Shown: positions 1 to 64,000 of the stretch, one piece after another
How positions within the stretch are numbered: position 1 is the first letter of the stretch
Layout of the letters: each line of letters starts with the position of its first letter
Origin: Candidatus Sumerlaeia bacterium
GTDB taxonomy: Bacteria > Sumerlaeota > Sumerlaeia > SLMS01 > JAHLLQ01
Length of the DNA: 64,000 bases
Direction of reading: 5' to 3'
Assembly: GCA_019634695.1 (NCBI GenBank)
Contig: JAHCAW010000009.1
Location: 1-64,000 of the forward strand
Notes under the pieces: generated by a model
Databases searched by the model: none
What the model was told of the DNA's origin: nothing
The model's input: the letters and a program-made list of their open reading frames with translations, nothing else
Program-made: the position numbers and the translations under genes

Positions 1-1765
1 TTCTGCGGTCAATCCCCAACGCTGTGGAGACGAGTCCACGATGCCTTCATGTTCTTCGCTCTGTGGATTCTGCGGTCAATCCCCAACTGTGGTGGGCAGC
101 AAGCGATGAGAGCAGATGTTCTTCGCTCTGTGGATTCTGCGGTCAATCCCCAACTGGGACGGCGGTGGTGACGCTGACGCCGTGGGTTCTTCGCTCTGTG
201 GATTCTGCGGTCAATCCCCAACAAATCCGCGGTTCTGTGCGGTTCAGGGTGGGTTCTTCGCTCTGTGGATTCTGCGGTCAATCCCCAACGACCACGCTCA
301 GGCGTCCGTTCCGCGGCGGGTTCTTCGCTCTGTGGATTCTGCGGTCAATCCCCAACGTCGGGAACCACGAACGAACGGAGCAAGGTGTTCTTCGCTCTGT
401 GGATTCTGCGGTCAATCCCCAACGACACTTGGCGTGGTTCGCTCCTGCTGGCGGTTCTTCGCTCTGTGGATTCTGCGGTCAATCCCCAACGGTTGCCTCC
501 GGCATCGCCTCGCACGCGGCGTTCTTCGCTCTGTGGATTCTGCGGTCAATCCCCAACCTCGGCAAGCCCGCCGTCCTCGACCGTGGTGTTCTTCGCTCTG
601 TGGATTCTGCGGTCAATCCCCAACGCCCTCGTGCCGCGTCGCCGCCGGTTGCTTGTTCTTCGCTCTGTGGATTCTGCGGTCAATCCCCAACGAGGGTCTA
701 CCTGGTGCGGGAGAATCTGCCGTTCTTCGCTCTGTGGATTCTGCGGTCAATCCCCAACAAGATCGGCCCCGGTGCCGACTTGGGCGCAGTTCTTCGCTCT
801 GTGGATTCTGCGGTCAATCCCCAACGTGTCCATGCGTCACCTTCCATTGGTTCTGGTTCTTCGCTCTGTGGATTCTGCGGTCAATCCCCAACATTGACCT
901 CGATGGTGCGTGGTCTGGCCGCGTTCTTCGCTCTGTGGATTCTGCGGTCAATCCCCAACTGGTGCGGTGCGATTCCATGTCGGGAGTGTGTTCTTCGCTC
1001 TGTGGATTCTGCGGTCAATCCCCAACTTTGTCATGAGGGTGTGTGCTGGTATCCTTTGTTCTTCGCTCTGTGGATTCTGCGGTCAATCCCCAACGAATGG
1101 GACGGCTGGTGCGTTGGCGGGGGTGTTCTTCGCTCTGTGGATTCTGCGGTCAATCCCCAACGGTCGCTAGCGTTGAGCCGTCATTCGAGCGGTTCTTCGC
1201 TCTGTGGATTCTGCGGTCAATCCCCAACGTCTTTCTCAAGAAGGCTGACGGCTCTCTGGTTCTTCGCTCTGTGGATTCTGCGGTCAATCCCCAACTGGGA
1301 TCGGTGGGGGCTGTATCTGAGTGTGGTTCTTCGCTCTGTGGATTCTGCGGTCAATCCCCAACTGACTCATCGCCCCGACCCGACGACGTGGGGTTCTTCG
1401 CTCTGTGGATTCTGCGGTCAATCCCCAACCCACGTCACCGACAACAACTCCTACGCGAAGGTTCTTCGCTCTGTGGATTCTGCGGTCAATCCCCAACATG
1501 CGTCGGGGGGAGGCGCCTGACGTGTGGGTTCTTCGCTCTGTGGATTCTGCGGTCAATCCCCAACTTCTCCGCCGTGCGGGAAACGGAGTATTTCGTTCTT
1601 CGCTCTGTGGATTCTGCGGTCAATCCCCAACCTCGGGGTCGTCGACGGTGGCAAGATTGACGTTCTTCGCTCTGTGGATTCTGCGGTCAATCCCCAACCG
1701 CCTCCTGCTCGTTGCGGCCACGGCTCTCGTTCTTCGCTCTGTGGATTCTGCGGTCAATCCCCAAC
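1..1765 (-). CRISPR. CRISPR array, leader-proximal end, 26 spacers (cut by left window edge)
   Basis: Twenty-six complete 37-bp repeats plus a 20-bp partial one at the left edge are, as far as I can read, identical throughout. The last repeat is at 1729-1765. On the likely crRNA (minus) strand the repeat begins GTTGGGGATTGACC and ends GCGAAGAAC; GTT/AAC ends are present in both orientations. Of the 26 spacers, 23 are 30 nt and three are 31 nt, and no two look alike. A promoter at 1790-1818 reads into the right end, so the right end is the leader side and the array runs leftwards out of the window. No cas gene is visible, so the type is unassigned; 30-nt spacers with 36-37-nt repeats lacking a strong internal hairpin would suit type II better than type I (inference). 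The long repetitive reading frames across it are not genes. Confidence 0.97.
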
Positions 1766-1789
1766 TTTTCTCCGCTTTGCTCCGTAGAT

Positions 1790-1818
1790 AGTATATCATA
1801 CAGAAAGCGACGTTGCAA
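1790..1818 (-). promoter_or_regulatory. CRISPR leader promoter, sigma70-like with extended -10
   Basis: Read on the minus strand there is a TTGCAA -35 (1813-1818), exactly 17 bp, then TGATATACT (1790-1798), which is a TATACT -10 with an extended TGn element. A start near 1783 would give about 18 nt of leader before the first repeat. The surrounding 1766-1856 stretch is clearly AT-richer than the genes around it, as CRISPR leaders usually are. This element fixes the transcription direction of the array as leftward. Confidence 0.75.
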
Positions 1819-1856
1819 GCCCAAACGGTGTTTCGCTATTTCTTTGTCTTCTTCGC

Positions 1857-1872
1857 GGTTTCACGTGAAACA
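1857..1872. promoter_or_regulatory. parS-like ParB binding site
   Basis: The 16 bases GGTTTCACGTGAAACA match the bacterial parS consensus TGTTTCACGTGAAACA at 15 of 16 positions; only the first base differs. The site sits 39 bp upstream of the -35 of the CRISPR promoter. A perfect copy lies at 20419-20434, and a complete parAB pair is in the window, so a functional ParB nucleation site is likely. Confidence 0.85.
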
Positions 1873-1885
1873 GGCAATCGGTGCG

Positions 1886-1902
1886 GCGGGCGGGACGCCC
1901 GC
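1886..1902. repeat. Short GC-rich palindrome, possible REP-like element
   Basis: GCGGGC and GCCCGC flank GGGAC to form a small hairpin between the CRISPR leader and the next gene. A GC-rich element of this kind recurs in intergenic DNA of several high-GC environmental genomes (from memory). The rest of 1903-2030 shows no gene and only a modest ribosome-binding site for the gene at 2031. Confidence 0.35.
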
Positions 1903-2030
1903 GCTCCCTTCGAGCAGCCGCGGCGGGAGCCAACCGGGCGGGCGGGAAAGGCGCTTGAGTCGCAGGGGCGCGCGGGGCACGATGCAGCGCGTCAACACCT
2001 GACCGCACGGCAACGGGAGCACACGGCACC

Positions 2031-2930
2031 ATGGCAGCAGCACACACGATGGGCGTCTGGATCACGGATGGATCGCTGGTGGAGTGGACCGACACGGTGG
2101 GGCTGGAGGCGGCGTTCCCGACGGGGCGGTGGCCGGAGGTGGTGGCCGGGGCGCTGGGGGGCGGAGGGCTGGACGCGCGGCTGGAAGGGATCGTCGACGA
2201 GGCCGTGGCCGTGGGCGGCGCCCAAGTGGCCTGGCGCGACGGTGGGCTGGACGTCGTGGCGGAATGGGTGGCGTTGTTTGACGCGCCGCTGGCCGCGATG
2301 GACGACGTGGGACCGGCCACGCCGTGCGTCGTGCAGGGAATGATCGAGGGCATGTGGCTGGGCGAGCTGGCGCGCGAGGGCGAGGTGGCCTGGCGCGCGG
2401 CGGCGGGCGGCAACAACGTGGTGGCGCGCGGACGCGGAATCGCGACAACGCTCGGCGCGTTGGCAACAGGCGACGAGGGGCTGGCGGAGGCGCGCGCGAC
2501 GGCGTACGTGCCGATGCTGGGCGGCGGCGGACGCGCGCACAGCGTGGCCGGCGCGGACCTGGCGCGGCTGCCCGTGGTGGAGTTGGCGCGGGCCGTGTGG
2601 AAGTGGAATCGCGCGCACCCGGAGGTGGACGTGCGCGGCGTGCATTTCGGCGCGGCGGGCGAGATGGCGGCCTATGCCGCGTTGCCGGCGGCGGCGGGCG
2701 CGCGACGCGCCCACCAGGCCTTCCTGCCGCGCTACCTGCGGCGAATGCTGGAGCTGTGTCCGCGCGACGCGCGCGAGGTGGCCGACGAGGTGCGCGCGGC
2801 GATGTTCCGCGAGGCGATCGCGCGCGGCGAAGCGGCCCGCCCGGGCGTACCGATCATCCTGACCGTCACCGACGCGGACGGCCGCGTCGTCGGCGAAGGC
2901 GCCCTGATTGTGAAGGAGGAGGAGCGGTGA
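2031..2930 (+). CDS. Hypothetical protein, 299 residues
   Basis: I do not recognise this protein. It is soluble by eye: no signal peptide, no membrane helix, and Ala/Gly/Val-rich with many acidic residues. The frame is clearly coding because third codon positions are almost all G or C. The last third has helical, Arg-rich stretches, and the C-terminus (about 275-295, IILTVTDADGRVVGEGA) looks like a beta strand-turn-strand. The ATG at 2031 is preceded by a weak GGGAG. It is the first gene beyond the CRISPR leader and is followed by an intergenic repeat element, so it may be a lone unit. Nothing in it suggests a Cas function. Confidence 0.75.
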   Translation: MAAAHTMGVWITDGSLVEWTDTVGLEAAFPTGRWPEVVAGALGGGGLDARLEGIVDEAVAVGGAQVAWRDGGLDVVAEWVALFDAPLAAMDDVGPATPCVVQGMIEGMWLGELAREGEVAWRAAAGGNNVVARGRGIATTLGALATGDEGLAEARATAYVPMLGGGGRAHSVAGADLARLPVVELARAVWKWNRAHPEVDVRGVHFGAAGEMAAYAALPAAAGARRAHQAFLPRYLRRMLELCPRDAREVADEVRAAMFREAIARGEAARPGVPIILTVTDADGRVVGEGALIVKEEER

Positions 2931-2931
2931 A

Positions 2932-3068
2932 AGGGCAGAAGGATGAAGGCAGAACGCAGAGGGCAGAAGGATGAAGACGGCGGCTTATTAGTGAATAGGA
3001 ATTTGATCTGTGTGGACAATTCCTATTTACAGCTCCTGCGCTCTTAACAACTAACATCCAACAACTAA
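2932..3068. repeat. Composite AT-rich intergenic repeat element
   Basis: Three layers are visible. A 17-bp exact direct repeat, AGGGCAGAAGGATGAAG, lies at 2932-2948 and 2960-2976. A hairpin follows with arms GTGAATAGGAATT (2991-3003) and AATTCCTATTTAC (3018-3030), 12 of 13 pairs and a 14-nt loop. Then AACAACTAA occurs twice (3046-3054 and 3060-3068). The stretch is much AT-richer than its neighbours and lies between two converging genes. It has no T-run for a classical terminator. It looks like a dispersed intergenic element. Confidence 0.5.
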
Positions 3069-3078
3069 TAACCAATAT

Positions 3079-3354
3079 CTACTTCCCCTTCTCCCGCACG
3101 AACTCGCCCGTCTCGCGCGTGATGGCGACGCGGGCGGCGACGAGGCCGGCGAGCAGGCCGTCCTCGAAGGTGAAGCCGGGATGGTCGGCGATTTCCGGGA
3201 TGCTGTGGGGATCGAACAGGTCGTCGTCGGTGACGTTGGGCCGCAGGCGCTGGGCCGTGCGCAGCACCTTGGCGCGCTGCTGGTCGATCATGCCGTCGAG
3301 CAGGCGGTCGAGCGTGGCGAACAGGGCGTGGACGTCGTCTTGGGGCGTGGTCAT
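3079..3354 (-). CDS. Small conserved-looking hypothetical protein, 91 residues
   Basis: This small acidic-to-neutral soluble protein has the N-terminus MTTPQDDVHALFATLDRLLD and ends in VREKGK. It has an amphipathic helical N-terminal half followed by an acidic DDDLFDP segment and a GxxAGxxAAR helix. No known domain is recognised. The ATG at 3354 was chosen because the longer upstream frame runs through the start of the divergent pdxA gene with shadow-type composition. It is divergent from pdxA with about 125 bp between the starts. Confidence 0.65.
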   Translation of the reverse strand: MTTPQDDVHALFATLDRLLDGMIDQQRAKVLRTAQRLRPNVTDDDLFDPHSIPEIADHPGFTFEDGLLAGLVAARVAITRETGEFVREKGK

Positions 3355-3478
3355 CGGCGCGAGGGATCCTTGTGGAATGCGGGGCCGTTGTGGGCGCCGC
3401 GTGCCGCGGGGCACAAGAGGCTTGTGCCATGCGCGGGGGGAGCCTAGGCAGGCGGCAGCGGAGGACGCGACGGCGACG

Positions 3479-4450
3479 ATGCGCATCGGGATCACGATCG
3501 GAGACGTGGGCGGAATCGGGCCCGAGGTGGCCCTGCGGGCCGCGACCGAGGAGTCGGAGGCGGACCGCGAGTTCGTGCTGTTCGGCCCGGAGGCTCTCTG
3601 GCGCCAGCACATCGTGGTGGCAAAGCAGCACCTGCTGCCGCGGGGATCGCGCATCGTCGAAACGGCGGATCCGGAAGCGGGCGCGCCGGCGGAGTTGGGA
3701 CGCACGAGCGCGCGGCACGGAGCCATTGCCATGGCGGCGATCGAGTGCGCGGTGGCCGAGGCGCGCGCGGGAACGATCGACGCGCTGGTGACGGCGCCGC
3801 TGAGCAAGGAGGGCATCCACCTTGCCGGCAGTCCGCACCCGGGCCACACGGAGATGCTGGCGGCGTTGTGCGGCGTGGACGACCCGACGATGGCGTTCGC
3901 GGGCGGCGGTTTGCTCGTGGCGCTGGCGACGATTCATGTGCCGTTGCGGCGCGTGTTCGACCTGATCGCCGACGGCGAGATGTTGCTGCGGCGCGCGCGG
4001 CATCTGGAGGCCTTCGTGCGCCGGCTCGGATGCGAGCGGCCGCGCGTGGCGCTGTGCGGATTGAACCCGCACGCAAGCGAAGGCGGCCTGTTCGGCGACG
4101 AGGAGCAGGAGTTGCTGCGACCGGTGGTCGAGCGCGCGCGCGCCGAGGGCATGGACCTGAGCGGGCCGTGGCCGCCCGACACCGTGTTCCACGATGCGCG
4201 CCACGGACGGTTCGACGCAGTGCTGGCGTTGTACCACGACCAAGGGTTGATCGCGGTGAAGACGCTGGCGTTCGACGAGGCGGTGAACGTGACGCTCGGG
4301 TTGCCGATCGTGCGGACGTCGCCGGACCACGGCACGGCGTTCGATCTGGTGGGCCGGGGATTGGCACGCACGGGCAGCATGCGCGCGGCGATTCGTCTGG
4401 CGGCCCGGCTTGCCACGCGCAACGCCGCGTCGGGCGAGGCACGCACATGA
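3479..4450 (+). CDS. pdxA: 4-hydroxythreonine-4-phosphate dehydrogenase PdxA
   Basis: PdxA oxidises and decarboxylates 4-phosphohydroxy-threonine in the DXP-dependent pyridoxal phosphate pathway, in the cytoplasm. The 323-residue length is normal. Family hallmarks are present in order: the N-terminal GITIGDVGGIGPE, the APLSKEGI segment, the metal-site HPGHTEML, NPHASEGGLFGDEE, YHDQGLIAVK and the C-terminal TSPDHGTAFD. The start at 3479 has GGAGG about 14 nt upstream. The stop overlaps the start of rsmA (ATGA), so the two are translationally coupled. The pdxA-rsmA order is also seen in enterobacteria. Confidence 0.97.
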   Translation: MRIGITIGDVGGIGPEVALRAATEESEADREFVLFGPEALWRQHIVVAKQHLLPRGSRIVETADPEAGAPAELGRTSARHGAIAMAAIECAVAEARAGTIDALVTAPLSKEGIHLAGSPHPGHTEMLAALCGVDDPTMAFAGGGLLVALATIHVPLRRVFDLIADGEMLLRRARHLEAFVRRLGCERPRVALCGLNPHASEGGLFGDEEQELLRPVVERARAEGMDLSGPWPPDTVFHDARHGRFDAVLALYHDQGLIAVKTLAFDEAVNVTLGLPIVRTSPDHGTAFDLVGRGLARTGSMRAAIRLAARLATRNAASGEART

Positions 4451-5319
4451 GCGAAGAGTTCGAATTTCCTTCGATCGGCGAACTGCTGAACCGCGTCGGC
4501 TTTCGCCCGTCGAAGCACAAGGACCAGCACTTTCTGCGCAGCCGCGGTCACGCGCGCCAGATCGCCGAGTTCTGCCTGCTGACGCCGCAGCATCGCGTGC
4601 TGGAGATCGGCGCGGGGCTCGGCAACCTGTCGTTCGAGCTGGCGCGGCGCGCGGGCGCCGTCGTCGCCGTCGAGAAGGACACGGCACTCGCCGACTGGCA
4701 TCGCACGCTGGTGACGCATGCGCCGAACCTGCGCGTGCACTACGCCGACTTCCTGAAGGTGAACCTCGACGAGGCGATTCCGCACGAGCCGGCCGACGGG
4801 CCGCTCGTCGCCGTCGGCAACCTGCCGTACCAGATCACGGCGCCGATCCTGTTTCGCCTGGTGGACAGCACGCTGCCGTGGGAGCGCATCGTCGTGATGG
4901 TGCAGCTCGAGGTGGCGGAGCGCATTGCGACCGGGCCGGCGACGCGACGCTCGAGCGCGCTGACGTACAAGCTGGCCTTCGAGTACGACGCGCGCATCGT
5001 GATGCGGCTGGGGCCGTCGGAGTTCGTGCCGCCGCCGAAGGTGCAGTCGGCGGTGGTCGTGTTGGCGCCGAAGGCGACGCCGCTCGTGCGCGACCGCGCG
5101 CACAAGGAGAGGCTGCACGCGCTGGTGCACGGCATCTTCCAGCATCGGCGGCGCACGCTGGCAAACGCGATGACGCTGGCGCAACTTGTGGGCACGCGCG
5201 AGCAGGCCGAGCGCGCGATCGGCGCGGCGGGCCTCGATCCGCAGCAGCGCCCCGAAACGCTCGGGCTCGACGATTGCGTGCGGCTGGACGATGCGCTGGC
5301 GGAGGGGCGCGGCCGATGA
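4447..5319 (+). CDS. rsmA: 16S rRNA dimethyladenosine transferase RsmA (KsgA)
   Basis: RsmA dimethylates two adjacent adenosines in the 3'-terminal helix of 16S rRNA, using S-adenosylmethionine, late in small-subunit assembly. The 290-residue protein shows QHFL at 27-30, motif I VLEIGAGLG at 51-59, the acidic motif II VEKD, and the adenine-N6 motif NLPYQIT at 125-131. It also has the C-terminal PPPKVQSAVV segment and the helical RRRTLANAM region. It overlaps pdxA by 4 bp and the following ABC gene by 4 bp (ATGA), giving a tightly coupled three-gene operon. Confidence 0.97.
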   Translation: MSEEFEFPSIGELLNRVGFRPSKHKDQHFLRSRGHARQIAEFCLLTPQHRVLEIGAGLGNLSFELARRAGAVVAVEKDTALADWHRTLVTHAPNLRVHYADFLKVNLDEAIPHEPADGPLVAVGNLPYQITAPILFRLVDSTLPWERIVVMVQLEVAERIATGPATRRSSALTYKLAFEYDARIVMRLGPSEFVPPPKVQSAVVVLAPKATPLVRDRAHKERLHALVHGIFQHRRRTLANAMTLAQLVGTREQAERAIGAAGLDPQQRPETLGLDDCVRLDDALAEGRGR

Positions 5320-6590
5320 CGCTGGCGCTGCAAGCCGATCGCGTGTCGAAGCGTTTCGTGCTGCACACGGCGACGGCGACGTCTTTGAAGGAGCTGGTGC
5401 TGAAGGGCGGGTTTGCACGCTCGCAGACGACCACGTTCGACGCGTTGCACGATGTGTCGTTCGACCTGCCGATGGGCCGAAGCCTGGCGATCGTGGGAGC
5501 GAACGGCTCGGGCAAGTCGACGCTGCTGAAACTGGTGGCGGGGATCGGCGTGCCGTCGGGCGGCCGGCTCGCCGTGCGCGGGCGCGTGGCGGCGCTGCTC
5601 GAGCTGGGTGCGGGCTTCCAGCTCGAGCTTACCGGGATGGAGAACATCTTCCTGCAGGGTTCGCTGCTCGGCATGTCGCGCGCGCAGATTCTGGCGCGGC
5701 TCGACGAGGTGCTGGACTTCTGCGAACTCGGCCCGTTCGTGCACACGCCGATGAAGCGCTACTCGAGCGGGATGATCGTGCGGCTGGGGTTCGCGCTGGC
5801 GGTGTTCTCGGACGCGGAGACGTTGCTCGTCGACGAGGTGCTCGCAGTGGGCGACGCGGCGTTCCAGGCGAAGTGCTTTCGCCGCATCGCGGAGTTTCGT
5901 GCCGAGGGTCGCACGATCCTCTTCGTCAGTCACTTCGTGCCGCAGGTGGAGCTGGTTGCCGACGACGTGCTGTGGCTGGATCAGGGGCGCGTGGTGGCGC
6001 ACGGGCCACTCGACGACGTGCTGCCGAACTACGTCGAGGCGTTGCTCGGACCGGCGACCGGCGGCGATGTGCACGACGTTGCGATGGACGAGGTCGATTG
6101 GACCGACGAGCGGCGCAGCCTGGTGATGGCATCGTCGCCGCGCGGCGTGCGACTTGGCGGCGGCGACGCGGTCATCGAGGAGGTTGCGCTGCTGGACGAG
6201 CAGGGCCGACGCACGACGGTGCTGCACTCGGGGCGGCCGTGCACGATCGAGGTGCGTTTCACGGCGCGCCGGCGCATCGCGGCATTGCAGGTCGAGTTGG
6301 GCTACGCGGGCCTCGAGGGATTGCGGATGGGTTGGCAGGGGACGGAGCTGCAGGGCCTTGCGCTGCGGGACATCGAGGGCCGGCACACGGTGCGCGCGCG
6401 CGTGGCGTCGTTGCCCTTTCTGCCGGGGCGCTATCGGATGAGCGTGGCGCTGTCGAATCCGACGAAGTCGCGCGACTACTTCGACGTCCACTACGAGGCC
6501 TACGCGTTCCAGGTGCGCGGTCGTCGCGACGTGGAGAATGTATCGGCGACGTTGCCGCCGGGCCGATTCGTCGCGCGGCCAATCAGTTGA
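5316..6590 (+). CDS. Polysaccharide ABC transporter ATPase with C-terminal Wzt-like domain
   Basis: This 424-residue protein has the layout of Wzt/TagH-type ATPases that energise export of O-antigen or teichoic-acid chains through the inner membrane. The Walker A GANGSGKST is at 61-69, the signature YSSGM at 149-153, Walker B LLVDEVLAVGD at 170-180 and the H-loop VSH near 204-206. Residues about 265-424 form a beta-rich extension resembling the Wzt carbohydrate-binding domain. The partner permease (Wzm/TagG) is not adjacent. The gene is coupled to rsmA by a 4-bp overlap, an unusual setting. Its 3' end overlaps mgtE by 8 bp, tail to tail. Confidence 0.9.
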   Translation: MTLALQADRVSKRFVLHTATATSLKELVLKGGFARSQTTTFDALHDVSFDLPMGRSLAIVGANGSGKSTLLKLVAGIGVPSGGRLAVRGRVAALLELGAGFQLELTGMENIFLQGSLLGMSRAQILARLDEVLDFCELGPFVHTPMKRYSSGMIVRLGFALAVFSDAETLLVDEVLAVGDAAFQAKCFRRIAEFRAEGRTILFVSHFVPQVELVADDVLWLDQGRVVAHGPLDDVLPNYVEALLGPATGGDVHDVAMDEVDWTDERRSLVMASSPRGVRLGGGDAVIEEVALLDEQGRRTTVLHSGRPCTIEVRFTARRRIAALQVELGYAGLEGLRMGWQGTELQGLALRDIEGRHTVRARVASLPFLPGRYRMSVALSNPTKSRDYFDVHYEAYAFQVRGRRDVENVSATLPPGRFVARPIS

Positions 6591-7932
6591 GCAGAATCGC
6601 CATGCTGATGCGAAGGTAGACGTAGAGGCCGACGACGTCCATCATGGTGGCGATGAAGGGCCCGGACATGAGCGCCGGGTCCATGCGGAGTTTCTTGAAC
6701 AGCAGGGGCAGCAGCGCGCCGCACAGGTTCGAGATGGTGACGATGGCCGCGAGCCCGAGGCCCACGCAGACGGCGATGAGCGGTTTGTCCGGGGCGACGA
6801 AGAGCACGAGGGGAATCGACAGGATGCCCAGAAGCAGCGCGAGCATGGTGCTGACGGCCATCTCGCGCGCAAGCAGCTTCCATCCATCGGAGATGGCAAC
6901 CTCGCCCGTGGCAATCGCGCGAATCACGAGCGCGGCGGATTGTGTGCCTGTGTTGCCGCCCGTGGCGATCATCACGGGCAGGAAGAGCGCGAGCGCGATC
7001 TCGGCCTGCAGGAAGTCTTCATAGCGGCTGAGCAGCACCGCGCCGCCGGATTCGGCGACCAGCAGCGCGGCGAGCCACGGAACGCGACGCCGAACAAGCG
7101 ACGTCCACCTGGCCGTCAGATACGGATCCTCGGTCGGCAGGACGGCAGCCTGGAGCTGGACGTCCTCGTCGTGCTCGCGTTCGACGATGTCCATGATGTC
7201 GTCGAACGTGACGATGCCCAGCAGCTTGCTGTCGCGATCGACGACGGGCAACGCGATCAGGTCGTACTTCTTGAACAGGTCGGCGGCCTCTTCGCGGTCC
7301 GTCGTGGCCGTCACGGAGATGACCGCCTCCTCCATGACGTCGGCGACGGTGGCATCGAGCGGCGACGTGACGAGTTCGCGCAGACTGACGGTGCCGATCA
7401 GGCGCCGGTCCTGGTCGATCACGTAGAGCGCGTAGACGGTCTCGCGGTTGATGCCGAGGCGACGAATCTTGGCGAGCGACTGCTCGACCGTCATCGCCGG
7501 CTTCAGATAGATGTAGTCGGGCGTCATCGTGCGCCCGACGCTCTCCTCGGGATAATTGAGGAGTGTCTGGGCGACCTGGCGCTCCTCGGGCGAGAGCATC
7601 AGGATCAGGCGCTGGGCGGCCTTGGGCGGCAGTTCCTCGAGCAGTTGCGTGCGGTCGTCCGGCGACATCTCTTCGAGGATGTGCCGAATCTGCTCGCCGC
7701 GTAGCGAATCGAGCAGCGCCTGTTGCTCGGGGAAGTCGAGGTACTCGAAGACCTCTGTGGCGACGTCCTTCGACAAGAGTCGGAAGACGACGACGAGGTC
7801 GCTCTCTTCAAGATCGGAGATGAGTTCGGCGAGGTCGGGAACCGGCAGCTCGCTCAAGGTTTCCTTGAGCTGGCGGAACTGGCGGTTGCGCACCATTTCC
7901 TCGATTTCGGGAAGCAGGAGCCGTCCGAGCAT
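6583..7932 (-). CDS. mgtE: Magnesium transporter MgtE
   Basis: MgtE is a Mg2+-selective channel/transporter of the inner membrane, gated by its cytosolic domains. The 449 residues show the expected order: an N-terminal helical domain (about 1-125), a CBS pair (about 126-250, with VGRTMTPDYI and the second motif PVVDRDSKLLGIVTFDD), a plug helix, then five membrane segments. The pore signature GGNTGTQSAALVIRA is intact. The gene starts at the edge of the putative origin region and converges on the wzt-like gene. No M-box-like leader was recognised upstream. Confidence 0.96.
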   Translation of the reverse strand: MLGRLLLPEIEEMVRNRQFRQLKETLSELPVPDLAELISDLEESDLVVVFRLLSKDVATEVFEYLDFPEQQALLDSLRGEQIRHILEEMSPDDRTQLLEELPPKAAQRLILMLSPEERQVAQTLLNYPEESVGRTMTPDYIYLKPAMTVEQSLAKIRRLGINRETVYALYVIDQDRRLIGTVSLRELVTSPLDATVADVMEEAVISVTATTDREEAADLFKKYDLIALPVVDRDSKLLGIVTFDDIMDIVEREHDEDVQLQAAVLPTEDPYLTARWTSLVRRRVPWLAALLVAESGGAVLLSRYEDFLQAEIALALFLPVMIATGGNTGTQSAALVIRAIATGEVAISDGWKLLAREMAVSTMLALLLGILSIPLVLFVAPDKPLIAVCVGLGLAAIVTISNLCGALLPLLFKKLRMDPALMSGPFIATMMDVVGLYVYLRISMAILLN

Positions 7933-8038
7933 CGTTGCGCCCGCCGTCGGGGAAGAGATGGTGTGCCGGAGTCGTTCATGGCCTCGATTCGGGGCAAGCG
8001 CCTTGCCTCCCGGCGATGCGACACCCTGCAGCCAAACC

Positions 8039-8104
8039 GGTCAACCCCAACGATTGATGAGCCGAACAGAGGCTGCATCGACCCCACGTCGTGCCGGACT
8101 TTTT
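8039..8104 (+). ncRNA. Possible tracrRNA-like structured element (speculative)
   Basis: GGTCAACCCCAAC at 8039-8051 matches the 3' end of the plus-strand CRISPR repeat except for one missing T. It could therefore pair with the 5' end of the crRNA-strand repeat. It is followed by a stem, GATGAGCC/GGCTGCATC with one bulged G (8056-8079), a short GAC/GTC stem (8080-8090), and five T's at 8100-8104. That order (anti-repeat, hairpins, T-run) is the plan of a type II tracrRNA. The pairing is only 13 nt with a gap, no promoter is evident, and it lies 6 kb from the array, so coincidence is quite possible. Confidence 0.2.
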
Positions 8105-8123
8105 CACCCAGCAGGACCCAAAG

Positions 8124-8132
8124 TTATCCACA
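8124..8132 (+). promoter_or_regulatory. Perfect DnaA box
   Basis: TTATCCACA matches the consensus 9-mer exactly. Confidence 0.75.
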
Positions 8133-8261
8133 GGCATCCCCCCGGCAACGGCTGAAACTGTGTCATTCAGAGACCCGGACAAACTATAGAGTGCTGATAT
8201 TGCTGTATTTAAAGACCGGCTTTCCGACGGCGGAGTTTCTCACAGGTCTGGGGACAAACCT

Positions 8262-8270
8262 TGTGGATAA
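8262..8270 (-). promoter_or_regulatory. Perfect DnaA box, inverted
   Basis: TGTGGATAA is the exact reverse complement of the consensus TTATCCACA and lies 130 bp from the first box. Confidence 0.75.
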
Positions 8271-8637
8271 AATCCTGAACGACTCCTGCTTGGCCAATCC
8301 TCGCCCACAGCTCCAAGTCCACAAGCCTCAAAGCCCTGAGTTCCACCGAGCGATTCCTGCCCGCATTTCACAGGACTTCACAGAAGACGTCCTGCAAACA
8401 ACGACCATCCGATATCTTGCCCACAGTTTTCCCCAGCCCCTCACAGTTGTTGCCCGGCCTTATGCAGCCCAAGCGGCAGATCAACTCCTGTCTTCTCAGC
8501 AGTCCAGCCCGTTTACTCGCTCTTTCACACCCCCTACTATGACGACGTTCTCTTAAGGAAGGAAGTGAACAAGCCACTACTCCCACACCTGAAGGCTTCC
8601 ATTGCAGGGGCTCGGAGGCCTCCGTTACCACACGCGC

Positions 8638-9753
8638 ATGAACGTTACCCCTTCCACCGATCCGAAACCTCGACTCCGAGCGCTCTCTCAGGAGGAACTG
8701 GTTTCGTTTCTCGCTGGGCACAACTTCCCGGCATTTCGGGCCAAGCAGGTCTTCCATTGGGTGCAGAAGAAGGGCATCCGAGACTTCGACTCGATGCGCA
8801 ATGTCCCGAAGGAGTTCCGCGCCTTCTTGGCGGAGCACACCTGCTTCGGCGGCGTCGAACAGGTGCTGGCGGAGAAGCCCTCTGCCGACAGCAGCGTGAA
8901 GTTTCTCTTCCAGTTGGCCGACGGTCGAAAGGTCGAGTCGGTGCTGATGCCCGGCGCGGGCGCGGATCGGGAGAAGATGACCCTGTGCGTCAGCTCGCAA
9001 GTCGGCTGTGCGGTGGACTGCAAGTTCTGCGTGACGGGCAAGAATGGCTTCTTCCGTCAGATGACCGTGGACGAGATCGTCGACCAGGCACTCTATGCGC
9101 GACACTATCTGACCCAGCAGAACGATGGCCGCATCCTGCGCAACCTGGTCTTCATGGGCATGGGCGAGCCGCTGCTCAACACGGAGAACCTGCTGCCGGC
9201 GCTGCGCATCCTGATCGATCACGAGGGCATGGACCTGTCGCCGCGGCGAATTACCGTCTCGACGAGCGGCATCCTGCCGGGCCTCGATGAACTGGCGCGG
9301 TCCGGCACCGACGTGATGTTGGCGATCAGCCTGAACGCAACGACGCAGGAAGAGCGCGAGACCATCATGCCGATCACGCGCCGCTATCCGCTCGACGAGC
9401 TGCTCGCCGCGTGTCGCCGCTATCCCCTGCGTGGAGGATCCCGCATCACCTTCGAGTACGTGTTGCTCGCCGGCGTCAACGATTCGCTGCGGCACGCGCG
9501 CCAGATCATCCGACTGGTCCACGGCATTCCGACGAAGGTGAACATCATTCCGTTCAACCCGGATCCTTCGCTGCCCTACCAGCGTCCCGCGGACAACGTC
9601 GTCGAGGAGTTCAGCGAAACCATCCGCGCCGCCAACATCACGTGCAACATCCGCTGGTCGAAGGCGCTGGATGTCAGCGGCGCGTGTGGCCAGCTCGCCG
9701 GCCAGTATCGACAGAAGACCGCGGCCGGCGTCGTCGTCCTTCCCCGCGAGTGA
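8638..9753 (+). CDS. rlmN: Dual-specificity 23S rRNA/tRNA adenine-C2 methyltransferase RlmN
   Basis: RlmN is a radical-SAM enzyme that methylates C2 of A2503 in 23S rRNA and of A37 in some tRNAs. The 371-residue product from the ATG at 8638 carries the radical-SAM CxxxCxxC (Cys124, Cys128, Cys131 in CAVDCKFC). It has the GMGEPLLN motif and a C-terminal Cys350 in SGACGQLA, the residue that forms the methyl-bridged intermediate. A TTG 36 bp upstream is an alternative start, but the extra residues look non-conserved. folC begins 13 bp downstream. It is the first gene to the right of the putative origin. Confidence 0.96.
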   Translation: MNVTPSTDPKPRLRALSQEELVSFLAGHNFPAFRAKQVFHWVQKKGIRDFDSMRNVPKEFRAFLAEHTCFGGVEQVLAEKPSADSSVKFLFQLADGRKVESVLMPGAGADREKMTLCVSSQVGCAVDCKFCVTGKNGFFRQMTVDEIVDQALYARHYLTQQNDGRILRNLVFMGMGEPLLNTENLLPALRILIDHEGMDLSPRRITVSTSGILPGLDELARSGTDVMLAISLNATTQEERETIMPITRRYPLDELLAACRRYPLRGGSRITFEYVLLAGVNDSLRHARQIIRLVHGIPTKVNIIPFNPDPSLPYQRPADNVVEEFSETIRAANITCNIRWSKALDVSGACGQLAGQYRQKTAAGVVVLPRE

Positions 9754-9766
9754 GCCCTCTCCGTCC

Positions 9767-11113
9767 GTGACGATCCTCGACCGACTCACCGATCTCGAAC
9801 GCCAACCCCGCGCGCGCACCTACAGCGACGAGGAGTACAACCTCGCGGGTTTCCGCCGATGGCTCGGCCGACTCGGCAATCCGCAGGATGCGACGCCGTG
9901 GATTCACGTCGCCGGCACGAAAGGCAAAGGCTCGACCTGTGCACTCGTCGAGTCGATCCTGCGCGCGCATGGATTGCGCACGGGCCTTTTCACGTCGCCG
10001 CATCTCGATCACTACGGCGAGCGCTTTCGCTTCGACGGACGCGCGTGGACGCTCGGGGAATTCGAGCGGGCCCTCGAACGCCTCGAACCAATGCTCGACC
10101 AGCGCGAGCCGCATCCGTCCCGCGACAAGACGTGGCTGCGCACCGTCTTCGAGGTACTCACCGCGCTGGCCTTTCGCGAGTTCGTTGGCGTCGAGGCCGG
10201 CGTTCTGGAGGTCGGCCTCGGCGGGCGGCTCGATTGCACCAACGTCGTCGCGCCCCGCGTGTGCGCCATCACGCCCATCGGTATGGACCACATGCACGTG
10301 CTCGGCAATACGATCGAGGCAATCGCGCTCGAGAAGGCCGGTATTCTGAAGCCGGGTGTGCCGGCGGTGGTGTTCACCCCGTTCGACGAACGCCGCGCAC
10401 ACGCGCATGCGACGATCGTCGCTCGTGCCCATGAAGTCGGCGCGCCGCTCGTCGAGCCGTGTCCTGTCGAAGTTCTCGATGCCTTCCCGCATGGCCAACG
10501 CGTGCGCGTGCATCTGGACTCAGGTGTCGATGAGTTGATGCTCGCGTTGCCGGGCGACTTCCAGGCCGCGAACCTCGGTATCGCCGTCCGCACGGCGGAG
10601 TTGTTTCTCCGGCAGATCGGTCGCTCGCTCGATGTTCACGCGCTCGCGCACGCCGCTGCCACAGTCGAGTGGCCCGGTCGACTCGAGGTGCACGCGGGCA
10701 CGCCGCCGCTGGTGATCGACGCAGCGCACTGTCCGCTCAGCGCCGCGGCTCTTGGCCGAAATCTCGCCACACTTGCGCCCGTGGCAGCGGGGCCATTCGT
10801 CCTGCTGTGGGGGATGAACCGCGACAAGGATCGCGAGGCCTTCGCGCGCGCGTTGCTCGAGGCCGCCGGCCGGGATACCATCGTGCGCGCCGTGTGCTTC
10901 CCGCTGCCCGGCACGCGCGGTGCAACGCCGCAGGACCTTGCGAGCACGGCCAACGCGCTGGGCGTCGAGGCCGAGTGTGCGCTCTCCCCCGCCGATGGTC
11001 TCGACATCGCCGCCGCGTACGCGACGGCCGCGCGCGGGTCCGTTCTCGCCACGGGTTCGCTCTACGCGCTGACGGCGTTGCGCGCGCGCCATGCGGAACG
11101 CTTCAAGGGCTGA
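9767..11113 (+). CDS. folC: Folylpolyglutamate synthase / dihydrofolate synthase FolC
   Basis: FolC adds glutamate to dihydropteroate and/or extends folate polyglutamate tails in the cytoplasm, using ATP. The 448 residues show the Mur-ligase-type P-loop GTKGKGST near residue 48-55, the TSPHLDHYGERF segment, EVGLGGRLDCTN, the ITPIGMDHMHVLG motif, and a C-terminal domain with LVIDAAHCP. I chose the GTG at 9767 because it lies just after rlmN and right before the conserved N-terminus; no in-frame ATG fits. The 3' end overlaps the DUF72 gene tail to tail by 11 bp. Confidence 0.95.
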   Translation: MTILDRLTDLERQPRARTYSDEEYNLAGFRRWLGRLGNPQDATPWIHVAGTKGKGSTCALVESILRAHGLRTGLFTSPHLDHYGERFRFDGRAWTLGEFERALERLEPMLDQREPHPSRDKTWLRTVFEVLTALAFREFVGVEAGVLEVGLGGRLDCTNVVAPRVCAITPIGMDHMHVLGNTIEAIALEKAGILKPGVPAVVFTPFDERRAHAHATIVARAHEVGAPLVEPCPVEVLDAFPHGQRVRVHLDSGVDELMLALPGDFQAANLGIAVRTAELFLRQIGRSLDVHALAHAAATVEWPGRLEVHAGTPPLVIDAAHCPLSAAALGRNLATLAPVAAGPFVLLWGMNRDKDREAFARALLEAAGRDTIVRAVCFPLPGTRGATPQDLASTANALGVEAECALSPADGLDIAAAYATAARGSVLATGSLYALTALRARHAERFKG

Positions 11114-11927
11114 ACAGATCCCGATAGCCACTGCCCCGCAGCGGCACCTCGAGCAACGCCGCCAGTTCCTCGGCATTGCGCGGCGCGGCGCCCTCCGGAT
11201 GGTTGTTGAAGAACGCGAACGTCGTCTCGGCCGCGTCCGACGTGTCGCGCACGCGCGTCGCAAGCGTCTCGAGTTCCGCGCTCGAGTACTCGTAGCGATA
11301 GCGCGCGCTCGTCTCCTCGCCCGCGTACCAGGCATCCGCATTGCGCCCGTGGAAGCGGAAGTACGCGAGCGCACCGGCGACAGGCGGCCGCTCCACCGAG
11401 GACAACCCGCGCAGCCGCGGTTGATCGACCGCGACGCGCGCCCACGAGAACTCGCGCAGGCGCGCGTCCACCACGTCCGTGTCCCAGGAGTCGTGCCGGA
11501 ACTCGAGCGCGAGCGGTTGGTTCGCAAACCGCTCCCGCAATCGGCCCAGGAACTCCCAACCCGCCGGCCCGTTGCGGAACGCATTCGGGAACTGCAGCAG
11601 GACCGCATCGAGCACCGCGGCCTCTTCGAAGGGCTCGAGAAATCGTCGGAACGGAACGAGCGTGTCGTCGTCGAGCCGATGCCGGTGCGTGACGTCGCCC
11701 GGCGCCTTGATCGCGAACCGCAGGCGCCCTTCCGCGCGTCGTACCATCGAGGCCGCCGTGCCGGGCGCTGGCGTGCCGTAGTACGTCGCGTTGATCTCGA
11801 GGGCATCGAAGACCGACGCGTAGGTCTCCAGCAGCAGGCCGCGCGGCACCTCCGGCGGATACCATCGCCCGCGCCAGTCGTCGTAGGAGAAACCCGACGT
11901 GCCGATCAGGATGCGGCGGCGCTTCAT
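11103..11927 (-). CDS. DUF72 family protein (YecE-like)
   Basis: This 274-residue soluble protein has the DUF72 hallmarks: N-terminal ILIGTSGFSYDDWRGRWYP, the ALEINATYYG segment, RFAIKAPGDVTH and ALEFRHDSW. The C-terminal half has the YFRFHGR and FAFFNNHPEG motifs. The family folds as a TIM-like barrel resembling sugar-phosphate isomerases, and its function is not established. The ATG at 11927 was preferred over a GTG 9 bp upstream. It converges on folC, and the genes upstream on the same strand (11949-12853) may share its transcript. Confidence 0.93.
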   Translation of the reverse strand: MKRRRILIGTSGFSYDDWRGRWYPPEVPRGLLLETYASVFDALEINATYYGTPAPGTAASMVRRAEGRLRFAIKAPGDVTHRHRLDDDTLVPFRRFLEPFEEAAVLDAVLLQFPNAFRNGPAGWEFLGRLRERFANQPLALEFRHDSWDTDVVDARLREFSWARVAVDQPRLRGLSSVERPPVAGALAYFRFHGRNADAWYAGEETSARYRYEYSSAELETLATRVRDTSDAAETTFAFFNNHPEGAAPRNAEELAALLEVPLRGSGYRDLFSP

Positions 11928-11948
11928 GGCGGGCACCCGGGAGTGGTC

Positions 11949-12443
11949 TCAGCGGACGCGCGTCAGCTCGGTCGCCTCGGGGAACAGCAGCATGATCGCG
12001 ATCGACGAGAGATAGAAGATCATTCCCGCCGTCATGTAGATCAACGCCACGCGCAGGGCGCGGCTCTTGGCCGCGCGCCGTCGCACCGCCGTCAGGATCC
12101 ACTCGCGCACCGGCAGGTCCATGTACGACGTCACCCATCGCACCGGCATGACGCGTGTCATGGTCAGCGCCGCACCGATGCCCACCAGGATGATGCCCAG
12201 AATGATGAGTGCCTGCGCCGGTCGGTTCGTGTCCGCGATGATGCGACCGCTGAAGCCCGTCACCGTGATCACGACACTCGCGAGCCCAATCACCGACTGC
12301 GCCCGCGAGTGGATCACGTTGAGCTGCGAGTTGATGACATCATAGATACCCGGACGATTGCGCTCGCCGAAGTGCTCGAGGATCGCGTCGATCTCGCGTC
12401 GTTCGGCGTCGCTCTCGGGGTCAATCGGGGGAATCAAGGTCAC
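11949..12443 (-). CDS. Membrane protein with three predicted helices, unknown function
   Basis: The 164-residue protein opens with an acidic soluble stretch (about 1-50, PPIDPESDAERREIDAILEH). Two membrane segments follow (about 52-72 and 78-98). After a basic loop, a third hydrophobic segment lies near the C-terminus (LIYMTAGMIFYLSSIAIMLL). The layout resembles DUF2721-type small membrane proteins (weak, from memory). The start is taken as the GTG at 12443 because upstream codons overlap the preceding gene. It lies 11 bp after the 12455-12853 gene and is surely co-transcribed with it. Confidence 0.75.
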   Translation of the reverse strand: MTLIPPIDPESDAERREIDAILEHFGERNRPGIYDVINSQLNVIHSRAQSVIGLASVVITVTGFSGRIIADTNRPAQALIILGIILVGIGAALTMTRVMPVRWVTSYMDLPVREWILTAVRRRAAKSRALRVALIYMTAGMIFYLSSIAIMLLFPEATELTRVR

Positions 12444-12454
12444 GAACGACGTCC

Positions 12455-12853
12455 CTATTTGTTGAGTTCCTGCAGGCGCCGTTGCAACTCGTCGCGCTGG
12501 CGGCGGAGCTGCCGCACCTTGTCGGACTCCTCGCCCTCGACGAAGTTGCGCGTGCGCCGCTGGTTCGCCTTGCTCATCGCCCACATTGCAATCCGCAGCA
12601 CCACGACGACGGCGCTGAAGCAGGCGGCGTAGAACACCCACATCTTGTACGGGGCCATGGCGGGCAGGAAGCCGGGACCGAACATCCACGCGCCGAACAG
12701 CACCGCGGTCGCCACGATCAGCCCGATCGGGAATGGCGTCGGCGGCTTCAGCCGCGGCACGCGACCCTTGGTCTTCTCCACCTCCAGCCCCATCTGGCGG
12801 TCGATCTCCAGAATCTTCTTCTGGAGCTGCATCCGTTCCTTCTCGACGGACAT
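12455..12853 (-). CDS. Small two-helix membrane protein with coiled-coil ends
   Basis: The 132-residue protein has a charged heptad-like N-terminus (MSVEKERMQLQKKILEIDRQ) predicted as a coiled coil. Two hydrophobic segments follow (about 41-62 and 69-92), and then a second charged coiled coil (VRQLRRQRDELQRRLQELNK) ends the protein. No family is recognised; the shape suggests a membrane scaffold or 2TM domain-type oligomer. A GGAGG lies just upstream of the ATG (plus-strand TCCTCC near 12863). It is paired with the membrane-protein gene directly downstream. Confidence 0.78.
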   Translation of the reverse strand: MSVEKERMQLQKKILEIDRQMGLEVEKTKGRVPRLKPPTPFPIGLIVATAVLFGAWMFGPGFLPAMAPYKMWVFYAACFSAVVVVLRIAMWAMSKANQRRTRNFVEGEESDKVRQLRRQRDELQRRLQELNK

Positions 12854-12987
12854 GGCCGGTTCCTCCTGATCGTTCGCACGGGCAAGCCGCCCGCATCATG
12901 CATCTTCGCGCATACCCGACTCAATGCCCCGAGCGTGGCGCGACGGGTTCCTTACCCGCAAGCGGGAAATCGGTCGGGCCTGAGAGC

Positions 12988-13722
12988 TCACACAATGTCG
13001 TCCAGCACCTCGGGCCGCAGCACCCGGATCCGCGAGCGCTTCGACTGAACGAGCTCCCGCAGTTCCAGAATGCCCAGGCAGTCCGAGACCGTCTCGCGCT
13101 TGACGCCCACCAGCGAGGCGATCTCCTGGTGCGTCAACTTGAAGTCCAGCAGCACGGAGCCGTCTGTTGCCCGCGTGCCGAAGCGCTCGGCAAGGTCGGC
13201 AAGCACTCCTGCCACCTTGCCCAGACTGCTGCGGTACAGCAGCCGACTCAGGCGGATTTCGAGCCGGCGTTGCTTCAGGCCAAGCACCCGACTGACGTTC
13301 ATCACCACTGTCGGCCGCCGGGCCACCAGAGCCTGGAACTCCTCGAACCGAAACGCCACCACTACCGTCGGACCCAGCGCCACCGCCTCCGTCGCGAGCA
13401 TGTCCCGCGAGGCGGCCACTTGCGGGCCCGCCGCCACCACCTCCTCCAGCGCCCCGAACGTGTCGCCCGGGCCCACGATGTCCAGGATCTTCTCTTTCCC
13501 CCCCACCGAGCAGGTGCGCAACTTCACCTGACCGTCCCGCACCACGTAGATGCCCGGGCGCGAGTCGCCCAGCAAACTGATCACATCCCCCCGCGCGTAG
13601 GCCCGCTCGCGCGAGCGATCATCGGCCCAACTCAGGATCGAATCCGACTGGTCGTTGAACAACGCCGTTGTCTTCAGAAACCAGATCAGGGACCCCTGCC
13701 CCGGATTGTCAACTCCCGCCAT
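12988..13722 (-). CDS. Crp/Fnr-family transcriptional regulator
   Basis: This is a 244-residue protein. The cyclic-nucleotide-binding-type beta roll occupies about 15-135 (RGDVISLLGDSRPGIYVVRDGQVKL, then GPGDTFG). A long dimer helix and a C-terminal winged helix-turn-helix follow (LTHQEIASLVGVKRETVSDCL). The HTH contains the typical E-T-V-S contact residues of Crp-type recognition helices. There is no N-terminal cysteine cluster, so it is not an oxygen-sensing FNR. The Arg-Ser pair that contacts cAMP phosphate is not obvious, so the effector is unknown. It is a single gene, divergent from the ECF sigma operon. Confidence 0.92.
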   Translation of the reverse strand: MAGVDNPGQGSLIWFLKTTALFNDQSDSILSWADDRSRERAYARGDVISLLGDSRPGIYVVRDGQVKLRTCSVGGKEKILDIVGPGDTFGALEEVVAAGPQVAASRDMLATEAVALGPTVVVAFRFEEFQALVARRPTVVMNVSRVLGLKQRRLEIRLSRLLYRSSLGKVAGVLADLAERFGTRATDGSVLLDFKLTHQEIASLVGVKRETVSDCLGILELRELVQSKRSRIRVLRPEVLDDIV

Positions 13723-13866
13723 CAGCAGCCATCCCCGATTCGGAATGACACAACCGTGGGACGAAATACCGGCGCGGACAATCGGGAAAGTGCTCCTCCG
13801 CCGGGCGGCGTGTTAGCGGCCCGCCCCTTCCCCGCGTCTTTCTCTCTGTCGGGACCAACGCGCCCC

Positions 13867-14430
13867 ATGGATGGCCATGCCCCCTTGGAACCAGAGCTGT
13901 TGGTACGAGCCGCCGCCGCCGGCGACCGGGAGGCCTTCGAGCGGCTTGTGCAGGACTGGCGCAGCTCGATTTACGCCTGGTGCTACCGCGTGCTGCTCCA
14001 CGAGGAGGACGCCCTTGATGCCACCCAGCAAACCCTGCTTCGGCTGGCCGAACGGCTCGGCACCTGGACGGGCCGCGGCAGCTTCCCCGCCTGGCTGCGC
14101 ACCATTGCCGTTCGCGAGGCGCTTTCGCTGGCCCGGCGGGACAAGAACCGACCCAGGCCCCTCGATCCCGAGGATCTCGACGCGGTTGCTCCGCCGGTCC
14201 ACACCGACGTCCGCGAGCGGCTCGACCGCGCCGCCCGCCTCGAATGCGTCCGCGACGCCATGGCCACCCTCTCGCCCCAGCAGCGCGCCATCGTCGTCCT
14301 GCGACTCGAGGAGGACCTCAAGCCCCGGGAGATCGCCGCACGACTGGACCTGCCGCCCACCCAGGTCCGTGTCCAGCTCTGCCGCGCAATGGCTAATTTA
14401 CGAAATCGGCTTGGGCACAGTCAGGAATAA
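13867..14430 (+). CDS. ECF-type RNA polymerase sigma factor
   Basis: The 187-residue protein has region 2 at about 10-80 (AFERLVQDWRSSIYAWCYRV, then DALDATQQTLLRLAERL). Region 4 is at about 130-180 (LSPQQRAIVVLRLEEDLKPREIAARL, with the helix-turn-helix ending in PPTQVRVQLCRA). The size and two-domain plan are those of ECF sigma factors that direct RNA polymerase to stress or envelope regulons. The ATG at 13867 begins the conserved part. A putative anti-sigma gene follows after 114 bp of unusually AT-rich DNA, and then a secreted-protein gene. Confidence 0.93.
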   Translation: MDGHAPLEPELLVRAAAAGDREAFERLVQDWRSSIYAWCYRVLLHEEDALDATQQTLLRLAERLGTWTGRGSFPAWLRTIAVREALSLARRDKNRPRPLDPEDLDAVAPPVHTDVRERLDRAARLECVRDAMATLSPQQRAIVVLRLEEDLKPREIAARLDLPPTQVRVQLCRAMANLRNRLGHSQE

Positions 14431-14544
14431 TAGCAATATGATAGCAAACAATAATAAGGAATTAAGTGTCGGTTCGCCAGCGGATGCTTCCGTTTCCATT
14501 CGTTTCCCTTCCCCGGTGTTCATCTCCGCCGCAAGGAGACTCCC

Positions 14545-15063
14545 ATGAACGACGAGCGCATCGATCTCTGGCTTGCCGATGCCCTTGAGCCCGGGGAGCG
14601 GGCCGCATTCGAGGCCGACTTGGCAAGCGACGCAGAGTTGCGCGCGCGCGTCGAGGAGGCCCGCGCGGCACTGGCACTCGTGCATGAATGGCTCGACGAG
14701 CAACCGCCCGGCGTCGAACGCGTTGCCGCTCTTGCGATTCCCGCTCCGGTCGTCGCGCTCCCGGCGCCACGCATCGCGCGGTGGATGCAGGTCGCCGCGG
14801 CGATCGCCCTGTTGGCCGTCGGTTTCGCTCTCGGGCGCCTGTCGCCGACACAACCGTCTGCCGAACCCGTCCCGTCACCGTTCGCCGAAGAACAACCCGC
14901 CGGGCGCGACACGCCGCGCAGTGCACCGGCACGCGACGGTGAGGCACTCGCCACCGCAACGCCGCGCAGGACCTACGACGACCAGGGACGCCTGGTCCTC
15001 GAAACCGCCCACGCCACCTGGATCGTCGACGCCACACTCGATCTCTCCACGCCCACCCCATGA
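14545..15063 (+). CDS. Putative membrane-bound anti-sigma factor
   Basis: The 172-residue protein has a short acidic N-terminal domain (MNDERIDLWLADALEPGERA) of the kind found in anti-sigma domains. A single membrane helix follows (about 78-95, MQVAAAIALLAVGFALG), then a Pro-rich periplasmic tail. The zinc-binding HxxxCxxC of ZAS anti-sigmas is absent. The position directly after an ECF sigma gene supports the call more than the sequence does. Good AAGGAG ribosome-binding site at about 14535-14540. Its stop overlaps a possible ATG of the next gene. Confidence 0.75.
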   Translation: MNDERIDLWLADALEPGERAAFEADLASDAELRARVEEARAALALVHEWLDEQPPGVERVAALAIPAPVVALPAPRIARWMQVAAAIALLAVGFALGRLSPTQPSAEPVPSPFAEEQPAGRDTPRSAPARDGEALATATPRRTYDDQGRLVLETAHATWIVDATLDLSTPTP

Positions 15064-15089
15064 CATTCCACGCCGGAGTCATCATCACC

Positions 15090-16478
15090 ATGCGCACACC
15101 TCTCCCCGTTGTTCTGCTTCTCCTTCTTGCGACGTCTCTCGTCGCCCAAGCTCCACCACCCTCCGTCGGCAGTCCGGGGTTCGTCACGCGGCGCGAGGAA
15201 GCCCGCGAGACCTTCCTGCGCGACTATGGCACCGAAGTTCGCGCCTACCCCGTCGGGCGTACCATGAACCGCGGCACCGCACGCCAACTCGTCGAGCGAC
15301 TCATCACGCGCTACTATCTTCTGCAGGACTACACCGACAAGTACGGCCGGAGTCACGACGTCGGCATCGTCTCGGAATCCGATCTCGGACGTACCCCCAC
15401 CGATCCGGCGATCATTCTGGAATCGATCTCGGAGCAGGTCCTGGAAGATGCGGCAAGCGACGCACTCATCGTCGATGCGCTGCCCGCAACGCACGACCGT
15501 ATCGAGGCGATGTTCGCGGCCCTGAACAAGACGCTCACGACCACGCGCGAAGCAAGCACCCCCCAGCACGTTCGAGTGGAGGTGATCCTGCTGCGCGGCA
15601 CCTCCGCAGAGCCGCATCGCGGCATCACGGTGCTCGACGGGCAGTTCAATGCAATGTTCGGGTACGATCCCGGCGCGGGAATCCCCTCCATGGGCATGCC
15701 GGAGATGGGCATGGGTCGTCCCGCCGCGAAGGTCGAAACGCCGCTTCCCAATCCCGCTGCCGGCTTTCGCTACCGCCGATTCGTCAAGCCCGACGAGGCT
15801 GCACCCCTCGCCTCCGAGCAGTATCGCCTCATCCATCTGGCCGTCACGGAGGAGTCCCGCATCGAAGCCTACCACGTTGCCGAGGGCGAGGTGGTCGAGG
15901 CCAACAGTCCCATGATCACGGTCACGACCAGGAATGGATCACAGACATTTCAGCAGAACGCGCCGGCACGGCTGGTAGTTCACAAGCTCGCGACAGTCCA
16001 GGCAGGATCGAGCGTTCCATCCGGAACGTCGTTGATCAGCTTCCAGTTGCTTGGCGATCTCGACAGTCGTCGCGTGCCCCAGGAGCCGAGCCGTGCCGAT
16101 TGGGCGAAGCGGCTTGGCATCGACGAAACCGAGCTGGCCATCCTGGGGGATGGGGCGATCATGGAGGTCGGGCGCTCGATCATCAATCTGCGACCCGAGT
16201 CGGGCGATCTGGGCACCGCCCGCCTTTCTTTGGGCACTCAGGATGGCGTCCTGTACACGTGCGAATTGGCTTACCGCGGACAGCGCCAGGCGCACAGCGA
16301 CTCCTCCTTCCCGCTGGTCACGCGCCTTCGCACCCAACCGGCGAACTCAAGCGCACCGGCGGAAGGCCGGACCCTGATCGACAACTTCGTCTACCTCGAG
16401 CCGGGCAAGCCCGCGTTGCTGGGCATCACCAACCTGCGCGAGGCGATCGTCCTCGTCTTCAGGCGCATCGGGGGCTGA
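15090..16478 (+). CDS. Secreted protein, possible secretin-like domains
   Basis: The 462-residue protein begins with a clear signal peptide (MRTPLPVVLLLLLATSLVAQA). The mid-region has VRVEVILLRG, and the C-terminus reads FVYLEPGKPALLGITNLREAIVLVF. Both recall secretin N-domain and beta-barrel motifs, but no full secretin is present. A Met/Gly-rich patch (SMGMPEMGMG) lies near residue 210. The ATG at 15090 has GGAG 12 nt upstream; an ATG at 15060 overlapping the anti-sigma stop would add ten residues before the signal. It is probably a target or effector of the sigma/anti-sigma pair. Confidence 0.82.
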   Translation: MRTPLPVVLLLLLATSLVAQAPPPSVGSPGFVTRREEARETFLRDYGTEVRAYPVGRTMNRGTARQLVERLITRYYLLQDYTDKYGRSHDVGIVSESDLGRTPTDPAIILESISEQVLEDAASDALIVDALPATHDRIEAMFAALNKTLTTTREASTPQHVRVEVILLRGTSAEPHRGITVLDGQFNAMFGYDPGAGIPSMGMPEMGMGRPAAKVETPLPNPAAGFRYRRFVKPDEAAPLASEQYRLIHLAVTEESRIEAYHVAEGEVVEANSPMITVTTRNGSQTFQQNAPARLVVHKLATVQAGSSVPSGTSLISFQLLGDLDSRRVPQEPSRADWAKRLGIDETELAILGDGAIMEVGRSIINLRPESGDLGTARLSLGTQDGVLYTCELAYRGQRQAHSDSSFPLVTRLRTQPANSSAPAEGRTLIDNFVYLEPGKPALLGITNLREAIVLVFRRIGG

Positions 16479-16505
16479 CATCCGCGAGGCGCGTGCGACC
16501 ACGAC

Positions 16506-16540
16506 GCGGGCGGAACAAGGCGACTGCCTGTTCCGCCCGC
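16506..16540. terminator. Perfect 12-bp hairpin in intergenic space, terminator-like
   Basis: The arms GCGGGCGGAACA (16506-16517) and TGTTCCGCCCGC (16529-16540) pair perfectly around an 11-nt loop, 27 bp after the stop of the secreted-protein gene. There is no T-run, so it could act as an mRNA 3'-end stabiliser or a Rho-assisted stop. Confidence 0.5.
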
Positions 16541-16636
16541 CAACGCATCTGGCCACGATCTTCCCTTGGCTCCCATCCACTCCGGCGGTTGTCTGCCCGT
16601 GCGTGCCCCAACTTCCCGCGCCGGGCCCTGCATGGA

Positions 16637-18127
16637 ATGAGCGCCGACTCTCCCCCGCCGCCGCGTCGCCGGATCGACGCACCGGTCCTCCTCGTCCTGG
16701 CCTTCGGGGCGCTCTGGGGCGTTTGCCGCTTCGCCTACGGCGAGGTGAACGACGACGCCATGATCACGTTCGTCTACGCGCGCAATCTGGCGCAGGGGCT
16801 CGGCTTCGTCTTCAATCCGGGCGAGATCGTCTACGGCACGACGACGCCGTTGTTCGGACTGTTCGTGTCGCTTGGGATGACGCTCGGCTTCAAGCCCTGG
16901 GCGTGGGTCTATGGCTGGGATGTCGTGTGGGGCGTCGTGAACCTGTGGCGCCTGCGGCAGATGCTCGAGGCGGCCGGTGTCGTTCGCGCGTTTCCGTTCG
17001 CCGCTGGCCTGATCGTGATCGCGTCGGCGCTCACGCTCCCCGTCGGTGGAATGGAGACGGCGTTCTATCAGGTGTTCGTCTTCGGCACACTGGCAGCCCT
17101 GATGCGCGGCGAGTCCGCCGACCGTATCTTCCTCTGGGCATCGCTGGCGGCAATCACGCGGCCCGATGGAGCCGTGGTGTTTGGCGTCGCGCTGCTGCTC
17201 GCCTTGCCTCGCGTGCTGCGTCATGGCGACGCGCGGGCAATCGCGCGCGCAACGTGGCCGCTGCTGCTGGTCGTCGTGCATGCGGCAGCCGTCCTCTGGT
17301 GGTTCGGATCCCTGCTGCCGCAGTCGATGCTTGCCAAGGCCGACTCGACGCGCTTCCTCGACTTCGAGTCCACCTTCCTGCATCGCTTCTTCGCGGACCT
17401 CATCATGCTCTTCACGCGGCCGCACGCGCTCGGGCTCACCGGCGCGGTGGGCTTCCTGCTCTCGTTCCGGTATCGCGTCTTCACTCCGGTGAACCTCTTC
17501 GTGCTGCTCTACATCGGCTTCTTCGCGCTCGGTCGCGCGCCGGACTTCCTCTGGTATCGCACGCCGCTGCTCGTCCTCATGTTCGTCTACGCGGTGCTGG
17601 CGGTCGTGTGGTTGGTGGATGCGATTCCGATCGCGTGGGCGCGCCATCGCGGGCACGAGCCCGCGCCGCCCGATCGCTTTCGACAGCGCTTTGCCGTGGG
17701 GTGCATCCTGATGCTGCTGCTCGTCCCGCAGGTCACGGGATACATCCTGCTGCACGGGCGCGCGTTCCGGTCGCTGGCCATCGACACGAACCAGAAGCGC
17801 TTTCGCGATGCGGCCGACTATATCCGCCTGCGCTCGGTGGGGCCGCCGCAAGTGGCCTCGCACGAGATCGGCCATCTGGGCTACTTCGTCGAGGGTGTTG
17901 TGTACGACTTCGAGGGACTGGTGACGCCTGAGGCCGTCATCGAGCGCGCACGCGGCGTCGATCCCTTCCTGCGCACCGACGCGCAATGGTTCGTCCAAGC
18001 CGTGAATTACGACGACCCGCCCTTCATCGCGCGCAGCCTGATGGAGCGCACGCGCCTGCAAGGATACGCCGTCGCCGCCGTCTTCCCTTGGGACCACGGC
18101 ATGACCTATGTCTTCCGTCGCGAGTGA
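16637..18127 (+). CDS. GT-C fold glycosyltransferase, polytopic membrane protein
   Basis: The 496-residue protein has about ten hydrophobic segments. Near residue 36 it has the N-terminal signature VNDDAMITFVYARNLAQGLG, followed by GEIVYGTTTPLF. The paired Asp residues in the first extracytoplasmic loop are the catalytic feature of ArnT/PMT-type enzymes, which transfer sugars from polyprenyl-phosphate donors on the outer face of the membrane. The C-terminal third is a soluble domain (about 395-496). The acceptor is unknown. The gene stands alone between a hairpin and a convergent secreted-protein gene 7 bp away. Confidence 0.82.
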   Translation: MSADSPPPPRRRIDAPVLLVLAFGALWGVCRFAYGEVNDDAMITFVYARNLAQGLGFVFNPGEIVYGTTTPLFGLFVSLGMTLGFKPWAWVYGWDVVWGVVNLWRLRQMLEAAGVVRAFPFAAGLIVIASALTLPVGGMETAFYQVFVFGTLAALMRGESADRIFLWASLAAITRPDGAVVFGVALLLALPRVLRHGDARAIARATWPLLLVVVHAAAVLWWFGSLLPQSMLAKADSTRFLDFESTFLHRFFADLIMLFTRPHALGLTGAVGFLLSFRYRVFTPVNLFVLLYIGFFALGRAPDFLWYRTPLLVLMFVYAVLAVVWLVDAIPIAWARHRGHEPAPPDRFRQRFAVGCILMLLLVPQVTGYILLHGRAFRSLAIDTNQKRFRDAADYIRLRSVGPPQVASHEIGHLGYFVEGVVYDFEGLVTPEAVIERARGVDPFLRTDAQWFVQAVNYDDPPFIARSLMERTRLQGYAVAAVFPWDHGMTYVFRRE

Positions 18128-18134
18128 GTGCGCG

Positions 18135-19232
18135 CTACGGCGCGGGTGAACCCGCGCGCGAGACGAGGTGGAAGGGGATCATCGCCTCGTTGCCACTCTG
18201 TGTGATCGGATAGTAGGCCATGCGCGATCCCGCCGACGTCTGGCGATGGATGAGCAGCGACTGCGCGTCGCCGCGCACCGGCGCGAGCATGAAGTAACCC
18301 ATCTGGTCGGTGAGTGCCTTGACCGGCGTGCGACCGCCGACGACCTGCACCATTGTGCCCGCCGCAGGACGATCGCCGTCGAACACGACGCCGGAAAGCA
18401 CCTCGTCATGTCGACGCAGCACAACAGGCGCGGGCTCGTGACGCTGGCCGGGCTTCGTCAGCACGATGCCGGTGCGACCGGTCAGTTCGTTCTCGCCACG
18501 CGCCTCCGCACGATGCAGGCGATTCGGCACCACCTGCCGGAACACCGCGATGCCGCGCGCGTTCGTGCGCTCCGAACCGGCAACGCGCAGCGCATCCACG
18601 GTCTCGTCGTAGCCGAAGAGATACACGATCGCGTTGCCCGACGGCGTGCCCTGTGTCGTCACCACCCGCACCACGAGCGTTGCCGCCGACGTGCTCGCAT
18701 CCTCGGGATGCACGAAGGGCTCCGCACCCGCGTCTTCGCGTCGCGTGCCCTCGAGGAACGCGGCCACGCGCGACGGCGTCGCGACATCGTGTGCCGGCGT
18801 CGCGTCGACGGAATCTGTGGCGAACTCCACCCAGCGTTGCGCGAAGGCCTCGCGCTCGGCGTTCGACATCTCCTCGACGCGCGCGCGAAACAGCGAGAAC
18901 ATCAGCAGGCGATCGCCGGCCTGCGACACGCGCTCGCCCTGCGGCGTGCGAAAGCGCTCGTCCGCCAGCCGCACCGTGGCGACAGTTTCCGAATCGGGCA
19001 GCTCCGCCTCGAGACGACCATACGCGTCCGTGCGCAGCAGCGTCTCCGAGACGTCGCCGCCATCGGTCGACCATGCGACGGAGAACGCGACACCCTCGGC
19101 CGGCAAGCCGTCGAAACCGGTCGCGCCGATCACCAGTGGTTCCGCTCGGGCTTGCGAGCGCAGCCCGACTGTCAGAAGAAGGACGCCGAGAAGGAAACCG
19201 ATCCGGCGAAGGGGTGACCAGAAACCGTCCAT
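18135..19232 (-). CDS. Secreted protein with C-terminal carboxypeptidase-regulatory-like domain
   Basis: The 365-residue protein has a signal peptide (SPLRRIGFLLGVLLLTVGL, cleavage after RSQARA). The mature part is a series of beta-rich stretches. The last repeat-like block (LSGVVFDGDRPAAGTMVQVV, then MGYFMLAP) resembles the CarboxypepD_reg/Ig-like fold. Functions of such proteins range from cell-surface display to substrate binding; none can be assigned here. The ATG at 19232 overlaps the start codon of the divergent gene by two bases, so each promoter must lie inside the other coding sequence. Confidence 0.82.
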   Translation of the reverse strand: MDGFWSPLRRIGFLLGVLLLTVGLRSQARAEPLVIGATGFDGLPAEGVAFSVAWSTDGGDVSETLLRTDAYGRLEAELPDSETVATVRLADERFRTPQGERVSQAGDRLLMFSLFRARVEEMSNAEREAFAQRWVEFATDSVDATPAHDVATPSRVAAFLEGTRREDAGAEPFVHPEDASTSAATLVVRVVTTQGTPSGNAIVYLFGYDETVDALRVAGSERTNARGIAVFRQVVPNRLHRAEARGENELTGRTGIVLTKPGQRHEPAPVVLRRHDEVLSGVVFDGDRPAAGTMVQVVGGRTPVKALTDQMGYFMLAPVRGDAQSLLIHRQTSAGSRMAYYPITQSGNEAMIPFHLVSRAGSPAP

Positions 19233-20295
19233 GTCTGCTATCTCTCCCGCACCGCCCCCCGGCGGCAAGGAAAGCCGACGCCGACTTCTTGTCGGGTTGT
19301 TCCTCCTGATGGCGGTCGCTCTCGCCGCCCAGCCCGGCTGGGACGACCAGTGGTTCGGCGATCCGTTGGTGACCGAACCGGTTCGCGTCGCGGATGGCGC
19401 GACGACGCGAACCGCCAGCTTGCAGGATCGCGAGGTCTCGGTCGCGCCGCCCCGGGTTGGGCTCGCCCGGCTCGGTGAAGTGGCGTGGAACTGGGACACG
19501 ATGGTCGCCGAGTTGACGGATCGGCGGTCGCGAGCCCTGCCGGATGCCTTCCGGTTCGTGGAACGACCCGGGCAGACGGTCGATGATTTCCTGGCCGGCC
19601 TGACCCCCGCGGACCCCGAAGTCTGGCTGCTCTGTGCTCCCGCCGGGGTGACCCGAGGGGGGATGCAAACTGTTGAGAGTAGAGAAGTTGTTGTCTACGC
19701 TCGTCGTGGAGCGGGGGCCAGTTGGCGGCTTGAGAGTCAAGACAATATACTTGACGAATACCACATGGGGGAGGGGGCCGCTGAACAGCTGCGCGCCTCA
19801 TGGGACGCCCGCGGACCGCTGCTCGTGATGGCCTGCGATCCAGACAGCGCGCCGCGCCGGCTCGAGGGATTGCTTGATGGATTGTCGGCGATGCTGCCTC
19901 CCGGGGAGTCAGACAAGGTGCAGGCCATCGTCTTCGATACGCCCCCCCGTCCCGCCGAGTTGGTGGATGTGCTGGCGACCATGCCGGTCGCCCCGTCGGT
20001 GGTTGTAATCGTGGGGGACGAGTCTGGCCCGGAGGTGGCAGAGGTGCTGGCGCGCCGGCGCCCGTTGCCGGGCGACCCGCTGGTCGTGGCGGTCGGCGAG
20101 TCGCCTCGATTCCGCGCGGCGATGCTGGCGGATCGACTGGATGCCTGGATTCTTCCTAACTACGGGGTGCTGCTGGACATCACCCGGGAGCCGCGTCCGG
20201 CGGAGCGTCCGCCGCGGGATCAGGTCTGGGTGATACCCTCGGAGCGGTGGTTGGACGCCTCCCGCCGGGGCACTTGGCGTCTGCCGCCGCCCTGA
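19231..20295 (+). CDS. Membrane-anchored or secreted protein of unknown function
   Basis: The 354-residue protein has a basic N-terminus, then a hydrophobic segment (RRRLLVGLFLLMAVALAAQ) that is either a signal peptide or an anchor. The mature part has an alternating beta-alpha pattern at about 190-330 (VQAIVFDTPPRPAELVDVLA, VVVIVGDESGPEVAEVLARR), suggesting a Rossmann-like fold. No family is recognised. Local base composition dips to AT-rich around 19660-19775 inside the gene. It lies directly upstream of parA, 88 bp apart, on the same strand. Confidence 0.75.
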   Translation: MSAISPAPPPGGKESRRRLLVGLFLLMAVALAAQPGWDDQWFGDPLVTEPVRVADGATTRTASLQDREVSVAPPRVGLARLGEVAWNWDTMVAELTDRRSRALPDAFRFVERPGQTVDDFLAGLTPADPEVWLLCAPAGVTRGGMQTVESREVVVYARRGAGASWRLESQDNILDEYHMGEGAAEQLRASWDARGPLLVMACDPDSAPRRLEGLLDGLSAMLPPGESDKVQAIVFDTPPRPAELVDVLATMPVAPSVVVIVGDESGPEVAEVLARRRPLPGDPLVVAVGESPRFRAAMLADRLDAWILPNYGVLLDITREPRPAERPPRDQVWVIPSERWLDASRRGTWRLPPP

Positions 20296-20383
20296 TCGGC
20301 CTGTTTGGGCTTGACGGGTCCAACTCCGGGGCGGAAACAGACCCCTGCACGCCAGATTTCCAGAATCCCACGGAAACATGTGA

Positions 20384-21244
20384 ATGAAGCAGGCAGCCGC
20401 CCCCTCCCCCGCCCCGATTGTTTCACGTGAAACATCGGACGGACCTTCGACCCCCGTCACCATCGCGATCATCAACCAGAAGGGCGGCGTCGGCAAGACC
20501 ACCTCCGCCGTCAACGTGGCCGCCGGACTCGCCCTCCGTGGCTACGATACTCTGCTCATCGACCTCGATCCCCAAGGCAACGCCGCGATCTCCCTCGGCG
20601 TCGATCGCTATGCCGAAGGCGTCGGCACCGCACACGACATCCTCCTGCCCCCCCACCGCGCCGCTCCCCCGCTGGCCCTCGGGCCCAACAAGCCCTTCGT
20701 CTACCCAGGGAACGTCTCGCTGATCCGGGCCGATCTCGACCTGCTCAACCTCGGCGAAGCACGCGACCACGCCCTGCGCGATGGACTCGCCGCTCTCCCC
20801 CGCCCCTACGACTTCATCATCCTCGACGCACCGCCCTCCCTTGGTATCCTCACCCTCAACATCCTCATCGCCAGCACCCACGTCCTCATCCCCATCCAGT
20901 GCGAGTACCTCGCCCTCGAAGGGCTCACCATGCTCCTGGACACCCTCGGGGAGATCCAGAAGACCCACCACCCCACCCTCCAGATCCTCGGGTGCCTCAT
21001 CACCATGAGCGACCTGCGCACCAACCTGTCGCAGCAGGTGGTCGCCGATGTCCGCACCCACCTCGGCGACCGGGTCTTCGACACGATGATCCCCCGCACG
21101 GTGCGCCTCAGCGAGTGCCCCAGCCACGGACAATCCATCTTCGACTACGAGCGCTGGGGCGCCGGTGCCCGCAGCTACGACGCCCTCACCGGCGAAATCC
21201 TCCGCCGCCTCGGCAAGCCCGCCAAGAAAGGAGCACCCCGCTGA
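20384..21244 (+). CDS. parA: Chromosome partitioning ATPase ParA (Soj)
   Basis: ParA is the nucleoid-binding ATPase whose gradient moves ParB-parS complexes and thus the origin regions of the chromosome. The 286-residue protein has a deviant Walker A (KGGVGKTT, 33-40), IDLDPQGN, DAPPSLG and the C-terminal IFDYERWGAGARSYDALTGEI segment. The first 25 residues precede the domain and are encoded partly by a parS site: the codons for VSRET are the palindrome itself. The stop overlaps the parB ATG by one base. Confidence 0.97.
   Translation: MKQAAAPSPAPIVSRETSDGPSTPVTIAIINQKGGVGKTTSAVNVAAGLALRGYDTLLIDLDPQGNAAISLGVDRYAEGVGTAHDILLPPHRAAPPLALGPNKPFVYPGNVSLIRADLDLLNLGEARDHALRDGLAALPRPYDFIILDAPPSLGILTLNILIASTHVLIPIQCEYLALEGLTMLLDTLGEIQKTHHPTLQILGCLITMSDLRTNLSQQVVADVRTHLGDRVFDTMIPRTVRLSECPSHGQSIFDYERWGAGARSYDALTGEILRRLGKPAKKGAPR
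20419..20434. promoter_or_regulatory. Perfect parS site inside parA
   Basis: TGTTTCACGTGAAACA matches the parS consensus at all 16 positions. It lies within codons 12-17 of parA, a common place for parS in bacteria. ParB bound here may also autoregulate the operon. Confidence 0.95.
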
Positions 21245-22206
21245 TGTCCGGTCGACGCAAGCAAGCCCTCGGAAAAGGCCTCGGCGCCCTCCTTGGCGGC
21301 CCCCACGTTCCCGTCTCCCCCATCGCCGCCGCCACCCTCGACGGCCCGGCCCACACCGATCAGGCCCCCGAGGAACCGGCACCGGGTGAACTCCGCCACC
21401 TGCCGCTCGGCATGATCAGCCCGAACCCTCATCAGCCCCGTCGTCACTTCGACGAGGAGGCCCTCGAGGAACTCGCCGCCTCGATTCGCCTGCACGGCGT
21501 CCTGCAGCCCATCCTTGTCACGCCCTCGGTCGCCCGACCGGGCGAGTTCATCCTTCTGGCGGGGGAGCGTCGCCTCCGCGCGTCCGAACTGGCCGAGCGC
21601 GACACCATCCCTGCCCGCGTCCTCACGACCACCGAGTCCGAGCAACTCGAAGTCGCCCTGATCGAGAACATCCAGCGCGAGGACCTCGATCCCGTCGAAG
21701 AGGCCCGCGCCTATCAGGAACTCTCGGTTTCCTTCGGGATGAGCCAGGAGGAAATCTCGAAACGGGTCGGCAAGTCCCGCGTCGCCGTCGCCAACGCCCT
21801 CCGGCTTCTCAAGCTGTCCGACGCCGCCTTGGCGGATCTCCAAACCGGGGCCCTCACCCCCGGCCATGCCCGCGCCATCCTGATGCTACACCACCCGCTC
21901 CAGCAGGAGCTTCTTCGCAAGGAGATCGTCGCCGGGAGCTTAACCGTCCGTCAGGCCGAAGAACGCGCCCGCCGAATCGCCGATGGCTCGGATAAGTCCA
22001 GCAGTACCAGTGCTTCAAAGACTTCGCAGCCCGCGAAACAAAACCTTGACGTGGTAGCGCTTCAAGAGAAATTAACCCTTCGGCTAGGATGCAAGGTCCG
22101 CATCCGGTCGCGAAGCGCTCAGTCGGGAACCGTCGAAATCGCCTACGCCACGCTGGATGATCTCGACCGAGTTCTCGACCTCCTGGGTGTCGATCCCGAC
22201 GCCTGA
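21244..22206 (+). CDS. parB: Chromosome partitioning protein ParB (Spo0J)
   Basis: ParB is the CTP-dependent clamp that loads at parS and spreads on DNA. The 320-residue protein shows the LGKGLGALLG N-terminal motif that contacts ParA and the CTP-binding motifs GERRLRASE and ENIQREDLDPVEEA. The helix-turn-helix MSQEEISKRVGKSRVAVANAL reads parS, and the C-terminal part is the dimer domain. AAAGGAG lies 9 nt before the ATG, inside the end of parA. An Ser/Lys-rich linker separates the DNA-binding and C-terminal domains. Confidence 0.97.
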   Translation: MSGRRKQALGKGLGALLGGPHVPVSPIAAATLDGPAHTDQAPEEPAPGELRHLPLGMISPNPHQPRRHFDEEALEELAASIRLHGVLQPILVTPSVARPGEFILLAGERRLRASELAERDTIPARVLTTTESEQLEVALIENIQREDLDPVEEARAYQELSVSFGMSQEEISKRVGKSRVAVANALRLLKLSDAALADLQTGALTPGHARAILMLHHPLQQELLRKEIVAGSLTVRQAEERARRIADGSDKSSSTSASKTSQPAKQNLDVVALQEKLTLRLGCKVRIRSRSAQSGTVEIAYATLDDLDRVLDLLGVDPDA

Positions 22207-22283
22207 CGGCAGGGGAGAGCGCAACCGGCCGGCACCGCGCATCCGATGTCACACCATCGAATCCGCGCGGAGTGCCCCCGCCC

Positions 22284-23021
22284 ATGTTCGCTCCCCTTCT
22301 TCTCCCCGCCATCCCCAGCATCGGCGTCGATCCCATCCAGGCGCTCAAGGAGACCGACGCCATCGGGCTCCTGTGCATCCTCGCCCTGCTGTACCTCTCG
22401 TTCCTGACCGGCTATCACATCATCATTAAACTGCTCGAGTTGCGCAGCGCCTCGAACCAGTCCGAGGACTTCGTCGCCGAGTGTCTGGACGGCAACAAGA
22501 GCCTGCCCGAGATCTACAAGCTCTCGAGCGAGTTCCCAGACAGCCCGCTCGCCTCGCTGCTGCGCGAGGCCTACGTCGAGTACGAGATGGAAATGCGCGA
22601 GGAGGTCACGGCCCACCTGCCGCTCGACCAGCGCGTGCAGCTCGGCAAGACCAGCGTCGAAAGCGCCCTCGAGCGCACCATCGCCTCGGAGATGCGCCGG
22701 CTGGAGAATCGCCTCGTCCACCTCGCCACTGCCTCCTCGGTCGCCCCTTTCATCGGTCTGTTCGGCACCGTCTGGGGCGTCCTCGGGGCCTTCCAAGCGC
22801 TCGGGCGCGAGGGCAACGCCGGCCTTGCCACCCTCGCACCCGGCATCTCGACCGCGCTGATGACCACCATCTTCGGACTGATCGTGGCCATCCCTGCGGC
22901 TGTCATGTATAATCGCTTGTCATCAGATGTCGCGCGCCTCAGCAGCCAGATGGATTCCTTCGCGCACGAGCTCTCCAACGTCTTCCAGAAGCACCTGCTG
23001 AGGAGGTCACCCGAGGCATGA
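22284..23021 (+). CDS. exbB: MotA/TolQ/ExbB-family proton channel protein
   Basis: ExbB/TolQ proteins form the pentameric inner-membrane channel that converts proton motive force into work on TonB or TolA. The 245-residue product has three membrane segments: one at about 28-50, then two around the signature SSVAPFIGLFGTVWGVLGAF (about 148-167) and STALMTTIFGLIVAIPAAV. The ATG at 22284 is preferred over a GTG 12 bp upstream. exbD starts 4 bp before its end (ATGA), and tonB follows, so this is a complete energy-transducing module. Confidence 0.92.
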   Translation: MFAPLLLPAIPSIGVDPIQALKETDAIGLLCILALLYLSFLTGYHIIIKLLELRSASNQSEDFVAECLDGNKSLPEIYKLSSEFPDSPLASLLREAYVEYEMEMREEVTAHLPLDQRVQLGKTSVESALERTIASEMRRLENRLVHLATASSVAPFIGLFGTVWGVLGAFQALGREGNAGLATLAPGISTALMTTIFGLIVAIPAAVMYNRLSSDVARLSSQMDSFAHELSNVFQKHLLRRSPEA

Positions 23022-23437
23022 TCCGCCGCCATCGCACCATCGCCAAGCCCATGGCCCAGATCAACGTGACGTCGCTGCTCGACATCACGTTCGTGCTCCT
23101 GATCGCCTTCATGATCGTGGCACCGGCCCTGCGCCACGGCATCGATATCGAGCTGCCGACCGTCCGGAAAGCCCCCTCCCTGGCCCCTGAGAAGCCCATC
23201 TCGATCATTGTCAAATCTGATCTTGGCAGTGAGACCGTCTATCTGGAGGGCCAGCCCGTCGAGGTCGCCGACCTGGTGCGCGCCATCAGCCGCCTCGGAG
23301 CGGACCCGACGGCCCGTCCGGTGACACTCGAGGGCGACCGGCGCGCAAACTGGGAGACGATGGCGAAGGTTTTCGCCGAACTCCGCGACGGCGGCATCAC
23401 GAACATCGGCATCATCACGACGGTCTCGGAGTCCTGA
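23018..23437 (+). CDS. exbD: ExbD/TolR-family protein
   Basis: The 139-residue protein has a short cytosolic N-terminus and one membrane helix at about 20-38 containing the essential Asp (SLLDITFVLLIAFMIV). A periplasmic domain follows, typical of ExbD/TolR. The first half of the family signature, AQINVTSLLDI, is clear. It overlaps exbB by 4 bp and tonB starts 4 bp downstream, so the three subunits are translated together. Confidence 0.95.
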   Translation: MIRRHRTIAKPMAQINVTSLLDITFVLLIAFMIVAPALRHGIDIELPTVRKAPSLAPEKPISIIVKSDLGSETVYLEGQPVEVADLVRAISRLGADPTARPVTLEGDRRANWETMAKVFAELRDGGITNIGIITTVSES

Positions 23438-23441
23438 GACG

Positions 23442-24407
23442 ATGCGGTGGGACTTCAAGTTCATAGGCTTGACGGGATCGGCGCTCGTGCACCTGTTTCT
23501 GGTCGCGCTGATGGTCCTGCTTTCCTATAAGCCGGCACCCGTCATGACGGCCAGCGCCTCGCAGCCCGTCATGGCGCAAATGCTCGAGAGCCCGCCCCCT
23601 CCGCCGCCGCAAGTCCGGGCGACGCCGCCGCCTCCCGACCCGCGTCCCACCGCCACGCCGGAACCCGTTCGTCCGAACGAGATCATCGTTCCCGAGAAAC
23701 CCAAGGAAACCCCGACGCCCACGCCGACCCCGACGCCCCGGCCGACGGCGACCCCGACTCCCCGTCCAACTCAGACGCCCACGCCGACACCACGGCCGAC
23801 GGCAACCCCGACCCCCACTCCACGCCCGACCGCCACGCCCCGGGCGACACCCACGCCCACCAGCACCCCGCGGCCGACGGCGACCCCGCGCCCGACTCCG
23901 ACGCCGCGGCAGACAGCCACGCCCCGGCCCGCGATCGACCCCTCGAAGGCACAGGAACTCTACAATCAACTTAACGTGTCGAGCACGGGGCGCGCGCCGC
24001 GCGAGACGCCCCGTCAGGTCGCCCAGGCCGGCACGAGTCGGCCGGCTCCCCGCGGCGCCGCCGACACGCACAACTTCACCTCGCGTCCGGTCAACGTCGG
24101 TGCCACGGCGATGCACGGCGACGGATTGCCGGAGTACTACTCGGAAGGCGCGCTGCGCGCCGTGGGTCGCAACTTCAATGTGCCCGCGGCCGACAAGCAG
24201 AACGCGATCGCCATCGTGGAGTTCACGATTCTGCGCGACGGCACGCTGAAGGACTTCCGCATCGTGAAGTCTGCCGGCTCGTCGCGGCTCGACAAGATGG
24301 CGCTCGACGCGCTCGAGGCGACGAAACGCTTCTCGCCGCTGCCCGACGGCGTGCAGGGCTCGAGCATCCGCCGACGCATCACGTTCAGCTATCAGGACGC
24401 GTCCTGA
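23442..24407 (+). CDS. tonB: TonB-like energy transducer with long Thr-Pro spacer
   Basis: The 321-residue protein has an N-terminal anchor (SALVHLFLVALMVLLSY) with a His for ExbB contact. A Pro-rich spacer follows, about residues 50-165, made largely of TPTP/RPTATP units that span the periplasm. The C-terminal TonB-like domain is at about 240-321 (GTLKDFRIVKSAGSSRLD, then ALDALEATKRFSPLPDG). Because the C-terminus matches TonB rather than TolA it probably serves outer-membrane receptors; no receptor gene is in the window. The 3' end overlaps the membrane-protein cluster tail to tail by 23 bp. Confidence 0.9.
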   Translation: MRWDFKFIGLTGSALVHLFLVALMVLLSYKPAPVMTASASQPVMAQMLESPPPPPPQVRATPPPPDPRPTATPEPVRPNEIIVPEKPKETPTPTPTPTPRPTATPTPRPTQTPTPTPRPTATPTPTPRPTATPRATPTPTSTPRPTATPRPTPTPRQTATPRPAIDPSKAQELYNQLNVSSTGRAPRETPRQVAQAGTSRPAPRGAADTHNFTSRPVNVGATAMHGDGLPEYYSEGALRAVGRNFNVPAADKQNAIAIVEFTILRDGTLKDFRIVKSAGSSRLDKMALDALEATKRFSPLPDGVQGSSIRRRITFSYQDAS

Positions 24408-26115
24408 CGGCATCGCATTCCAGCCACACCACCTCGCCCGGTTGCACGCGCCGCGTCGTCGCGTCGTGCAGGCGCTGCAAGGAGCGTGGCAGGCGTACTA
24501 CCAGAAGAATGCAGAGGATCAGGATGATGGCCGACGGGGCGCGTGTGGAAAGCAGCGAATCCCAGAAGTCGTCCAGCATCCAAACGTGGCTCGCCCGGAC
24601 AGACTCGGCATGCCACACATCGGCCAAGACCCAGAAGGCGCAGGGCACAGCGAGAAAGAGTGTCCATCGTCCGACCAGACTGCCTGCGGATCCAAGTACC
24701 GATGCCAACGCCGACACGTGTGCGGTGGCGAGAAAGAGGACCAGCAGCAGATTCCGAAGAAGCGCGCCAAGAGAGTCGAACACATCACCAGTGGAGTGCG
24801 GAAGGACTTCTTTCAGGATTGCGAGAGCAAGCGCGGTGAGATCTCCCATGTCCGAGAATGAGCCGAAGAACAGAAAGGGTCGAAGGAGCGGCCAGCCGAA
24901 TGCCACGGCAGCAAGCGCAGCGTGGATCGGTATCAGGCGCCTTGCGAGGGACAGATCGAGCGCCCCACCGACCAGTGCGACCCGACGCCCGTGCCTCACC
25001 TCGACCATCACGATGACAAACGTCGCAACCGAGGTCGCCAGCATACACGACGCCACGCTGACCATCTGCTCGATTCGTCCCACACGAATCGAGACCATCG
25101 AGGCCACAATCACCACCGCGCCGAAAGTGCCGACGGCAAGCGCCGTCGGACGCGGAACGGACTTCCGCAATGCTTGTCGAATGCGATGACGCAGATCGCG
25201 GTCGAAGGCACGCGCCATGATGTTCGCGACGACACTTGCGGAACGATAGGGCTCTGGGTCGATAGACCGCACAAAGAGAGACGGTGCAAACCTGCCGGCG
25301 GCGCGCAGGAGCATCAGTGTCGCGGCAGCGGCAACCGCGACGACCCACAGCGACTGAACAAGGTTCTGCAATCGGACGTCGACCAGGCCCTGAATCGGAT
25401 GGATGCCGAGATGGGCGACGAGGCTCGCGCAGCCACCCCAAGCCCCGACCGCCAGTGGCCCAAGGAGCAGGATTGGCCATCGTGTCCGTCGCAGGAGGAA
25501 CCAAACCTTCAGGGCCGTGGTGATCGCCGCCAGGACGGCCAACCCTCCCACGATCACGATGCCCGCCAACAGCAGCGTCAGAGTATCGACGGTTATGAGG
25601 TGATTGCCCTTTGCGAATACCAGGCCGAGCACCGAGGCGTGCAGGAAGAGCGTCGCTCCGCCAACAATGGCACACGCCGGCATGATGCAGGAAGTCACAG
25701 TCGCCCAGAAGATGCTGCCAAAGGCCATCTCGCGGTTGGTCATGTGGGTGAGAACGAGTTCGCCGAGTCTCTCGGGGTGGCTCCAGCGCGACGAGAACGC
25801 GAGCAGATTCGCCGCGATGAAGAACGGCGCCGGGAGCACGCCGCAAAGCACGACCCACGCGAGCCCTGCCGTGAGCAGTGGTTCGAACTCGCTGAGCTTG
25901 GGCCCAAGCGCGAACGGCATCAGATGCACATGGAAGGCGATGTTCAGATAGCACGCCGTGCCGATAAGCAGGATGCCGACGCCCACCTGCATCAGAAAGA
26001 ATGCGCGCGGCACGCCGCCGATTCGCCACGGCGCTCCATGGACGACAATCGGATTGTCGCGCGCGTTGCGCAGCAGGCACCGCAGCTCGCCGAAGTAGGA
26101 GTCGGGTTGACTCAT
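24385..26115 (-). CDS. Tandem-paralog membrane protein D (last gene of four)
   Basis: The 576-residue protein has about 12 hydrophobic segments and shares its plan with the three genes upstream. The N-terminal motif RNARDNPIVVHGAPWR is followed by NLLAFSSRWSHPERLGELVL and TNREMAFGSIFW. In the middle comes AGRFAPSLFVRSIDPEPYRS, and the C-terminus is LQRLHDATTRRVQPGEVVWL. I do not recognise the family. The NP-x-R start and the segment about losing or sorting at T-x-R-E resemble ABC-2 permeases of planctomycete type (inference). Its ATG overlaps the stop of gene C (ATGA). Its 3' end carries a 66-bp stretch identical to the end of gene C. Confidence 0.85.
   Translation of the reverse strand: MSQPDSYFGELRCLLRNARDNPIVVHGAPWRIGGVPRAFFLMQVGVGILLIGTACYLNIAFHVHLMPFALGPKLSEFEPLLTAGLAWVVLCGVLPAPFFIAANLLAFSSRWSHPERLGELVLTHMTNREMAFGSIFWATVTSCIMPACAIVGGATLFLHASVLGLVFAKGNHLITVDTLTLLLAGIVIVGGLAVLAAITTALKVWFLLRRTRWPILLLGPLAVGAWGGCASLVAHLGIHPIQGLVDVRLQNLVQSLWVVAVAAAATLMLLRAAGRFAPSLFVRSIDPEPYRSASVVANIMARAFDRDLRHRIRQALRKSVPRPTALAVGTFGAVVIVASMVSIRVGRIEQMVSVASCMLATSVATFVIVMVEVRHGRRVALVGGALDLSLARRLIPIHAALAAVAFGWPLLRPFLFFGSFSDMGDLTALALAILKEVLPHSTGDVFDSLGALLRNLLLVLFLATAHVSALASVLGSAGSLVGRWTLFLAVPCAFWVLADVWHAESVRASHVWMLDDFWDSLLSTRAPSAIILILCILLVVRLPRSLQRLHDATTRRVQPGEVVWLECDAVRTRPDS
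24418..24483. repeat. 66-bp direct repeat, copy 1 (3' end of paralog D)
   Basis: These 66 bases are identical to 26127-26192. They encode the C-terminal LQRLHDATTRRVQPGEVVWLE of both paralogs, including synonymous positions, which suggests recent gene conversion or duplication. Confidence 0.9.
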
Positions 26116-27743
26116 CGCGGGTCGCCTTCCAGCCACACCACCTCGCCCGGTTGCACGCGCCGCGTCGTCGCGTCGTGCAGGCGCTGCAAGGATTGTGGCA
26201 GGCGAAAGACGAGCACGACGGCAACGATGACAAGCAGCGGTCCGATACGGGAGTCCTCGATGGCCCACCAGAACTTCGTACCGGGTCGCCCCGAGCCCAG
26301 GATGCGGAGCGACAGGAACCACCCGAGCACTGGCAGCGCGGTCGTCGTGGCCCATCGCACGCGCCGCCATCGGCCCGGACGAAGTGCCCAGGCGATCAGC
26401 GACACGTGCAGCAGGATCAGGACCGCCATCATCGCTCCCTGATAGAGGAGCTCGCCGCCGAAGGTCAGCCAGAAGGCGGGGGAGCGCTGGACAGATGGGG
26501 TGATCGAAAGCAATAAGGAGCCGAACATTACAAGAGCGAAGACCGCGTGTACCGGAAGCAGTCGCCGCAGGATGGAGACCTCGAGCGCGCCGCCGACGAG
26601 GGCCAGCTTCCCGCGCGCGCGTCGCTCGCGCCAGAGCAACAGCGCCGTGGCGATCGCGCCGGCCGCGAGGAACACCAGCGCGTGCGCGTCTGCGCGCGAG
26701 AGGGTGCCACCTCCGTGAAGGGTCGCCGCGCCGGTCAGGACGATCAACGTTGCGGCAATCGGAACAAACAGCACCAGCGTCGCGAGCCACGGCACGGGGA
26801 CGAAGGCACGCAGTTGCTCGCGCACCTGCGCTCGCAAGTCGCGCCGATAGAAGCGCAGCCCGCTGTTGGCGAGAACGCTGGCGGAGCGATACGGGTCCAT
26901 GTCCACCGCGCGCACAAAGAGCGACGGAGCGAAGCGGCCAGCGGATCGCACCATCGCCGTCGCCGCCACGATGCCGACCAGCAACGTCCAACAGATCATC
27001 GTCCACTTGTCGATGGGATGGCCGATCGTGCGGTCAAGAAACTCCATGCCGGCGAACCAGGCGAACCCCGTGGCGCCATAGTAGGCGGCGGCGAAGGGCG
27101 CCCACAACAACATGATCGGCCAGCGTGCCCGCATGAGATAGAACCAGGCCTTGACGGCCAGACCCACGCCCGTCGGCAGCAAGAGCAGTCCGACGAAGAG
27201 CACCGCGGAGAATCCGAATACCTGCTCCATGTCCGGTCTGTTCTCCAATTGATGAACGAACAGGCGGACGATCAAGATACTGCCGCCGAGCAGACAACCC
27301 AGTGGCACCAGACTGCCCGCGACGACGCCCCAGAAGATGCTGCCAAAGGCCATCTCGCGATTCGTCAGGCGGGTGAGCAGCATCTCGGCGATTCGATCGC
27401 GCTCGTTCCATCGAGAGGAGAAGACGAGCAGATTGAGCGCGGCCCAGAAGGGCGTTCCAAGGATTCCTCCGGTAACGTAGACCACGGTGCCAAGCACACC
27501 GATGTCGTTGTAGACCCCGGATTGGAATTCCCTTGAACCGAACGGGTAGAGCGAGAACTGGGCGGCCACCACCAGATAGGCAGCGGCTTGGAGAATCAGC
27601 CCGGCAACGATCAACTGCGCAAAGAAGAACAGACAAGGCACCGGACCCGATCGCCACGGCGCGCCATGGACGACGAGCGGATTGTCGCGTGTCCCGCGCG
27701 CCAGCGTCAGCACATCCCGAAAGTACCCACGCCACCCGGCCAT
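26112..27743 (-). CDS. Tandem-paralog membrane protein C
   Basis: The 543-residue protein has about 12 hydrophobic segments. It shows the cluster motifs RDNPLVVHGAPWRSGPVP, NLLVFSSRWNERDRIAEMLL, TNREMAFGSIFWG, AGRFAPSLFVRAVDMDPYRS and the C-terminal LQRLHDATTRRVQPGEVVWLE. It is closest to D by eye, especially at the C-terminus where the DNA is identical over 66 bp. Its ATG overlaps the stop of gene B by one base (TGATG), and its stop overlaps D by 4 bp. Its function is unknown; as with the others no ATPase gene is linked. Confidence 0.85.
   Translation of the reverse strand: MAGWRGYFRDVLTLARGTRDNPLVVHGAPWRSGPVPCLFFFAQLIVAGLILQAAAYLVVAAQFSLYPFGSREFQSGVYNDIGVLGTVVYVTGGILGTPFWAALNLLVFSSRWNERDRIAEMLLTRLTNREMAFGSIFWGVVAGSLVPLGCLLGGSILIVRLFVHQLENRPDMEQVFGFSAVLFVGLLLLPTGVGLAVKAWFYLMRARWPIMLLWAPFAAAYYGATGFAWFAGMEFLDRTIGHPIDKWTMICWTLLVGIVAATAMVRSAGRFAPSLFVRAVDMDPYRSASVLANSGLRFYRRDLRAQVREQLRAFVPVPWLATLVLFVPIAATLIVLTGAATLHGGGTLSRADAHALVFLAAGAIATALLLWRERRARGKLALVGGALEVSILRRLLPVHAVFALVMFGSLLLSITPSVQRSPAFWLTFGGELLYQGAMMAVLILLHVSLIAWALRPGRWRRVRWATTTALPVLGWFLSLRILGSGRPGTKFWWAIEDSRIGPLLVIVAVVLVFRLPQSLQRLHDATTRRVQPGEVVWLEGDPR
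26127..26192. repeat. 66-bp direct repeat, copy 2 (3' end of paralog C)
   Basis: Identical to 24418-24483; see that entry. Outside these limits the two genes diverge at once on both sides. Confidence 0.9.
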
Positions 27744-29401
27744 CAGCGGACACCCCGCGAGGAAGTGAACGTCAGCCAACCAACGCCACCCACCGGCACA
27801 TCCTGCATCGTCGCGTCGTGCAGACGCTGGAGCGAGCGAAAGCCGCGAACCGACGCGATAGCGAAGACGAGGAGGACCATCGTCCCGACGAGGGACGAAC
27901 CCAGCGGAGAGAAGAGCCCACCAGTACCGTCCGGCATCGAAGGTTCGACAAAGAGGCTCTCGAGGAACAGAAGGATTGGCAGTGCGCCATAGACTGCCAC
28001 GCGGACGGGACGACATCGGTCGGGACACAGAATCCAGGCGCTCAGGGACGAGTGAGCCATGAGCACCAGCAACACGCCCGGAACGGCGATGAAGACCACT
28101 TGATAGAGGATCGTCAGGATTCCGCTCGTGTTGGCCGTGGCGCGATACCGCTCCACAAGGCTGATGCCAAACGCCAGCAGGAGGAAGAGCAGGTGCGCCG
28201 GCTTCAGGCGACGCAGCAGCGACAGATCGAGCGCATCGCGGACGAGCGCAAGTCTGCCGATCGACCTGATCTCGCGGTACAGCACACTGAGCGTCGTGCC
28301 GAAGAGCGCGGCGAGGGATACGGCGAGGGCGGCCGCCATCACATTCGCCGGGCGAAGCAGGAGCATCGCAATCGAACCCGCCCCGAGCAGCAGCACGAAG
28401 CACCCGAAGGAGAATCGCCAGAAGACCGGCACAACCTGGCGCCTGAATGCGGCGAGGTTCGCCCGATGGTGGTTGTCTTCCTGACGGGCCGTGATGCCGC
28501 CCAGGACGCTCCCCATCCGGAACGGCAGGGGATCGATCGATGAGATGAATCGCGAGGGGGCAAAGGCCATGCCCGATCCGACGAAGTGCCACGTCATCGC
28601 CGTGCCGACAAGCAGGAGGCAGCCAAACACCCGGACGTCGTCGGGCACCGTCGGAAGCAAGTCCCGCAAGAGGGAGATTCCCAGGAAGTGACCGCTAAGG
28701 GCGACGACACCAGCGCCGCAGCACAGAACCGGGAGCACCACGAAGGTCGCTCCCCGCATGCGCGCCTCGCGCAGCCAGCTCCAGACCGCCAGCGCGGCGA
28801 TGCACAGTAGGCCCTCGAAGGCCAGAATCAGAATGGCCACCACCTTCAGGCCTTCGAACTCGCCAAGGGCCGGAACGCGGTGCTGCGGATGGAATCGATA
28901 GCCCCATGTCGTCAGCCACGGAAGCCAGCCGGCAACCACACAGGCGGCTGGGATCAGCATGCCCGCGATGAGTCCCCAGTAGAGCGCGCCGAACGTGATC
29001 TCGCGCGGCGTCATGTGGGTCTGGTACACGTCGGCCAATCGATCGGGCACACGCCAAGGCGACGAGTAGACCAGCAGGTTGAGCGGTATCAGCACCAGCG
29101 CGGCAACGACTCCCGCAGTCGCCATGAACAGGCCGCCCGCGTGCGCGAAGCGCTGAAGGGCACGGGGCAGCCCAAAATAGGCGCCTGTGTTCCCGTACGT
29201 CAGGCCAACCGTCTGGACGAACTCCACCACCTTGATTCCCCACCACGCGATCACGAGCAGCGCCACGAGGACCTGGAGCCAGAAGAACAGGTTGCGGCGC
29301 AGACCCCAGTGTCCCGGCCCGCCATACATGATGATGGGATTGTCGCGCGCCCGAAGCTCGAGGCGCAGCAGTTCGCTGGGGCGAATGCGTCTGGAGACCA
29401 C
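27743..29401 (-). CDS. Tandem-paralog membrane protein B
   Basis: The 552-residue protein belongs to the four-gene family but is its most diverged member. It has RARDNPIIMYGGPGHWG, NLLVYSSPWRVPDRLADVYQ, TPREITFGALYWG, FAPSRFISSIDPLPFRMGS and a C-terminal LQRLHDATMQDVPVGGVGWL. I chose the GTG at 29401. A strong AGGAGGTGA lies about 8-10 nt upstream, and this start puts the conserved Asn-Pro at residue 21, as in paralogs A, C and D; the ATG at 29425 would add eight residues. It starts 7 nt after gene A stops. Confidence 0.85.
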   Translation of the reverse strand: MVSRRIRPSELLRLELRARDNPIIMYGGPGHWGLRRNLFFWLQVLVALLVIAWWGIKVVEFVQTVGLTYGNTGAYFGLPRALQRFAHAGGLFMATAGVVAALVLIPLNLLVYSSPWRVPDRLADVYQTHMTPREITFGALYWGLIAGMLIPAACVVAGWLPWLTTWGYRFHPQHRVPALGEFEGLKVVAILILAFEGLLCIAALAVWSWLREARMRGATFVVLPVLCCGAGVVALSGHFLGISLLRDLLPTVPDDVRVFGCLLLVGTAMTWHFVGSGMAFAPSRFISSIDPLPFRMGSVLGGITARQEDNHHRANLAAFRRQVVPVFWRFSFGCFVLLLGAGSIAMLLLRPANVMAAALAVSLAALFGTTLSVLYREIRSIGRLALVRDALDLSLLRRLKPAHLLFLLLAFGISLVERYRATANTSGILTILYQVVFIAVPGVLLVLMAHSSLSAWILCPDRCRPVRVAVYGALPILLFLESLFVEPSMPDGTGGLFSPLGSSLVGTMVLLVFAIASVRGFRSLQRLHDATMQDVPVGGVGWLTFTSSRGVR

Positions 29402-29408
29402 TCCTGGC

Positions 29409-31034
29409 TCACCTCCTGCGGCCATCGATGAAACCGACCCCGCCAATCGGAACGTGACGGGTGACCGCGTCGTGCAGGCGCTGCATCCACGGGATGCCGC
29501 GAAGAACAGCGGTTGCGAGAAGCAGCAGCAGAAGCATGGTCACTGGAACCGTGGCGACCAGGACCGATTGAAACCCGACATAGTCATCGATCGGTTGCGC
29601 GAGGATGTGCGCACCCACGACAGCGCACATCGGAAGACCGACGTAGAGACTCAAGCGAACCGTTCGCAGGCGGCCCGGACACAGGACCCAAGCCAGCCAT
29701 CCGACATGCGCCACAAGGAGCAACGCATTGCAGAGCAGGACCATAAGGAAGGACCCGGGAAGCATCAGCAGAAGATAGTCATCTTCGAGAAACTCATTCG
29801 GGAAGTCGATGATCACCGTCACGCACCACAGGACAAAGAACGCCGCGTGCAATGGCAGCACGCGCCGAAGCAGCGAATAGAACAGCGCATCCCGCACCAG
29901 AGCAATGCCGCCTCGGCGACGGTGCTCGAGCACCAAGCAGGTGAACGTCGCCAGAACAAGTGCGGCAACGGCCCCAACGAACGGAGATGCCGTGTTGCGC
30001 AAGTCGGCACTCACCATCGTCGGTGCGCAGAGAAGGGCAAGGAACCCGAGGAGGGAGACGACGGACTTTCTCCACGCGAACGGCACGGACTCGCGCAGTT
30101 GCACGGCAAGGGTCAGACGAAGCGCGCGATCGCGGCGTGCGCCGATCATGCCGGCGAGGACGCTGGCATGCCGATGACTCTCGTCGTCGAGCGACCGCAC
30201 AAACAGTGCAGGGGCGAAGGCGCCCGCTGCGCGGAACAGGTGCCCCGTCGCCATCGTGCACGCGAAGACAAACCACGGCAGCAAGGCCAGTTGCTCGTAG
30301 GGCCACGGCACCAGGCCTTCGATCAGGAAGTACCCGGCAAGTGCATAGAAGAAGACCACAGTCAGGCCCACACCACACAACAGAGGCCCGAAGACGACGA
30401 GCAGCCATGTCGAGCCGCGCATCCGAAACCAGTACCACACGGTCACGAACAGCGCGGACGCAATCACCTCGCCCGCGATGACCAGCAGCACGAGCCCGAA
30501 CAGGGGATCCCACAAGGAATGAATCGCCCCGGTCACCTTTGGCAGCAGGTCCAGCACGATGGGAAGCGCACCCGCCACGAACGAGGCACCTGGAATCAGG
30601 AGGCCGCCGAGTGCCCCCCAGTAGATGCTGCCGAAGGCCATGTCGCGACGGGAGAGTCGCGTGAGAAACAACTCGGGCAGGCGATCGGGGTCGCGCCATC
30701 TCGAGGCGAACACCAGCAGGTTCAGCGGCACGAGAACGAACGAACCCAGGATACCCCCGAGGATGATCAGTTCGATTCCTTCGTCGGCGAGATGGCTTAT
30801 CCTCCGGCTTAAGGTCCAGGTGAGCCGGCCCAGGATTGCGTGCTCGAAGAACAGTTCGAGCAGCGACACCGCCATGCCGGTGGCAAGGAGTCCCGCGACG
30901 CCCACCTGCGCCCACCAGAAGAGGCGCGGCACCATGCCGAGCCGCCACGGCGCGCCGGCGACGACGAGCGGGTTCTGCCGGGCATCCCGCAGGAGACGGA
31001 GCAGCGTGCGCGTGTAGTCGATCGAACCGGACAT
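29409..31034 (-). CDS. Tandem-paralog membrane protein A (first gene of four)
   Basis: The 541-residue protein heads the operon. Its motifs are RDARQNPLVVAGAPWRLG near 16-33, NLLVFASRWRDPDRLPELFL, SRRDMAFGSIYWGALGG, AGAFAPALFVRSLDDESHRH and the C-terminal MQRLHDAVTRHVPIGGVGFI. About 11-12 membrane segments are visible. The ATG at 31034 follows a GGGGGA. The only upstream neighbour is a divergent RNA methyltransferase, 153 bp away, so the promoter must lie in 31035-31187. The conserved charged motifs between helices suggest a shared catalytic or transport role, not a structural one. Confidence 0.85.
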   Translation of the reverse strand: MSGSIDYTRTLLRLLRDARQNPLVVAGAPWRLGMVPRLFWWAQVGVAGLLATGMAVSLLELFFEHAILGRLTWTLSRRISHLADEGIELIILGGILGSFVLVPLNLLVFASRWRDPDRLPELFLTRLSRRDMAFGSIYWGALGGLLIPGASFVAGALPIVLDLLPKVTGAIHSLWDPLFGLVLLVIAGEVIASALFVTVWYWFRMRGSTWLLVVFGPLLCGVGLTVVFFYALAGYFLIEGLVPWPYEQLALLPWFVFACTMATGHLFRAAGAFAPALFVRSLDDESHRHASVLAGMIGARRDRALRLTLAVQLRESVPFAWRKSVVSLLGFLALLCAPTMVSADLRNTASPFVGAVAALVLATFTCLVLEHRRRGGIALVRDALFYSLLRRVLPLHAAFFVLWCVTVIIDFPNEFLEDDYLLLMLPGSFLMVLLCNALLLVAHVGWLAWVLCPGRLRTVRLSLYVGLPMCAVVGAHILAQPIDDYVGFQSVLVATVPVTMLLLLLLATAVLRGIPWMQRLHDAVTRHVPIGGVGFIDGRRR

Positions 31035-31187
31035 GCGTCCCCCGTCTGGCGCCAACGGTTCCCTGTGTGTCAGGCATCCGGCACCCGGGCAAGCCTCGCG
31101 ACGATTGCGACCACGAGAAGGATTGCTTTCGGCCGCCGCGCCGGCAGGATGCGTCCGAGTCTGCGAGGCAACAGCGCGGAGGCACGG

Positions 31188-31973
31188 ATGCGGATCGATT
31201 CGCCCGACAACCCCAAGGTGCGCGCATGGCGCCAGCTCTCCCAGCATAAGGGGAGACAGGAGGCCGGATTGTTCCTCGTGGAAGGCCCGCATCTGGTGGA
31301 AGAGGCGATTCGCACAGGGGCGGGAGTGGAGAGCTTGCTGGTCGAATCCGGGCGCGATATTTCGCCTTTTATTCGATCATCCAGGCTTCCCGTGGTTGAG
31401 GTGTCGGCGCGGGTGATGAAGGCGCTGTCGGAGACCGTCAATAATCAAGGCTTGGCGGCCATCTGCCGACTGCCTGCCGGCGAAGGCCCTACCCCCAAGG
31501 CTGGGCGGTTCCTGCTCTTGGATGGAATTCAGGATCCGGGCAACGTGGGCTCGATGCTTCGGACGGCTGCTGCTGCCGCGTTGGACGCTGTCGTTGTTGG
31601 GGTTGGCACGGCAGACCCGTATTCGCCGAAGGTGACCCGGGCGTCGCAGGGGGCGATTTTCCGCGTGCCGATGGCGGTCGGGTCGGTCGAGGAATGGCTC
31701 GCCGGATTGCGTGCGGCGGGCGTGCGTTGTCTGGCGGCTGACGGGGCCACCGGTCGGGACTTCCGCGAGTTGGGTCGTCTCGAGTCGTTCGGCCTCGTGA
31801 TCGGCAACGAGGGTGCGGGCTTGCGGCCGGAGGTGTTGGCGCTCTGCGACGAGCGCGTGCGCGTGCCAATGCCCGGGGGCATCGAGTCGCTGGGCGCGCC
31901 GGTCGCCGCCGGGATTCTGCTGTACGGGTTGGTGCTGGGCCCGGGGAATATGCTTGACGGTAGGCAGGCGTAA
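31188..31973 (+). CDS. TrmH/SpoU-family RNA 2'-O-methyltransferase
   Basis: The 261-residue protein carries an N-terminal substrate-binding domain (about 1-95, NPKVRAWRQLSQHKGRQEAG and LFLVEGPHLVEEA). The SPOUT methyltransferase domain follows, with LDGIQDPGNVGSMLRTAAA, LVIGNEGAGLRPEVL and the C-terminal IPMPGG-type motif VPMPGGIESLGAPVAAGILLY. Members methylate ribose in 23S rRNA (RlmB-like) or tRNA; the exact target is not clear. The ATG at 31188 follows GGAGG by about 5 nt. It is divergent from the four-paralog operon. Confidence 0.94.
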   Translation: MRIDSPDNPKVRAWRQLSQHKGRQEAGLFLVEGPHLVEEAIRTGAGVESLLVESGRDISPFIRSSRLPVVEVSARVMKALSETVNNQGLAAICRLPAGEGPTPKAGRFLLLDGIQDPGNVGSMLRTAAAAALDAVVVGVGTADPYSPKVTRASQGAIFRVPMAVGSVEEWLAGLRAAGVRCLAADGATGRDFRELGRLESFGLVIGNEGAGLRPEVLALCDERVRVPMPGGIESLGAPVAAGILLYGLVLGPGNMLDGRQA

Positions 31974-32057
31974 GGGGTGTCTTGGTGACGCGGTTGGGAG
32001 GGCCGAGATTCGGTTCGCTCGACATTCTTGTCGGCCCGGCTGCATTCCGATTTTCCG

Positions 32058-32816
32058 ATGCACCTGCTCTATCTCGACGACGCTGGTTCGGCCCATAACC
32101 CCGCCGAGGAATACCTGGTCCTCGGCGGGGTCTCTGTTTTTGAGGCGCAGGCGTACTGGTTTACACAAGAGCTGGACAAGCTGGCGACGACGATCTGCCC
32201 TTCAGACCCGCACGGCGTCGAGTTCCACGCGTCCGAGATATTCTCCCGACGCAAGCACCCGTGGAAGGACATGACTCGGGAAGAGGCCCAAGGGGTGATC
32301 AAGGCAGTTCTTGCTGTTGCGAGGAACTCGTTCGACACGGCCCGCTTCTTCGCGTGCGCCATCCACAAGTCGTCGTTCCCGGGTCGGGATCCGATGGAGG
32401 TTGCGTTCGAGGACCTGTGCAGTCGCTTCGATCGGTATCTGGCGCGACTGAGAGGCGACGGCGACCGCCAGCGGGGACTCTTGATCCTGGACGAGAGCGC
32501 GCACGAGACCACGCTCCAACGCATGGCCCTCGAGTTCCGGACGCTTGGCACGAAGTGGGGTGTGGTTCGCAATCTTGCCGAGACGCCGCTGTTCGTCAAC
32601 TCGCGGGCGTCGCGTCTCGTCCAGGTTGCCGACCACATCGCCTATGCGGTCTTCCGACGCTACAACGCGTGCGATGCACGCTACTTCGATGTGATCGCTT
32701 CCCGATTCGACAGCAGCGACGGAGTCGTCCACGGGCTGGCGCACAAGCAACTCGTCGACCCATCCTGCATGTGTCCTGCCTGCATGAGCCGTCGCGTCGG
32801 AAGGCCCACTGCTTGA
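32058..32816 (+). CDS. DUF3800 domain protein
   Basis: The 252-residue soluble protein begins MHLLYLDDAGSAHNP, the canonical DUF3800 start (YxDESG-type), here with Asp-Asp in place of Asp-Glu. GLLILDESAHE near 140 and the C-terminal VQVADHIAYAVFRRYN, containing the third acidic residue, complete an RNase H-like fold. A Cys-rich tail (SCMCPACMSRR) is an extra. The family is scattered, often near mobile or defence loci, and its activity is not established. The ATG at 32058 was preferred over a TTG 30 bp upstream. It lies between an RNA methyltransferase and ispG, an ordinary setting. Confidence 0.88.
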   Translation: MHLLYLDDAGSAHNPAEEYLVLGGVSVFEAQAYWFTQELDKLATTICPSDPHGVEFHASEIFSRRKHPWKDMTREEAQGVIKAVLAVARNSFDTARFFACAIHKSSFPGRDPMEVAFEDLCSRFDRYLARLRGDGDRQRGLLILDESAHETTLQRMALEFRTLGTKWGVVRNLAETPLFVNSRASRLVQVADHIAYAVFRRYNACDARYFDVIASRFDSSDGVVHGLAHKQLVDPSCMCPACMSRRVGRPTA

Positions 32817-32881
32817 TGGAAGTTCCCGTTTGGGAGGGCGCGCCCGGCTCCCTCCCGCGCAACCACAGAAGAGGATTCGCC

Positions 32882-34039
32882 ATGACCGCCACTCGTCGTT
32901 CCACTCGTCAGATTCGCGTCGGCCGCGTGCCGATCGGCGGGGGAGCGCCCATCAGCGTGCAGACGATGACGAAGACCGACACGCGCAACGTGGCGGCGAC
33001 GTTGGCGCAGTTGCACGAACTGGCCGCGGCCGGTGCCGACATTGTGCGGCTCGCGTGTCCGGACGAGAAGGCTGCCGCCGCGTTCGGCCCCATCATGCGC
33101 GAGGCACCCGTGCCGATCATCGCCGACATTCACTTCGACTATCGGCTCGCGCTGATGGTGCTCGATGCGGGCGTCGACGGTATCCGGTTGAACCCCGGCA
33201 ATCTGGCGCGCGTGGACAAGCTGCCCGAGATCGTCGCGCGGTGTCGCGAGCGCACGGTCTCGATTCGCATCGGCGTGAACAACGGTTCGTTGAGCCGACG
33301 CCTGCGCAAGCTCGTGTTCGCCGGCGAGATGTCCACGCACGACGCGATGGCCGAGAGCGCACTCGAGCACGTGCGACTGCTCGAGGACCTGGACTATCGC
33401 GAGATCAAGATTTCGCTGAAGGCCTCGGACGTCGACACCACGGTGCGCGCTTATCGTGCGCTGGCGCCGCGATGCGATTATCCGTTCCATGTCGGGCTCA
33501 CCGAAGCAGGCACGGTACGCACCGGCACGATCAAGTCGGCGATGGCAATCGGCATGCTGGCGCACGAGGGCCTGTGCGACACGATCCGCGTGTCGCTGAC
33601 CGGCGACTCGAAGGAGGAGGTGTTCGTCGGGCAGAAGATCCTGCAGTTCGTGGGGCTGCGCTCGGCGGGTCCGAACCTGATCTCGTGTCCAAGCTGCGGT
33701 CGCGTGGAGATCGCACTCGAGCGGGCCGCCTACGAAGTCGAAGAGCGCCTGCGCGGCTACGCGGACGAGTCGATCAGCGTGTCGGTGATGGGCTGCGTCG
33801 TGAACGGTCCGGGCGAGGGACAGCTCGCGGACTTCGGCATCGCGGGTGGTCGCGGTCAGGGAGTGATCTACCGTCTCGGCAAGGTGCTGAAGAAGTGCCG
33901 CGAGGACGAGATGGTGGACGAGTTGTTCGCCGCGATCGACGACTGGATCGCGTCGGGCCGTCCGCGCGAGGAGGTGGACCCGGAAGTCTACGAGCAGGTG
34001 CTCAACGCGCGTCCGGGCTTCGAGGAGGCGCGGTCGTGA
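32882..34039 (+). CDS. ispG: 4-hydroxy-3-methylbut-2-en-1-yl diphosphate synthase IspG
   Basis: IspG (GcpE) converts methylerythritol cyclodiphosphate to HMBPP with a [4Fe-4S] cluster, in the MEP isoprenoid pathway. The 385-residue protein has the TIM-barrel start VGRVPIGGGAPISVQTMTKT, IIADIHFDYRLAL and RLNPGN. The cluster ligands are in LISCPSCGR and VSVMGCVVNGPGE. The length is that of the short bacterial form without an inserted domain. The start has AGAGGA upstream. It ends 9 bp from the convergent lipoprotein gene. Confidence 0.97.
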   Translation: MTATRRSTRQIRVGRVPIGGGAPISVQTMTKTDTRNVAATLAQLHELAAAGADIVRLACPDEKAAAAFGPIMREAPVPIIADIHFDYRLALMVLDAGVDGIRLNPGNLARVDKLPEIVARCRERTVSIRIGVNNGSLSRRLRKLVFAGEMSTHDAMAESALEHVRLLEDLDYREIKISLKASDVDTTVRAYRALAPRCDYPFHVGLTEAGTVRTGTIKSAMAIGMLAHEGLCDTIRVSLTGDSKEEVFVGQKILQFVGLRSAGPNLISCPSCGRVEIALERAAYEVEERLRGYADESISVSVMGCVVNGPGEGQLADFGIAGGRGQGVIYRLGKVLKKCREDEMVDELFAAIDDWIASGRPREEVDPEVYEQVLNARPGFEEARS

Positions 34040-34048
34040 GCGGTGCGC

Positions 34049-35014
34049 TCACGGACGCAGGCGTTCGACGACCACGAGCAGGTTGAGCGTCGTCGGTGCG
34101 GAGGGAAACTCGAAGCGCTCGATCGGTTCGACGAAGACAAGTTCGCCGCGCGCCGTGACGTCGAGCTTTCCTTCCTCCACCCAGCCGCTCTCCGGCTCGA
34201 TCAGGTAGTAGCCCTCGAGTTCTCCCAGCAACTCGTAGTTCACCTTCTGCTCGCGCACGGTCCCCTTCTTGATCGAGAAGTCCGAGACGACGAAGCCGCC
34301 GACATGCACATGGCGGAAGCGGTCGACCGGTTCGCGCACGGCGAGGGCCTCTTCGGCGACGACGAAGTAACTCGACGGCAGCGTGCGGCGGACGACCCAC
34401 GTTTCGGCATCAGGCGGGTCGGGTGACGGCGGGAGCACCATGGCGAGCAGGCCGAGCAGCGCCTCGCGGCTGTGGAATTCCTTGATGGTGTCGGCGTGCG
34501 GTTGCAGCGCTCCCTGATCGCCGCCAATGGCGTCGAGCATCGCGTCGAGCCACTCCTCGTCGCCGCCGAGGCCGACGAGGCGGCGGTCCGGCGCGATGTC
34601 GAGCACGAGGCTGCGACCGACCAGCGCCGCGAACGCGCGCCCGAGCAACGTCTGTGGCGGGCCGTCCGTGGACGAATCGTAGGACACCGCATCGCGGGGC
34701 ATCACGCGGTCGAAGCGCACGGCATCGACGTGCAGCACGACGCGAATGCTGCCGTCGGTGTTCCGGCGCTGCGCGGTCCATGTCGTCTCGAACGTCTGTG
34801 TCGTCTCGACGACGTTGTCGTTGCCGAACAGCACACGATTGTCGCGCTGGTCGACGGTGATGCGATAGCGAACGACATCGCCGGGCGCGACGACCAATCG
34901 GTCGGTCCCGTCGCCCGTCTGTTCGCTGAAGGCGGTGCGCTTGGCGCAGGCCGCGGTGGCGAGCACCAACAGGACGGCGCATGCACGAAGCAGCAGGGTT
35001 GCGTGGATCCTCAT
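34049..35014 (-). CDS. Putative lipoprotein, unknown function
   Basis: The 321-residue protein has a signal peptide ending in a lipobox (VLLVLATAAC), so Cys24 or thereabouts is probably lipidated. The mature part is beta-rich and acidic, with a plausible lipocalin- or DUF6263-like repeat pattern (weak). The start at 35014 follows GGAGGAGGAAG, much better than the ATG at 35035. It lies just downstream of lptF/G in the same direction (31-bp gap), so it may be part of the envelope-export operon. Confidence 0.82.
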   Translation of the reverse strand: MRIHATLLLRACAVLLVLATAACAKRTAFSEQTGDGTDRLVVAPGDVVRYRITVDQRDNRVLFGNDNVVETTQTFETTWTAQRRNTDGSIRVVLHVDAVRFDRVMPRDAVSYDSSTDGPPQTLLGRAFAALVGRSLVLDIAPDRRLVGLGGDEEWLDAMLDAIGGDQGALQPHADTIKEFHSREALLGLLAMVLPPSPDPPDAETWVVRRTLPSSYFVVAEEALAVREPVDRFRHVHVGGFVVSDFSIKKGTVREQKVNYELLGELEGYYLIEPESGWVEEGKLDVTARGELVFVEPIERFEFPSAPTTLNLLVVVERLRP

Positions 35015-35045
35015 GGCTTCCTCCTCCCGTTTCATCCCGGAGGCG

Positions 35046-36347
35046 TCAGCGTCGCGCCTCGCGAATCAACAACACGATCCCGACTCCGCCGATCAGCAGA
35101 TTCGGAAGCAGGTGCACCAGGACCGTGACGGGCCACGACGCGCCACCGGCGCCGACCGCGTTGCCGAACGTCATGAGCATGTAGTAGGCGAGAAGCAGGC
35201 CGGCGGCGAGCAGTGCGGAGAGCGACTTGGCGCGCGGGCGAATCTCCATGGCGAGCGGGATGGCGATGAGCGCGAAGGTGAACGTGGCGAGCGGCAACGT
35301 GAAGCGCGTGATCAGTTCGTTGCGCGCCTCGAAGTACGCCTCCCACGCACCGGTGATCCGTCGCGTGACGGTGCCCCGGCGCTCGATCTCGCGGAAGACG
35401 GGCACGTGATGCGGAGGATCGGCGATGTGGTCGAGCAACTGGCGCAGCGGCATCTCGCGCGGCATCATGCTCGTCGCGCGGTCGATCTTCTTGCTGCCCA
35501 TGCGATTGCGCAGCGTCTCGAAGCGGATGACCGTGGTGCTCTCATCAGGCGGCTCGATTGTCACATCGCCTTCCGCCACGGCTTGCTCGACGGGCGGGTC
35601 GGCGGGGGGCTCGTTGCGTGGCATCGGCATCCAGGTGCCGTCGTACAGCTCGAGTGTGAGGTCGCCGGATTCGGGGTCGCCGGTGATGGTGCCGGTCTCG
35701 GCGAAGAGCAGGAACTCGAAGGCCTCGCCGCTGCGGGCGACCGGTGCTTCGCTCGGGAAGACCTCGTCGCGCTCGACCTTCAGGCGCATGTTGACGCCAC
35801 GCATGCGCAGGCGCGCCAGACCGGCGTCGGTATCGATCTCCTCGTCGCGCTTCTCGTAGGTCAGCGCCATCGTGGTGCCGCTGGTTCCGATGTCGTCGTA
35901 GACGCGATCGGGTCGCAGGTTGGTCAGCAGTTGGAACTGCATCTGGTAGGTGATCTCGCGCACCTGGCCAAAGAGGGCGGGCAGCGCGGTGTTGTTGGCG
36001 GCCATGTGGAGCCCGGACAGGCCAAGTGCGAACACGAGCGCGGGAACGAAGACACGGGGCGGCGAGATACCGGCAACGCGAATGGCCAGGATCTCGTTCT
36101 CATTGGTCAGGCGACCCACGGCGATCAGCGTGCCGAGCAGGACACCCATCGGGACGGTGAAGGTCAGCAGCGTGCCGAGCAGGATGACGACCAGTTGGCC
36201 GAGCATCTGGCCGCTGATGCCGGCGGTGAGCAGCTTCTGGGCGTCCTCGACCAGACTGACCAGCAGCAGGACGAACGTGAAGAAGCAGATGCTGATCAGG
36301 ACGGGGAGGAAGAGTTCCCGCAGGATGTAGAGGCGCAGCGTCGTCAC
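35046..36347 (-). CDS. LPS export permease of the LptF/LptG family
   Basis: LptF and LptG form the inner-membrane dimer that, with the LptB ATPase, extracts lipopolysaccharide and hands it to the periplasmic bridge. The 433-residue product has three N-terminal membrane segments, including YILRELFLPVLISICFFTFV and TVPMGVLLGTLIAVGRLT. The motif NENEILAIRVAGISP follows, then a periplasmic beta-jellyroll-type domain (about 125-310), then three C-terminal helices with RFTLPLATFTFALIAIPLAM. Only one of the two usual paralogs is in the window; F versus G cannot be decided. Confidence 0.92.
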   Translation of the reverse strand: MTTLRLYILRELFLPVLISICFFTFVLLLVSLVEDAQKLLTAGISGQMLGQLVVILLGTLLTFTVPMGVLLGTLIAVGRLTNENEILAIRVAGISPPRVFVPALVFALGLSGLHMAANNTALPALFGQVREITYQMQFQLLTNLRPDRVYDDIGTSGTTMALTYEKRDEEIDTDAGLARLRMRGVNMRLKVERDEVFPSEAPVARSGEAFEFLLFAETGTITGDPESGDLTLELYDGTWMPMPRNEPPADPPVEQAVAEGDVTIEPPDESTTVIRFETLRNRMGSKKIDRATSMMPREMPLRQLLDHIADPPHHVPVFREIERRGTVTRRITGAWEAYFEARNELITRFTLPLATFTFALIAIPLAMEIRPRAKSLSALLAAGLLLAYYMLMTFGNAVGAGGASWPVTVLVHLLPNLLIGGVGIVLLIREARR

Positions 36348-36389
36348 GGTCGAGAGCCTGCGGTCGGAATGCGGGCGGCGAAGACGCCA

Positions 36390-36420
36390 AAAGCCCCATG
36401 CGCGGGCGGCATGGGGCTTT
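36390..36420 (-). terminator. Rho-independent terminator for the ArsC/Spx-like gene
   Basis: A perfect 12-bp stem (AAAGCCCCATGC and GCATGGGGCTTT) with a 7-nt loop lies 30 bp after the stop at 36451. On the minus strand it ends in four T's. It separates this gene from lptF/G downstream. Confidence 0.85.
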
Positions 36421-36450
36421 CCGTAGCGCAGGGCCCGGGACGGACTCCAG

Positions 36451-36792
36451 TCAAAGTTCGCGCAATGCCTTCTCGTCGTACCCGAAGACGGCCACTTTGC
36501 CCTTCACGACGACGGGTCGCTTGATCAGCCCCGGATCGCGCATCATCAGCTCGATCGCGCCCTTCTTCGTGGGGGGGTCTTCCTTCAGCCCATGGTCCCG
36601 GTAGGCGGTCGAACGGGTGTTCAGGTACGCTTTGACGTTCTTGGCGTCGATATGGGTTTCCAGCAACGACCGCGGGGGCGGGTACTCGTCCAGATCCCGC
36701 GGGTCCAGCTCGTGTCCCAGACTTTCGAGCAACTTGATCGTCCGACGACAGGTCGAACACTTGGCTTTGAAGTAGACAGTGACTTTGGCCAT
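36451..36792 (-). CDS. ArsC/Spx-family thioredoxin-fold protein
   Basis: The 113-residue protein has the ArsC/Spx fold: N-terminal MAKVTVYFKAKCSTCRRTIK with a CxxC (CSTC), the linker DLDEYPPPRSLLE, and the C-terminal block PGLIKRPVVVKGKVAVFGYD. Members reduce arsenate or bind RNA polymerase, and many are uncharacterised. With CxxC and the RPVVV cis-Pro motif it could be an arsenate reductase, but no ars gene is adjacent. The ATG at 36792 was chosen over one 33 bp upstream because it begins the conserved fold. Confidence 0.87.
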   Translation of the reverse strand: MAKVTVYFKAKCSTCRRTIKLLESLGHELDPRDLDEYPPPRSLLETHIDAKNVKAYLNTRSTAYRDHGLKEDPPTKKGAIELMMRDPGLIKRPVVVKGKVAVFGYDEKALREL

Positions 36793-36906
36793 CTCAGCCG
36801 CACTTTCGTGAAGAAGGATCGGCATCCAAGCTCTTGTCTACCAAGTTTAGTCAGAACCCTGCTGGATATCAAGTGTCAAGTGCGGAAGGTGTGGAAAAAG
36901 CCCGTT

Positions 36907-37968
36907 TCACCGCCGGAAACCCCGGCGCACCCGCGACGCGAACAGGGGGCCGAACAGGTTCAGGCTCGCCCCGCTGCAAATCGCCAGCACGATGAAGTCG
37001 TCCACCATGCCCGGGATGAAGTTCGGCATCAGGAAGTAGACGATGCCCACGACCATCCAGATCGCCCGGCGGCTGAAGCCCAGCATCCGGTCGAGCGTTT
37101 CGCAGGCCGGGTCGTGCAGCAGGCGCTTGCCGGGCAGCACCTCGCGCGCGATCGAGTCGTACTCGACCAGATGGTACTCGAGCAGCTCGGCGAATGCCCG
37201 GGCATCCTGCTCCAGGTAGACCTTCGTCTCGCCGGTCGACAGGGCACCCTGCTCGACCAAGTCGCGCAAGTAGGCGAGCTGAAGCGGTGACAGATGCGGC
37301 CGGAGTCGATCCGGGATCATCACCGCCCGCTCCCACTGCGAACGGAAGAATAAACCAAGGAAAATCAATCCGATAACCGTCTCTGCGGTGGGGTAGAAGA
37401 AGAGGAGGACAGCGACCACTCCCAGGCCAATGATCGTAAAGCCCGCTCGCTTGTCGGCCCCACTCGAGAAAATCAGGACGATCATCACCACCGAGTACAG
37501 CAGCAGGATCACCAGACCGCGCAGCAGCTCGAAGACGGGCCCCGCGCCAGGGAGCCGGGTCAGGGTCGTCAGGACCCCGCTCAAGGCCGCTTCCACCGAG
37601 GCAGGCAGCGCACTGCTGCCCAGCCGGGGCAGCAGCACGGCGCACAGAGGGATGGTCAGGATGGCAACCGTCGCCAGCAGAAGGCCCTGCTGCGTCCGCC
37701 GCCGCCAGTCCCCCAGCACCCGCCACTGCAGCGCCATCGTGGTGATGATGAGGGCCGACATGGCCAAGCCGCCCAGCATCACGAGCGGGCCCCGCGACCA
37801 CGGAAGCCCGACCGCCTCGACCAGGAAGAGTGCGGCTCCGACCAGCAGCCCGAGCCGGTAGGCGAGTTCGGCGACGTGCAGCTCGCCGGTTGCTTGCCCG
37901 AGCCCGTCGAACCGGGGGGCGCCCCCGGCCGGCGCGGGGGATTGCGTCATCGGCGCCTCGGTCACCAT
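36907..37968 (-). CDS. Polytopic membrane protein with C-terminal DUF1232-like segment
   Basis: The 353-residue protein has about six membrane segments in its N-terminal two thirds and a soluble helical stretch (about 220-290). The C-terminal hydrophobic segment reads YFLMPNFIPGMVDDFIVLAI. That last segment resembles DUF1232 (YkvA), whose core is a YxLxPxDxIPxxxxxDD motif. The rest matches no known family. It overlaps the upstream gene by 7 bp, so the two are co-translated. The ATG at 37968 may be replaced by one 18 bp downstream. Confidence 0.78.
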   Translation of the reverse strand: MVTEAPMTQSPAPAGGAPRFDGLGQATGELHVAELAYRLGLLVGAALFLVEAVGLPWSRGPLVMLGGLAMSALIITTMALQWRVLGDWRRRTQQGLLLATVAILTIPLCAVLLPRLGSSALPASVEAALSGVLTTLTRLPGAGPVFELLRGLVILLLYSVVMIVLIFSSGADKRAGFTIIGLGVVAVLLFFYPTAETVIGLIFLGLFFRSQWERAVMIPDRLRPHLSPLQLAYLRDLVEQGALSTGETKVYLEQDARAFAELLEYHLVEYDSIAREVLPGKRLLHDPACETLDRMLGFSRRAIWMVVGIVYFLMPNFIPGMVDDFIVLAICSGASLNLFGPLFASRVRRGFRR

Positions 37969-39014
37969 CGGCCTCCCGGGGCGTCATGGATTGGGTCGCC
38001 GGCCAGGCCGGTCCAGGTGTTGGGATCGCTCTTGGTGAAAGGCAGCGTCCTGCCGTGGAAGCGGCGATTGGCATCCTGCAGTTCGACGGTCAGGCGATTG
38101 ACGACGACCGACGCCTTGCCGGCGCTGATGGGCTGAAGTTGCAGCCACCCGTCCTGCGTGGTCACCCAGCGCAGGGCGTGCTGGTAGAGGCTGCGCGCCT
38201 CGGCAAGCTGGACGCGGTCGACGCGAAAGCGTCCGGCCTCCTCGACCTGTTTGCGGGCGACGGCGGCGTAGCGCTCGGCCAGACGAACGCGCAAGTCCAC
38301 GACCTGGGCGGTGTTGGTGGACTGCTCGAGCAGGGCGGTGCGGAAGCGGTCCGCGTTGCGCGTGCAGGACTCGGGCGAGTCGGTGACCTTGAGATAGATG
38401 CGCGCCTCGGCGAGCAGGAGCGCCTCGTAGAGACCGCGGCGCTCGCGATCGGTGCGGAAGGTGGTCTTGAGCGCCCGCACGCGCGGGGTCAGCACGCCGG
38501 GGGCATCCTCGAGTTCCACGCGGGCCAGCAGGTCGAAGGCCTCGACGACCGGGTTCGCGCGCAGCTCGGCCGGTTCGGCCGTTGCGATGGCCTGACGGAT
38601 GGCGCTCCAGTCGTCACTCTCGCGCAGGCGCTCGAGGCGGGCGACGAAGTCGCGGGTCTGCCGATCGAGTCGCACGGCAGAGCCTTCCGGGCGCACGCCG
38701 CTGATCGAGGCGGCGTGTTGAATCTCGGGAATCGGGGCCGCGGGGCGCTCGCGACCGGAGAACTTGTAGACCGCATAGACGAGCAGAATCACGACCGGCA
38801 CGAGTGCCCGCGACCACAGGGCCCAGTTGACCGGGCCGGGCGCGCCGGCGTGGCCCGTGGCAGGTTGCAGGGGCTGGGGATCGGCTTCGGCGAGGACGAT
38901 CTCCCAGTCGCCGGGCTCGACGCGTCGGGCGACCGGTTGGTCGCCACCCTCGGGCGCGGGCACTTCCCCGGCCGGCGGTGGATCGGGAACCTCGGGTTCG
39001 TCGCGTTCGCTCAT
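37962..39014 (-). CDS. Single-pass membrane protein, unknown function
   Basis: The 350-residue protein has an acidic Pro-rich cytosolic N-terminus (about 1-68) and one membrane helix (ALVPVVILLVYAVYKF). A long helical, charged C-terminal domain (about 95-340) looks like TPR-type or coiled-coil repeats. It has no signal peptide and no catalytic motif that I recognise. The overlap with the gene that follows suggests that the two act in one membrane complex. The ATG at 39014 follows GGGGG-rich DNA but is the first start that gives the acidic N-terminus. Confidence 0.8.
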   Translation of the reverse strand: MSERDEPEVPDPPPAGEVPAPEGGDQPVARRVEPGDWEIVLAEADPQPLQPATGHAGAPGPVNWALWSRALVPVVILLVYAVYKFSGRERPAAPIPEIQHAASISGVRPEGSAVRLDRQTRDFVARLERLRESDDWSAIRQAIATAEPAELRANPVVEAFDLLARVELEDAPGVLTPRVRALKTTFRTDRERRGLYEALLLAEARIYLKVTDSPESCTRNADRFRTALLEQSTNTAQVVDLRVRLAERYAAVARKQVEEAGRFRVDRVQLAEARSLYQHALRWVTTQDGWLQLQPISAGKASVVVNRLTVELQDANRRFHGRTLPFTKSDPNTWTGLAGDPIHDAPGGRW

Positions 39015-39115
39015 GGGGCTCGGCGTCCTCACGGGGGGACTGTTGGACGTGCCCGCCAACCCGGTCAAGAGGCAGCGAACTGTGGGACGCGAATCCTTCG
39101 GCGCGTGGCGGCAAC

Positions 39116-40600
39116 TCAGGCCGCGCCGAACTTGCGCTCGAGGTAGGCGAGGAAGGCGTCGGCGGCCGGTTCGCTGCCCGTGATGGAGCGGACGATGTCG
39201 GGCGCCATGCGGCGTCGACCGACGAGGTGGATCTTCGTGCGCAGCCATTCGCGCAGCGGCAGCAGGCGGCCCGCGGCGATGTCGTCCCAGAGTGTGGGCA
39301 TCTCGGCGCAGGCGGTCTCGAAGACCTGCGCCGCGTAGAGGTTGCCGAGCGTGTACGTCGGGAAGTAGCCGAACATGCCGTGCGACCAGTGCACGTCCTG
39401 CAGGCAGCCGTGCGCGTCGTCGGGGACCTCGATGCCGAGGTACTCGCGATAGCGCGCGTTCCACGCCTCCGGCAGGTCGGCGACGGCAAGGCGTCCTTCG
39501 ATCAGGTCCATCTCGAGCTCGAAGCGCGCGATGACGTGGAGGTTGTAGGTGCACTCGTCGGATTCGACTCGGATCAGCGAGGGCGCGACGCGGTTGACCA
39601 CGCCGAGCACCTGCCCGACCGACACGCCGTCGAGCCGGCCGGGGAAATGCTCACGCAGCACCGGCAGGTAGTGCGTCCAGAACGCCTCGCTGCGGCCGAC
39701 GATGTTCTCCCACATGCGCGAGTTGCACTCGTGGATGCCGAGCGACGGCGCGTCGGCCAGCGGCGTGCGGTTCCATGCCGGATCGAACCCCTGGTCGTAG
39801 AGCGCATGGCCCGCCTCGTGCATCGTCGAGAAGAGCGCGGAGAAGGGATCGCGTTCGTCGTAGCGCGTCGTGATGCGGACGTCCTGGATGTCGAAGTGCG
39901 TGCAGAAGGGATGCGGTGCGGTGTCGAGCCGGCCCGCGTCGAGGTCGTAGCCCATGTCGGCGAGCACGCGGAGCGAGAAGGCGCGTTGCGCGACGATGTC
40001 CCACGTGCCTTCCATCCATGCGTCGTCGCGCGGAGCCTGGCGCTCGACGATGCGCGCGACGAGCTGCTTCTGCCGCGCGGCAAGATCGGCGAGTAGGGGA
40101 CGCAGGCGTTCGGCGCGCATGCCGCGCTCGAAGTTGTCGAGCAGCGCGTTGTACGGCGAGCCCTCGTAGCCATAGTGCCCGGTCGCCTCGCGGGCGAGTT
40201 CGAGCAGCGTCTCGAGATGCGGCCGGAACGCGGCGAAGTCGGAGTTGGCCTTGGCGCCGAGCCATGCGTTGCAGCCGGCGGATTGTGCCTCGGCGAAACG
40301 TCGGACGAAGGACTCGGGCAGCTTGGTCGCGCGCTCGTAGTCGTGCCGCGCCTCGGCGACAAGGCGTGCCTCGTCGGAGTCCGTCGTGCGACGCGCAAGA
40401 TCGTCGAGCAGGCGCGCGAGCTCGGGAGAAGTCTGCAGGCGATGGCGAATCGCGGCCAGCGTGGCGAGTTGCGCGCCACGGGCGACCGCGCCCTTGGGCG
40501 GCATCATCACCTCCATGTCCCACTCGAGGAGGGACATGGCGGCGCTCAGATCGTGGATTTCGGCGAGCAGTTCGCGCAGGCGTTCGAACGTCGTGTGCAT
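39116..40600 (-). CDS. M32-family metallocarboxypeptidase
   Basis: M32 enzymes (Taq carboxypeptidase 1 type) remove C-terminal residues from peptides in the cytoplasm with a divalent metal. The 494-residue protein has the zinc site HEAGH near 260, with its third ligand Glu in the following GIHECNSRMWEN motif. Family markers include SLLEWDMEVMMPPKGA near the N-terminus, SPYNALLDNFE, and WSHGMFGYFPTYTLGNLYA. The ATG at 40600 was used in place of one 15 bp upstream. It is a single gene between two membrane-protein loci. Confidence 0.95.
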   Translation of the reverse strand: MHTTFERLRELLAEIHDLSAAMSLLEWDMEVMMPPKGAVARGAQLATLAAIRHRLQTSPELARLLDDLARRTTDSDEARLVAEARHDYERATKLPESFVRRFAEAQSAGCNAWLGAKANSDFAAFRPHLETLLELAREATGHYGYEGSPYNALLDNFERGMRAERLRPLLADLAARQKQLVARIVERQAPRDDAWMEGTWDIVAQRAFSLRVLADMGYDLDAGRLDTAPHPFCTHFDIQDVRITTRYDERDPFSALFSTMHEAGHALYDQGFDPAWNRTPLADAPSLGIHECNSRMWENIVGRSEAFWTHYLPVLREHFPGRLDGVSVGQVLGVVNRVAPSLIRVESDECTYNLHVIARFELEMDLIEGRLAVADLPEAWNARYREYLGIEVPDDAHGCLQDVHWSHGMFGYFPTYTLGNLYAAQVFETACAEMPTLWDDIAAGRLLPLREWLRTKIHLVGRRRMAPDIVRSITGSEPAADAFLAYLERKFGAA

Positions 40601-40688
40601 GGGGCGAAACTCCAAAGGGTGGAAACACGAGCGCGCCCGTCGTGCCGGGGTGGCAGGCGACGGGCGCGTCGGGATGCGTCGGCGGCGA

Positions 40689-42707
40689 TCAGGTCGCGGC
40701 GTGTCCCTTCTTGCCGAAGCTGGCGTCGATCGGCAGGAAGGGGATCAACAGACAGCCCGGGATCACGAGGACCATGACCAGCAGGAAGAAGTGCTGGTAG
40801 CCGATGGCTTCCTGGATGAATCCGCTGGGCATCTGCGGGATCATGACGCCGAGCGCCATGAAGCCGGTGCACAACGCATAGTGCGCCGTGCGGTACGGCC
40901 CCTTGGCGGCCATGATCATCACCATCAGGAAGGCGGACAAGCCGATGCCGTAGCCGAAGGCCTCGAAGCCGACCAGTGCGTTGATGATCACGAGGTTGCC
41001 GATGGGCTGCGTGTAGGCCATGTAGAGATAGCCCAGGTTGGGCAGGTGCATGAAGGCGACGAGGATCCAGATGATGCGCTTGAGGCCGAAGGTGGAGATC
41101 AACCATCCGCTGAGCAGGCCGCCGACGATCAGCGCGATGACGTAGATGATCGAGTTGGCGAAGGCGAACTCGGAGAGCGACATGTTCATGCCGCCGCTCT
41201 CGACAGAGCCTAGCAGGAAGGGCGACTTGAGCGACGACAGCGGAATCTCGCCGAGGCGGTACAGCAGGATGAAGGAGAGAACGATCGCGATCTTCTCCTT
41301 GGCGAAGAAGGTCTCGAAGACGTCGGCAAAGCCGATGCGACTGAAGTCCGACATGGAGCGGAAGAAGGACCGGGTCATCTTCTTCAGGCCGGGGGCGAAG
41401 AAGAGGACGAAGCCGGCCAGAGTCGGCGTCAGGATCGACATCAACTTGTAGAGGAAGTCGTAGAGCTTCTTGTCGACGGCCTCGGTCGAGGCCGCCAAAC
41501 CCCTGAACAGCAGGGGCCCGAGTTCGGGCTGGTAGGCCATCATGACGCGGTAGACGGTGTAGCCGAGCAGGAAGGGAACGAGCACCGTGGCGGCGACGGC
41601 GACGGCGGGCACCCAGAAGGGCGGCCGGTTCGTTGTCTCGACCGAATCGGCGAACGCGCGCGGCATCATGAAGCGATGGTAGAGCGCGAGCAGGAAGTAG
41701 ATGCCGCCGGCGGTCAGCAGCACCACTGCCCAGCCGAGCGCCACGTTGCCCGCCGAGATGCGGAACATCGCCGTCGCGCTGTTGCGCAGCCGGGGGTCCA
41801 CCTTCGCGTGGATGTACTTGGGCTGGTCCCAGTTCTCGTGCGTGAAGGACAGCACCGTCTCGTCGAGGCTGACCTCGGGTACCTTGATGCGCTCCTTGAG
41901 GACGACGGTGATCTTGCTGTCGGGTCCCGGGTCCTGCGCGAGACGAATCGCCAGCGTGGCCGAGGTGCCCGCGTCCACGCGCAGCGCCTGCGTGTCGACG
42001 ATGATGCCCTGCTCGCCCGAGGGCGTGGTGATCGTGACGGGCATGTCGGCCAACAGATTGGCCTGCTGGCCGGGAGCGAGCGCGACGATGGCGACGTCGA
42101 TCGGCGGCGGGCCGGTCCAGCGCTGCACCACGTCCGCCATGAAGACCAGCGGCCCGAGCGTGAAGATCCAGCCGACGCGGAAGGCGGTGCTGCGGATGCC
42201 GACGAAGAAGGCCTGCTGGCGCTCGTTGAGTGCGAGCATGTAGTAGCCGTCGCAGGCGATGTCGTGCGTGGCACTGGCGAAGGCAACGGCGAACAGGACG
42301 AGGATCGAGATGATGAAGAAGGCCGGCAGCCCCAGGATCAGCACGTCGGGCATCAGCACCGTGAACGCGGCACCCAGCAGACAGATGCCGACCATGAACT
42401 GCATCGAGGTGGTCCAGTTGCGCTTGGTCCAATACTTGTCGACCAGCGGCCCCCACAGGGGCTTGATGGTCCAGGGAAGGCTGAGCAGGCCGAGCCAGAA
42501 GAGCGCGGTGCGGTTCGGCACCCCCATCGTGAAGAACACGATGATGAACATCTGGGTGACCAGAATGTACTGCATGCCTTGGAGGAAGTTGACACTGGGC
42601 ACCCATGCCCACGGGGAAATGCGGCGCCCGTCGCGGTCGAGTTCGCCGATGTTAATCGGCGCCTCGTCGGCTGCGGCTTGGGCGGGTGCGTTCTTGTCTT
42701 GTGTCAT
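40689..42707 (-). CDS. AmpG-like MFS transporter with an extracytoplasmic Calx-beta-like insertion
   Basis: The 672-residue protein has about 12 hydrophobic helices, with AmpG/PAT-type motifs (LPWTIKPLWGPLVDKY near 78-92, then FASATHDIACDGYYML). AmpG imports anhydro-muropeptides for cell-wall recycling; the substrate here is not proved. The typical length is 450-500. The excess is mostly residues 195-320, between helices 5 and 6, a loop that faces outward. Its core (about 238-305, ALRVDAGTSATLAI, then VLSFTHENWDQPKYI) resembles Calx-beta or related Ig-like repeats. The gene is divergent from the mlaF-like gene with 185 bp between. Confidence 0.88.
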   Translation of the reverse strand: MTQDKNAPAQAAADEAPINIGELDRDGRRISPWAWVPSVNFLQGMQYILVTQMFIIVFFTMGVPNRTALFWLGLLSLPWTIKPLWGPLVDKYWTKRNWTTSMQFMVGICLLGAAFTVLMPDVLILGLPAFFIISILVLFAVAFASATHDIACDGYYMLALNERQQAFFVGIRSTAFRVGWIFTLGPLVFMADVVQRWTGPPPIDVAIVALAPGQQANLLADMPVTITTPSGEQGIIVDTQALRVDAGTSATLAIRLAQDPGPDSKITVVLKERIKVPEVSLDETVLSFTHENWDQPKYIHAKVDPRLRNSATAMFRISAGNVALGWAVVLLTAGGIYFLLALYHRFMMPRAFADSVETTNRPPFWVPAVAVAATVLVPFLLGYTVYRVMMAYQPELGPLLFRGLAASTEAVDKKLYDFLYKLMSILTPTLAGFVLFFAPGLKKMTRSFFRSMSDFSRIGFADVFETFFAKEKIAIVLSFILLYRLGEIPLSSLKSPFLLGSVESGGMNMSLSEFAFANSIIYVIALIVGGLLSGWLISTFGLKRIIWILVAFMHLPNLGYLYMAYTQPIGNLVIINALVGFEAFGYGIGLSAFLMVMIMAAKGPYRTAHYALCTGFMALGVMIPQMPSGFIQEAIGYQHFFLLVMVLVIPGCLLIPFLPIDASFGKKGHAAT

Positions 42708-42892
42708 GGCGTGATCCCGTCGATCCCCCCGGAGGCGGGTGTATGGCGGGGACGAAATCCAGCGAGCCCGGGGATGGGTCGCGCGATGGTGTCCGAACCC
42801 CGGTCGGGACTAAGCTTTGGTTTGCGCCGGAGCAAGGTTTTTCCCCCAATTGATCCGTCTTGTCGCACTTGAGCGCGCAAAGGGAGCCGCCC

Positions 42893-43636
42893 ATGCACCT
42901 GAAGATCGAGGGCCTGACGAAGTCATTCGACGGCAAGGAGGTCCTGCGCGGCGTGGACCTGGAGGTGCCGGCCGGCCAGCTCTGCGTCATCGTTGGCGCC
43001 TCCGGCACGGGCAAGAGCGTGCTGCTGAAGCACCTCGTCGGGTTGCTCAAGCCCGACGCCGGCCGGATCCTGGTCGATGACAAGGACATCGTGCCGCTGT
43101 CGGAGAACCAGCTCATGGAGGTGCGGCGGCGTTTCGGCATGATCTTCCAGAGTGCCGGGCTGCTCCAGTCGCTCACTCTCGGGCAGAACGTGGGGCTCGT
43201 GCTGGAGGAGATCCACGGCCGGCCCGCCGAGGAGGTGCGTCGCGTGGTGGCCGAGAAGCTGGCGATGGTCGGCCTCGAGGGCCGCGAGGACCAGTCGCCC
43301 TCCACGCTGTCGGGTGGCCAGCGCAAGCGCGCCGCCATTGCCCGCGCGCTCACCACCGACATGGACTGCCTGCTCTACGACGAACCCACCGCGGGGCTCG
43401 ATCCGATCATCGCATCGACCGTCGACGAGGTCATCCGCGACGTCAACCGCCGAACCGGCGCCACCACCATCGTCGTCACCCATGATCTTGCCTCCATCTT
43501 CGCCGTCGCCGAGATGGTGCATATGCTGCACGAGGGTCGCTGCATCTTCTCGGGCACTCCCGAGGAGATGCGCGCCAGCACCAACGAACGCGTGCGCGAG
43601 TTCCTGGCCCGCGAGATTGCCCTCGCCGGCAAGTGA
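42893..43636 (+). CDS. ABC transporter ATPase of the MlaF/Ttg2A type
   Basis: The 247-residue ATPase has Walker A GASGTGKSVLLKHLVG near 37-52, the Q-loop in RRRFGMIFQSAGL, signature LSGGQRKRAAIARAL and Walker B LLYDEPTAGLDPI. The LxxH and Arg/Lys pattern after Walker A matches MlaF, which powers retrograde phospholipid transport that maintains outer-membrane asymmetry. The MlaE permease and MlaD are not adjacent, so the assignment rests on the ATPase alone. AGGGAG lies 10 nt upstream. The aminotransferase gene follows after 21 bp. Confidence 0.88.
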   Translation: MHLKIEGLTKSFDGKEVLRGVDLEVPAGQLCVIVGASGTGKSVLLKHLVGLLKPDAGRILVDDKDIVPLSENQLMEVRRRFGMIFQSAGLLQSLTLGQNVGLVLEEIHGRPAEEVRRVVAEKLAMVGLEGREDQSPSTLSGGQRKRAAIARALTTDMDCLLYDEPTAGLDPIIASTVDEVIRDVNRRTGATTIVVTHDLASIFAVAEMVHMLHEGRCIFSGTPEEMRASTNERVREFLAREIALAGK

Positions 43637-43657
43637 GCGGCCGGGAGGCCGTCCGCG

Positions 43658-44530
43658 ATGGACATCATCTGTCTCAACGGCGAGTTCGTCCCGCTCGAGC
43701 AGGCGCGCGTGTCGGCCACCGACGCGGGCTTCCTGCTGGGTGACGGCGTCTTCGAAACGATGCGCGTCGAGGACGGCCACGTCCTGTTTGCCTCGGACCA
43801 CTTCGTCCGCCTGTCGCGCGGGTTGCGGGTGCTCGAGATTCCTTATGCCGTCGATCCCGAGCATCTGCTCGCGCTGTGCGAACAGGTGGTGGACGCGAAC
43901 GAACTCCGCGACGCGCGTGTGCGCCTGACGGTGACACGCGGGCCAATGCGCAACCAGCCGATCGTGCCGCACGAGGGCGAGCCGACGCTGGCGATCGCAG
44001 CGACGGCGCTCGATCCGCGCGCCGAGGCAGTCCGCGCGCGCGGATGGCGCATTGCCCTGGCGCCGCACCCGCGCAACCACCGCTCGCCGCTCGCGCACGT
44101 CAAGTCGGTCAGCTACCTCGAGTCCTCGCTCGCGCGCCGTCACGCGACGCGACTCGGCTTCGACGACGCCTTGTTGCTGAACACCGACGGCCTGGTGGCC
44201 GAGACGTCGATCGCGAACATCTTCCACGTGCGGGACGGCCGGGTGACGACGCCGCCGCTGTCGGACGGGCCGCTGCCCGGCACGATGCGCGCCCGCGTGC
44301 GTACACTCTGCGAGGGCATCGGCGTCGAATGCGTCGAGGCGTCGCTGACAGTCGAGGACCTTCTGGCGGCGGATGAAGTGTTCGCCACGAACGCCCTGAT
44401 GCAGGTGATGCCGGTGTGTGCCCTGGGCGAGCGCGCGATCGGCAACGGATGCCCGGGACTGACGACCGGTCTGCTCTTCGACGCGCATCGGGCCGTCGTC
44501 GATTCGCACCTCGGTCGCCGCCGGCACTGA
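43658..44530 (+). CDS. Class IV (fold type IV) PLP aminotransferase or aminodeoxychorismate lyase
   Basis: The 290-residue protein has the fold-type IV pattern: MDIICLNGEFVPLEQARVS, then TDAGFLLGDGVFETMRV. The PLP lysine is in LAHVKSVSYLESSLAR near 150. The cofactor-phosphate motif ETSIANIFHV and the segment DEVFATNALMQVMPV complete it. It could be IlvE (branched-chain amino acids), D-amino acid transaminase or PabC (4-aminobenzoate for folate); a compact length near 290 and the absence of a longer N-terminus are compatible with any of these. It follows the mlaF-like gene closely. Confidence 0.9.
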   Translation: MDIICLNGEFVPLEQARVSATDAGFLLGDGVFETMRVEDGHVLFASDHFVRLSRGLRVLEIPYAVDPEHLLALCEQVVDANELRDARVRLTVTRGPMRNQPIVPHEGEPTLAIAATALDPRAEAVRARGWRIALAPHPRNHRSPLAHVKSVSYLESSLARRHATRLGFDDALLLNTDGLVAETSIANIFHVRDGRVTTPPLSDGPLPGTMRARVRTLCEGIGVECVEASLTVEDLLAADEVFATNALMQVMPVCALGERAIGNGCPGLTTGLLFDAHRAVVDSHLGRRRH

Positions 44531-44650
44531 CAGTTGCACCCGAAAATCACATTGTTCGCCGACACGAGGGATGTCCGCGCTTGCACCCCTCGCGGACGAT
44601 GCTTCTCATCGCACGTCTTCCCATTCGTCCGCCTTTGGAGATTCGCCATC

Positions 44651-47050
44651 ATGCTGCCAACCCCCCGCCTCACCGCGCTTCGCACGCTTGCCTTGGCGGC
44701 GATCATCGGCCTCGCAGGGGCCTGCGCGCGCACGTCCGTCGCGCCGGCCCCGCTGGCGGGCGTTCCCGGGCCGCCGGTGCCGGCAGTCTTCGAGCAGGCC
44801 GGCTATCGCGACGGCGTGCCCTTTGCCCTCGAGCGCGAACTCGCCCCCGGCGTCCTGCATCGGTTCGACGTCCTGGCCGGCGGCCCGCTCGCCATCAACA
44901 CGATCACGATGGACCTTGCGACGGGCGACCTGCGCCTCGAGGCCGAGAAGGGACGGCGCGGCATGACCACGCGCGAGACGGTCCCCGCTCTCGTGCGCCG
45001 CATCAACGATCCCGCCGCGCGACCCATCGCTGCCATCAACGCGGACTTCTGGGGCTCGAACTCCGTTCCCATCGGCCCGTTCGTCGACGAGGGCATGATC
45101 TGGAAGTCCCCCTTCATCGGCAACAACGGCGAGCCCCGCAGCGTTTTTGCGTGGGACGCGGACCACAACATCCACATCGGACGGCCGGAGTGGAGCACCC
45201 ACATCCGCCCCGCCGAAGGCACGGCGACGCTGGCGATCAATCGCGTGAACTTCCCCGTCGTGGACGAACCGGTGACGGTCTACACGTGGCCGATCGGCGA
45301 CACGGCTCCCACGTTGGAACGTGCCGAGCAGCGCGTGGCAGTGCGGCTTGATGCGCCGGGCTGGCTGCCGAACAAGCCCGCGCCCGGCACCGTCGAGCCC
45401 GCCGGCGCGAGCGAACTCGGGTCCGACCGTGTGATCGTCAGCATCGCGGAGGGCACGCTGCCCGAGTGGCTGGCGCCCGGACGCCGCGTGGTTCTCGAGG
45501 CGCGCCTCGGCGGCGTGCCCGGCCCCGTCGTTGGTCTGGTCGGCGGCGGACCCCAGTTGCTCCATCGCGGCGAGATCGTCGTCGACGAAACCGCTCCCCG
45601 CGAGTCCATCGCGCCCAGCTTCGTCACCACGCGTCATCCGCGCACCGCCGTTGGCGTGAAGGCCGACGGCAAGACCGTCGTGTGGACCGTCGTCGATGGA
45701 CGACAGGCGGGTCGCAGCATCGGCATCGATCTCGTGGACCTTGCGCAGTGGCTCAAGGATCAGGGATGCGTCGATGCGATCAACCTCGATGGTGGCGGCT
45801 CCTCGACGATGACCGTGCGCGACGAACTCGTCAACTTCCCGTCCGATGCCGGTGGTGCGCGTTCGGTGACCAACGCCGTTGTGCTTCAGCGCACGGCGCC
45901 GCTCGGCAAGCCGGCGCGTCTTGCCATCGTGCCGGAGCAGGCGCTGCTGGCGCCGTCGAGCCGCTACGAGTTGGGCGCGACGTTCCTCAACGCCGCGGGC
46001 GAACCGCTGGCCGTCGATGGATGGCGCCTCGAGTGGAAGCTGCTCCAGGGCGATGCGACATTGACCAAGGATGGCGTTCTCACCACCGGACCGAACCCCG
46101 AGACCGTCACCGTGCAAGTGATCGCCACATCGCCCGGCCTGCCGTTCGGCGGCACGTTTGTGCAGTCGGGGCACGGTTGGGATGCCGTCTCGAAGGCGCC
46201 GCTGCTGTCGTGGACACGCCGCCGCATCGGCCGCACGGTTACGCTCGAGGTGCACGCGCCGTCTCGCGTGGCATTCGATCCGCACGCGTTGTTGCTGGAT
46301 CGCGGCGAAACAGCTTCCGTGCGGCTCAACGCCGCCGACGCGCAGGGGCGTCCCTTCTGGAATCCGCAGGGCCTGCGTCTGGTGACGGTGCCTTCGTTCC
46401 TCGCGCTGGACACGGAGAAGGGCGTCCTGACCGCGGAACAGACGGGAGCGGACTTCCTGAAGGCGACGTTCGGCGGCATCGAGACGCGGTTGCCCGTGGC
46501 GGTGGATCGCTTCGAGATGCACGAGGTCTTCGGCTTCGACGCGCTGCCCGCGGCCGACGCGACGGCGTGGCTCGAGACGATGAACCACAAGCCCGACGCG
46601 ACGGCGCTTACATTGGAGACGACGACGCGTCGCTCGGGAGCCGCGAGCTGGAGCCTCGAGTACGGCATGGTGCCGCGCGGCACGACACGCATCGGACTGC
46701 CGATCGCCGTCGAGCTGCCCGGCGAGCCGCTCGCCGTCGGAGTCTGGATTCACGGCGACGGACAGGATCAGTGGCTGCGCGGCGACCTGCGCGACGCGCG
46801 CGGCAATCGCTACTACCTCGACTTCACGACCTCGTCGGCCGGCATCTCCTGGAAGGACGAGTGGCGCCTGGCGCGGGCATCGCTGATCAACCCGACGCCG
46901 GCCGGCACGCCCGACGGTCCGCTCGCCTATCCCCTGACCCTGCACGCGCTCTATCTCGTCCAGCCGACCGCCGACTCCAAGCGCGACGGCCGCATCCTGC
47001 TCGACGGCCTGACCACCTTCGATCTGCCCGCCGAGCTGCGCGCGCCCTGA
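44651..47050 (+). CDS. Large lipoprotein with phosphodiester glycosidase (NAGPA) domain
   Basis: The 799-residue protein opens with a signal peptide and a lipobox (AAIIGLAGAC), so it is probably an envelope lipoprotein. Residues about 70-415 carry a NAGPA/DUF2233-type domain with AAINADFW near 130 and the signature GCVDAINLDGGGSSTMTV near 373. The family cleaves phosphodiester-linked sugars. The C-terminal half is beta-rich: an Ig-like part (about 420-630) and a jellyroll-like region (about 630-790). The ATG at 44651 was chosen because it begins the signal peptide. Peptidoglycan or exopolysaccharide turnover is a likely role (inference). Confidence 0.88.
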   Translation: MLPTPRLTALRTLALAAIIGLAGACARTSVAPAPLAGVPGPPVPAVFEQAGYRDGVPFALERELAPGVLHRFDVLAGGPLAINTITMDLATGDLRLEAEKGRRGMTTRETVPALVRRINDPAARPIAAINADFWGSNSVPIGPFVDEGMIWKSPFIGNNGEPRSVFAWDADHNIHIGRPEWSTHIRPAEGTATLAINRVNFPVVDEPVTVYTWPIGDTAPTLERAEQRVAVRLDAPGWLPNKPAPGTVEPAGASELGSDRVIVSIAEGTLPEWLAPGRRVVLEARLGGVPGPVVGLVGGGPQLLHRGEIVVDETAPRESIAPSFVTTRHPRTAVGVKADGKTVVWTVVDGRQAGRSIGIDLVDLAQWLKDQGCVDAINLDGGGSSTMTVRDELVNFPSDAGGARSVTNAVVLQRTAPLGKPARLAIVPEQALLAPSSRYELGATFLNAAGEPLAVDGWRLEWKLLQGDATLTKDGVLTTGPNPETVTVQVIATSPGLPFGGTFVQSGHGWDAVSKAPLLSWTRRRIGRTVTLEVHAPSRVAFDPHALLLDRGETASVRLNAADAQGRPFWNPQGLRLVTVPSFLALDTEKGVLTAEQTGADFLKATFGGIETRLPVAVDRFEMHEVFGFDALPAADATAWLETMNHKPDATALTLETTTRRSGAASWSLEYGMVPRGTTRIGLPIAVELPGEPLAVGVWIHGDGQDQWLRGDLRDARGNRYYLDFTTSSAGISWKDEWRLARASLINPTPAGTPDGPLAYPLTLHALYLVQPTADSKRDGRILLDGLTTFDLPAELRAP

Positions 47051-47146
47051 GAGCAACGCCCTGAGGGCCACGTCCCGAAAGAAGCGTTGCTTCCGGGCGC
47101 GACTCCGGGCCACATCGTCGCCATCGCTCCCGTGTCGGAGTTCCGC

Positions 47147-47941
47147 ATGACCCACGGAGTCGTCTACGCCGCGACCGGTGCGCGCCACGTCCGCGAGGCG
47201 TTGCGCTCCGCCCGCACGTTACGCCGCCACATGCCGACCGTTCCGATCTGCCTGCTCTCGGCCGAGCCGGTGCAGTCGCCGCTGCTGACCTTCAACGTGG
47301 TGCTCGAGGGCCTGCACGACCACGAACGTCCGAAGCTCCACCTCGACGCCTCGCCCTTCGAGCGCACACTCTACCTCGACTCGGACACGCTCGTGGCGGG
47401 CGACCTTGCGCCCGTTTTCGAAGTTCTCGACCGCTTCGACTTCGCCGCGCATCAGTACTCGTCCGGCTATCACTACACGCTGGAGGGGCTGCCCAACACG
47501 TTCCCGGAGTTCAACTCGGGCGTGCTGGCCTTCCGGCGCACTTCGGGCACCGATGCCTTCTTCGCGGCATGGCGCGACAACTACGCGCGCCTGGGCGAAC
47601 GTGTCGACCAACCGAGCCTGCGCGTGACACTCTACGAGAGCGACCTGCGCGTGGCGACGCTGCCGCCCGAGTACAACTTCATGCCCTACTTTCCGAACTA
47701 CGCCACGGACCGTGTGCGCATCCTGCACGGGCGTCCACACGAAGCGCTCGTCGCGCTCGAGCGCGACATGAACCGGCGGCTCGGGTATCGCAGCTATGCG
47801 CCCGGACTGGGCTGCGTGATGGTGCGCGAGGCGCTCGGCGCGGGCGACATGGTGCGCCTGCTCGGGCGGGCGATTGCCACCTGCGTTCGCGGCGTCGCCG
47901 TGCGTCCGGCGCGGGCGGTGCGCCGGATCGCACGACGATGA
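47147..47941 (+). CDS. GT-A type glycosyltransferase, GT8-like
   Basis: The 264-residue protein has a GT-A nucleotide-sugar fold. THGVVYAATGARHVREALRS leads, the DxD motif is in RTLYLDSDTLV (Asp-Ser-Asp, metal and UDP-sugar binding), and EFNSGVLAFRR follows. It closely resembles the glycogenin/galactosyltransferase (GT8) layout. No membrane segment or signal is present, so it acts on the cytosolic side. It lies 96 bp after the glycosidase lipoprotein on the same strand. The ATG at 47147 matches the conserved N-terminus. The C-terminal 30 residues are Arg-rich. Confidence 0.86.
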   Translation: MTHGVVYAATGARHVREALRSARTLRRHMPTVPICLLSAEPVQSPLLTFNVVLEGLHDHERPKLHLDASPFERTLYLDSDTLVAGDLAPVFEVLDRFDFAAHQYSSGYHYTLEGLPNTFPEFNSGVLAFRRTSGTDAFFAAWRDNYARLGERVDQPSLRVTLYESDLRVATLPPEYNFMPYFPNYATDRVRILHGRPHEALVALERDMNRRLGYRSYAPGLGCVMVREALGAGDMVRLLGRAIATCVRGVAVRPARAVRRIARR

Positions 47942-47950
47942 TCGCGCGCC

Positions 47951-49693
47951 TCAGCGGGCGTAGGTCAGGCGTGCCTGATACTGCGTGTGCAGCAGGCTGT
48001 GGGACTTCTGGCCGAGCGGCTTCTCGAGGAACTCGGCGTAGAGCCGCTTGACCTCGGGGTTCTCGTGCGACTTGCGCAGCGTCATCGCCTCGTCCTCGGA
48101 GTAGAGGCCGCGAGCGCGCGCGCGACGCACCTCGTCCGTGACGCCGTAGAGCTGGCCACCGCCACCGACGCACCCGCCCGGGCACGCCATCACCTCGATG
48201 AAGTGATACGGCGGATCCTCGCCCTTCTCCTTGGCCTCCTGGACGCGGCGCAGCACCGACTCGACGTGCGACAGACCGTGTGCGACGGCCACGCGCACCT
48301 CCTTGCCGGCGATGACGACCGTGCCCTCCTTGACGCCCTTCATGCCACGCATCGCCTCGAAGTCGATCTTGTCGAGCGACTGGCCGGTGAGCAGGTCCTG
48401 GGCCGTGCGCAGGGCGGCTTCCATGACGCCGCCGGTAGCGCCGAAGATCGTGCCCGCGCCGGAGTACTCGCCCAGAATGCGGTCGCACGGCTCGTCGGGC
48501 AGGTTGCGGAAGTCGATGCCCGCCTGCTTGATCATGCGCGCCAGTTCGCGCGTCGTCAGGGAGACGTCGACGTCCTGGTAGCCCGATGCCGACATCGACG
48601 CACCGCGCTTGATCTCCCACTTCTTCGCCGTGCAGGGCATGATCGAGACGACGCGCATGCGTGCCGGGTCGAGTCCCTCGCGCTTGGCATAGTAGGTCTT
48701 GGCGAGCACGCCGACGATCTCGTGCGGCGACTTCGTCGTCGAGAAGTGATCGATCATGTCGCCGTAGAACTTCTCCATGAAGTCCACCCATGCGGGGCAG
48801 CAGCTCGTGATGAGCGGCAGTTCGCCCTTGCGATGGAGGAAGCGCTCGATGAACTCGCTGCCCTCCTCGAGGATGGTGACGTCGGCACCGAAGTTGGTGT
48901 CAAAGACGCGGTCGAAGCCCATGCGGCGCAGCGCGGCGTAGAGCTTGCCGGTGACGTTGGTACCGGGGGGCAGGCCGAAGGCTTCGCCGATGGCGACGCG
49001 GACGGCGGGCGCGATCTGCACCGTGGTGAGAAGCGAGCTGTCCTTCAGGTAGTCCCACACGATGGCGGTCTCGTCGAGTTCGACGATGGCGCCGGTGGGG
49101 CAGTGGGCGGAGCACTGGCCGCACTTGACGCAGGGCGACTCGCCCAGGTTCACGCCGGCCGCGGCGATCCGCGTGTCGTAGCCGCGGTTCAGGAAGCATA
49201 GCGCATGCACGTTCTGAATGTTCTGGCAGACCTCGACGCAACGCCCGCAGCCGATGCACTTGCGCGGATCGATGGTCAGCACGCTCGTGTCGTCGTACAG
49301 ATCGTAGTCGGGCACGATGTCGGCGAACTCGACCTGGCGGATGCCGAAGTCGGAGGCCAGCGTCTGGAGCTCGCAGTTGCGATTGCGGCCGCAGGTCAGG
49401 CACTGATTCGGATGCTTCGAGAGGATCAGCTCGACGACCGACCGGCGGACCTCAACGAGTTCGGGGTCGTGCGTCGTGATCTGCATGTCCTTCTCGAGCG
49501 GCGTGCAGCAGGCCCGCAGCATCCGGTTGATGCCCTTGGCCTTGACGATGCAGAGACCGCATGCGGCCGTCGGGTCAAGGTCGGGATGCTTGCACAGCGT
49601 CGGGATTTCGATCTGCAGAGACCGTGCGGCCTCGAGGATCGTCGTGCCTTCGGGCACTTCGACGGCGATGCCGTTGATTGTCGCGCTGGTCAT
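47951..49693 (-). CDS. hydA: [FeFe] hydrogenase catalytic subunit (HydA/HndD type)
   Basis: HydA oxidises or produces H2 at the H-cluster. The 580-residue protein has a [2Fe-2S] domain (Cys34, 45, 48, 62) and the His-Cys3 cluster site (His94, Cys98, 101, 107). Two [4Fe-4S] ferredoxin motifs follow (CIGCGRCVEVC at 146-156, CVKCGQCSAHC at 188-198). The H-cluster motifs are L1 TSCCPAW (296-302), L2 MPCTAKK (352-358) and L3 ACPGGCVGGGGQ near 500. All key cysteines are present. It has the plan of group A3 trimeric enzymes. Maturases HydEFG are outside the window. The 3' end is 9 bp from the convergent glycosyltransferase. Confidence 0.96.
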   Translation of the reverse strand: MTSATINGIAVEVPEGTTILEAARSLQIEIPTLCKHPDLDPTAACGLCIVKAKGINRMLRACCTPLEKDMQITTHDPELVEVRRSVVELILSKHPNQCLTCGRNRNCELQTLASDFGIRQVEFADIVPDYDLYDDTSVLTIDPRKCIGCGRCVEVCQNIQNVHALCFLNRGYDTRIAAAGVNLGESPCVKCGQCSAHCPTGAIVELDETAIVWDYLKDSSLLTTVQIAPAVRVAIGEAFGLPPGTNVTGKLYAALRRMGFDRVFDTNFGADVTILEEGSEFIERFLHRKGELPLITSCCPAWVDFMEKFYGDMIDHFSTTKSPHEIVGVLAKTYYAKREGLDPARMRVVSIMPCTAKKWEIKRGASMSASGYQDVDVSLTTRELARMIKQAGIDFRNLPDEPCDRILGEYSGAGTIFGATGGVMEAALRTAQDLLTGQSLDKIDFEAMRGMKGVKEGTVVIAGKEVRVAVAHGLSHVESVLRRVQEAKEKGEDPPYHFIEVMACPGGCVGGGGQLYGVTDEVRRARARGLYSEDEAMTLRKSHENPEVKRLYAEFLEKPLGQKSHSLLHTQYQARLTYAR

Positions 49694-49739
49694 GGAAGAA
49701 TGCCCCTGGCAAGTGGTGTGGCGTGGCGCGGCGTGCGCG

Positions 49740-51383
49740 TCAGGCCGGAGCGCCGACGATGACGGCGCGGTACTCGTCCTCGAAGTAGCGCAGCGTCGAC
49801 AGCACCGGGTTCGGTGCCGTCTGGCCCAGTCCGCACAGCGACGCCTTCTGCATCGTCGTGCACAGCCGCCGCATCGTTCCGATGTCGCTCCACGACGCCT
49901 TGCCAGAACGAATCTTCTCCAGCAGCAGGTGCATCTGCTTGCCGCCCAAACGGCACGGCGCGCACTTGCCGCACGACTCTTCCACGCAGAACCCCGTGTA
50001 GAACAACGCGATGTCGATCATGCTGTCGGTCTCGTCCATGACGATCATGCCGCCCGAGCCCATGATGGAACCCAACGCTTGCAGCGTCTCGTAGCTGATC
50101 GGCGTGTCCAGCAGCGGCGCCGGGATCACGCCTCCCGAGGGGCCGCCCGTTTGCACGGCCTTGATCCGGTGGTTGCCCGCCACGCCGCCGCAGATGTCCA
50201 CGACGACCTCGCGCAGCGTCGTCCCCATCGGAATCTCGACGAGACCCGAGTGGCGCACCTTGCCCGTCACCGCGAACACCTTCGTGCCGCGCGACGTCTC
50301 GGTGCCGTAACCGCCGAACCATGCTCCGCCGCGCGCCATGATCGGGCCGATGTTGGCGAACGTCTCGACGTTGTTGATGTTGGTCGGCTTGCCCCACAGG
50401 CCATGCTGCGCGGGGAACGGCGGCCGCGGACGTGGCGTGCCACGCCGGCCCTCGATCGAGTGCATCAGCGCCGTCTCCTCGCCGCACACGAACGCGCCGG
50501 CTCCCAGCCGCACCTCAAGGTCGCAGCAGAAGTCCGTCCCCATGATGTTCTTGCCCAGCAGTCCCATGCGGCGCGCCTGCCGCAGTGCCCCTTCGATGCG
50601 GTCGATCGCGAGAGGATACTCGGCGCGGATGTAGAAGTAGCCCGTCGAGCAACCCGTCGCGAAGCAGGCGATCAGCATGCCCTCGATCACGGCGTGCGGG
50701 TCGCCCTCGAGCACGCCGCGATCCATGTAGGCACCCGGGTCGCCCTCGTCGGCGTTGCAGATCATGTACTTCTCGGTTCCGGGCGCCTCGCGCAGGAACT
50801 TCCACTTCAGCCATGTCGGGTAGCCGGCGCCACCGCGGCCGCGCAGCCCGCTCGCCTTCATCTCGGCGATCACGCCTTCGGGCCCCAGTTCGGACAGTGC
50901 GCGCTTCAGGCCCTGATAGGCGTCGCGTCCGATCGCGTCCTCGATCTTCGTCGGGTCCAGCATCCCGCAGTTGCGCAGTACGATGCGCACCTGCTTGGTG
51001 CCGTTCGACGGCACGTCGGGCACGCCGAGCGACTCGACGCCCGGCATCGCCAGCCCGGCGACCGGTCGCCCGTTGACGACGTGTTCCTCGACGATGCGCA
51101 GGGCGGTCTCGACGCCGACCTCGCCGTAGAGCGTGCGCGGTGCACCCGCCACGTTCACTTCCATCAACGGCTCGGCGTAGCACAGGCCGAGGCAGCCGAC
51201 GCGCTGCACCTCGACGGGCAGGTCGCGCCGGCGCACCTCATCGCTCACCGCGCGCACGACGGCCTCCGCACCGGCCGCCACGCCGCACGTGCTCGTGCCG
51301 ATGCGAATCCAGCTCGTCTTCGCCGTGCGCTCACGCTGTTCCTCGCGCACCCGGTCCAGCTCCTCGAAGGTCATCTTAGCCAT
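49740..51383 (-). CDS. hydB: Hydrogenase flavoprotein subunit HydB (HndC/NuoF type)
   Basis: The 547-residue subunit carries NAD(H) and FMN. Domains are an N-terminal thioredoxin-like [2Fe-2S] part (CLGLCYAEP near 65), GRGGAGYPTWLKW and CNADEGDPGAYMD for FMN, GAGAFVCGEETAL, and the [4Fe-4S] site ESCGKCAPCRLGG near 475. Typical HndC and Thermotoga HydB proteins add a C-terminal two-cluster ferredoxin domain; here the chain stops just after that point (YRAVIVGAPA), with no remnant in the 46-bp gap. It starts 3 bp after hydC. Its role is electron transfer between NADH and HydA. Confidence 0.96.
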   Translation of the reverse strand: MAKMTFEELDRVREEQRERTAKTSWIRIGTSTCGVAAGAEAVVRAVSDEVRRRDLPVEVQRVGCLGLCYAEPLMEVNVAGAPRTLYGEVGVETALRIVEEHVVNGRPVAGLAMPGVESLGVPDVPSNGTKQVRIVLRNCGMLDPTKIEDAIGRDAYQGLKRALSELGPEGVIAEMKASGLRGRGGAGYPTWLKWKFLREAPGTEKYMICNADEGDPGAYMDRGVLEGDPHAVIEGMLIACFATGCSTGYFYIRAEYPLAIDRIEGALRQARRMGLLGKNIMGTDFCCDLEVRLGAGAFVCGEETALMHSIEGRRGTPRPRPPFPAQHGLWGKPTNINNVETFANIGPIMARGGAWFGGYGTETSRGTKVFAVTGKVRHSGLVEIPMGTTLREVVVDICGGVAGNHRIKAVQTGGPSGGVIPAPLLDTPISYETLQALGSIMGSGGMIVMDETDSMIDIALFYTGFCVEESCGKCAPCRLGGKQMHLLLEKIRSGKASWSDIGTMRRLCTTMQKASLCGLGQTAPNPVLSTLRYFEDEYRAVIVGAPA

Positions 51384-51386
51384 GGG

Positions 51387-51869
51387 TCAGTCCTCCTTCT
51401 GCTCGTTGCGGCAGCGTGCCAGCAGCCCGCCGATCGCGTTCACACCGACCTTGGCCAGCGTCTCGCCGTTGGCCACAACCACCGGCGCCAGTCCGCAGCA
51501 ACCCACGCAGCGCACCGACTCGAGGTGGAACTCGCCGTCCGGCGTCGTCTCGCCCTCTTCCACGTGCAATTCGTTCTTCAGCGTGTCCAACAAGGCCGGC
51601 GCCCCCTTGAGGTAGCAGGCCGTTCCCATGCAGACCGACAAGTTGTGCTTCCCCGGCGGCTCCAGCCGGAAGTAGTTGTAGAACGTGATCACCTCGTAGA
51701 TGCGCGCCAGCGGCACGTTCATCAACTGGGCCAGTTGCAGTGACACGTTGCGCGGCACGTAGCCATAGCGGTTCTGGATCTCGTGCAGGGCCATGATCAG
51801 GCTGCCGGGCTTGCTGCGCCACTTCTGCACGGTGCGCGAAATGTCGGGGACCATCACGGCGTCGGCCAT
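51387..51869 (-). CDS. hydC: Hydrogenase subunit HydC (HndA/NuoE type)
   Basis: The 160-residue protein is a NuoE-like thioredoxin-fold [2Fe-2S] subunit that feeds electrons into the NADH module of HydB. It shows the helical start ALHEIQNRYGYVPRNVSLQLA, then EVITFYNYFRLEPPGK. The four ligand cysteines lie in VCMGTACYLKGA and VRCVGCCGLAP. AAGGAGAGG lies 6 nt before the ATG. It is separated by 25 bp from the pseudopilin gene that precedes it, and by 3 bp from hydB that follows. Confidence 0.96.
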   Translation of the reverse strand: MADAVMVPDISRTVQKWRSKPGSLIMALHEIQNRYGYVPRNVSLQLAQLMNVPLARIYEVITFYNYFRLEPPGKHNLSVCMGTACYLKGAPALLDTLKNELHVEEGETTPDGEFHLESVRCVGCCGLAPVVVANGETLAKVGVNAIGGLLARCRNEQKED

Positions 51870-51894
51870 GGAACCTCTCCTTGTTGGTGCCGCC

Positions 51895-52503
51895 TCACTC
51901 GAAGGCGGCGAAGTACTGACTGCGGATGATGTCGCCGTCCGACACCGTCCCGTTCGTCGGGTCGTAGGGGACGTCGCGTGCCAGATCGAGCCGGTCAAGG
52001 TCCGGGCCCGCAGAGGCCAGGATCCAGATGCCATAGCGGGTGCGCTTCTCGGTGATCGCCGGCACCGTCGCCGGCTGCATGAGCACCGCGAATGCATCCA
52101 GATTCGTGTAGAAGTAGCGGGTGAAGACAGGTCGCCATTGGGGCAGCGGAGCCGTGTCGCGCGCGACGAACGGGTCCTCGGCCAACTGCGTCACGAAGGC
52201 CACCGGCGTCGTCAGGGCCTCGTGCAGGAACTTGTGCGCCGCGGCGCCGGCCGGCGTGCGGTGCGGATTCTCCATCGTTCCGTTGGCGTTCAGCACCCCG
52301 TTGAGCGGATGCGAGTTGAAGTCCACCGCGTAGGCCTCGATGGCCCCGGCCAGCGTCCGCAGGTCCGCACGCACCCGCGCCACCTTCGAGCGCGTCTGCG
52401 CCTCGAGGAAGTTCGGCACCGCCACCGCCGCGAGAATCGCCACGATCCCCACGACGATCAGCAGCTCGATCAGCGTGAAACCCCGCCGGCTGTGTCCCGT
52501 CAT
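51895..52503 (-). CDS. Type II secretion/type IV pilus-like pseudopilin
   Basis: The 202-residue protein has a class III signal with prepilin peptidase site RRG|FTLIELL (cleavage after Gly8; the invariant Glu13 is the fifth residue of the mature protein). The hydrophobic helix that follows reads IVVGIVAILAAVAVPNFLEA. The C-terminal beta domain includes the GPDLDRLD and YDPTNGTVSDGDIIRSQ motifs seen in pseudopilins of some uncultured phyla. It is assembled in the inner membrane. It is placed 25 bp upstream of hydC in the same orientation, so it is part of or fused to the hydrogenase transcription unit, an odd placement. Confidence 0.94.
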   Translation of the reverse strand: MTGHSRRGFTLIELLIVVGIVAILAAVAVPNFLEAQTRSKVARVRADLRTLAGAIEAYAVDFNSHPLNGVLNANGTMENPHRTPAGAAAHKFLHEALTTPVAFVTQLAEDPFVARDTAPLPQWRPVFTRYFYTNLDAFAVLMQPATVPAITEKRTRYGIWILASAGPDLDRLDLARDVPYDPTNGTVSDGDIIRSQYFAAFE

Positions 52504-52533
52504 GACGCCCTCCCCGGGTCGCCAAGCCCTCGC

Positions 52534-53097
52534 TCAGCGACCCGCCAAGCGCTCCACCAGCAGGCCGGCCGGCACCGCCAGCAACCCGCCCAGCAGCGCC
52601 GTCGCCACCTGCAGCGGCACCAGCACCGTCACGAGCGCCCAAGGCAGCAGCCCCGCACCCGCCAGCCCGACGGCCACCAGACCGATCACGAGCGTCTTGC
52701 CCGCTGCGGCGGTCGTCAGTCGCACCAGGAAGTTCGCTCCCCAGCCGGCCTGTCCGCGCAGCACGGCCACGTACAGCGCGTTGCCTGCCCAGATCCCCGG
52801 CACCAGACACAGCAGCCCCAGCGTCACCCGGCTCTCGAACAACGCCCCGCCCAGCACGGCGGCCACCGCAGGCAGCACCACCACCGGCGCGATGCGCTTC
52901 CACGACCCCAGATGCAGCGCGGCCAGCGCCAGCGCCAGGTTGACTGCCGTGCCGACCAGCAGTTGGGGATGCTGGAGCATCAGCGGCAGCGTGAACGCCC
53001 CAAGGGCCAGAACGGCGGCCTCGACCGTGCGGGCCTGCTCGGACAGCCGCTCCGGCGCTCCCTCGATCGTCCGGGCAAGAACGGAAACTCGCGACAT
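52534..53097 (-). CDS. Membrane protein, possibly hydrogenase-associated
   Basis: The 187-residue protein has five or six hydrophobic segments and almost no charged loops, apart from a basic N-terminus (RTIEGAPERLSEQARTVEAA). The segments QLLVGTAVNLALALAALHLG and PGIWAGNALYVAVL resemble a small membrane family often annotated near [FeFe] hydrogenases in anaerobes (from memory, not checked). The ATG at 53097 follows GAGGAGAAGG. Its stop lies 30 bp before the pseudopilin and it heads the hyd cluster, so co-transcription is likely. Confidence 0.72.
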   Translation of the reverse strand: MSRVSVLARTIEGAPERLSEQARTVEAAVLALGAFTLPLMLQHPQLLVGTAVNLALALAALHLGSWKRIAPVVVLPAVAAVLGGALFESRVTLGLLCLVPGIWAGNALYVAVLRGQAGWGANFLVRLTTAAAGKTLVIGLVAVGLAGAGLLPWALVTVLVPLQVATALLGGLLAVPAGLLVERLAGR

Positions 53098-53329
53098 GGG
53101 ACCTTCTCCTCGATTTGGCGACCCCCTAATGAAGGATAATCGCCATAACTTTTGTCCGTATTCAGGCCATGACCCCCGCCCGGGCGCAACCGAATCTTTT
53201 CGCATCTTCGGGGAAATCGGCACCGTGTGCCCGAAAGTCCCCCTTGCGCGCCTGCGGGCCGGATGCAGAACCGCTCCCTATCAGGCCAATGCCGCCCAAG
53301 TCCCACCCCCCTCACCCGGAGCACCCGCC

Positions 53330-54235
53330 ATGCAGCTTCACGGACCCATCTTCGCCGTCGTCACCCCCTTCGGCGCCGACGGGGCCGTGGACGCCGGGGC
53401 GCTGCGCGAGGCGCTCGGCTTCCTTGCCGACCGCGGGGTGCGCACCATCATTGCCAACGGCACGACGGGCGAGTTCCCGTCGCTGTCGGCCCGCGAGCGC
53501 GAGACGGTGCTGCGGACCTGTCGGGCGCACTTCGCCGGCCAGATTGTCGCCAACATCAGCGCCTGCGCGGTCGAGCAGGTGCGGGAGCACTCGGCCGCGG
53601 CGGCCGACCTGTGCGACGCCTTCCTGCTGCTGCCGCCGTTCTACTATGCGGCGTCGCCTGCCGAGGGGCTCGTGCGCTTCTTTGAGGCGTGCCTGGGCGA
53701 TGCCCGCCGGCCGACGCTGCTCTACAACTTCCCGCGCCACACGCAGAACCCAATCTCGGCCGCGACGTATGCGCGAGTGGCGTCGGCATGTGGGGCCGTG
53801 CTGGGAATCAAGGAGACGACCGGCGATCTGGAAACCGGCCGCGAGAAGAAGGGCGCGGTGGGAAGCGGCCAGGTGTTCCTCGGTGGCGACGGGTTGGCGC
53901 TGCGGGCGTTGGAGGCGGGGTTGGATGGGTCAGCGACGGGCGCGGGCAATCCGATCCCGGAAGTGCTCGTTCAGATCGAGACCACCTTCCGCCAAGGGGA
54001 CACGGCGCGCGCCGACCGCATCCAGAGGGCAGGGAACTGGTGGGTGGACTTCCGCAAGACGGTCGATGCGGGCGACATCGTCGTCGCAAAGGCGGCCCTG
54101 CGGCATCGTCTGCCGGGCTTTCCGGTGGCGGTGCGGCCGCCGTTGATCGAGGCCGATGCCACGATGTGCGAGCGGATCGCGCGCGCCTTCGAGGAATGGC
54201 GGGCGGGCAGCCAGGACATCGATTGGATGGTGTAG
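53330..54235 (+). CDS. Dihydrodipicolinate synthase/N-acetylneuraminate lyase family protein
   Basis: The 301-residue protein is a class I aldolase-type TIM barrel. It shows IIANGTTGEFPSLSARE with the GTTGE substrate loop, LLYNFP with the catalytic Tyr, and LGIKETTGD with the Schiff-base Lys near 158. DapA uses pyruvate and aspartate semialdehyde; related lyases act on sialic acid or 2-keto-3-deoxygluconate. The differing residues around the substrate carboxylate and a lack of the dapA operon context leave the substrate open. The ATG at 53330 has GGAG upstream. It is divergent from the hydrogenase cluster, with 232 bp between. Confidence 0.9.
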   Translation: MQLHGPIFAVVTPFGADGAVDAGALREALGFLADRGVRTIIANGTTGEFPSLSARERETVLRTCRAHFAGQIVANISACAVEQVREHSAAAADLCDAFLLLPPFYYAASPAEGLVRFFEACLGDARRPTLLYNFPRHTQNPISAATYARVASACGAVLGIKETTGDLETGREKKGAVGSGQVFLGGDGLALRALEAGLDGSATGAGNPIPEVLVQIETTFRQGDTARADRIQRAGNWWVDFRKTVDAGDIVVAKAALRHRLPGFPVAVRPPLIEADATMCERIARAFEEWRAGSQDIDWMV

Positions 54236-54310
54236 CGCTTCGTTCGACCGCGGAAGAAACGGAAGTTCCCCCCGGTCTGCCGCTCCGCAATCAGTCGTTC
54301 GCGATCCGCA

Positions 54311-54937
54311 TCAATCCGAGTCTCGGATCAGTTCCCAGTTGTTGCGGATGTAGAGCACGCCGGAGACGACGGTGAGGAAGACGACGACGAGGAGCATGAT
54401 GTCGAGAATGGCGTCGAAGACGAGCTGGCCGCTGATGGAGCCGAACACGAGGTTGTCCCACAATCCTGCGGCGCGAAGGAACTCGCGGGCGGTCATGAAG
54501 GTGAGGGCGGTGATGATGGTGGCGAGTTGCCAGCCGGTCTTGTGCTTTCCCCAGCGGTCGGCGGCGATGACGGTGCCGGTCATGACGCCCAGGGTTCGCA
54601 GGCCGGTGACGAGGAACTCGCGGGCGAGGATGAGCACGACGGGCCACGCGGGATAGATGCCGAGTTCGACGAAGCCGACGAAGGCGGCGGCGACGAGGAC
54701 CTTGTCGGCGAGCGGATCGAGCAGCTTGCCCAGGTTGGTGCTGATGCCGCGCTCGCGGGCGATCTTGCCGTCGAGCCAGTCGGTGATCGTGGCCGCGATG
54801 ACGAGCAGCAGCGCCACGAGGCGCAACCACGCGATCAGGGCGGGGTTGTCGGGTTCGATGCCGCCGTAGAGCATCGCCACCAGAAACAGCGGGATGACGA
54901 CGATGCGGCTCAGGCTCAGCTTGTTGGGCAGGGTCAT
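54311..54937 (-). CDS. pgsA: CDP-diacylglycerol-glycerol-3-phosphate 3-phosphatidyltransferase PgsA
   Basis: PgsA makes phosphatidylglycerol phosphate in the inner membrane. The 208-residue protein has the CDP-alcohol phosphotransferase signature (Asp-x2-Asp-Gly-x2-Ala-Arg-x8-Gly-x3-Asp-x3-Asp), here beginning DWLDGKIAR and ending LLDPLADK at about 53-78. Four to five membrane helices are present. Length and the N-terminal LPNKLSLSRI are normal. It is coupled to the GcvT-like gene by a 4-bp overlap (ATGA). Confidence 0.96.
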   Translation of the reverse strand: MTLPNKLSLSRIVVIPLFLVAMLYGGIEPDNPALIAWLRLVALLLVIAATITDWLDGKIARERGISTNLGKLLDPLADKVLVAAAFVGFVELGIYPAWPVVLILAREFLVTGLRTLGVMTGTVIAADRWGKHKTGWQLATIITALTFMTAREFLRAAGLWDNLVFGSISGQLVFDAILDIMLLVVVFLTVVSGVLYIRNNWELIRDSD

Positions 54938-56043
54938 GAGGTTGCCGTGCGCATGGCCGACGGATCGGTGACGCTGGCGAGCAAGGTCTGGTTCTGCTGG
55001 TTGCGGATCGTCAGGACGGTGTTCTGTGCCGTGCGGAAGGAATCGACGAAGCCCAGTGCGAGGGCGCACTTGAGGCGCGGACTCGGCGCGGCACTGGTGA
55101 CGTAGCCGATCGGAACAGCATCGGTCTCGATGGTGTCGCCGGCGTGCGGGACGTCGAAGCTGTCGATGCGCAGGTAGACCATGCGGCGGGTGAATTCGCG
55201 GCAGGTGCTGTGGAGCAGGGCGGTGCGACCGACGAAGTCGCCCTTCGAGTAGGCCACGCGCAGCATGGCGCCGATCTCGAGCGGCGTGGTCTCCTCGTCG
55301 ATCTCGGCGCCGACGCGCGGCACGCCGGCCTCGATGCGTGCCATCTCGAGGGCCCGCATGCCGACAGGGCATCCCTCGCGACGACGCGCCAGGTTGCCGA
55401 GGCGTTCCCAGACGCTCTCCAGGAACAGGCCACCGGTGTCGATCTGATAGCACGGCAGCGCGCCGAACGTGCGCCGCGTGACAAGGCATCGGCCCTGTCC
55501 AATCTGCAGGATGGACGAGGCGCCCTCCTCACGCGGGACGGTGCCGTCCATGATCCCGTCGGCCATGACGTGCTGCGCGAGCGGCCCGGCCACGAGCAGC
55601 GACCCCTGCGTCGTGGTGGCGTCGGTCAGCGTGGCGTCGTGGCACTCGCGCGCCGCCTCGGCAAGCACGGCCTGCACGCGCTCCTTGCGCAGGCTGCTGC
55701 AGCGGATGGTCCAGAAGCGATCGGAGCGGAACAGGTCCACCTCGTCGATGATGCCGCCGCGTTCGTTGAGCATGAACGCACTGACCTCGGTGTTGACCTC
55801 GACGCGCGTGAGGTCGGTCGTGGTAAGGCGTTGGAGGCAGTTGCGGGTGTCGTCGCCTTCGAGCTTGAAGCGTCCGCGGTGGCACATGTCGGCGACGCCG
55901 GCGGTGGTGACGAGGGCCTCGTATTCGGAGTCGGGCGCGCCGAACGAGTCGGCCACCTCCCAGTCGCCGAAGCCGACGAAGCGGGCGCCGGCGTCGCGCT
56001 GGCGATCCTGCAGGGGACTGTGGCGGTACTGGATGACGGCCAT
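54934..56043 (-). CDS. GcvT-family aminomethyltransferase-like protein
   Basis: The 369-residue protein has the folate-binding GcvT/YgfZ fold. Clues are the N-terminal ALVTTAGVADMCHRGRFKLEG, the FMLNERGGIIDEVDLFR segment that resembles the glycine-cleavage T-protein, and the domain end EIGAMLRVAYSKGDFVGR. It differs from the standard GcvT in the length of its loops, and no gcvH or gcvP is adjacent. YgfZ-type iron-sulfur assembly or a tetrahydrofolate-dependent demethylase are other options. The pgsA start overlaps its stop. Confidence 0.85.
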   Translation of the reverse strand: MAVIQYRHSPLQDRQRDAGARFVGFGDWEVADSFGAPDSEYEALVTTAGVADMCHRGRFKLEGDDTRNCLQRLTTTDLTRVEVNTEVSAFMLNERGGIIDEVDLFRSDRFWTIRCSSLRKERVQAVLAEAARECHDATLTDATTTQGSLLVAGPLAQHVMADGIMDGTVPREEGASSILQIGQGRCLVTRRTFGALPCYQIDTGGLFLESVWERLGNLARRREGCPVGMRALEMARIEAGVPRVGAEIDEETTPLEIGAMLRVAYSKGDFVGRTALLHSTCREFTRRMVYLRIDSFDVPHAGDTIETDAVPIGYVTSAAPSPRLKCALALGFVDSFRTAQNTVLTIRNQQNQTLLASVTDPSAMRTATS

Positions 56044-56061
56044 TGCCGGGTCCTTTCCCTC

Positions 56062-57795
56062 TCAGGGCAGTACGGGCGCCTCGAAGCTCGACACACGGAC
56101 CCACTTAAGGAACAGCGCCGGCGTGCGATCGCTTCCGCCGGGCGGCGCATCCAAGTGGATCAGGTCGAACGCCATGCCGAGGTCCATGCCCTCGATGTCG
56201 GGCGGCGGGACGAACCAGGCGGTCAGCGTCATGCCGTTCAGGTCCGGCCGTGGCACGTGATAGTCGTCACGGTCGAGCTGCGACGCCATCAGCAGCATCG
56301 TGTAGAACTCATGGTTGGCCGGATGCAGGCGCAGGCGCGCAGTGGCATTCCAGACCGGATCGTCGGCGGTGCCGAAGAGATGGGCTTCGACCTGATACCA
56401 TCTCGTCGAGTTGGCCTTCACGCGTGTCAGCGCCGGTTCGGCGTACCAGAAGCCATAGCTGTAGCGCTGGTTGCCCTGCTCGTCGACTTCGAGCGGTCCG
56501 CCCGACGTGATGCCCAGGCCGTAGCGGCTGCGGCTGAAGGAGACTTCGTGTCCGCCGAAGTCGCCCGGCGTGAACTTCCAGCCGCCGTCGTTGCGGCTGT
56601 CGAAGGTCTGAAAGTACTCGAGGCGCTTGCCGGCCAGCGTGGCGGGATCGACGAAGCGTTCCTCGAGTCCCTCGAGTGTCAGCGTCGCGCCCGGCTTGCC
56701 GATCTCGTCGAACTGGATCATGTCGAAGTAGGGCACCACGCCGTCGGAGCCGCGCCCGTCGGCGGCAAACGTCGGCACCTGCATGATCGTGCGATACGTG
56801 CGGCCCTGCGGCATCGGCACCATTGAGACCGCGTCGCGATTCCACCACAGGTCCTGAATGAGGGTCTCGGCCGACAGCAGATGGTTGGCGGTCATCGTGC
56901 GCAGACGGAAGGGAGGGGTCTCGACGCCGCCGACGTCGGCGCGCACGCGCCAGTCGGTCACGTGCAGGCGTTCGGCGCGGGGCGATCGCCAGGCGCCGCG
57001 CTCGACCGCGTTCCAGTTCCAGACGGTGTAGGTGCCGTCCAGGACGGCGCGCGTCGAAAGACCGACGCCGGGCAAACCCTCGCCGTGTCCACCGGGGCTC
57101 CCTGCGCCGGGCAGCGGCGACGAGTAGACCCAACCCGCCTGGTTGCGCGGTTCGCGCAAGTCCGTCACGATGGGGCCAAAGCCGGGCTCGATCACGATCG
57201 TGGCGACGTCGCCTTCGGGCACCTCACGGCCCGTCGGCACCACCGGGTTGCCCTGCGCATTCGACACGCCCAGCAGCGCCACTCCGTTGTCCACCGCCGA
57301 CACGAGTTCGACCAGCACGCGCCCCTGCGCGTTGATGTCGATCGGCACCAGCACGGTGGCGATCAGCCGCGGCGGCGTATTGGCCGGTACGGCAAAGGGC
57401 GGCGTCCGCGTGGAAAACAATGCCCCGCGAAATTCCTCGACCGCGCCCGTGATCGCGCCGGTGGTCACACCCGTGCGCCGCAGGAAGTTGTCGGCGTACT
57501 GGAAGCCGAGCGCCGTCAACTGGGCGTTGGGGATGCTGGTCGCATCGGCGAGGCGTACTTCGCGCCCGTCGGTCGACGAGATGCGCACCGCGAAGTTGGC
57601 GCCCGTGATAGAAACCGGCGACTGCGAGACGTGAATCTTGAGCTCAACGGTCGCGCCCGGGGACGCTTGGTACTTCTTCTGGTCGAAGGTGAACACTTGG
57701 GCATGGCCCGGGATTGCCCCGCCCGCGGCCAGAGCAACCAACAACGCCCCGGCCCGAAAGCCGTGCCGGCCACGGCAAGCGCCCGCCTTGTCCAT
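56062..57795 (-). CDS. Secreted protein with cohesin-like N-terminus and large beta domain
   Basis: The 577-residue protein has a signal peptide (GALLVALAAGGAIPGHAQ). The next 150 residues (VFTFDQKKYQASPGATVELK, then PEGDVATIVI) have the alternating strands of a cohesin or similar Ig-like fold (weak). The rest (about 200-577) is rich in Trp, Tyr and Asp (WYQVEAHLFGTADDPVWNAT), typical of jellyroll domains, and ends in a small soluble part. No catalytic motif is recognised. It lies 18 bp upstream of the GcvT-like gene on the same strand. Surface or exported glycan-binding is a guess. Confidence 0.78.
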   Translation of the reverse strand: MDKAGACRGRHGFRAGALLVALAAGGAIPGHAQVFTFDQKKYQASPGATVELKIHVSQSPVSITGANFAVRISSTDGREVRLADATSIPNAQLTALGFQYADNFLRRTGVTTGAITGAVEEFRGALFSTRTPPFAVPANTPPRLIATVLVPIDINAQGRVLVELVSAVDNGVALLGVSNAQGNPVVPTGREVPEGDVATIVIEPGFGPIVTDLREPRNQAGWVYSSPLPGAGSPGGHGEGLPGVGLSTRAVLDGTYTVWNWNAVERGAWRSPRAERLHVTDWRVRADVGGVETPPFRLRTMTANHLLSAETLIQDLWWNRDAVSMVPMPQGRTYRTIMQVPTFAADGRGSDGVVPYFDMIQFDEIGKPGATLTLEGLEERFVDPATLAGKRLEYFQTFDSRNDGGWKFTPGDFGGHEVSFSRSRYGLGITSGGPLEVDEQGNQRYSYGFWYAEPALTRVKANSTRWYQVEAHLFGTADDPVWNATARLRLHPANHEFYTMLLMASQLDRDDYHVPRPDLNGMTLTAWFVPPPDIEGMDLGMAFDLIHLDAPPGGSDRTPALFLKWVRVSSFEAPVLP

Positions 57796-57959
57796 TCCGT
57801 GCTCCCGAAACCAGACACCACGACCGCGCCCGCCGGGCGGGGCCGTGGACATAAACCCAAGAAATCGAGACTTCGCGACCGTCCCAATCGTTTGACGCCG
57901 CAAGCTCGCCCACGATGGTCTCGACTCGACCGCCCGATGCGTCAAGGTGAAACGGGAAG

Positions 57960-58844
57960 TCAGTCCAGCGGCTGACGCTCGTCGATCACCTTGGTCTTCG
58001 TCACGATGTCGTGCACCGTCAGGCGGTCCGGTCGCGTGGCCGCGAACACCGCCGACAGCACCAGTACCGGCCACAGCAGGCACATGCCCAGGCATAGCCC
58101 TTCGGCCGCGCCGTGCAGTAGTCCTTCGGTGCCCTCCGACTCTGCGTCGTCCTGCCTCACGACACGCAGCTTCAGCACGCGCTTGCCCGGTGTCCGGCCT
58201 TCGCCCATCGACAACAGCCCGAAGTACCCGCACGCGATCAGCGTGTTGAGTGCCCCGGTGGCGAGCCCCAAGTCCGCCTGGCGCACCATGTGCACCACGA
58301 ACCAGACCACCATCACGATGCCCGTATCGATGGCAAAGGCGGGCAGCCGCCGGGCCAGCGTGGCGGTGGCATAGCGTCGCGGCGGTGGCGGGGGAGCCTG
58401 AACCGGCGGCTGAGTGGCTCCCGGCTTTCCTGCTGCGGCGGCGGGGGGCGCCTCCGGAGTCCCGGGTGCCAGCGGTGTCGCCGGTCCCGGGGCGTCGGGA
58501 AGATCGGGCGAATCACCGACGACGGCAGGCGCCTCGGCGGGCGGCGGCGCGGCTGACACGGGCAACGGCGTGCCGGCGGCGGGCGCGCCGGGGACCTCGG
58601 TTCCCGCCTTCAGTCGCACCACCTTGCGGGTGCGCTTCACCAAGCGTACGCCCTCAGACGGAGGGGTGCCCGGTGCACCGATCGGATGAGGCGCGCTCGT
58701 CTTTGGAGGAGGCAGCGTCGGCCAGGCGACCGCCGAGGGGCGCTGTGACGACTGGCCCTCCAGCGCCTTGCCGCACTTCAGGCAATACGCCACGTCCGCT
58801 TCGCACGCGGTGCCGCAGTGCGGGCACTTTCGGCTCTGGGACAT
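57960..58844 (-). CDS. RDD-family membrane protein with N-terminal zinc ribbon
   Basis: The 294-residue protein begins with a zinc ribbon (CPHCGTACEADVAYCLKCGKAL, four cysteines at about 8-27). A low-complexity Pro/Ala linker (about 40-155) follows. The RDD domain (about 160-294) has the defining Arg and Asp residues in LARRLPAFAIDTGIV, GKRVLKLRVVRQD and RPDRLTVHDIVTKTKV, with three to four membrane segments. RDD proteins are thought to act in ion or solute transport. The ATG at 58844 starts directly before the zinc ribbon. Confidence 0.9.
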   Translation of the reverse strand: MSQSRKCPHCGTACEADVAYCLKCGKALEGQSSQRPSAVAWPTLPPPKTSAPHPIGAPGTPPSEGVRLVKRTRKVVRLKAGTEVPGAPAAGTPLPVSAAPPPAEAPAVVGDSPDLPDAPGPATPLAPGTPEAPPAAAAGKPGATQPPVQAPPPPPRRYATATLARRLPAFAIDTGIVMVVWFVVHMVRQADLGLATGALNTLIACGYFGLLSMGEGRTPGKRVLKLRVVRQDDAESEGTEGLLHGAAEGLCLGMCLLWPVLVLSAVFAATRPDRLTVHDIVTKTKVIDERQPLD

Positions 58845-58918
58845 GCGGGCCGCCTCCGGGACGTGGTGCGCCTGCTTCCAACACGGACGGGACACTCGAA
58901 GTGCCTTCTGGGGGGGTG

Positions 58919-58951
58919 ATGGGTCAAGGCCACTCGGCCGGCCTTACCCAT
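58919..58951. promoter_or_regulatory. Hairpin in divergent intergenic region
   Basis: ATGGGT-C-AAGGCC and GGCCTT-ACCCAT pair perfectly apart from one bulged C. It lies between the divergent RDD and exported-protein genes and could be an operator or 5'-UTR structure. Confidence 0.35.
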
Positions 58952-59002
58952 TGACGGGGTCGAGTCGCACGGGCTCTCTCCGGCGTCACATGCACTCACC
59001 CG

Positions 59003-59029
59003 GGCGTGGCAGGCGATCTCCGCCACGCC
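59003..59029 (+). promoter_or_regulatory. 5'-UTR hairpin abutting the ribosome-binding site
   Basis: GGCGTGGC (59003-59010) pairs with GCCACGCC (59022-59029). The AGGAG ribosome-binding site starts two bases later (59031-59035), 8 nt before the ATG at 59044. The stem could modulate translation. Confidence 0.4.
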
Positions 59030-59043
59030 AAGGAGCGACCTTG

Positions 59044-59667
59044 ATGAGAATCGTTCGACGGTTCATTCTGCCTTCAGTTCTGGCGGCGACGACATTGGCC
59101 GGCGTCGCGTATGCCCAGTGCGGCGCCGACTTTCTGGCCATGGATCGACGGGACTCCACATGCCCGGTGCTTGCGACGGCCGACCTCGCGCCGGCCGAGT
59201 GCCCCGCACCGGCGACGGTTGCCGCCGCGATTCCGTTCGTCTTCGTCGACGTGGAGGGCAATCCGACCGAGCCGACGCGCGAGCAGTTGCTGGCCATCAA
59301 CACGCTGCTGTTGCGGCTCGACGGACCGAAGCTGGCGCTGCGGCCCGCGCGGACCGAGTCCGTCGCGCCCGAGGCAACATCGGCCGCGGCGGGCCTTGTC
59401 GCCGCCGTCGACAAGGAGGGCAATGTCGTCGCCCCGGCTCTTGACGAATGGCCCGTTGCGCCCGCCAAGGCCGACGTCGTCGCCGAGCCCGTACCCGTCG
59501 ATCCTGCCGATCCGTCGAAGGGGATCATGGTCGCCGCGCCGACGAGCGCCACCCGCGCCACGCTCCACGCCGATGGCACCCTGCTCCTCGAGTGCCGGAT
59601 GAACGAGTCGTTGCCCACACGCCCGCTGCTTGCAGCGGCCGATTCCGAGCAGGAGGTCGCCCCGTGA
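59044..59667 (+). CDS. Exported protein of unknown function
   Basis: The 207-residue protein has a signal peptide (FILPSVLAATTLAGVAYA). The mature region carries two early cysteines and is rich in Ala, Pro and Val, with a FVFVDVEGNPTEP segment and regular turns; no domain is recognised. The C-terminus AAADSEQEVAP lacks the W[ST]LY ending found in the two proteins that follow. The AGGAG ribosome-binding site abuts a stable hairpin. The stop overlaps the start of the metalloprotease-like gene, so the pair is coupled. Confidence 0.78.
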   Translation: MRIVRRFILPSVLAATTLAGVAYAQCGADFLAMDRRDSTCPVLATADLAPAECPAPATVAAAIPFVFVDVEGNPTEPTREQLLAINTLLLRLDGPKLALRPARTESVAPEATSAAAGLVAAVDKEGNVVAPALDEWPVAPAKADVVAEPVPVDPADPSKGIMVAAPTSATRATLHADGTLLLECRMNESLPTRPLLAAADSEQEVAP

Positions 59668-60599
59668 TCATGCGCCTCGCCTTCGTGACGACAGTCCTTC
59701 TCGGAGTTCTGGCGACCTGCCCGCAGGCAGTCGCCGCCCAGCAGTTCAACTTCATCTATCCGGAAGTTACCGGTTCGACCGGCATCGGCTTCGACGACCC
59801 GACGTTGGGGACCGCGCGGCGCACGGCATGGGAGTTCGCCGTCGCGCAATGGGGTGCCCGCGTCAACAACACGCAGACGATCAACGTCGAGTCCTTCTGG
59901 GACAACCTGGGCACGGGCTCGTCGGTGACACTCGGACGTGCGAGCAGCGTGCTCGTCTTCCGGGACTTCACCGGCGTTCCACAGGCCGGCACCTTCTACG
60001 CCTCCGGCCTGGCCAACGAGTTCTTCGGCAGCGACATCAACACCGACTCGCCGGAGATTCGTGCCGAGTTCAACCACCAGGTCGACACGCTGAATGCGTT
60101 GGGCTCGACGGTGTTCTACTACGGTCTCGACGAGAGTCCTCCCGCCGGCACGATCAGCTTCGTGCGCACGGCGCTGCACGAACTCTGCCACGGCCTCGGC
60201 TTCTCCGCCGGCGTCAACAGCGCTGGCGAGCTGCTCGGCGGTGGATTCCCCACTGCGTTCGATCGCTTCCTTGTCCTCGATGCCACGACGCAAACGCCGC
60301 TGACCACCATGTCGGACGCCGGTCGCTCGAGCGCCATTCGCAGCGACAATCTGTACTGGAGCGGCGCCACGGTGACGGCCGCCAACGGCGGCAATCTGGC
60401 GCGCATGCACGCACCGGCAACGTATGTCTCCGGCTCGAGCGTCTCGCACTTCAAGCTCGGGCACTACAACCCGCCCGAAATGATGGAGCCCTCGCTGTCG
60501 GGCGCATCGTTCGATCCGCGACTCGCCGACGAGCTACTCTTCGATCTTGGATGGAGCATCAACCTGCCATCGAGCGTCCGCTCCTGGACGCTGTACTGA
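59664..60599 (+). CDS. Exported zincin-like metalloprotease
   Basis: The 311-residue protein has a signal peptide (FVTTVLLGVLATCPQAVAA). A zinc motif, HELCHGLGF, starts at His172 (HExxHxxGF). A Met-turn-type region follows much later (PPEMMEPSLSG). This is the layout of metzincin-like proteases acting outside the cell. It ends in RSWTLY. The GTG at 59664 overlaps the upstream stop (GTGA) and has AGGAGG 7 nt ahead; an ATG 6 bp later is the alternative. Substrates are unknown. Confidence 0.88.
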   Translation: MIMRLAFVTTVLLGVLATCPQAVAAQQFNFIYPEVTGSTGIGFDDPTLGTARRTAWEFAVAQWGARVNNTQTINVESFWDNLGTGSSVTLGRASSVLVFRDFTGVPQAGTFYASGLANEFFGSDINTDSPEIRAEFNHQVDTLNALGSTVFYYGLDESPPAGTISFVRTALHELCHGLGFSAGVNSAGELLGGGFPTAFDRFLVLDATTQTPLTTMSDAGRSSAIRSDNLYWSGATVTAANGGNLARMHAPATYVSGSSVSHFKLGHYNPPEMMEPSLSGASFDPRLADELLFDLGWSINLPSSVRSWTLY

Positions 60600-60814
60600 T
60601 CGCCTCGCGAGACGTGCATCGCGGCGAATAGCGTCAACTCTCTTCGTGGCGGACCAAGAACGACTTGGACGTTCGTCGCCTAAGCTTCGCATGCGCGCGG
60701 CAATCCTGCCGCGTGTGCCGGTTTCGATTTGACAGCCACATTCGGCGGGCAAAGCGTTGACGGGACGCGCGTCGGCGCGTTGCAAGCATTCCCATGCACG
60801 CATTGGAGGACATC

Positions 60815-62011
60815 ATGCGCAAAACGATCCTGACGCTGGCGGGCACACTCGCCCTCGGCGCCGCTTCGACCCTGCATGCGCAGGCGGTGAACTTCACGCC
60901 TGTCGCCACGGCTGCCCAGATCACTGCAGTGACCGGGCAATCCCAGTTCTTCCCGTATGGCCTCGACGTGGACAGCTCGGGCCGCATCTACGTGATCGAT
61001 GGTGGACCCGCGGGCGGCAGCGCCGACGACGCGATCCTTCGGATCACGCCGGGCTCGCCGCCGACGATCGAGATCGTCGCCACCGGCGCGCAGATGTTCG
61101 CCGCGCTCGATGCCGCCAACGGCACCAGCACGGCGACCGACTTCAACGCCCGCCAACTTGCGATCGCCGCCGACGGTGACATCATCATCCTCGGCTTCAC
61201 GGCGACGTTCGGAAACGGCGACGCCCTGCTGTCGATCAACCCCACGTCGCTGCCGGGCACGGTCAGCGTCGTCTACACGCCGACCGACGCCAACAACTCC
61301 GCGATCGACGGTGCCGGTGCGCTCACCGTCGTCGGCAACACCGCCTACGTCGGCACGGACCGCAGCAACGGCTCGATCTGCAACCTGTGGGCCATCGACA
61401 CGAACTCGGGCTCGGCGCCGGCCGCTCCGGTCACCGCGCTCGTCACCGAGACCGACCTGATCAACTTCTACGCCGGCCTCAGCCAGACGGTCGCGGCCGC
61501 CGACGTCGCTCTCAACGACGTCACCACGGACGGCACGGACATCATCGCGATCGTCAGCGCAACCACCCCGGCGACCGATGACGTCCTGCGCATCACGACC
61601 GCCGGCGCGATCAGCCGCATCTTCTCCGGCCCGCAGCTCGTCAGTGCCCTGGCCGTGCTCGACGCGAACACGACCGACACCGGCTACAACGCCCTTGCCG
61701 TCGACGGTGAAGGCGTCGTGTGGCTGTCCAACCGCTTCGGCATCGCCGCCAGCGTCTACGACGACAGTATCGTCGTCGTCAGCGGCACCGGCGCCTCGAT
61801 CGACGTCTCGCGCAGCATCACCAAGACCGCGTTGCAGACCCAGCTCGGCACCACGGCCCTTCCATTCGTCAACAACGACGCGATGGCCTACGATGCGGTC
61901 AACAATCGTGTGGTCTTCGGCGAACGCGGCAGCACCGCGGGCGAGCGCGGCATCTTCGCTTCGCCCGCCACGACCCCCACCGCCTCCGTCTTCGAGTGGT
62001 CGCTCTACTGA
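60815..62011 (+). CDS. Exported beta-propeller-like protein
   Basis: The 398-residue protein has a signal peptide (TILTLAGTLALGAASTLHA). The mature part is a series of repeats of the form YGLDVDSSGRIYVID, LAIAADGDIIIL and ALAVDGEGVVWLS. This pattern is typical of NHL/SMP-30-type or PQQ-like beta-propellers, probably six blades. It ends in VFEWSLY, resembling the upstream metalloprotease. GGAGGA lies 4 nt upstream of the ATG at 60815; an ATG 21 bp earlier is less likely. A terminator-like hairpin follows. Confidence 0.84.
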   Translation: MRKTILTLAGTLALGAASTLHAQAVNFTPVATAAQITAVTGQSQFFPYGLDVDSSGRIYVIDGGPAGGSADDAILRITPGSPPTIEIVATGAQMFAALDAANGTSTATDFNARQLAIAADGDIIILGFTATFGNGDALLSINPTSLPGTVSVVYTPTDANNSAIDGAGALTVVGNTAYVGTDRSNGSICNLWAIDTNSGSAPAAPVTALVTETDLINFYAGLSQTVAAADVALNDVTTDGTDIIAIVSATTPATDDVLRITTAGAISRIFSGPQLVSALAVLDANTTDTGYNALAVDGEGVVWLSNRFGIAASVYDDSIVVVSGTGASIDVSRSITKTALQTQLGTTALPFVNNDAMAYDAVNNRVVFGERGSTAGERGIFASPATTPTASVFEWSLY

Positions 62012-62040
62012 TTCCTGGACAGGTCACCCGCAGGCACACG

Positions 62041-62068
62041 CGAACCCCGCCGGCAACGGCGGGGTTCG
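62041..62068. terminator. Bidirectional terminator hairpin
   Basis: A perfect 12-bp stem (CGAACCCCGCCG and CGGCGGGGTTCG) closes a GCAA tetraloop between two convergent genes. No T-run follows on either side, so it is an intrinsic-type hairpin of the GC-rich kind. Confidence 0.75.
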
Positions 62069-62091
62069 TCCATTCCGGCCATCGTATGATT

Positions 62092-63054
62092 TCAGTGCGT
62101 GCGCACGAGCACCCGGTCGGCGATCTGGCGCAGCAGGTTCATCGGCTCGTTGACGAGGCCCACATCGTCGAGGGCGCCGAGGGCGCTCCGGCAATGATCG
62201 CCCGCACGGTCCAGCGAATGGCCGATGCCGCCGTAGCGCGCGACGTAGGAGTGCACGGTGGCGAAGTCGCGGCCGTTCTCGAGCACGCGCACCAGCGTCG
62301 CGCGGTCCTCTTCGGTCGCCACCGCCAGCGTCCGCAGCAGCGGCAGCGTCTGCTTGCCCTCGGCAAGGTCCGAGCCGACGCGCTTGCCCCAGCGATCCGT
62401 CTGCGCCTCGTAGTCGAGCGTGTCGTCGGTGATCTGGAACGCGAGTCCGAAGTCGAGCCCGTACTGGCCGAATCGCAGCACGGTCTGCGCCGGTGCGCCG
62501 CCGACCAGCGCGCCCAGGCTCGCCGCCGCCGAGAACAGCACCGCCGTCTTCTTCGTGATGATCTCCATGTAGTCGGCTTCCGACAGCCACTGGCCGCGGC
62601 GCTCGACTTGCAGGAACTCCCCCTGCGTCATCTGCTGCGTGGCACGACTGAGCATGCGCACCGTCGCGGGCTCGAGCGTCGAGAGCGCCAGGTCGAACGA
62701 GGTCGCGTACAAGTAGTCGGCGAACAGAATCGCGACGTCGTCGCCCCAGCGCGCGTTGACCGTCTGGCGACCGCGCCGCAGTGGCGCCCGGTCGATCACG
62801 TCGTCGTGCAGCAGCGTGGCGACATGGAACAACTCGACGGCGGCCCCGAGCAGAATGTGGTGGTCGCCGGCCGGATCGTAGCCGCAGGCCCGGGCCGCCA
62901 GACAGACCACCGCCGGCCGCAGACGCTTGCCCCGGCCCGCCGCCACATAGTCGGCCACCTCGCCCATCAGGTCGCCCTCGACTCGAAAGGCGTCGGCCAG
63001 CACCTCCTCGAGGCGCTCGAAGTCTTCGGCAATCGCTTCGTACAGAAAATCCAC
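62092..63054 (-). CDS. Trans-polyprenyl diphosphate synthase
   Basis: The 320-residue protein elongates allylic diphosphates with isopentenyl diphosphate, to make quinone side chains or lipid carriers. It has the first Asp-rich motif DDVID (84-88), the second one DDTLD near 213, and GKRLRPA at the N-terminus with the substrate Arg. Residues just upstream of the first motif, which set chain length, are small (LFHVATLLH), suggesting a long-chain product such as octaprenyl diphosphate. I took the GTG at 63054 as the start, since no ATG fits the conserved N-terminus. Confidence 0.93.
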   Translation of the reverse strand: MDFLYEAIAEDFERLEEVLADAFRVEGDLMGEVADYVAAGRGKRLRPAVVCLAARACGYDPAGDHHILLGAAVELFHVATLLHDDVIDRAPLRRGRQTVNARWGDDVAILFADYLYATSFDLALSTLEPATVRMLSRATQQMTQGEFLQVERRGQWLSEADYMEIITKKTAVLFSAAASLGALVGGAPAQTVLRFGQYGLDFGLAFQITDDTLDYEAQTDRWGKRVGSDLAEGKQTLPLLRTLAVATEEDRATLVRVLENGRDFATVHSYVARYGGIGHSLDRAGDHCRSALGALDDVGLVNEPMNLLRQIADRVLVRTH

Positions 63055-63174
63055 GCGAGTCGGTTTCCCTGCGGGGCTCTCGTGCGCCCGTTGTTCTCGC
63101 AACCCTTCGGGTTGCCAACCGGAAAGCGGCCTCCACCGCCCTCGGTCGCACCGCCGACTCCTCCGCCTCACGTG

Positions 63175-63461
63175 CTACCAAGCGACGTGGAAGCCCTCGT
63201 GCTTCCCGCCTGCCGGGCGCCAGTCGGCCTGCACTCCGGTGACGCGGGCAAGGGAAGGTCCACGTCCCAGTGCCTCGAGCAGCCGCTCCAAGTCCTCGGC
63301 CGGGCCCTCGGCCCACACCTCCACGCCCCCGTCTCGCAGGTTCCGGACCCAGCCCGTCAGCCCGAACTGTTCGGCCTCGCGCACGACGAACGCCCGGAAG
63401 CCGACCCCCTGCACCCGTCCCCGCACCACCGCTTGCAGCGCCCGCGATTCCCGCCCGCCCA

Positions 63462-63462
<1 letters not shown>
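63175..63462 (-). CDS. acyP: Acylphosphatase
   Basis: The 95-residue enzyme hydrolyses acyl phosphates. It has the signature GRVQGVGFR (Arg23, phosphate binding) and GWVRNLRDGGVEVWAEG with the catalytic Asn41. It ends normally. The ATG overlaps the stop of the upstream sigma-54 activator gene (TGATG), so the two are co-translated, an unusual pairing. A GTG one codon upstream is the alternative start. Confidence 0.96.

Positions 63463-64000
<538 letters not shown>

Follow-up and report, generated by a model that had tools for sequence, protein, structure and literature searches.

A probable complete type II-C CRISPR-Cas9 locus of a Candidatus Sumerlaeia bacterium, split by an assembly gap and putatively read from a single leader promoter

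A CRISPR array that begins at the very edge of a contig and has no cas genes on its leader side raises two questions: where are its cas genes, and from where are its repeats transcribed? The window analysed here, the whole stretch of 64,000 nucleotides, comprises bases 1–64000 of contig C117 of a Candidatus Sumerlaeia assembly (127 contigs, 4.35 Mb, 85.9% complete). Base 1 of the window is base 1 of the contig, and the contig end therefore truncates the array. We consider it very probable that the array belongs to a complete type II-C CRISPR-Cas9 locus divided by an assembly gap, with a single leader promoter as the proposed source of its transcript. Articles given by PMC number are cited from excerpts of their text.

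The array and its other half

The original prediction had placed a CRISPR array at 1–1818, with identical 37-bp repeats that form no strong hairpin, and each of these points holds. There are 26 exact copies of GTTCTTCGCTCTGTGGATTCTGCGGTCAATCCCCAAC (37 bp) at 51–1765, with 25 complete spacers (22 of 30 nt and three of 31 nt), preceded by the last 20 nt of one more repeat (1–20) and a 30-nt spacer (21–50). The repeat folds weakly (−6.4 and −4.3 kcal/mol, one value per strand). The features of the window are as follows.

1–1765, minus strand (crRNA sense): leader-side part of the CRISPR array, with the strand taken from the leader promoter and the tracrRNA strand
1729–1765, minus strand: putative first transcribed (‘extra’) repeat, a perfect copy by its sequence
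1766–1870, minus strand: AT-rich leader, 44% GC against 67% for the whole window
1790–1818, minus strand: putative leader promoter, by its match to the sigma-70 consensus
1790–1826, minus strand: candidate diverged promoter-bearing repeat (37 nt), by weight-matrix rank and likeness of its 5′ end
2031–2930, plus strand: host gene on the leader side, with a homologue in the sister genome G001

Across the 127 contigs, the repeat (with three or fewer mismatches) is present on two, C117 and C106, with 40 copies on the latter. Like C117, C106 starts inside an array, after which come cas2, cas1, cas9 and a tracrRNA candidate.

C106 2753–3112, minus strand: cas2 (NCBIfam TIGR01573, E 1.9e-18)
C106 3109–4029, minus strand: cas1 (NCBIfam TIGR03639, E 1.2e-64)
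C106, start codon taken at 7105, minus strand: cas9, 1036 aa (NCBIfam TIGR01865, E 4.4e-187)
L022 about 7118–7215, plus strand: tracrRNA candidate, by anti-repeat match, hairpin and T run

The two contigs together hold at least 66 repeats, and the terminal repeats are perfect at both array ends. One contig end holds the first 20 nt (5′) of the repeat and the other its last 20 nt (3′), with a 3-nt overlap, so the join may be one single repeat, for a total of 67 repeats and 66 spacers; the gap may also hide further units. The join itself is inferred from synteny rather than from sequence overlap. In G001, a genome of the same genus without a Cas9 match, homologues of the outer flank of C106 (C33:111833–114122, 62% identical) and of the window gene at 2031–2930 (C33:114352–115215, 67% identical) are neighbours, about 230 bp apart, and we therefore take C106 and C117 to be two halves of a single locus. 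The alternative of two arrays that share this repeat, one beside the cas genes on C106 and an orphan in the window, would agree with the lack of any C106–C117 overlap of 10 nt or more, but both contigs start mid-array, C106 offers only a cas side and C117 only a leader side, and the outer flanks are adjacent in G001, so that this reading is very improbable.

On the reading of one divided locus, cas2, cas1 and cas9 lie at the array's other end, beyond the left edge of the window, which is where cas genes had been expected; the genome's only Cas1 and only Cas9 match are on C106, in keeping with the claim that the leader side has none. An orphan or cas-less array was considered and rejected in view of the cas genes on C106 and the flank synteny with G001. 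G001 appears, from its sequence, to carry the site without the CRISPR-Cas locus. Its synteny with our genome picks up 462 bp past the start codon of cas9 on one side and, on the other, at position 2056 of the window. The interval between the flank homologues (G001 C33:114122–114352, L063) gave no blastn alignment with the window leader or the tracrRNA side, and no target-site mark was readable in it. A small ORF of 65 aa (L022:7569–7766, plus strand, start MKFIRISPSEVLNLDQVARVETYM) lies where the G001 synteny resumes. The case is instructive for scans of this kind: what looked like an array without cas genes at the edge of a contig turned out to be half of a complete Cas9 locus.

Subtype, tracrRNA candidate and proposed processing

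Cas9, Cas1 and Cas2 all score above the NCBIfam cut-offs, with PADLOC in agreement; Cas1 reaches 218 bits against the type II (NMENI) family TIGR03639 (cut-off 120) and groups with II-C rows in a Cas1 tree. The nearest solved chain to the Cas9 is 6kc8, the Cas9 of Neisseria meningitidis (E 7.2e-68); the other nearest chains are Neisseria Cas9 proteins as well. RuvC and HNH nuclease motifs were found (LGLDVGSNSV, IVVELARE, FDIEHILP and RHHAIDA), and the cas9 frame is open further upstream, across the tracrRNA stretch. Between the ends of the G001 synteny, beside cas9, cas1, cas2 and the array, there is no room for csn2 or cas4 at the usual sizes of these genes, their absence being judged from the available space, with the gap within the array unsequenced. 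Since only cas9, cas1 and cas2 are found and space for csn2 or cas4 is lacking, we assign the locus, which had been left without a type, to II-C on its NCBIfam matches and gene set.

In window orientation the order is tracrRNA (minus), cas9-cas1-cas2 (plus), array (minus-strand transcript) and leader from 1766. The tracrRNA candidate and the array thus share a strand, opposite to that of the cas genes, and the leader promoter and tracrRNA strand indicate that the array runs opposite to the cas operon. Both this orientation and this gene set are normal for II-C (PMC3936727).

The anti-repeat of the tracrRNA candidate is complementary to the repeat at 28 of 37 positions, ungapped, the best in L022 outside the array (maxima of 20–22 in 20 shuffles). 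It lies upstream of cas9 on the opposite strand, and after it come a GC hairpin and a T run; AACAAG, after the anti-repeat, is also present in the best candidates of 8 of the 28 relatives described below. The candidate had no Rfam match at gathering scores. We also considered pairing strength as a sign of a greater need for RNase III, and dropped it because the repeat:anti-repeat duplex, at −55.2 kcal/mol, ranks only seventh among 29 loci searched alike.

Gene content, order, strands, the tracrRNA candidate and the adjacency in G001 are features of the sequence itself, from which we infer the steps of transcription and processing. As the repeats are without the 3′-end extended −10 box of their relatives, the array would be read from one leader promoter into one long pre-crRNA. 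This would pair with tracrRNA and be cut by RNase III, a gene for which is encoded in the genome; the crRNA would then be loaded on Cas9 and invading DNA cleaved.

The leader promoter and the repeats of relatives

Promoters here are consensus matches. The leader promoter, on the minus strand, consists of a −35 box TTGCAA (1818–1813), a 17-nt spacer and a −10 box TATACT (1795–1790) with TG at 1798–1797, making an extended −10 of TGATATACT at 1798–1790; 24 nt separate the end of the −10 from the first repeat. The ideal 17-bp spacing and extended −10 that had been described are thus confirmed element by element. The promoter scores 11/14 in a scan of the 150-nt leader, which 1 of 500 single-base shuffles equalled. 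This places it at the top of 21 leaders, the window's included, by one point (the next score 10 and 10; 8 of the 28 relatives, with under 80 nt of leader sequence, are left out). Nominal promoters in relatives' leaders score 10/14 (L118 and L056) and 9/14 (L023), and were matched by 10, 19 and 19 of 500 shuffles, respectively. Within window positions 1–2100 there are four sigma-70-like sites against 0.4 expected: the leader promoter, two minus-strand sites in the array that combine the repeat's CAGAAT with a −35 at a spacer edge and have no TG, and one plus-strand site in a spacer.

About 40 bp upstream of the −35 box, GGTTTCACGTGAAACA at 1857–1872 differs at a single position from the consensus of parS, the 16-bp site of ParB. 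Exact 14-bp parS cores occur twice in the genome, on the leader side and at 20420–20433, at the start of a gene that is parA-like by its motif. In G001 the two copies are found 48 bp from each other, at C33:16449 and 16497; the CRISPR-less site, at 114 kb, is on this contig too. ParB loading beside the CRISPR promoter may influence array transcription.

Repeats of II-C arrays are reported to carry their own promoter, with spacers added at the last repeat (PMC12080349 and PMC12638026; repeat promoters also in PMC7038990 and PMC4283603). For comparison, relatives were taken from Cas9/Cas1 matches in 19 of 99, 8 of 39 and 35 of 386 genomes (counts that include the window's own) and from three named contigs; those with a usable array gave 29 distinct II-C repeats, the window's among them. 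The last nine bases of each were scored against TGNTATAAT, out of 8. All 28 other repeats are 36 nt long and score 4–8, with 22 of the 28 at 5 or more, a score reached by 3.7% of shuffled repeats (4 or more, 13.9%); only two, those of L023 and L100, have a last base other than T. The window repeat, at 37 nt, scores 3/8, the lowest of the 29, a contrast of degree given that six others stand at 4/8. The extended −10 usual at the 3′ end of II-C repeats is therefore not found in it, nor is a TGn box matching at 4/6 or better present on the crRNA strand of the C106 or the C117 part of the array.

Two repeats were dropped from the set: that of L086, which is II-A-like, and that of L087, a 34-nt core with uncertain ends (6/8). 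There was no array in L028/L071, L082, L096, L105 or L107. Nine further loci were parsed, of which seven had no array, L114 was the L087 locus again (6/8) and the last was L130. L130 (G226, array from 1818) has a type II-family Cas1 (27.6% identical) and a 36-nt repeat that scores 2/8 in the sense opposite to cas1, also without a −10 end; it is not counted as II-C, and were it II-C, the window repeat would be second lowest of 30.

The Cas1 tree places the window within a clade of seven rows (support 99/98). The other six, all from its class, have repeats scoring 4–7, and the two nearest, L049 and L061, score 5 and 6. L049 (GTTGTGGATTGACCGC) and the window (GTTGGGGATTGACCGC) share the 5′ part of the repeat and differ in its 3′ half; the tracrRNA candidate matches the window's new 3′ half. 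With the window repeat at 3/8 against 4–7 for its clade, the most economical explanation is that the window lineage has lost its repeat promoters, which we consider probable. As far as consensus matches go, the unusual point is the combination of a clear leader promoter with a promoter-less repeat.

An ordinary II-C locus, in which the repeats are still weak promoters and the leader promoter is merely an extra one, would resemble Campylobacter jejuni, where a putative leader start accompanies repeat promoters (PMC4283603). The weak promoter could be TTGACC with AAGAAC as −10, and indeed TTGACC is kept at repeat positions 9–14, matches a −35 at 5/6 and lies 17 nt from the last hexamer. It could equally be the mid-repeat CAGAAT, 4/6 to a plain −10, with a spacer-borne −35; the C106 and C117 parts have three such sigma-70-like sites between them, all in crRNA sense. 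These three sites cover just 3 of 66 repeats, however, and the terminal −10 score and the lack of an extended −10 in crRNA sense anywhere in the arrays also count against this reading, which we regard as unlikely. Some transcription starts inside the array are possible from the CAGAAT sites, as is a non-sigma-70 promoter within the repeat.

We thus retain the leader promoter as the probable single source of the transcript, and with it the claim of a leader on the right and leftward transcription, which the leader promoter and tracrRNA strand both favour. The original prediction had named cas genes and a second leader at the left end as signs of transcription from that side: the cas genes are there, on C106, and no promoter is found in the 150 nt before the array on the cas2 side, where the best site scores 5/14 and was equalled by 434 of 500 shuffles. 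Transcription that starts beside cas2 and follows the window's plus strand, with the right-hand promoter a product of chance, has a parallel in the cas2-side leader proposed for Riemerella anatipestifer II-C (PMC5006608), but is hardly credible here: apart from that low score, cas2 and the array are separated by no more than some 50 bp, the tracrRNA candidate pairs with the minus-strand transcript (its hairpin and T run fix its own strand), and most relatives' repeats, read in the same sense, begin GTT and finish in a −10-like box.

Origin of the promoter, acquisition end and known systems

How might a single leader promoter have arisen? One tentative answer, which we think doubtful as it stands, is that the promoter was lost from the copied repeat and that the oldest, leader-end repeat survives in diverged form, at 1790–1826, as the only promoter. 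The idea is post hoc, formed after the sequence had been seen and with four registers tried. The stretch starts GTTTGGGCTTG, which is near the GTTGGGGATTG of the repeat and has its −35 in the matching register; the 5′ ends agree at 9/11 positions, or 6/8 without the −35 letters, and the frequencies of such matches among window positions are 1.3e-4 and 0.005. Over the whole length it matches the window repeat at 13/37 (register 37), and among relatives' repeats at best 24/36 (L049, one gap). With a 28-repeat weight matrix and one inserted base it comes first of 124,395 positions, these being the window positions outside the array (18.9 versus 15.4 bits), and third without the insertion; with a six-repeat clade matrix it is first with the insertion (17.6 versus 17.5) and eleventh without. 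When the full repeat model was applied to the leader stretch, 0–19 of 400 shuffles were as good, varying with model, background and gap; this rose to 18–253 of 400 with the −10 masked and 49–236 of 400 with both boxes masked, and under some masks the best position falls elsewhere in the leader. Since the stretch does no better than shuffles once the boxes are masked, likeness outside the promoter boxes is not established, and the evidence that the leader promoter is a remnant of an old promoter-bearing repeat is suggestive. In mainly non-subscription literature we found no account of a II-C array with a diverged first repeat as sole promoter, and the excerpt of PMC7708072 holds nothing on the repeat-promoter question.

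If the remnant idea is true, an array in which every spacer had its own promoter came to depend on the leader promoter alone, and RNase III processing would be essential again. Were acquisition still at the cas2 end, the newest spacers would lie more than 4 kb from the promoter; had it moved to the leader end, this would be a II-C system with reversed polarity. In-repeat promoters and 3′-end spacer acquisition are II-C oddities reported together (PMC12080349, PMC12638026). A relative lacking repeat promoters would be a natural test of whether the two depend on each other, and it also bears on why II-C arrays are hard to orient. II-C may hold subgroups with different acquisition ends (PMC12638026), and the window locus is a candidate for one.

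A cas2-side integration motif derived from the flanks of the 28 relatives is weak; on the window system it scores 1.84 at the cas2-side flank and −2.51 on the leader side, with 95% of background below 1.95. Among relatives' end repeats (the first three and last four were viewed), mutated ones occur at the distal end only, in 8 of 28 loci. By eye, the stretch from cas2 to the array in several II-C relatives seems to contain an inverted repeat, which may terminate the array transcript or serve in acquisition; the corresponding 58 nt of the window system fold at −12.2 kcal/mol.

Matching spacers to viral contigs, proposed earlier as a check, gave no target. Against 50,697 phage records the window array part yielded eight records (best E 0.04), none of them a target; the C106 part yielded 212 at E of 10 or less, of which one (E 0.07) is left at 0.2 or less. 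Of six 20-nt spacer ends searched for exact matches in viral_contigs, three from each array end out of about 66 spacers, five had no match; the sixth hit two viral contigs, where the seed was accompanied by just 3 of 10 other matching bases, and was rejected as chance. No PAM could be inferred from these limited target searches.

The closest parallels are the two nearest relatives. G007 (L049) has the same cas9-cas1-cas2-array order as the window system; G018 (L061), of the same class, has cas1-cas2-array as in the window system, its cas9 running off the contig. Their Cas1 proteins are 55–56% identical to the window system's, their spacers are 29–30 nt and the 5′ part of their repeats is almost identical to the window's. 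They differ in having 36-nt repeats with −10-like ends (5 and 6 of 8), where the window has 37 nt, another 3′ half and 3/8, and in their leaders: that of L061 scores 6/14 and that of L049 is too short for a score, compared to 11/14 in the window.

In type II-A systems, pre-crRNA is processed by RNase III with tracrRNA. Like the mode proposed for the window system, II-A transcription gives one long pre-crRNA from the leader side (PMC12080349). The window system differs from II-A in that it has no room for csn2, its array runs against the cas genes and its Cas1 sits among II-C rows. The Cas9 of the window system is of the same family as that of Neisseria meningitidis. The II-C system of that species is like the window's in gene set and in an array against the cas genes (PMC3936727), but has a promoter in each repeat and can dispense with RNase III (PMC7038990, PMC5006608). 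In CRISPR1 of R. anatipestifer, also II-C, there are, as in the window, no recognised repeat promoters and a putative leader promoter; its repeats are 47 bp and its leader lies between cas2 and the array, whereas the window promoter is at the far end (PMC5006608). A II-C array without recognised repeat promoters has thus already been described, and such absence alone is not new. Processing in the window system would stand closer to II-A than to the repeat-by-repeat transcription of Neisseria and Campylobacter.

Follow-up and report, generated by a model that had tools for sequence, protein, structure and literature searches.

Transmembrane subunits of ABC-2-type exporters follow a common plan, consisting of a six-helix domain or a 6+6 pair, a cytoplasmic N-terminus and a coupling loop between the second and third transmembrane helices (TM2 and TM3). 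The closest described relatives of the proteins presented here are permeases of the GldF / ABC2_membrane_2-3 kind, especially those of Sumerlaeota that start with ‘DNPILxRELRRRMRG’ and accompany a DrrA/GldA-like ATPase, adjoining or not. The two groups are alike in their length of ~500–580 aa, their 12 predicted helices, the NP motif before TM1 and an ExLxxTxxSxxExxxG-like signature in the TM2–TM3 cytoplasmic loop. ATPases that serve more than one permease are documented for importers, namely MsiK, common to several permeases in Streptomyces (PMC6167110), and FhuC, which works with Isd in Staphylococcus (PMC10147376). Both are importers with experimental support, whereas the ATPase sharing considered below for Sumerlaeota is proposed by analogy with them.

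Four tandem paralogues

The window (the whole stretch of 64,000 nucleotides analysed here) belongs to a 4.35-Mb, 86% complete assembly, hereafter G000. Between 24385 and 31034 it carries four closely packed minus-strand open reading frames, arranged head to tail:

24385..26115, minus strand: gene A, 576 aa, ATG start; 12-TM ABC-2-like protein, last in the array
26112..27743, minus strand: gene B, 543 aa, ATG start; 12-TM ABC-2-like protein
27743..29401, minus strand: gene C, 552 aa, GTG start; most divergent of the four copies
29409..31034, minus strand: gene D, 541 aa, ATG start; first in the array

The stop of B overlaps the start of A (4 bases), the start of B overlaps the stop of C (1 base), and 7 bases separate C from D; gene A is convergent with tonB, whose 3' end it overlaps by 23 bases. 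GC contents at codon positions 1, 2 and 3 (0.66–0.68, 0.45–0.49 and 0.75–0.81) are typical of coding DNA. Pairwise identity is ~30–38%, with some 60 invariant columns in an alignment of the four, and the E-values between whole copies (1e-48 to 1e-73) lie far beyond chance; the four overlapping or abutting paralogues of the preliminary description are therefore confirmed in their reading frames, sizes and order. With copy D as the query, the only close copies in its own genome were the four of the array, and a later profile found a fifth family gene on contig C33, which is single, very divergent and encodes 566 aa.

The motifs that had been listed as shared by the four proteins in the same order are real, but some of the quoted forms belong to one or two copies only. 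The C-terminal LQRLHDATTRRV is exact in A and B alone, its counterparts being LQRLHDATMQDV in C and MQRLHDAVTRHV in D, and gene C carries ARDNPIIMYGGPGHW, which deviates from the form quoted. Two regions, located here on gene B, are central to the comparison with ABC-2 permeases:

27645..27695, minus strand: N-terminal cytoplasmic motif of gene B, residues 17–33, TRDNPLVVHGAPWR region
27330..27434, minus strand: TM2–TM3 cytoplasmic loop of gene B, residues 104–138, ...RDRIAEMLLTRLTNREMAFGSIFW

The first occupies the same position as ‘DNPILxRELRRRMRG’ at the start of ATPase-linked ABC-2 permeases. The second corresponds to the signature that ABC-2 proteins carry between TM2 and TM3, and is presumed to form the coupling helix.

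Elsewhere in the window, a DUF3800 protein without a PADLOC match is encoded at 32028–32816, between an RNA-methyltransferase-like and an ispG-like gene.

Predicted topology and family-model searches

Averaged hydropathy and conserved charge across 19 aligned members predict 12 hydrophobic segments, with positive charge on alternate loops and both termini inside (N-in/C-in). The layout is one of 6+6 helices, and the hydropathy and charge pattern agrees with the ABC-2 plan outlined above; an internal sequence repeat between the N- and C-terminal halves of the 12-TM family was sought and none was detected. Every conserved motif is predicted to be cytoplasmic: the NP motif precedes TM1, ELxLTRxSxREIxFG occupies the TM2–TM3 loop, FAPxxFxRxxDPE and ALVxGxLxxS lie between TM6 and TM7 and between TM8 and TM9, respectively, and QRxHD is found in the tail.

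Pfam returned nothing relevant for the 19 members and no ABC-2 match at E ≤ 1 in any of them, which supports the initial view of an unrecognised family. NCBIfam gave no ABC-2 match for genes A–D, the PADLOC models of known anti-phage defence were not matched, and PHROGs, PDB sequences and a tblastn search of plasmids yielded nothing usable for the family. The family is thus real and undescribed, and since no Pfam ABC-2 model recognises it, it falls outside the existing Pfam ABC-2 families; being absent from the public models searched, its members would otherwise remain hypothetical proteins. Structure prediction followed by Foldseek, which the preliminary description had suggested as a check, added little: AlphaFold2 models from alignments of 4 and 7 sequences reached pLDDT values of 51 and 54, too weak to interpret, and Foldseek gave no match at E ≤ 0.001 on these low-pLDDT models, its lists consisting mostly of unrelated helical proteins and its top-probability entry being ABCG5/G8 (0.44, not significant).

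Remote homology to ABC-2 permeases

Profile–profile comparison upholds the proposal, made from the letters of the window, that the first half resembles ABC-2 permeases. When aligned by hhalign with the ABC-2 permeases found beside orthologues of an orphan ATPase discussed below, most of which match Pfam ABC2 models, the first half gave p = 1.5e-6 and a probability of 90% over 137 columns that begin at the NP motif, extend through TM3 and keep the same order; the match drops to p = 4.8e-5 with a larger comparison set. Two sets of recognised ABC-2 proteins matched at the coupling-loop signature (p = 7e-4 and 8e-3), and the controls, MBOAT proteins and binding-protein-dependent permeases, gave p values of at least 0.13. 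When 114 polytopic proteins were ranked by their match, the top 24 were all ABC-2 proteins or ABC-2-like/NP-type relatives, each match spanning the TM2–TM3 loop, and the first non-ABC-2 protein appeared at p = 0.029; as the pool over-represents ABC-2 proteins, this ranking is supportive rather than absolute. The second half matched nothing in either the profile comparisons or the ranking.

Of the profiles compared, the one that matched the first half best (p = 4e-7) was that of short stand-alone NP proteins of 277–326 aa, encoded downstream of ruvC in genomes G008 and G010. They are half the size of the 12-TM family, are likewise without an adjoining ATPase, and match the canonical ABC-2 set with p = 5e-9.

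That most ABC-2 groups match only over ~35 residues, with no sequence-level matches, is what one would expect of an unrelated polytopic transporter or flippase whose TM2–TM3 loop had become ABC-2-like by convergence. This reading is very improbable given the extent and preserved order of the match to the ATPase-linked group and the clean ranking. Judged from the profiles, the family very probably shares a remote ancestry with ABC-2 permeases. Its place is among transporters of a known kind and not in a new class of machine, so that the ‘new system’ of the preliminary description does not stand as stated, the missing linked ATPase being weak evidence of novelty. From the ‘DNPILxRELRRRMRG’ permeases the 12-TM family nevertheless differs in several respects: it has no Pfam ABC2 match, RELRRRMRG is replaced by an xHGAPWR-like sequence and EKEK by RxxDRL, the motifs FAPxxFxRxxDPE, ALVxGxLxxS and QRxHD are added, and its genes occur in tandem arrays with no plausible partner ATPase adjoining in the loci read.

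A proposed ATPase partner encoded in trans

No plausible partner ATPase was found adjoining the array in the window or the loci of relatives, as had been noted at the outset for the window, the sole exception being an importer-type ATPase/permease pair near a contig-end family fragment in G008. The G000 genome has 48 ABC ATPase matches. One of these, at G000:C41:56598-57524 (L170:3095-4024), is a DrrA/GldA-like ATPase (hereafter the C41 ATPase) that has no membrane neighbour and whose orthologues are 77–91% identical across the order. The orthologue adjoins an ABC-2 permease in G013, G014, G019, G021 and G022, and in other Sumerlaeota families it is followed directly by the 12-TM ‘DNPILxRELRRRMRG’ permease; it stands alone in G000–G004, G007, G008 and G011. 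The canonical NP-type ABC-2 permease of G000 is encoded on a different contig, C36 (L235:4792-6363), and in most genomes with a lone ATPase the canonical permease also sits elsewhere, unlinked. Split ABC-2 systems are normal in this order, and because the canonical permease and ATPase are themselves unlinked here, the missing linked ATPase does not speak for a new mechanism. A simple replacement of a lost canonical permease by the family was tested and rejected, since most family-bearing genomes retain that permease at an unlinked site.

The C41 ATPase and/or the canonical permease is present in 12/12 genomes with the 12-TM family and in 6/27 without it (Fisher 5e-6, a value that ignores phylogeny when most family-bearing genomes come from one order). 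G005 and G006, of the same order, have none of the three. G009 and G010, both incomplete (75% and 80%), contain the family with no C41 orthologue detected.

These observations are best explained if A–D are derived ABC-2-type exporter transmembrane subunits of 12 helices each, of which the first six would retain the ABC-2 plan with its cytoplasmic NP motif before TM1 and its TM2–TM3 coupling loop. Having no ATPase of their own nearby, they would probably work with, and draw energy from, an ATP-binding protein encoded elsewhere. We give this model as a whole, derived transmembrane subunits plus an ATPase in trans, a probability of roughly 0.45. The best candidate for the motor would be the conserved orphan C41 ATPase, shared with the canonical unlinked permease on C36; against this, the C41 ATPase already has a permease of its own and is not partnerless. 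The subunits might instead be driven by one or more other unlinked ATPases, some of the 48 matches being DrrA-like and without an obvious membrane neighbour (e.g., on C54); the crude search for such orphan ATPases is reliable only in part, since genes are missed when ORFs are picked in GC-rich DNA. A motor other than C41 is distinctly unlikely, as no other candidate has been shown to track the family, C41 being the only one traced across genomes.

It is also conceivable, if unlikely, that ATPase coupling has been lost and that these ABC-2-derived proteins act as passive lipid or solute conduits, as membrane scaffolds or as regulators of the canonical permease. The loci examined have no linked ATPase, the acidic EKEK stretch that marks the coupling loop of canonical permeases is missing or altered, and the second half is unrecognisable as ABC-2; however, the TM2–TM3 loop, where an ATPase would make contact, shows some of the highest conservation within the family, which would be unexpected in uncoupled proteins, and the family is confined to genomes with a canonical ABC-2 system. 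Should the model of an ATPase in trans prove correct, a candidate phylum would have separated an ABC-2 exporter from its ATPase, and permeases of this kind would have multiplied and diversified on several occasions. The sharing of one motor among permeases, a principle known for importers, would then apply to exporters too, with a candidate partner that is directly testable.

Distribution and history of the arrays

A search of 40 Sumerlaeota genomes with the 19-member profile found the family in 12, chiefly of one order (the relatives named here are Candidatus Sumerlaeota MAGs), the member in G012 being a weak match of 393 aa. Outside Sumerlaeota, the best E-value obtained with an earlier 15-member profile in a sample of 291 genomes was ~2e-3, i.e., at chance level. 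Tandem copies number four in G000 and G002, three in G008 and two in G007; G009 has two copies, one of them a broken gene at a contig end, and G001, G003, G004, G010 and G019 have single genes. The broken copy (L033:1-1331, G009:C347) contains an in-frame TAG and is either a pseudogene or an assembly error.

The closest genome, G001, is of the same genus and carries one copy at the same locus, flanked as in the window by parA/parB-exbB-exbD-tonB on one side and an RNA-methyltransferase-like gene on the other. In a maximum-likelihood tree the copies of G002, G008 and G007 cluster by genome with full support, and the single gene of G001 is nested among the four of the window; arrays therefore originated more than once, and copies were probably lost in G001. 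A hetero-oligomer or substrate diversification had been thought to follow from the four-copy operon. Since G001 has one gene and arrays of four, three and two originated separately in other lineages, the operon does not by itself imply a fixed hetero-oligomer, and the copy numbers are more readily reconciled with diversification than with a fixed four-subunit machine, although the copies may still form hetero-oligomers. Under the model of an ATPase in trans, this repeated and independent tandem amplification, in which the membrane core diverged strongly, may have produced permeases for different substrates.

Conserved neighbours such as an ATPase, a search for which had also been suggested, were not found at the family loci. 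The contexts are genus-specific, with tonB and the RNA-methyltransferase-like gene in G000 and G001, an MBOAT-like gene in G003 and G004, glnE in G007 and G009, and a groEL-like gene in G008.

Probable gene conversion at the ends of neighbouring copies

Genes A and B are 65% identical overall yet share an exact repeat at their 3' ends:

24418..24483, minus strand: 66-bp tract at the 3' end of A, identical to the tract in B
26127..26192, minus strand: 66-bp tract at the 3' end of B, identical to the tract in A

Because part of the C-terminal identity of A and B is an exact DNA repeat, it does not reflect functional constraint purely, and the repeat is probably the product of gene conversion. 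Copies 1 and 2 of G008 (L064:6962-10078) have 77 bp in common at the 3' end, and copies 1 and 2 of G002 (L029:6536-11572) have 50 bp in common near the 5' end. Where the encoded amino acids are identical, fourfold-degenerate sites are saturated in the cores (26–44% identical) and reach 80–90% identity in the ends of neighbours. Three ends survive Bonferroni correction for 32 tests: the C-terminal ends of A/B in G000 (17/19 sites identical, p = 1.5e-4) and in G008 (19/21, p = 2.9e-6), and the N-terminal end of B/C in G002 (12/15, p = 1.6e-4); none of the 11 between-genome control pairs fell below p = 0.018. These silent sites would be explained most simply if short conversion events had affected the gene ends in each of three independent arrays.

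The affected ends encode cytoplasmic tails, and the conversions, which would keep the tails of neighbours alike, would fit a shared partner. Their recurrence is a concrete sign that the copies may share such a partner at the cytoplasmic face. However, conversion that is neutral, combined with its purging from the core, would suffice to explain the homogenised ends. It is improbable that the arrays are cassettes with variable cores and conserved ends, in which recombined tails plug diverse cores into one cytoplasmic partner, giving exchangeable permeases on one motor.

Other ABC-2-related genes in Sumerlaeota

Further stand-alone NP-type membrane proteins, all very divergent, are encoded at L145:6906-8606, L146:5962-6783, L147:481-1662 and L150:4739-8124, with one tandem pair among them, and the profile probably does not capture the whole family. 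On contig C54 of G000, a NatA-like ATPase (L164:2983-3801) has no membrane gene nearby; in G003 and G004 the similar gene is paired with one for a NatB-like permease. Finally, two ABC-2 permeases of ~600 aa (L214:2383-4173 and L215:2288-4123) adjoin a second ATPase paralogue and carry the NP and coupling-loop motifs twice each, apparently as fused, duplicated 6+6 TM proteins.
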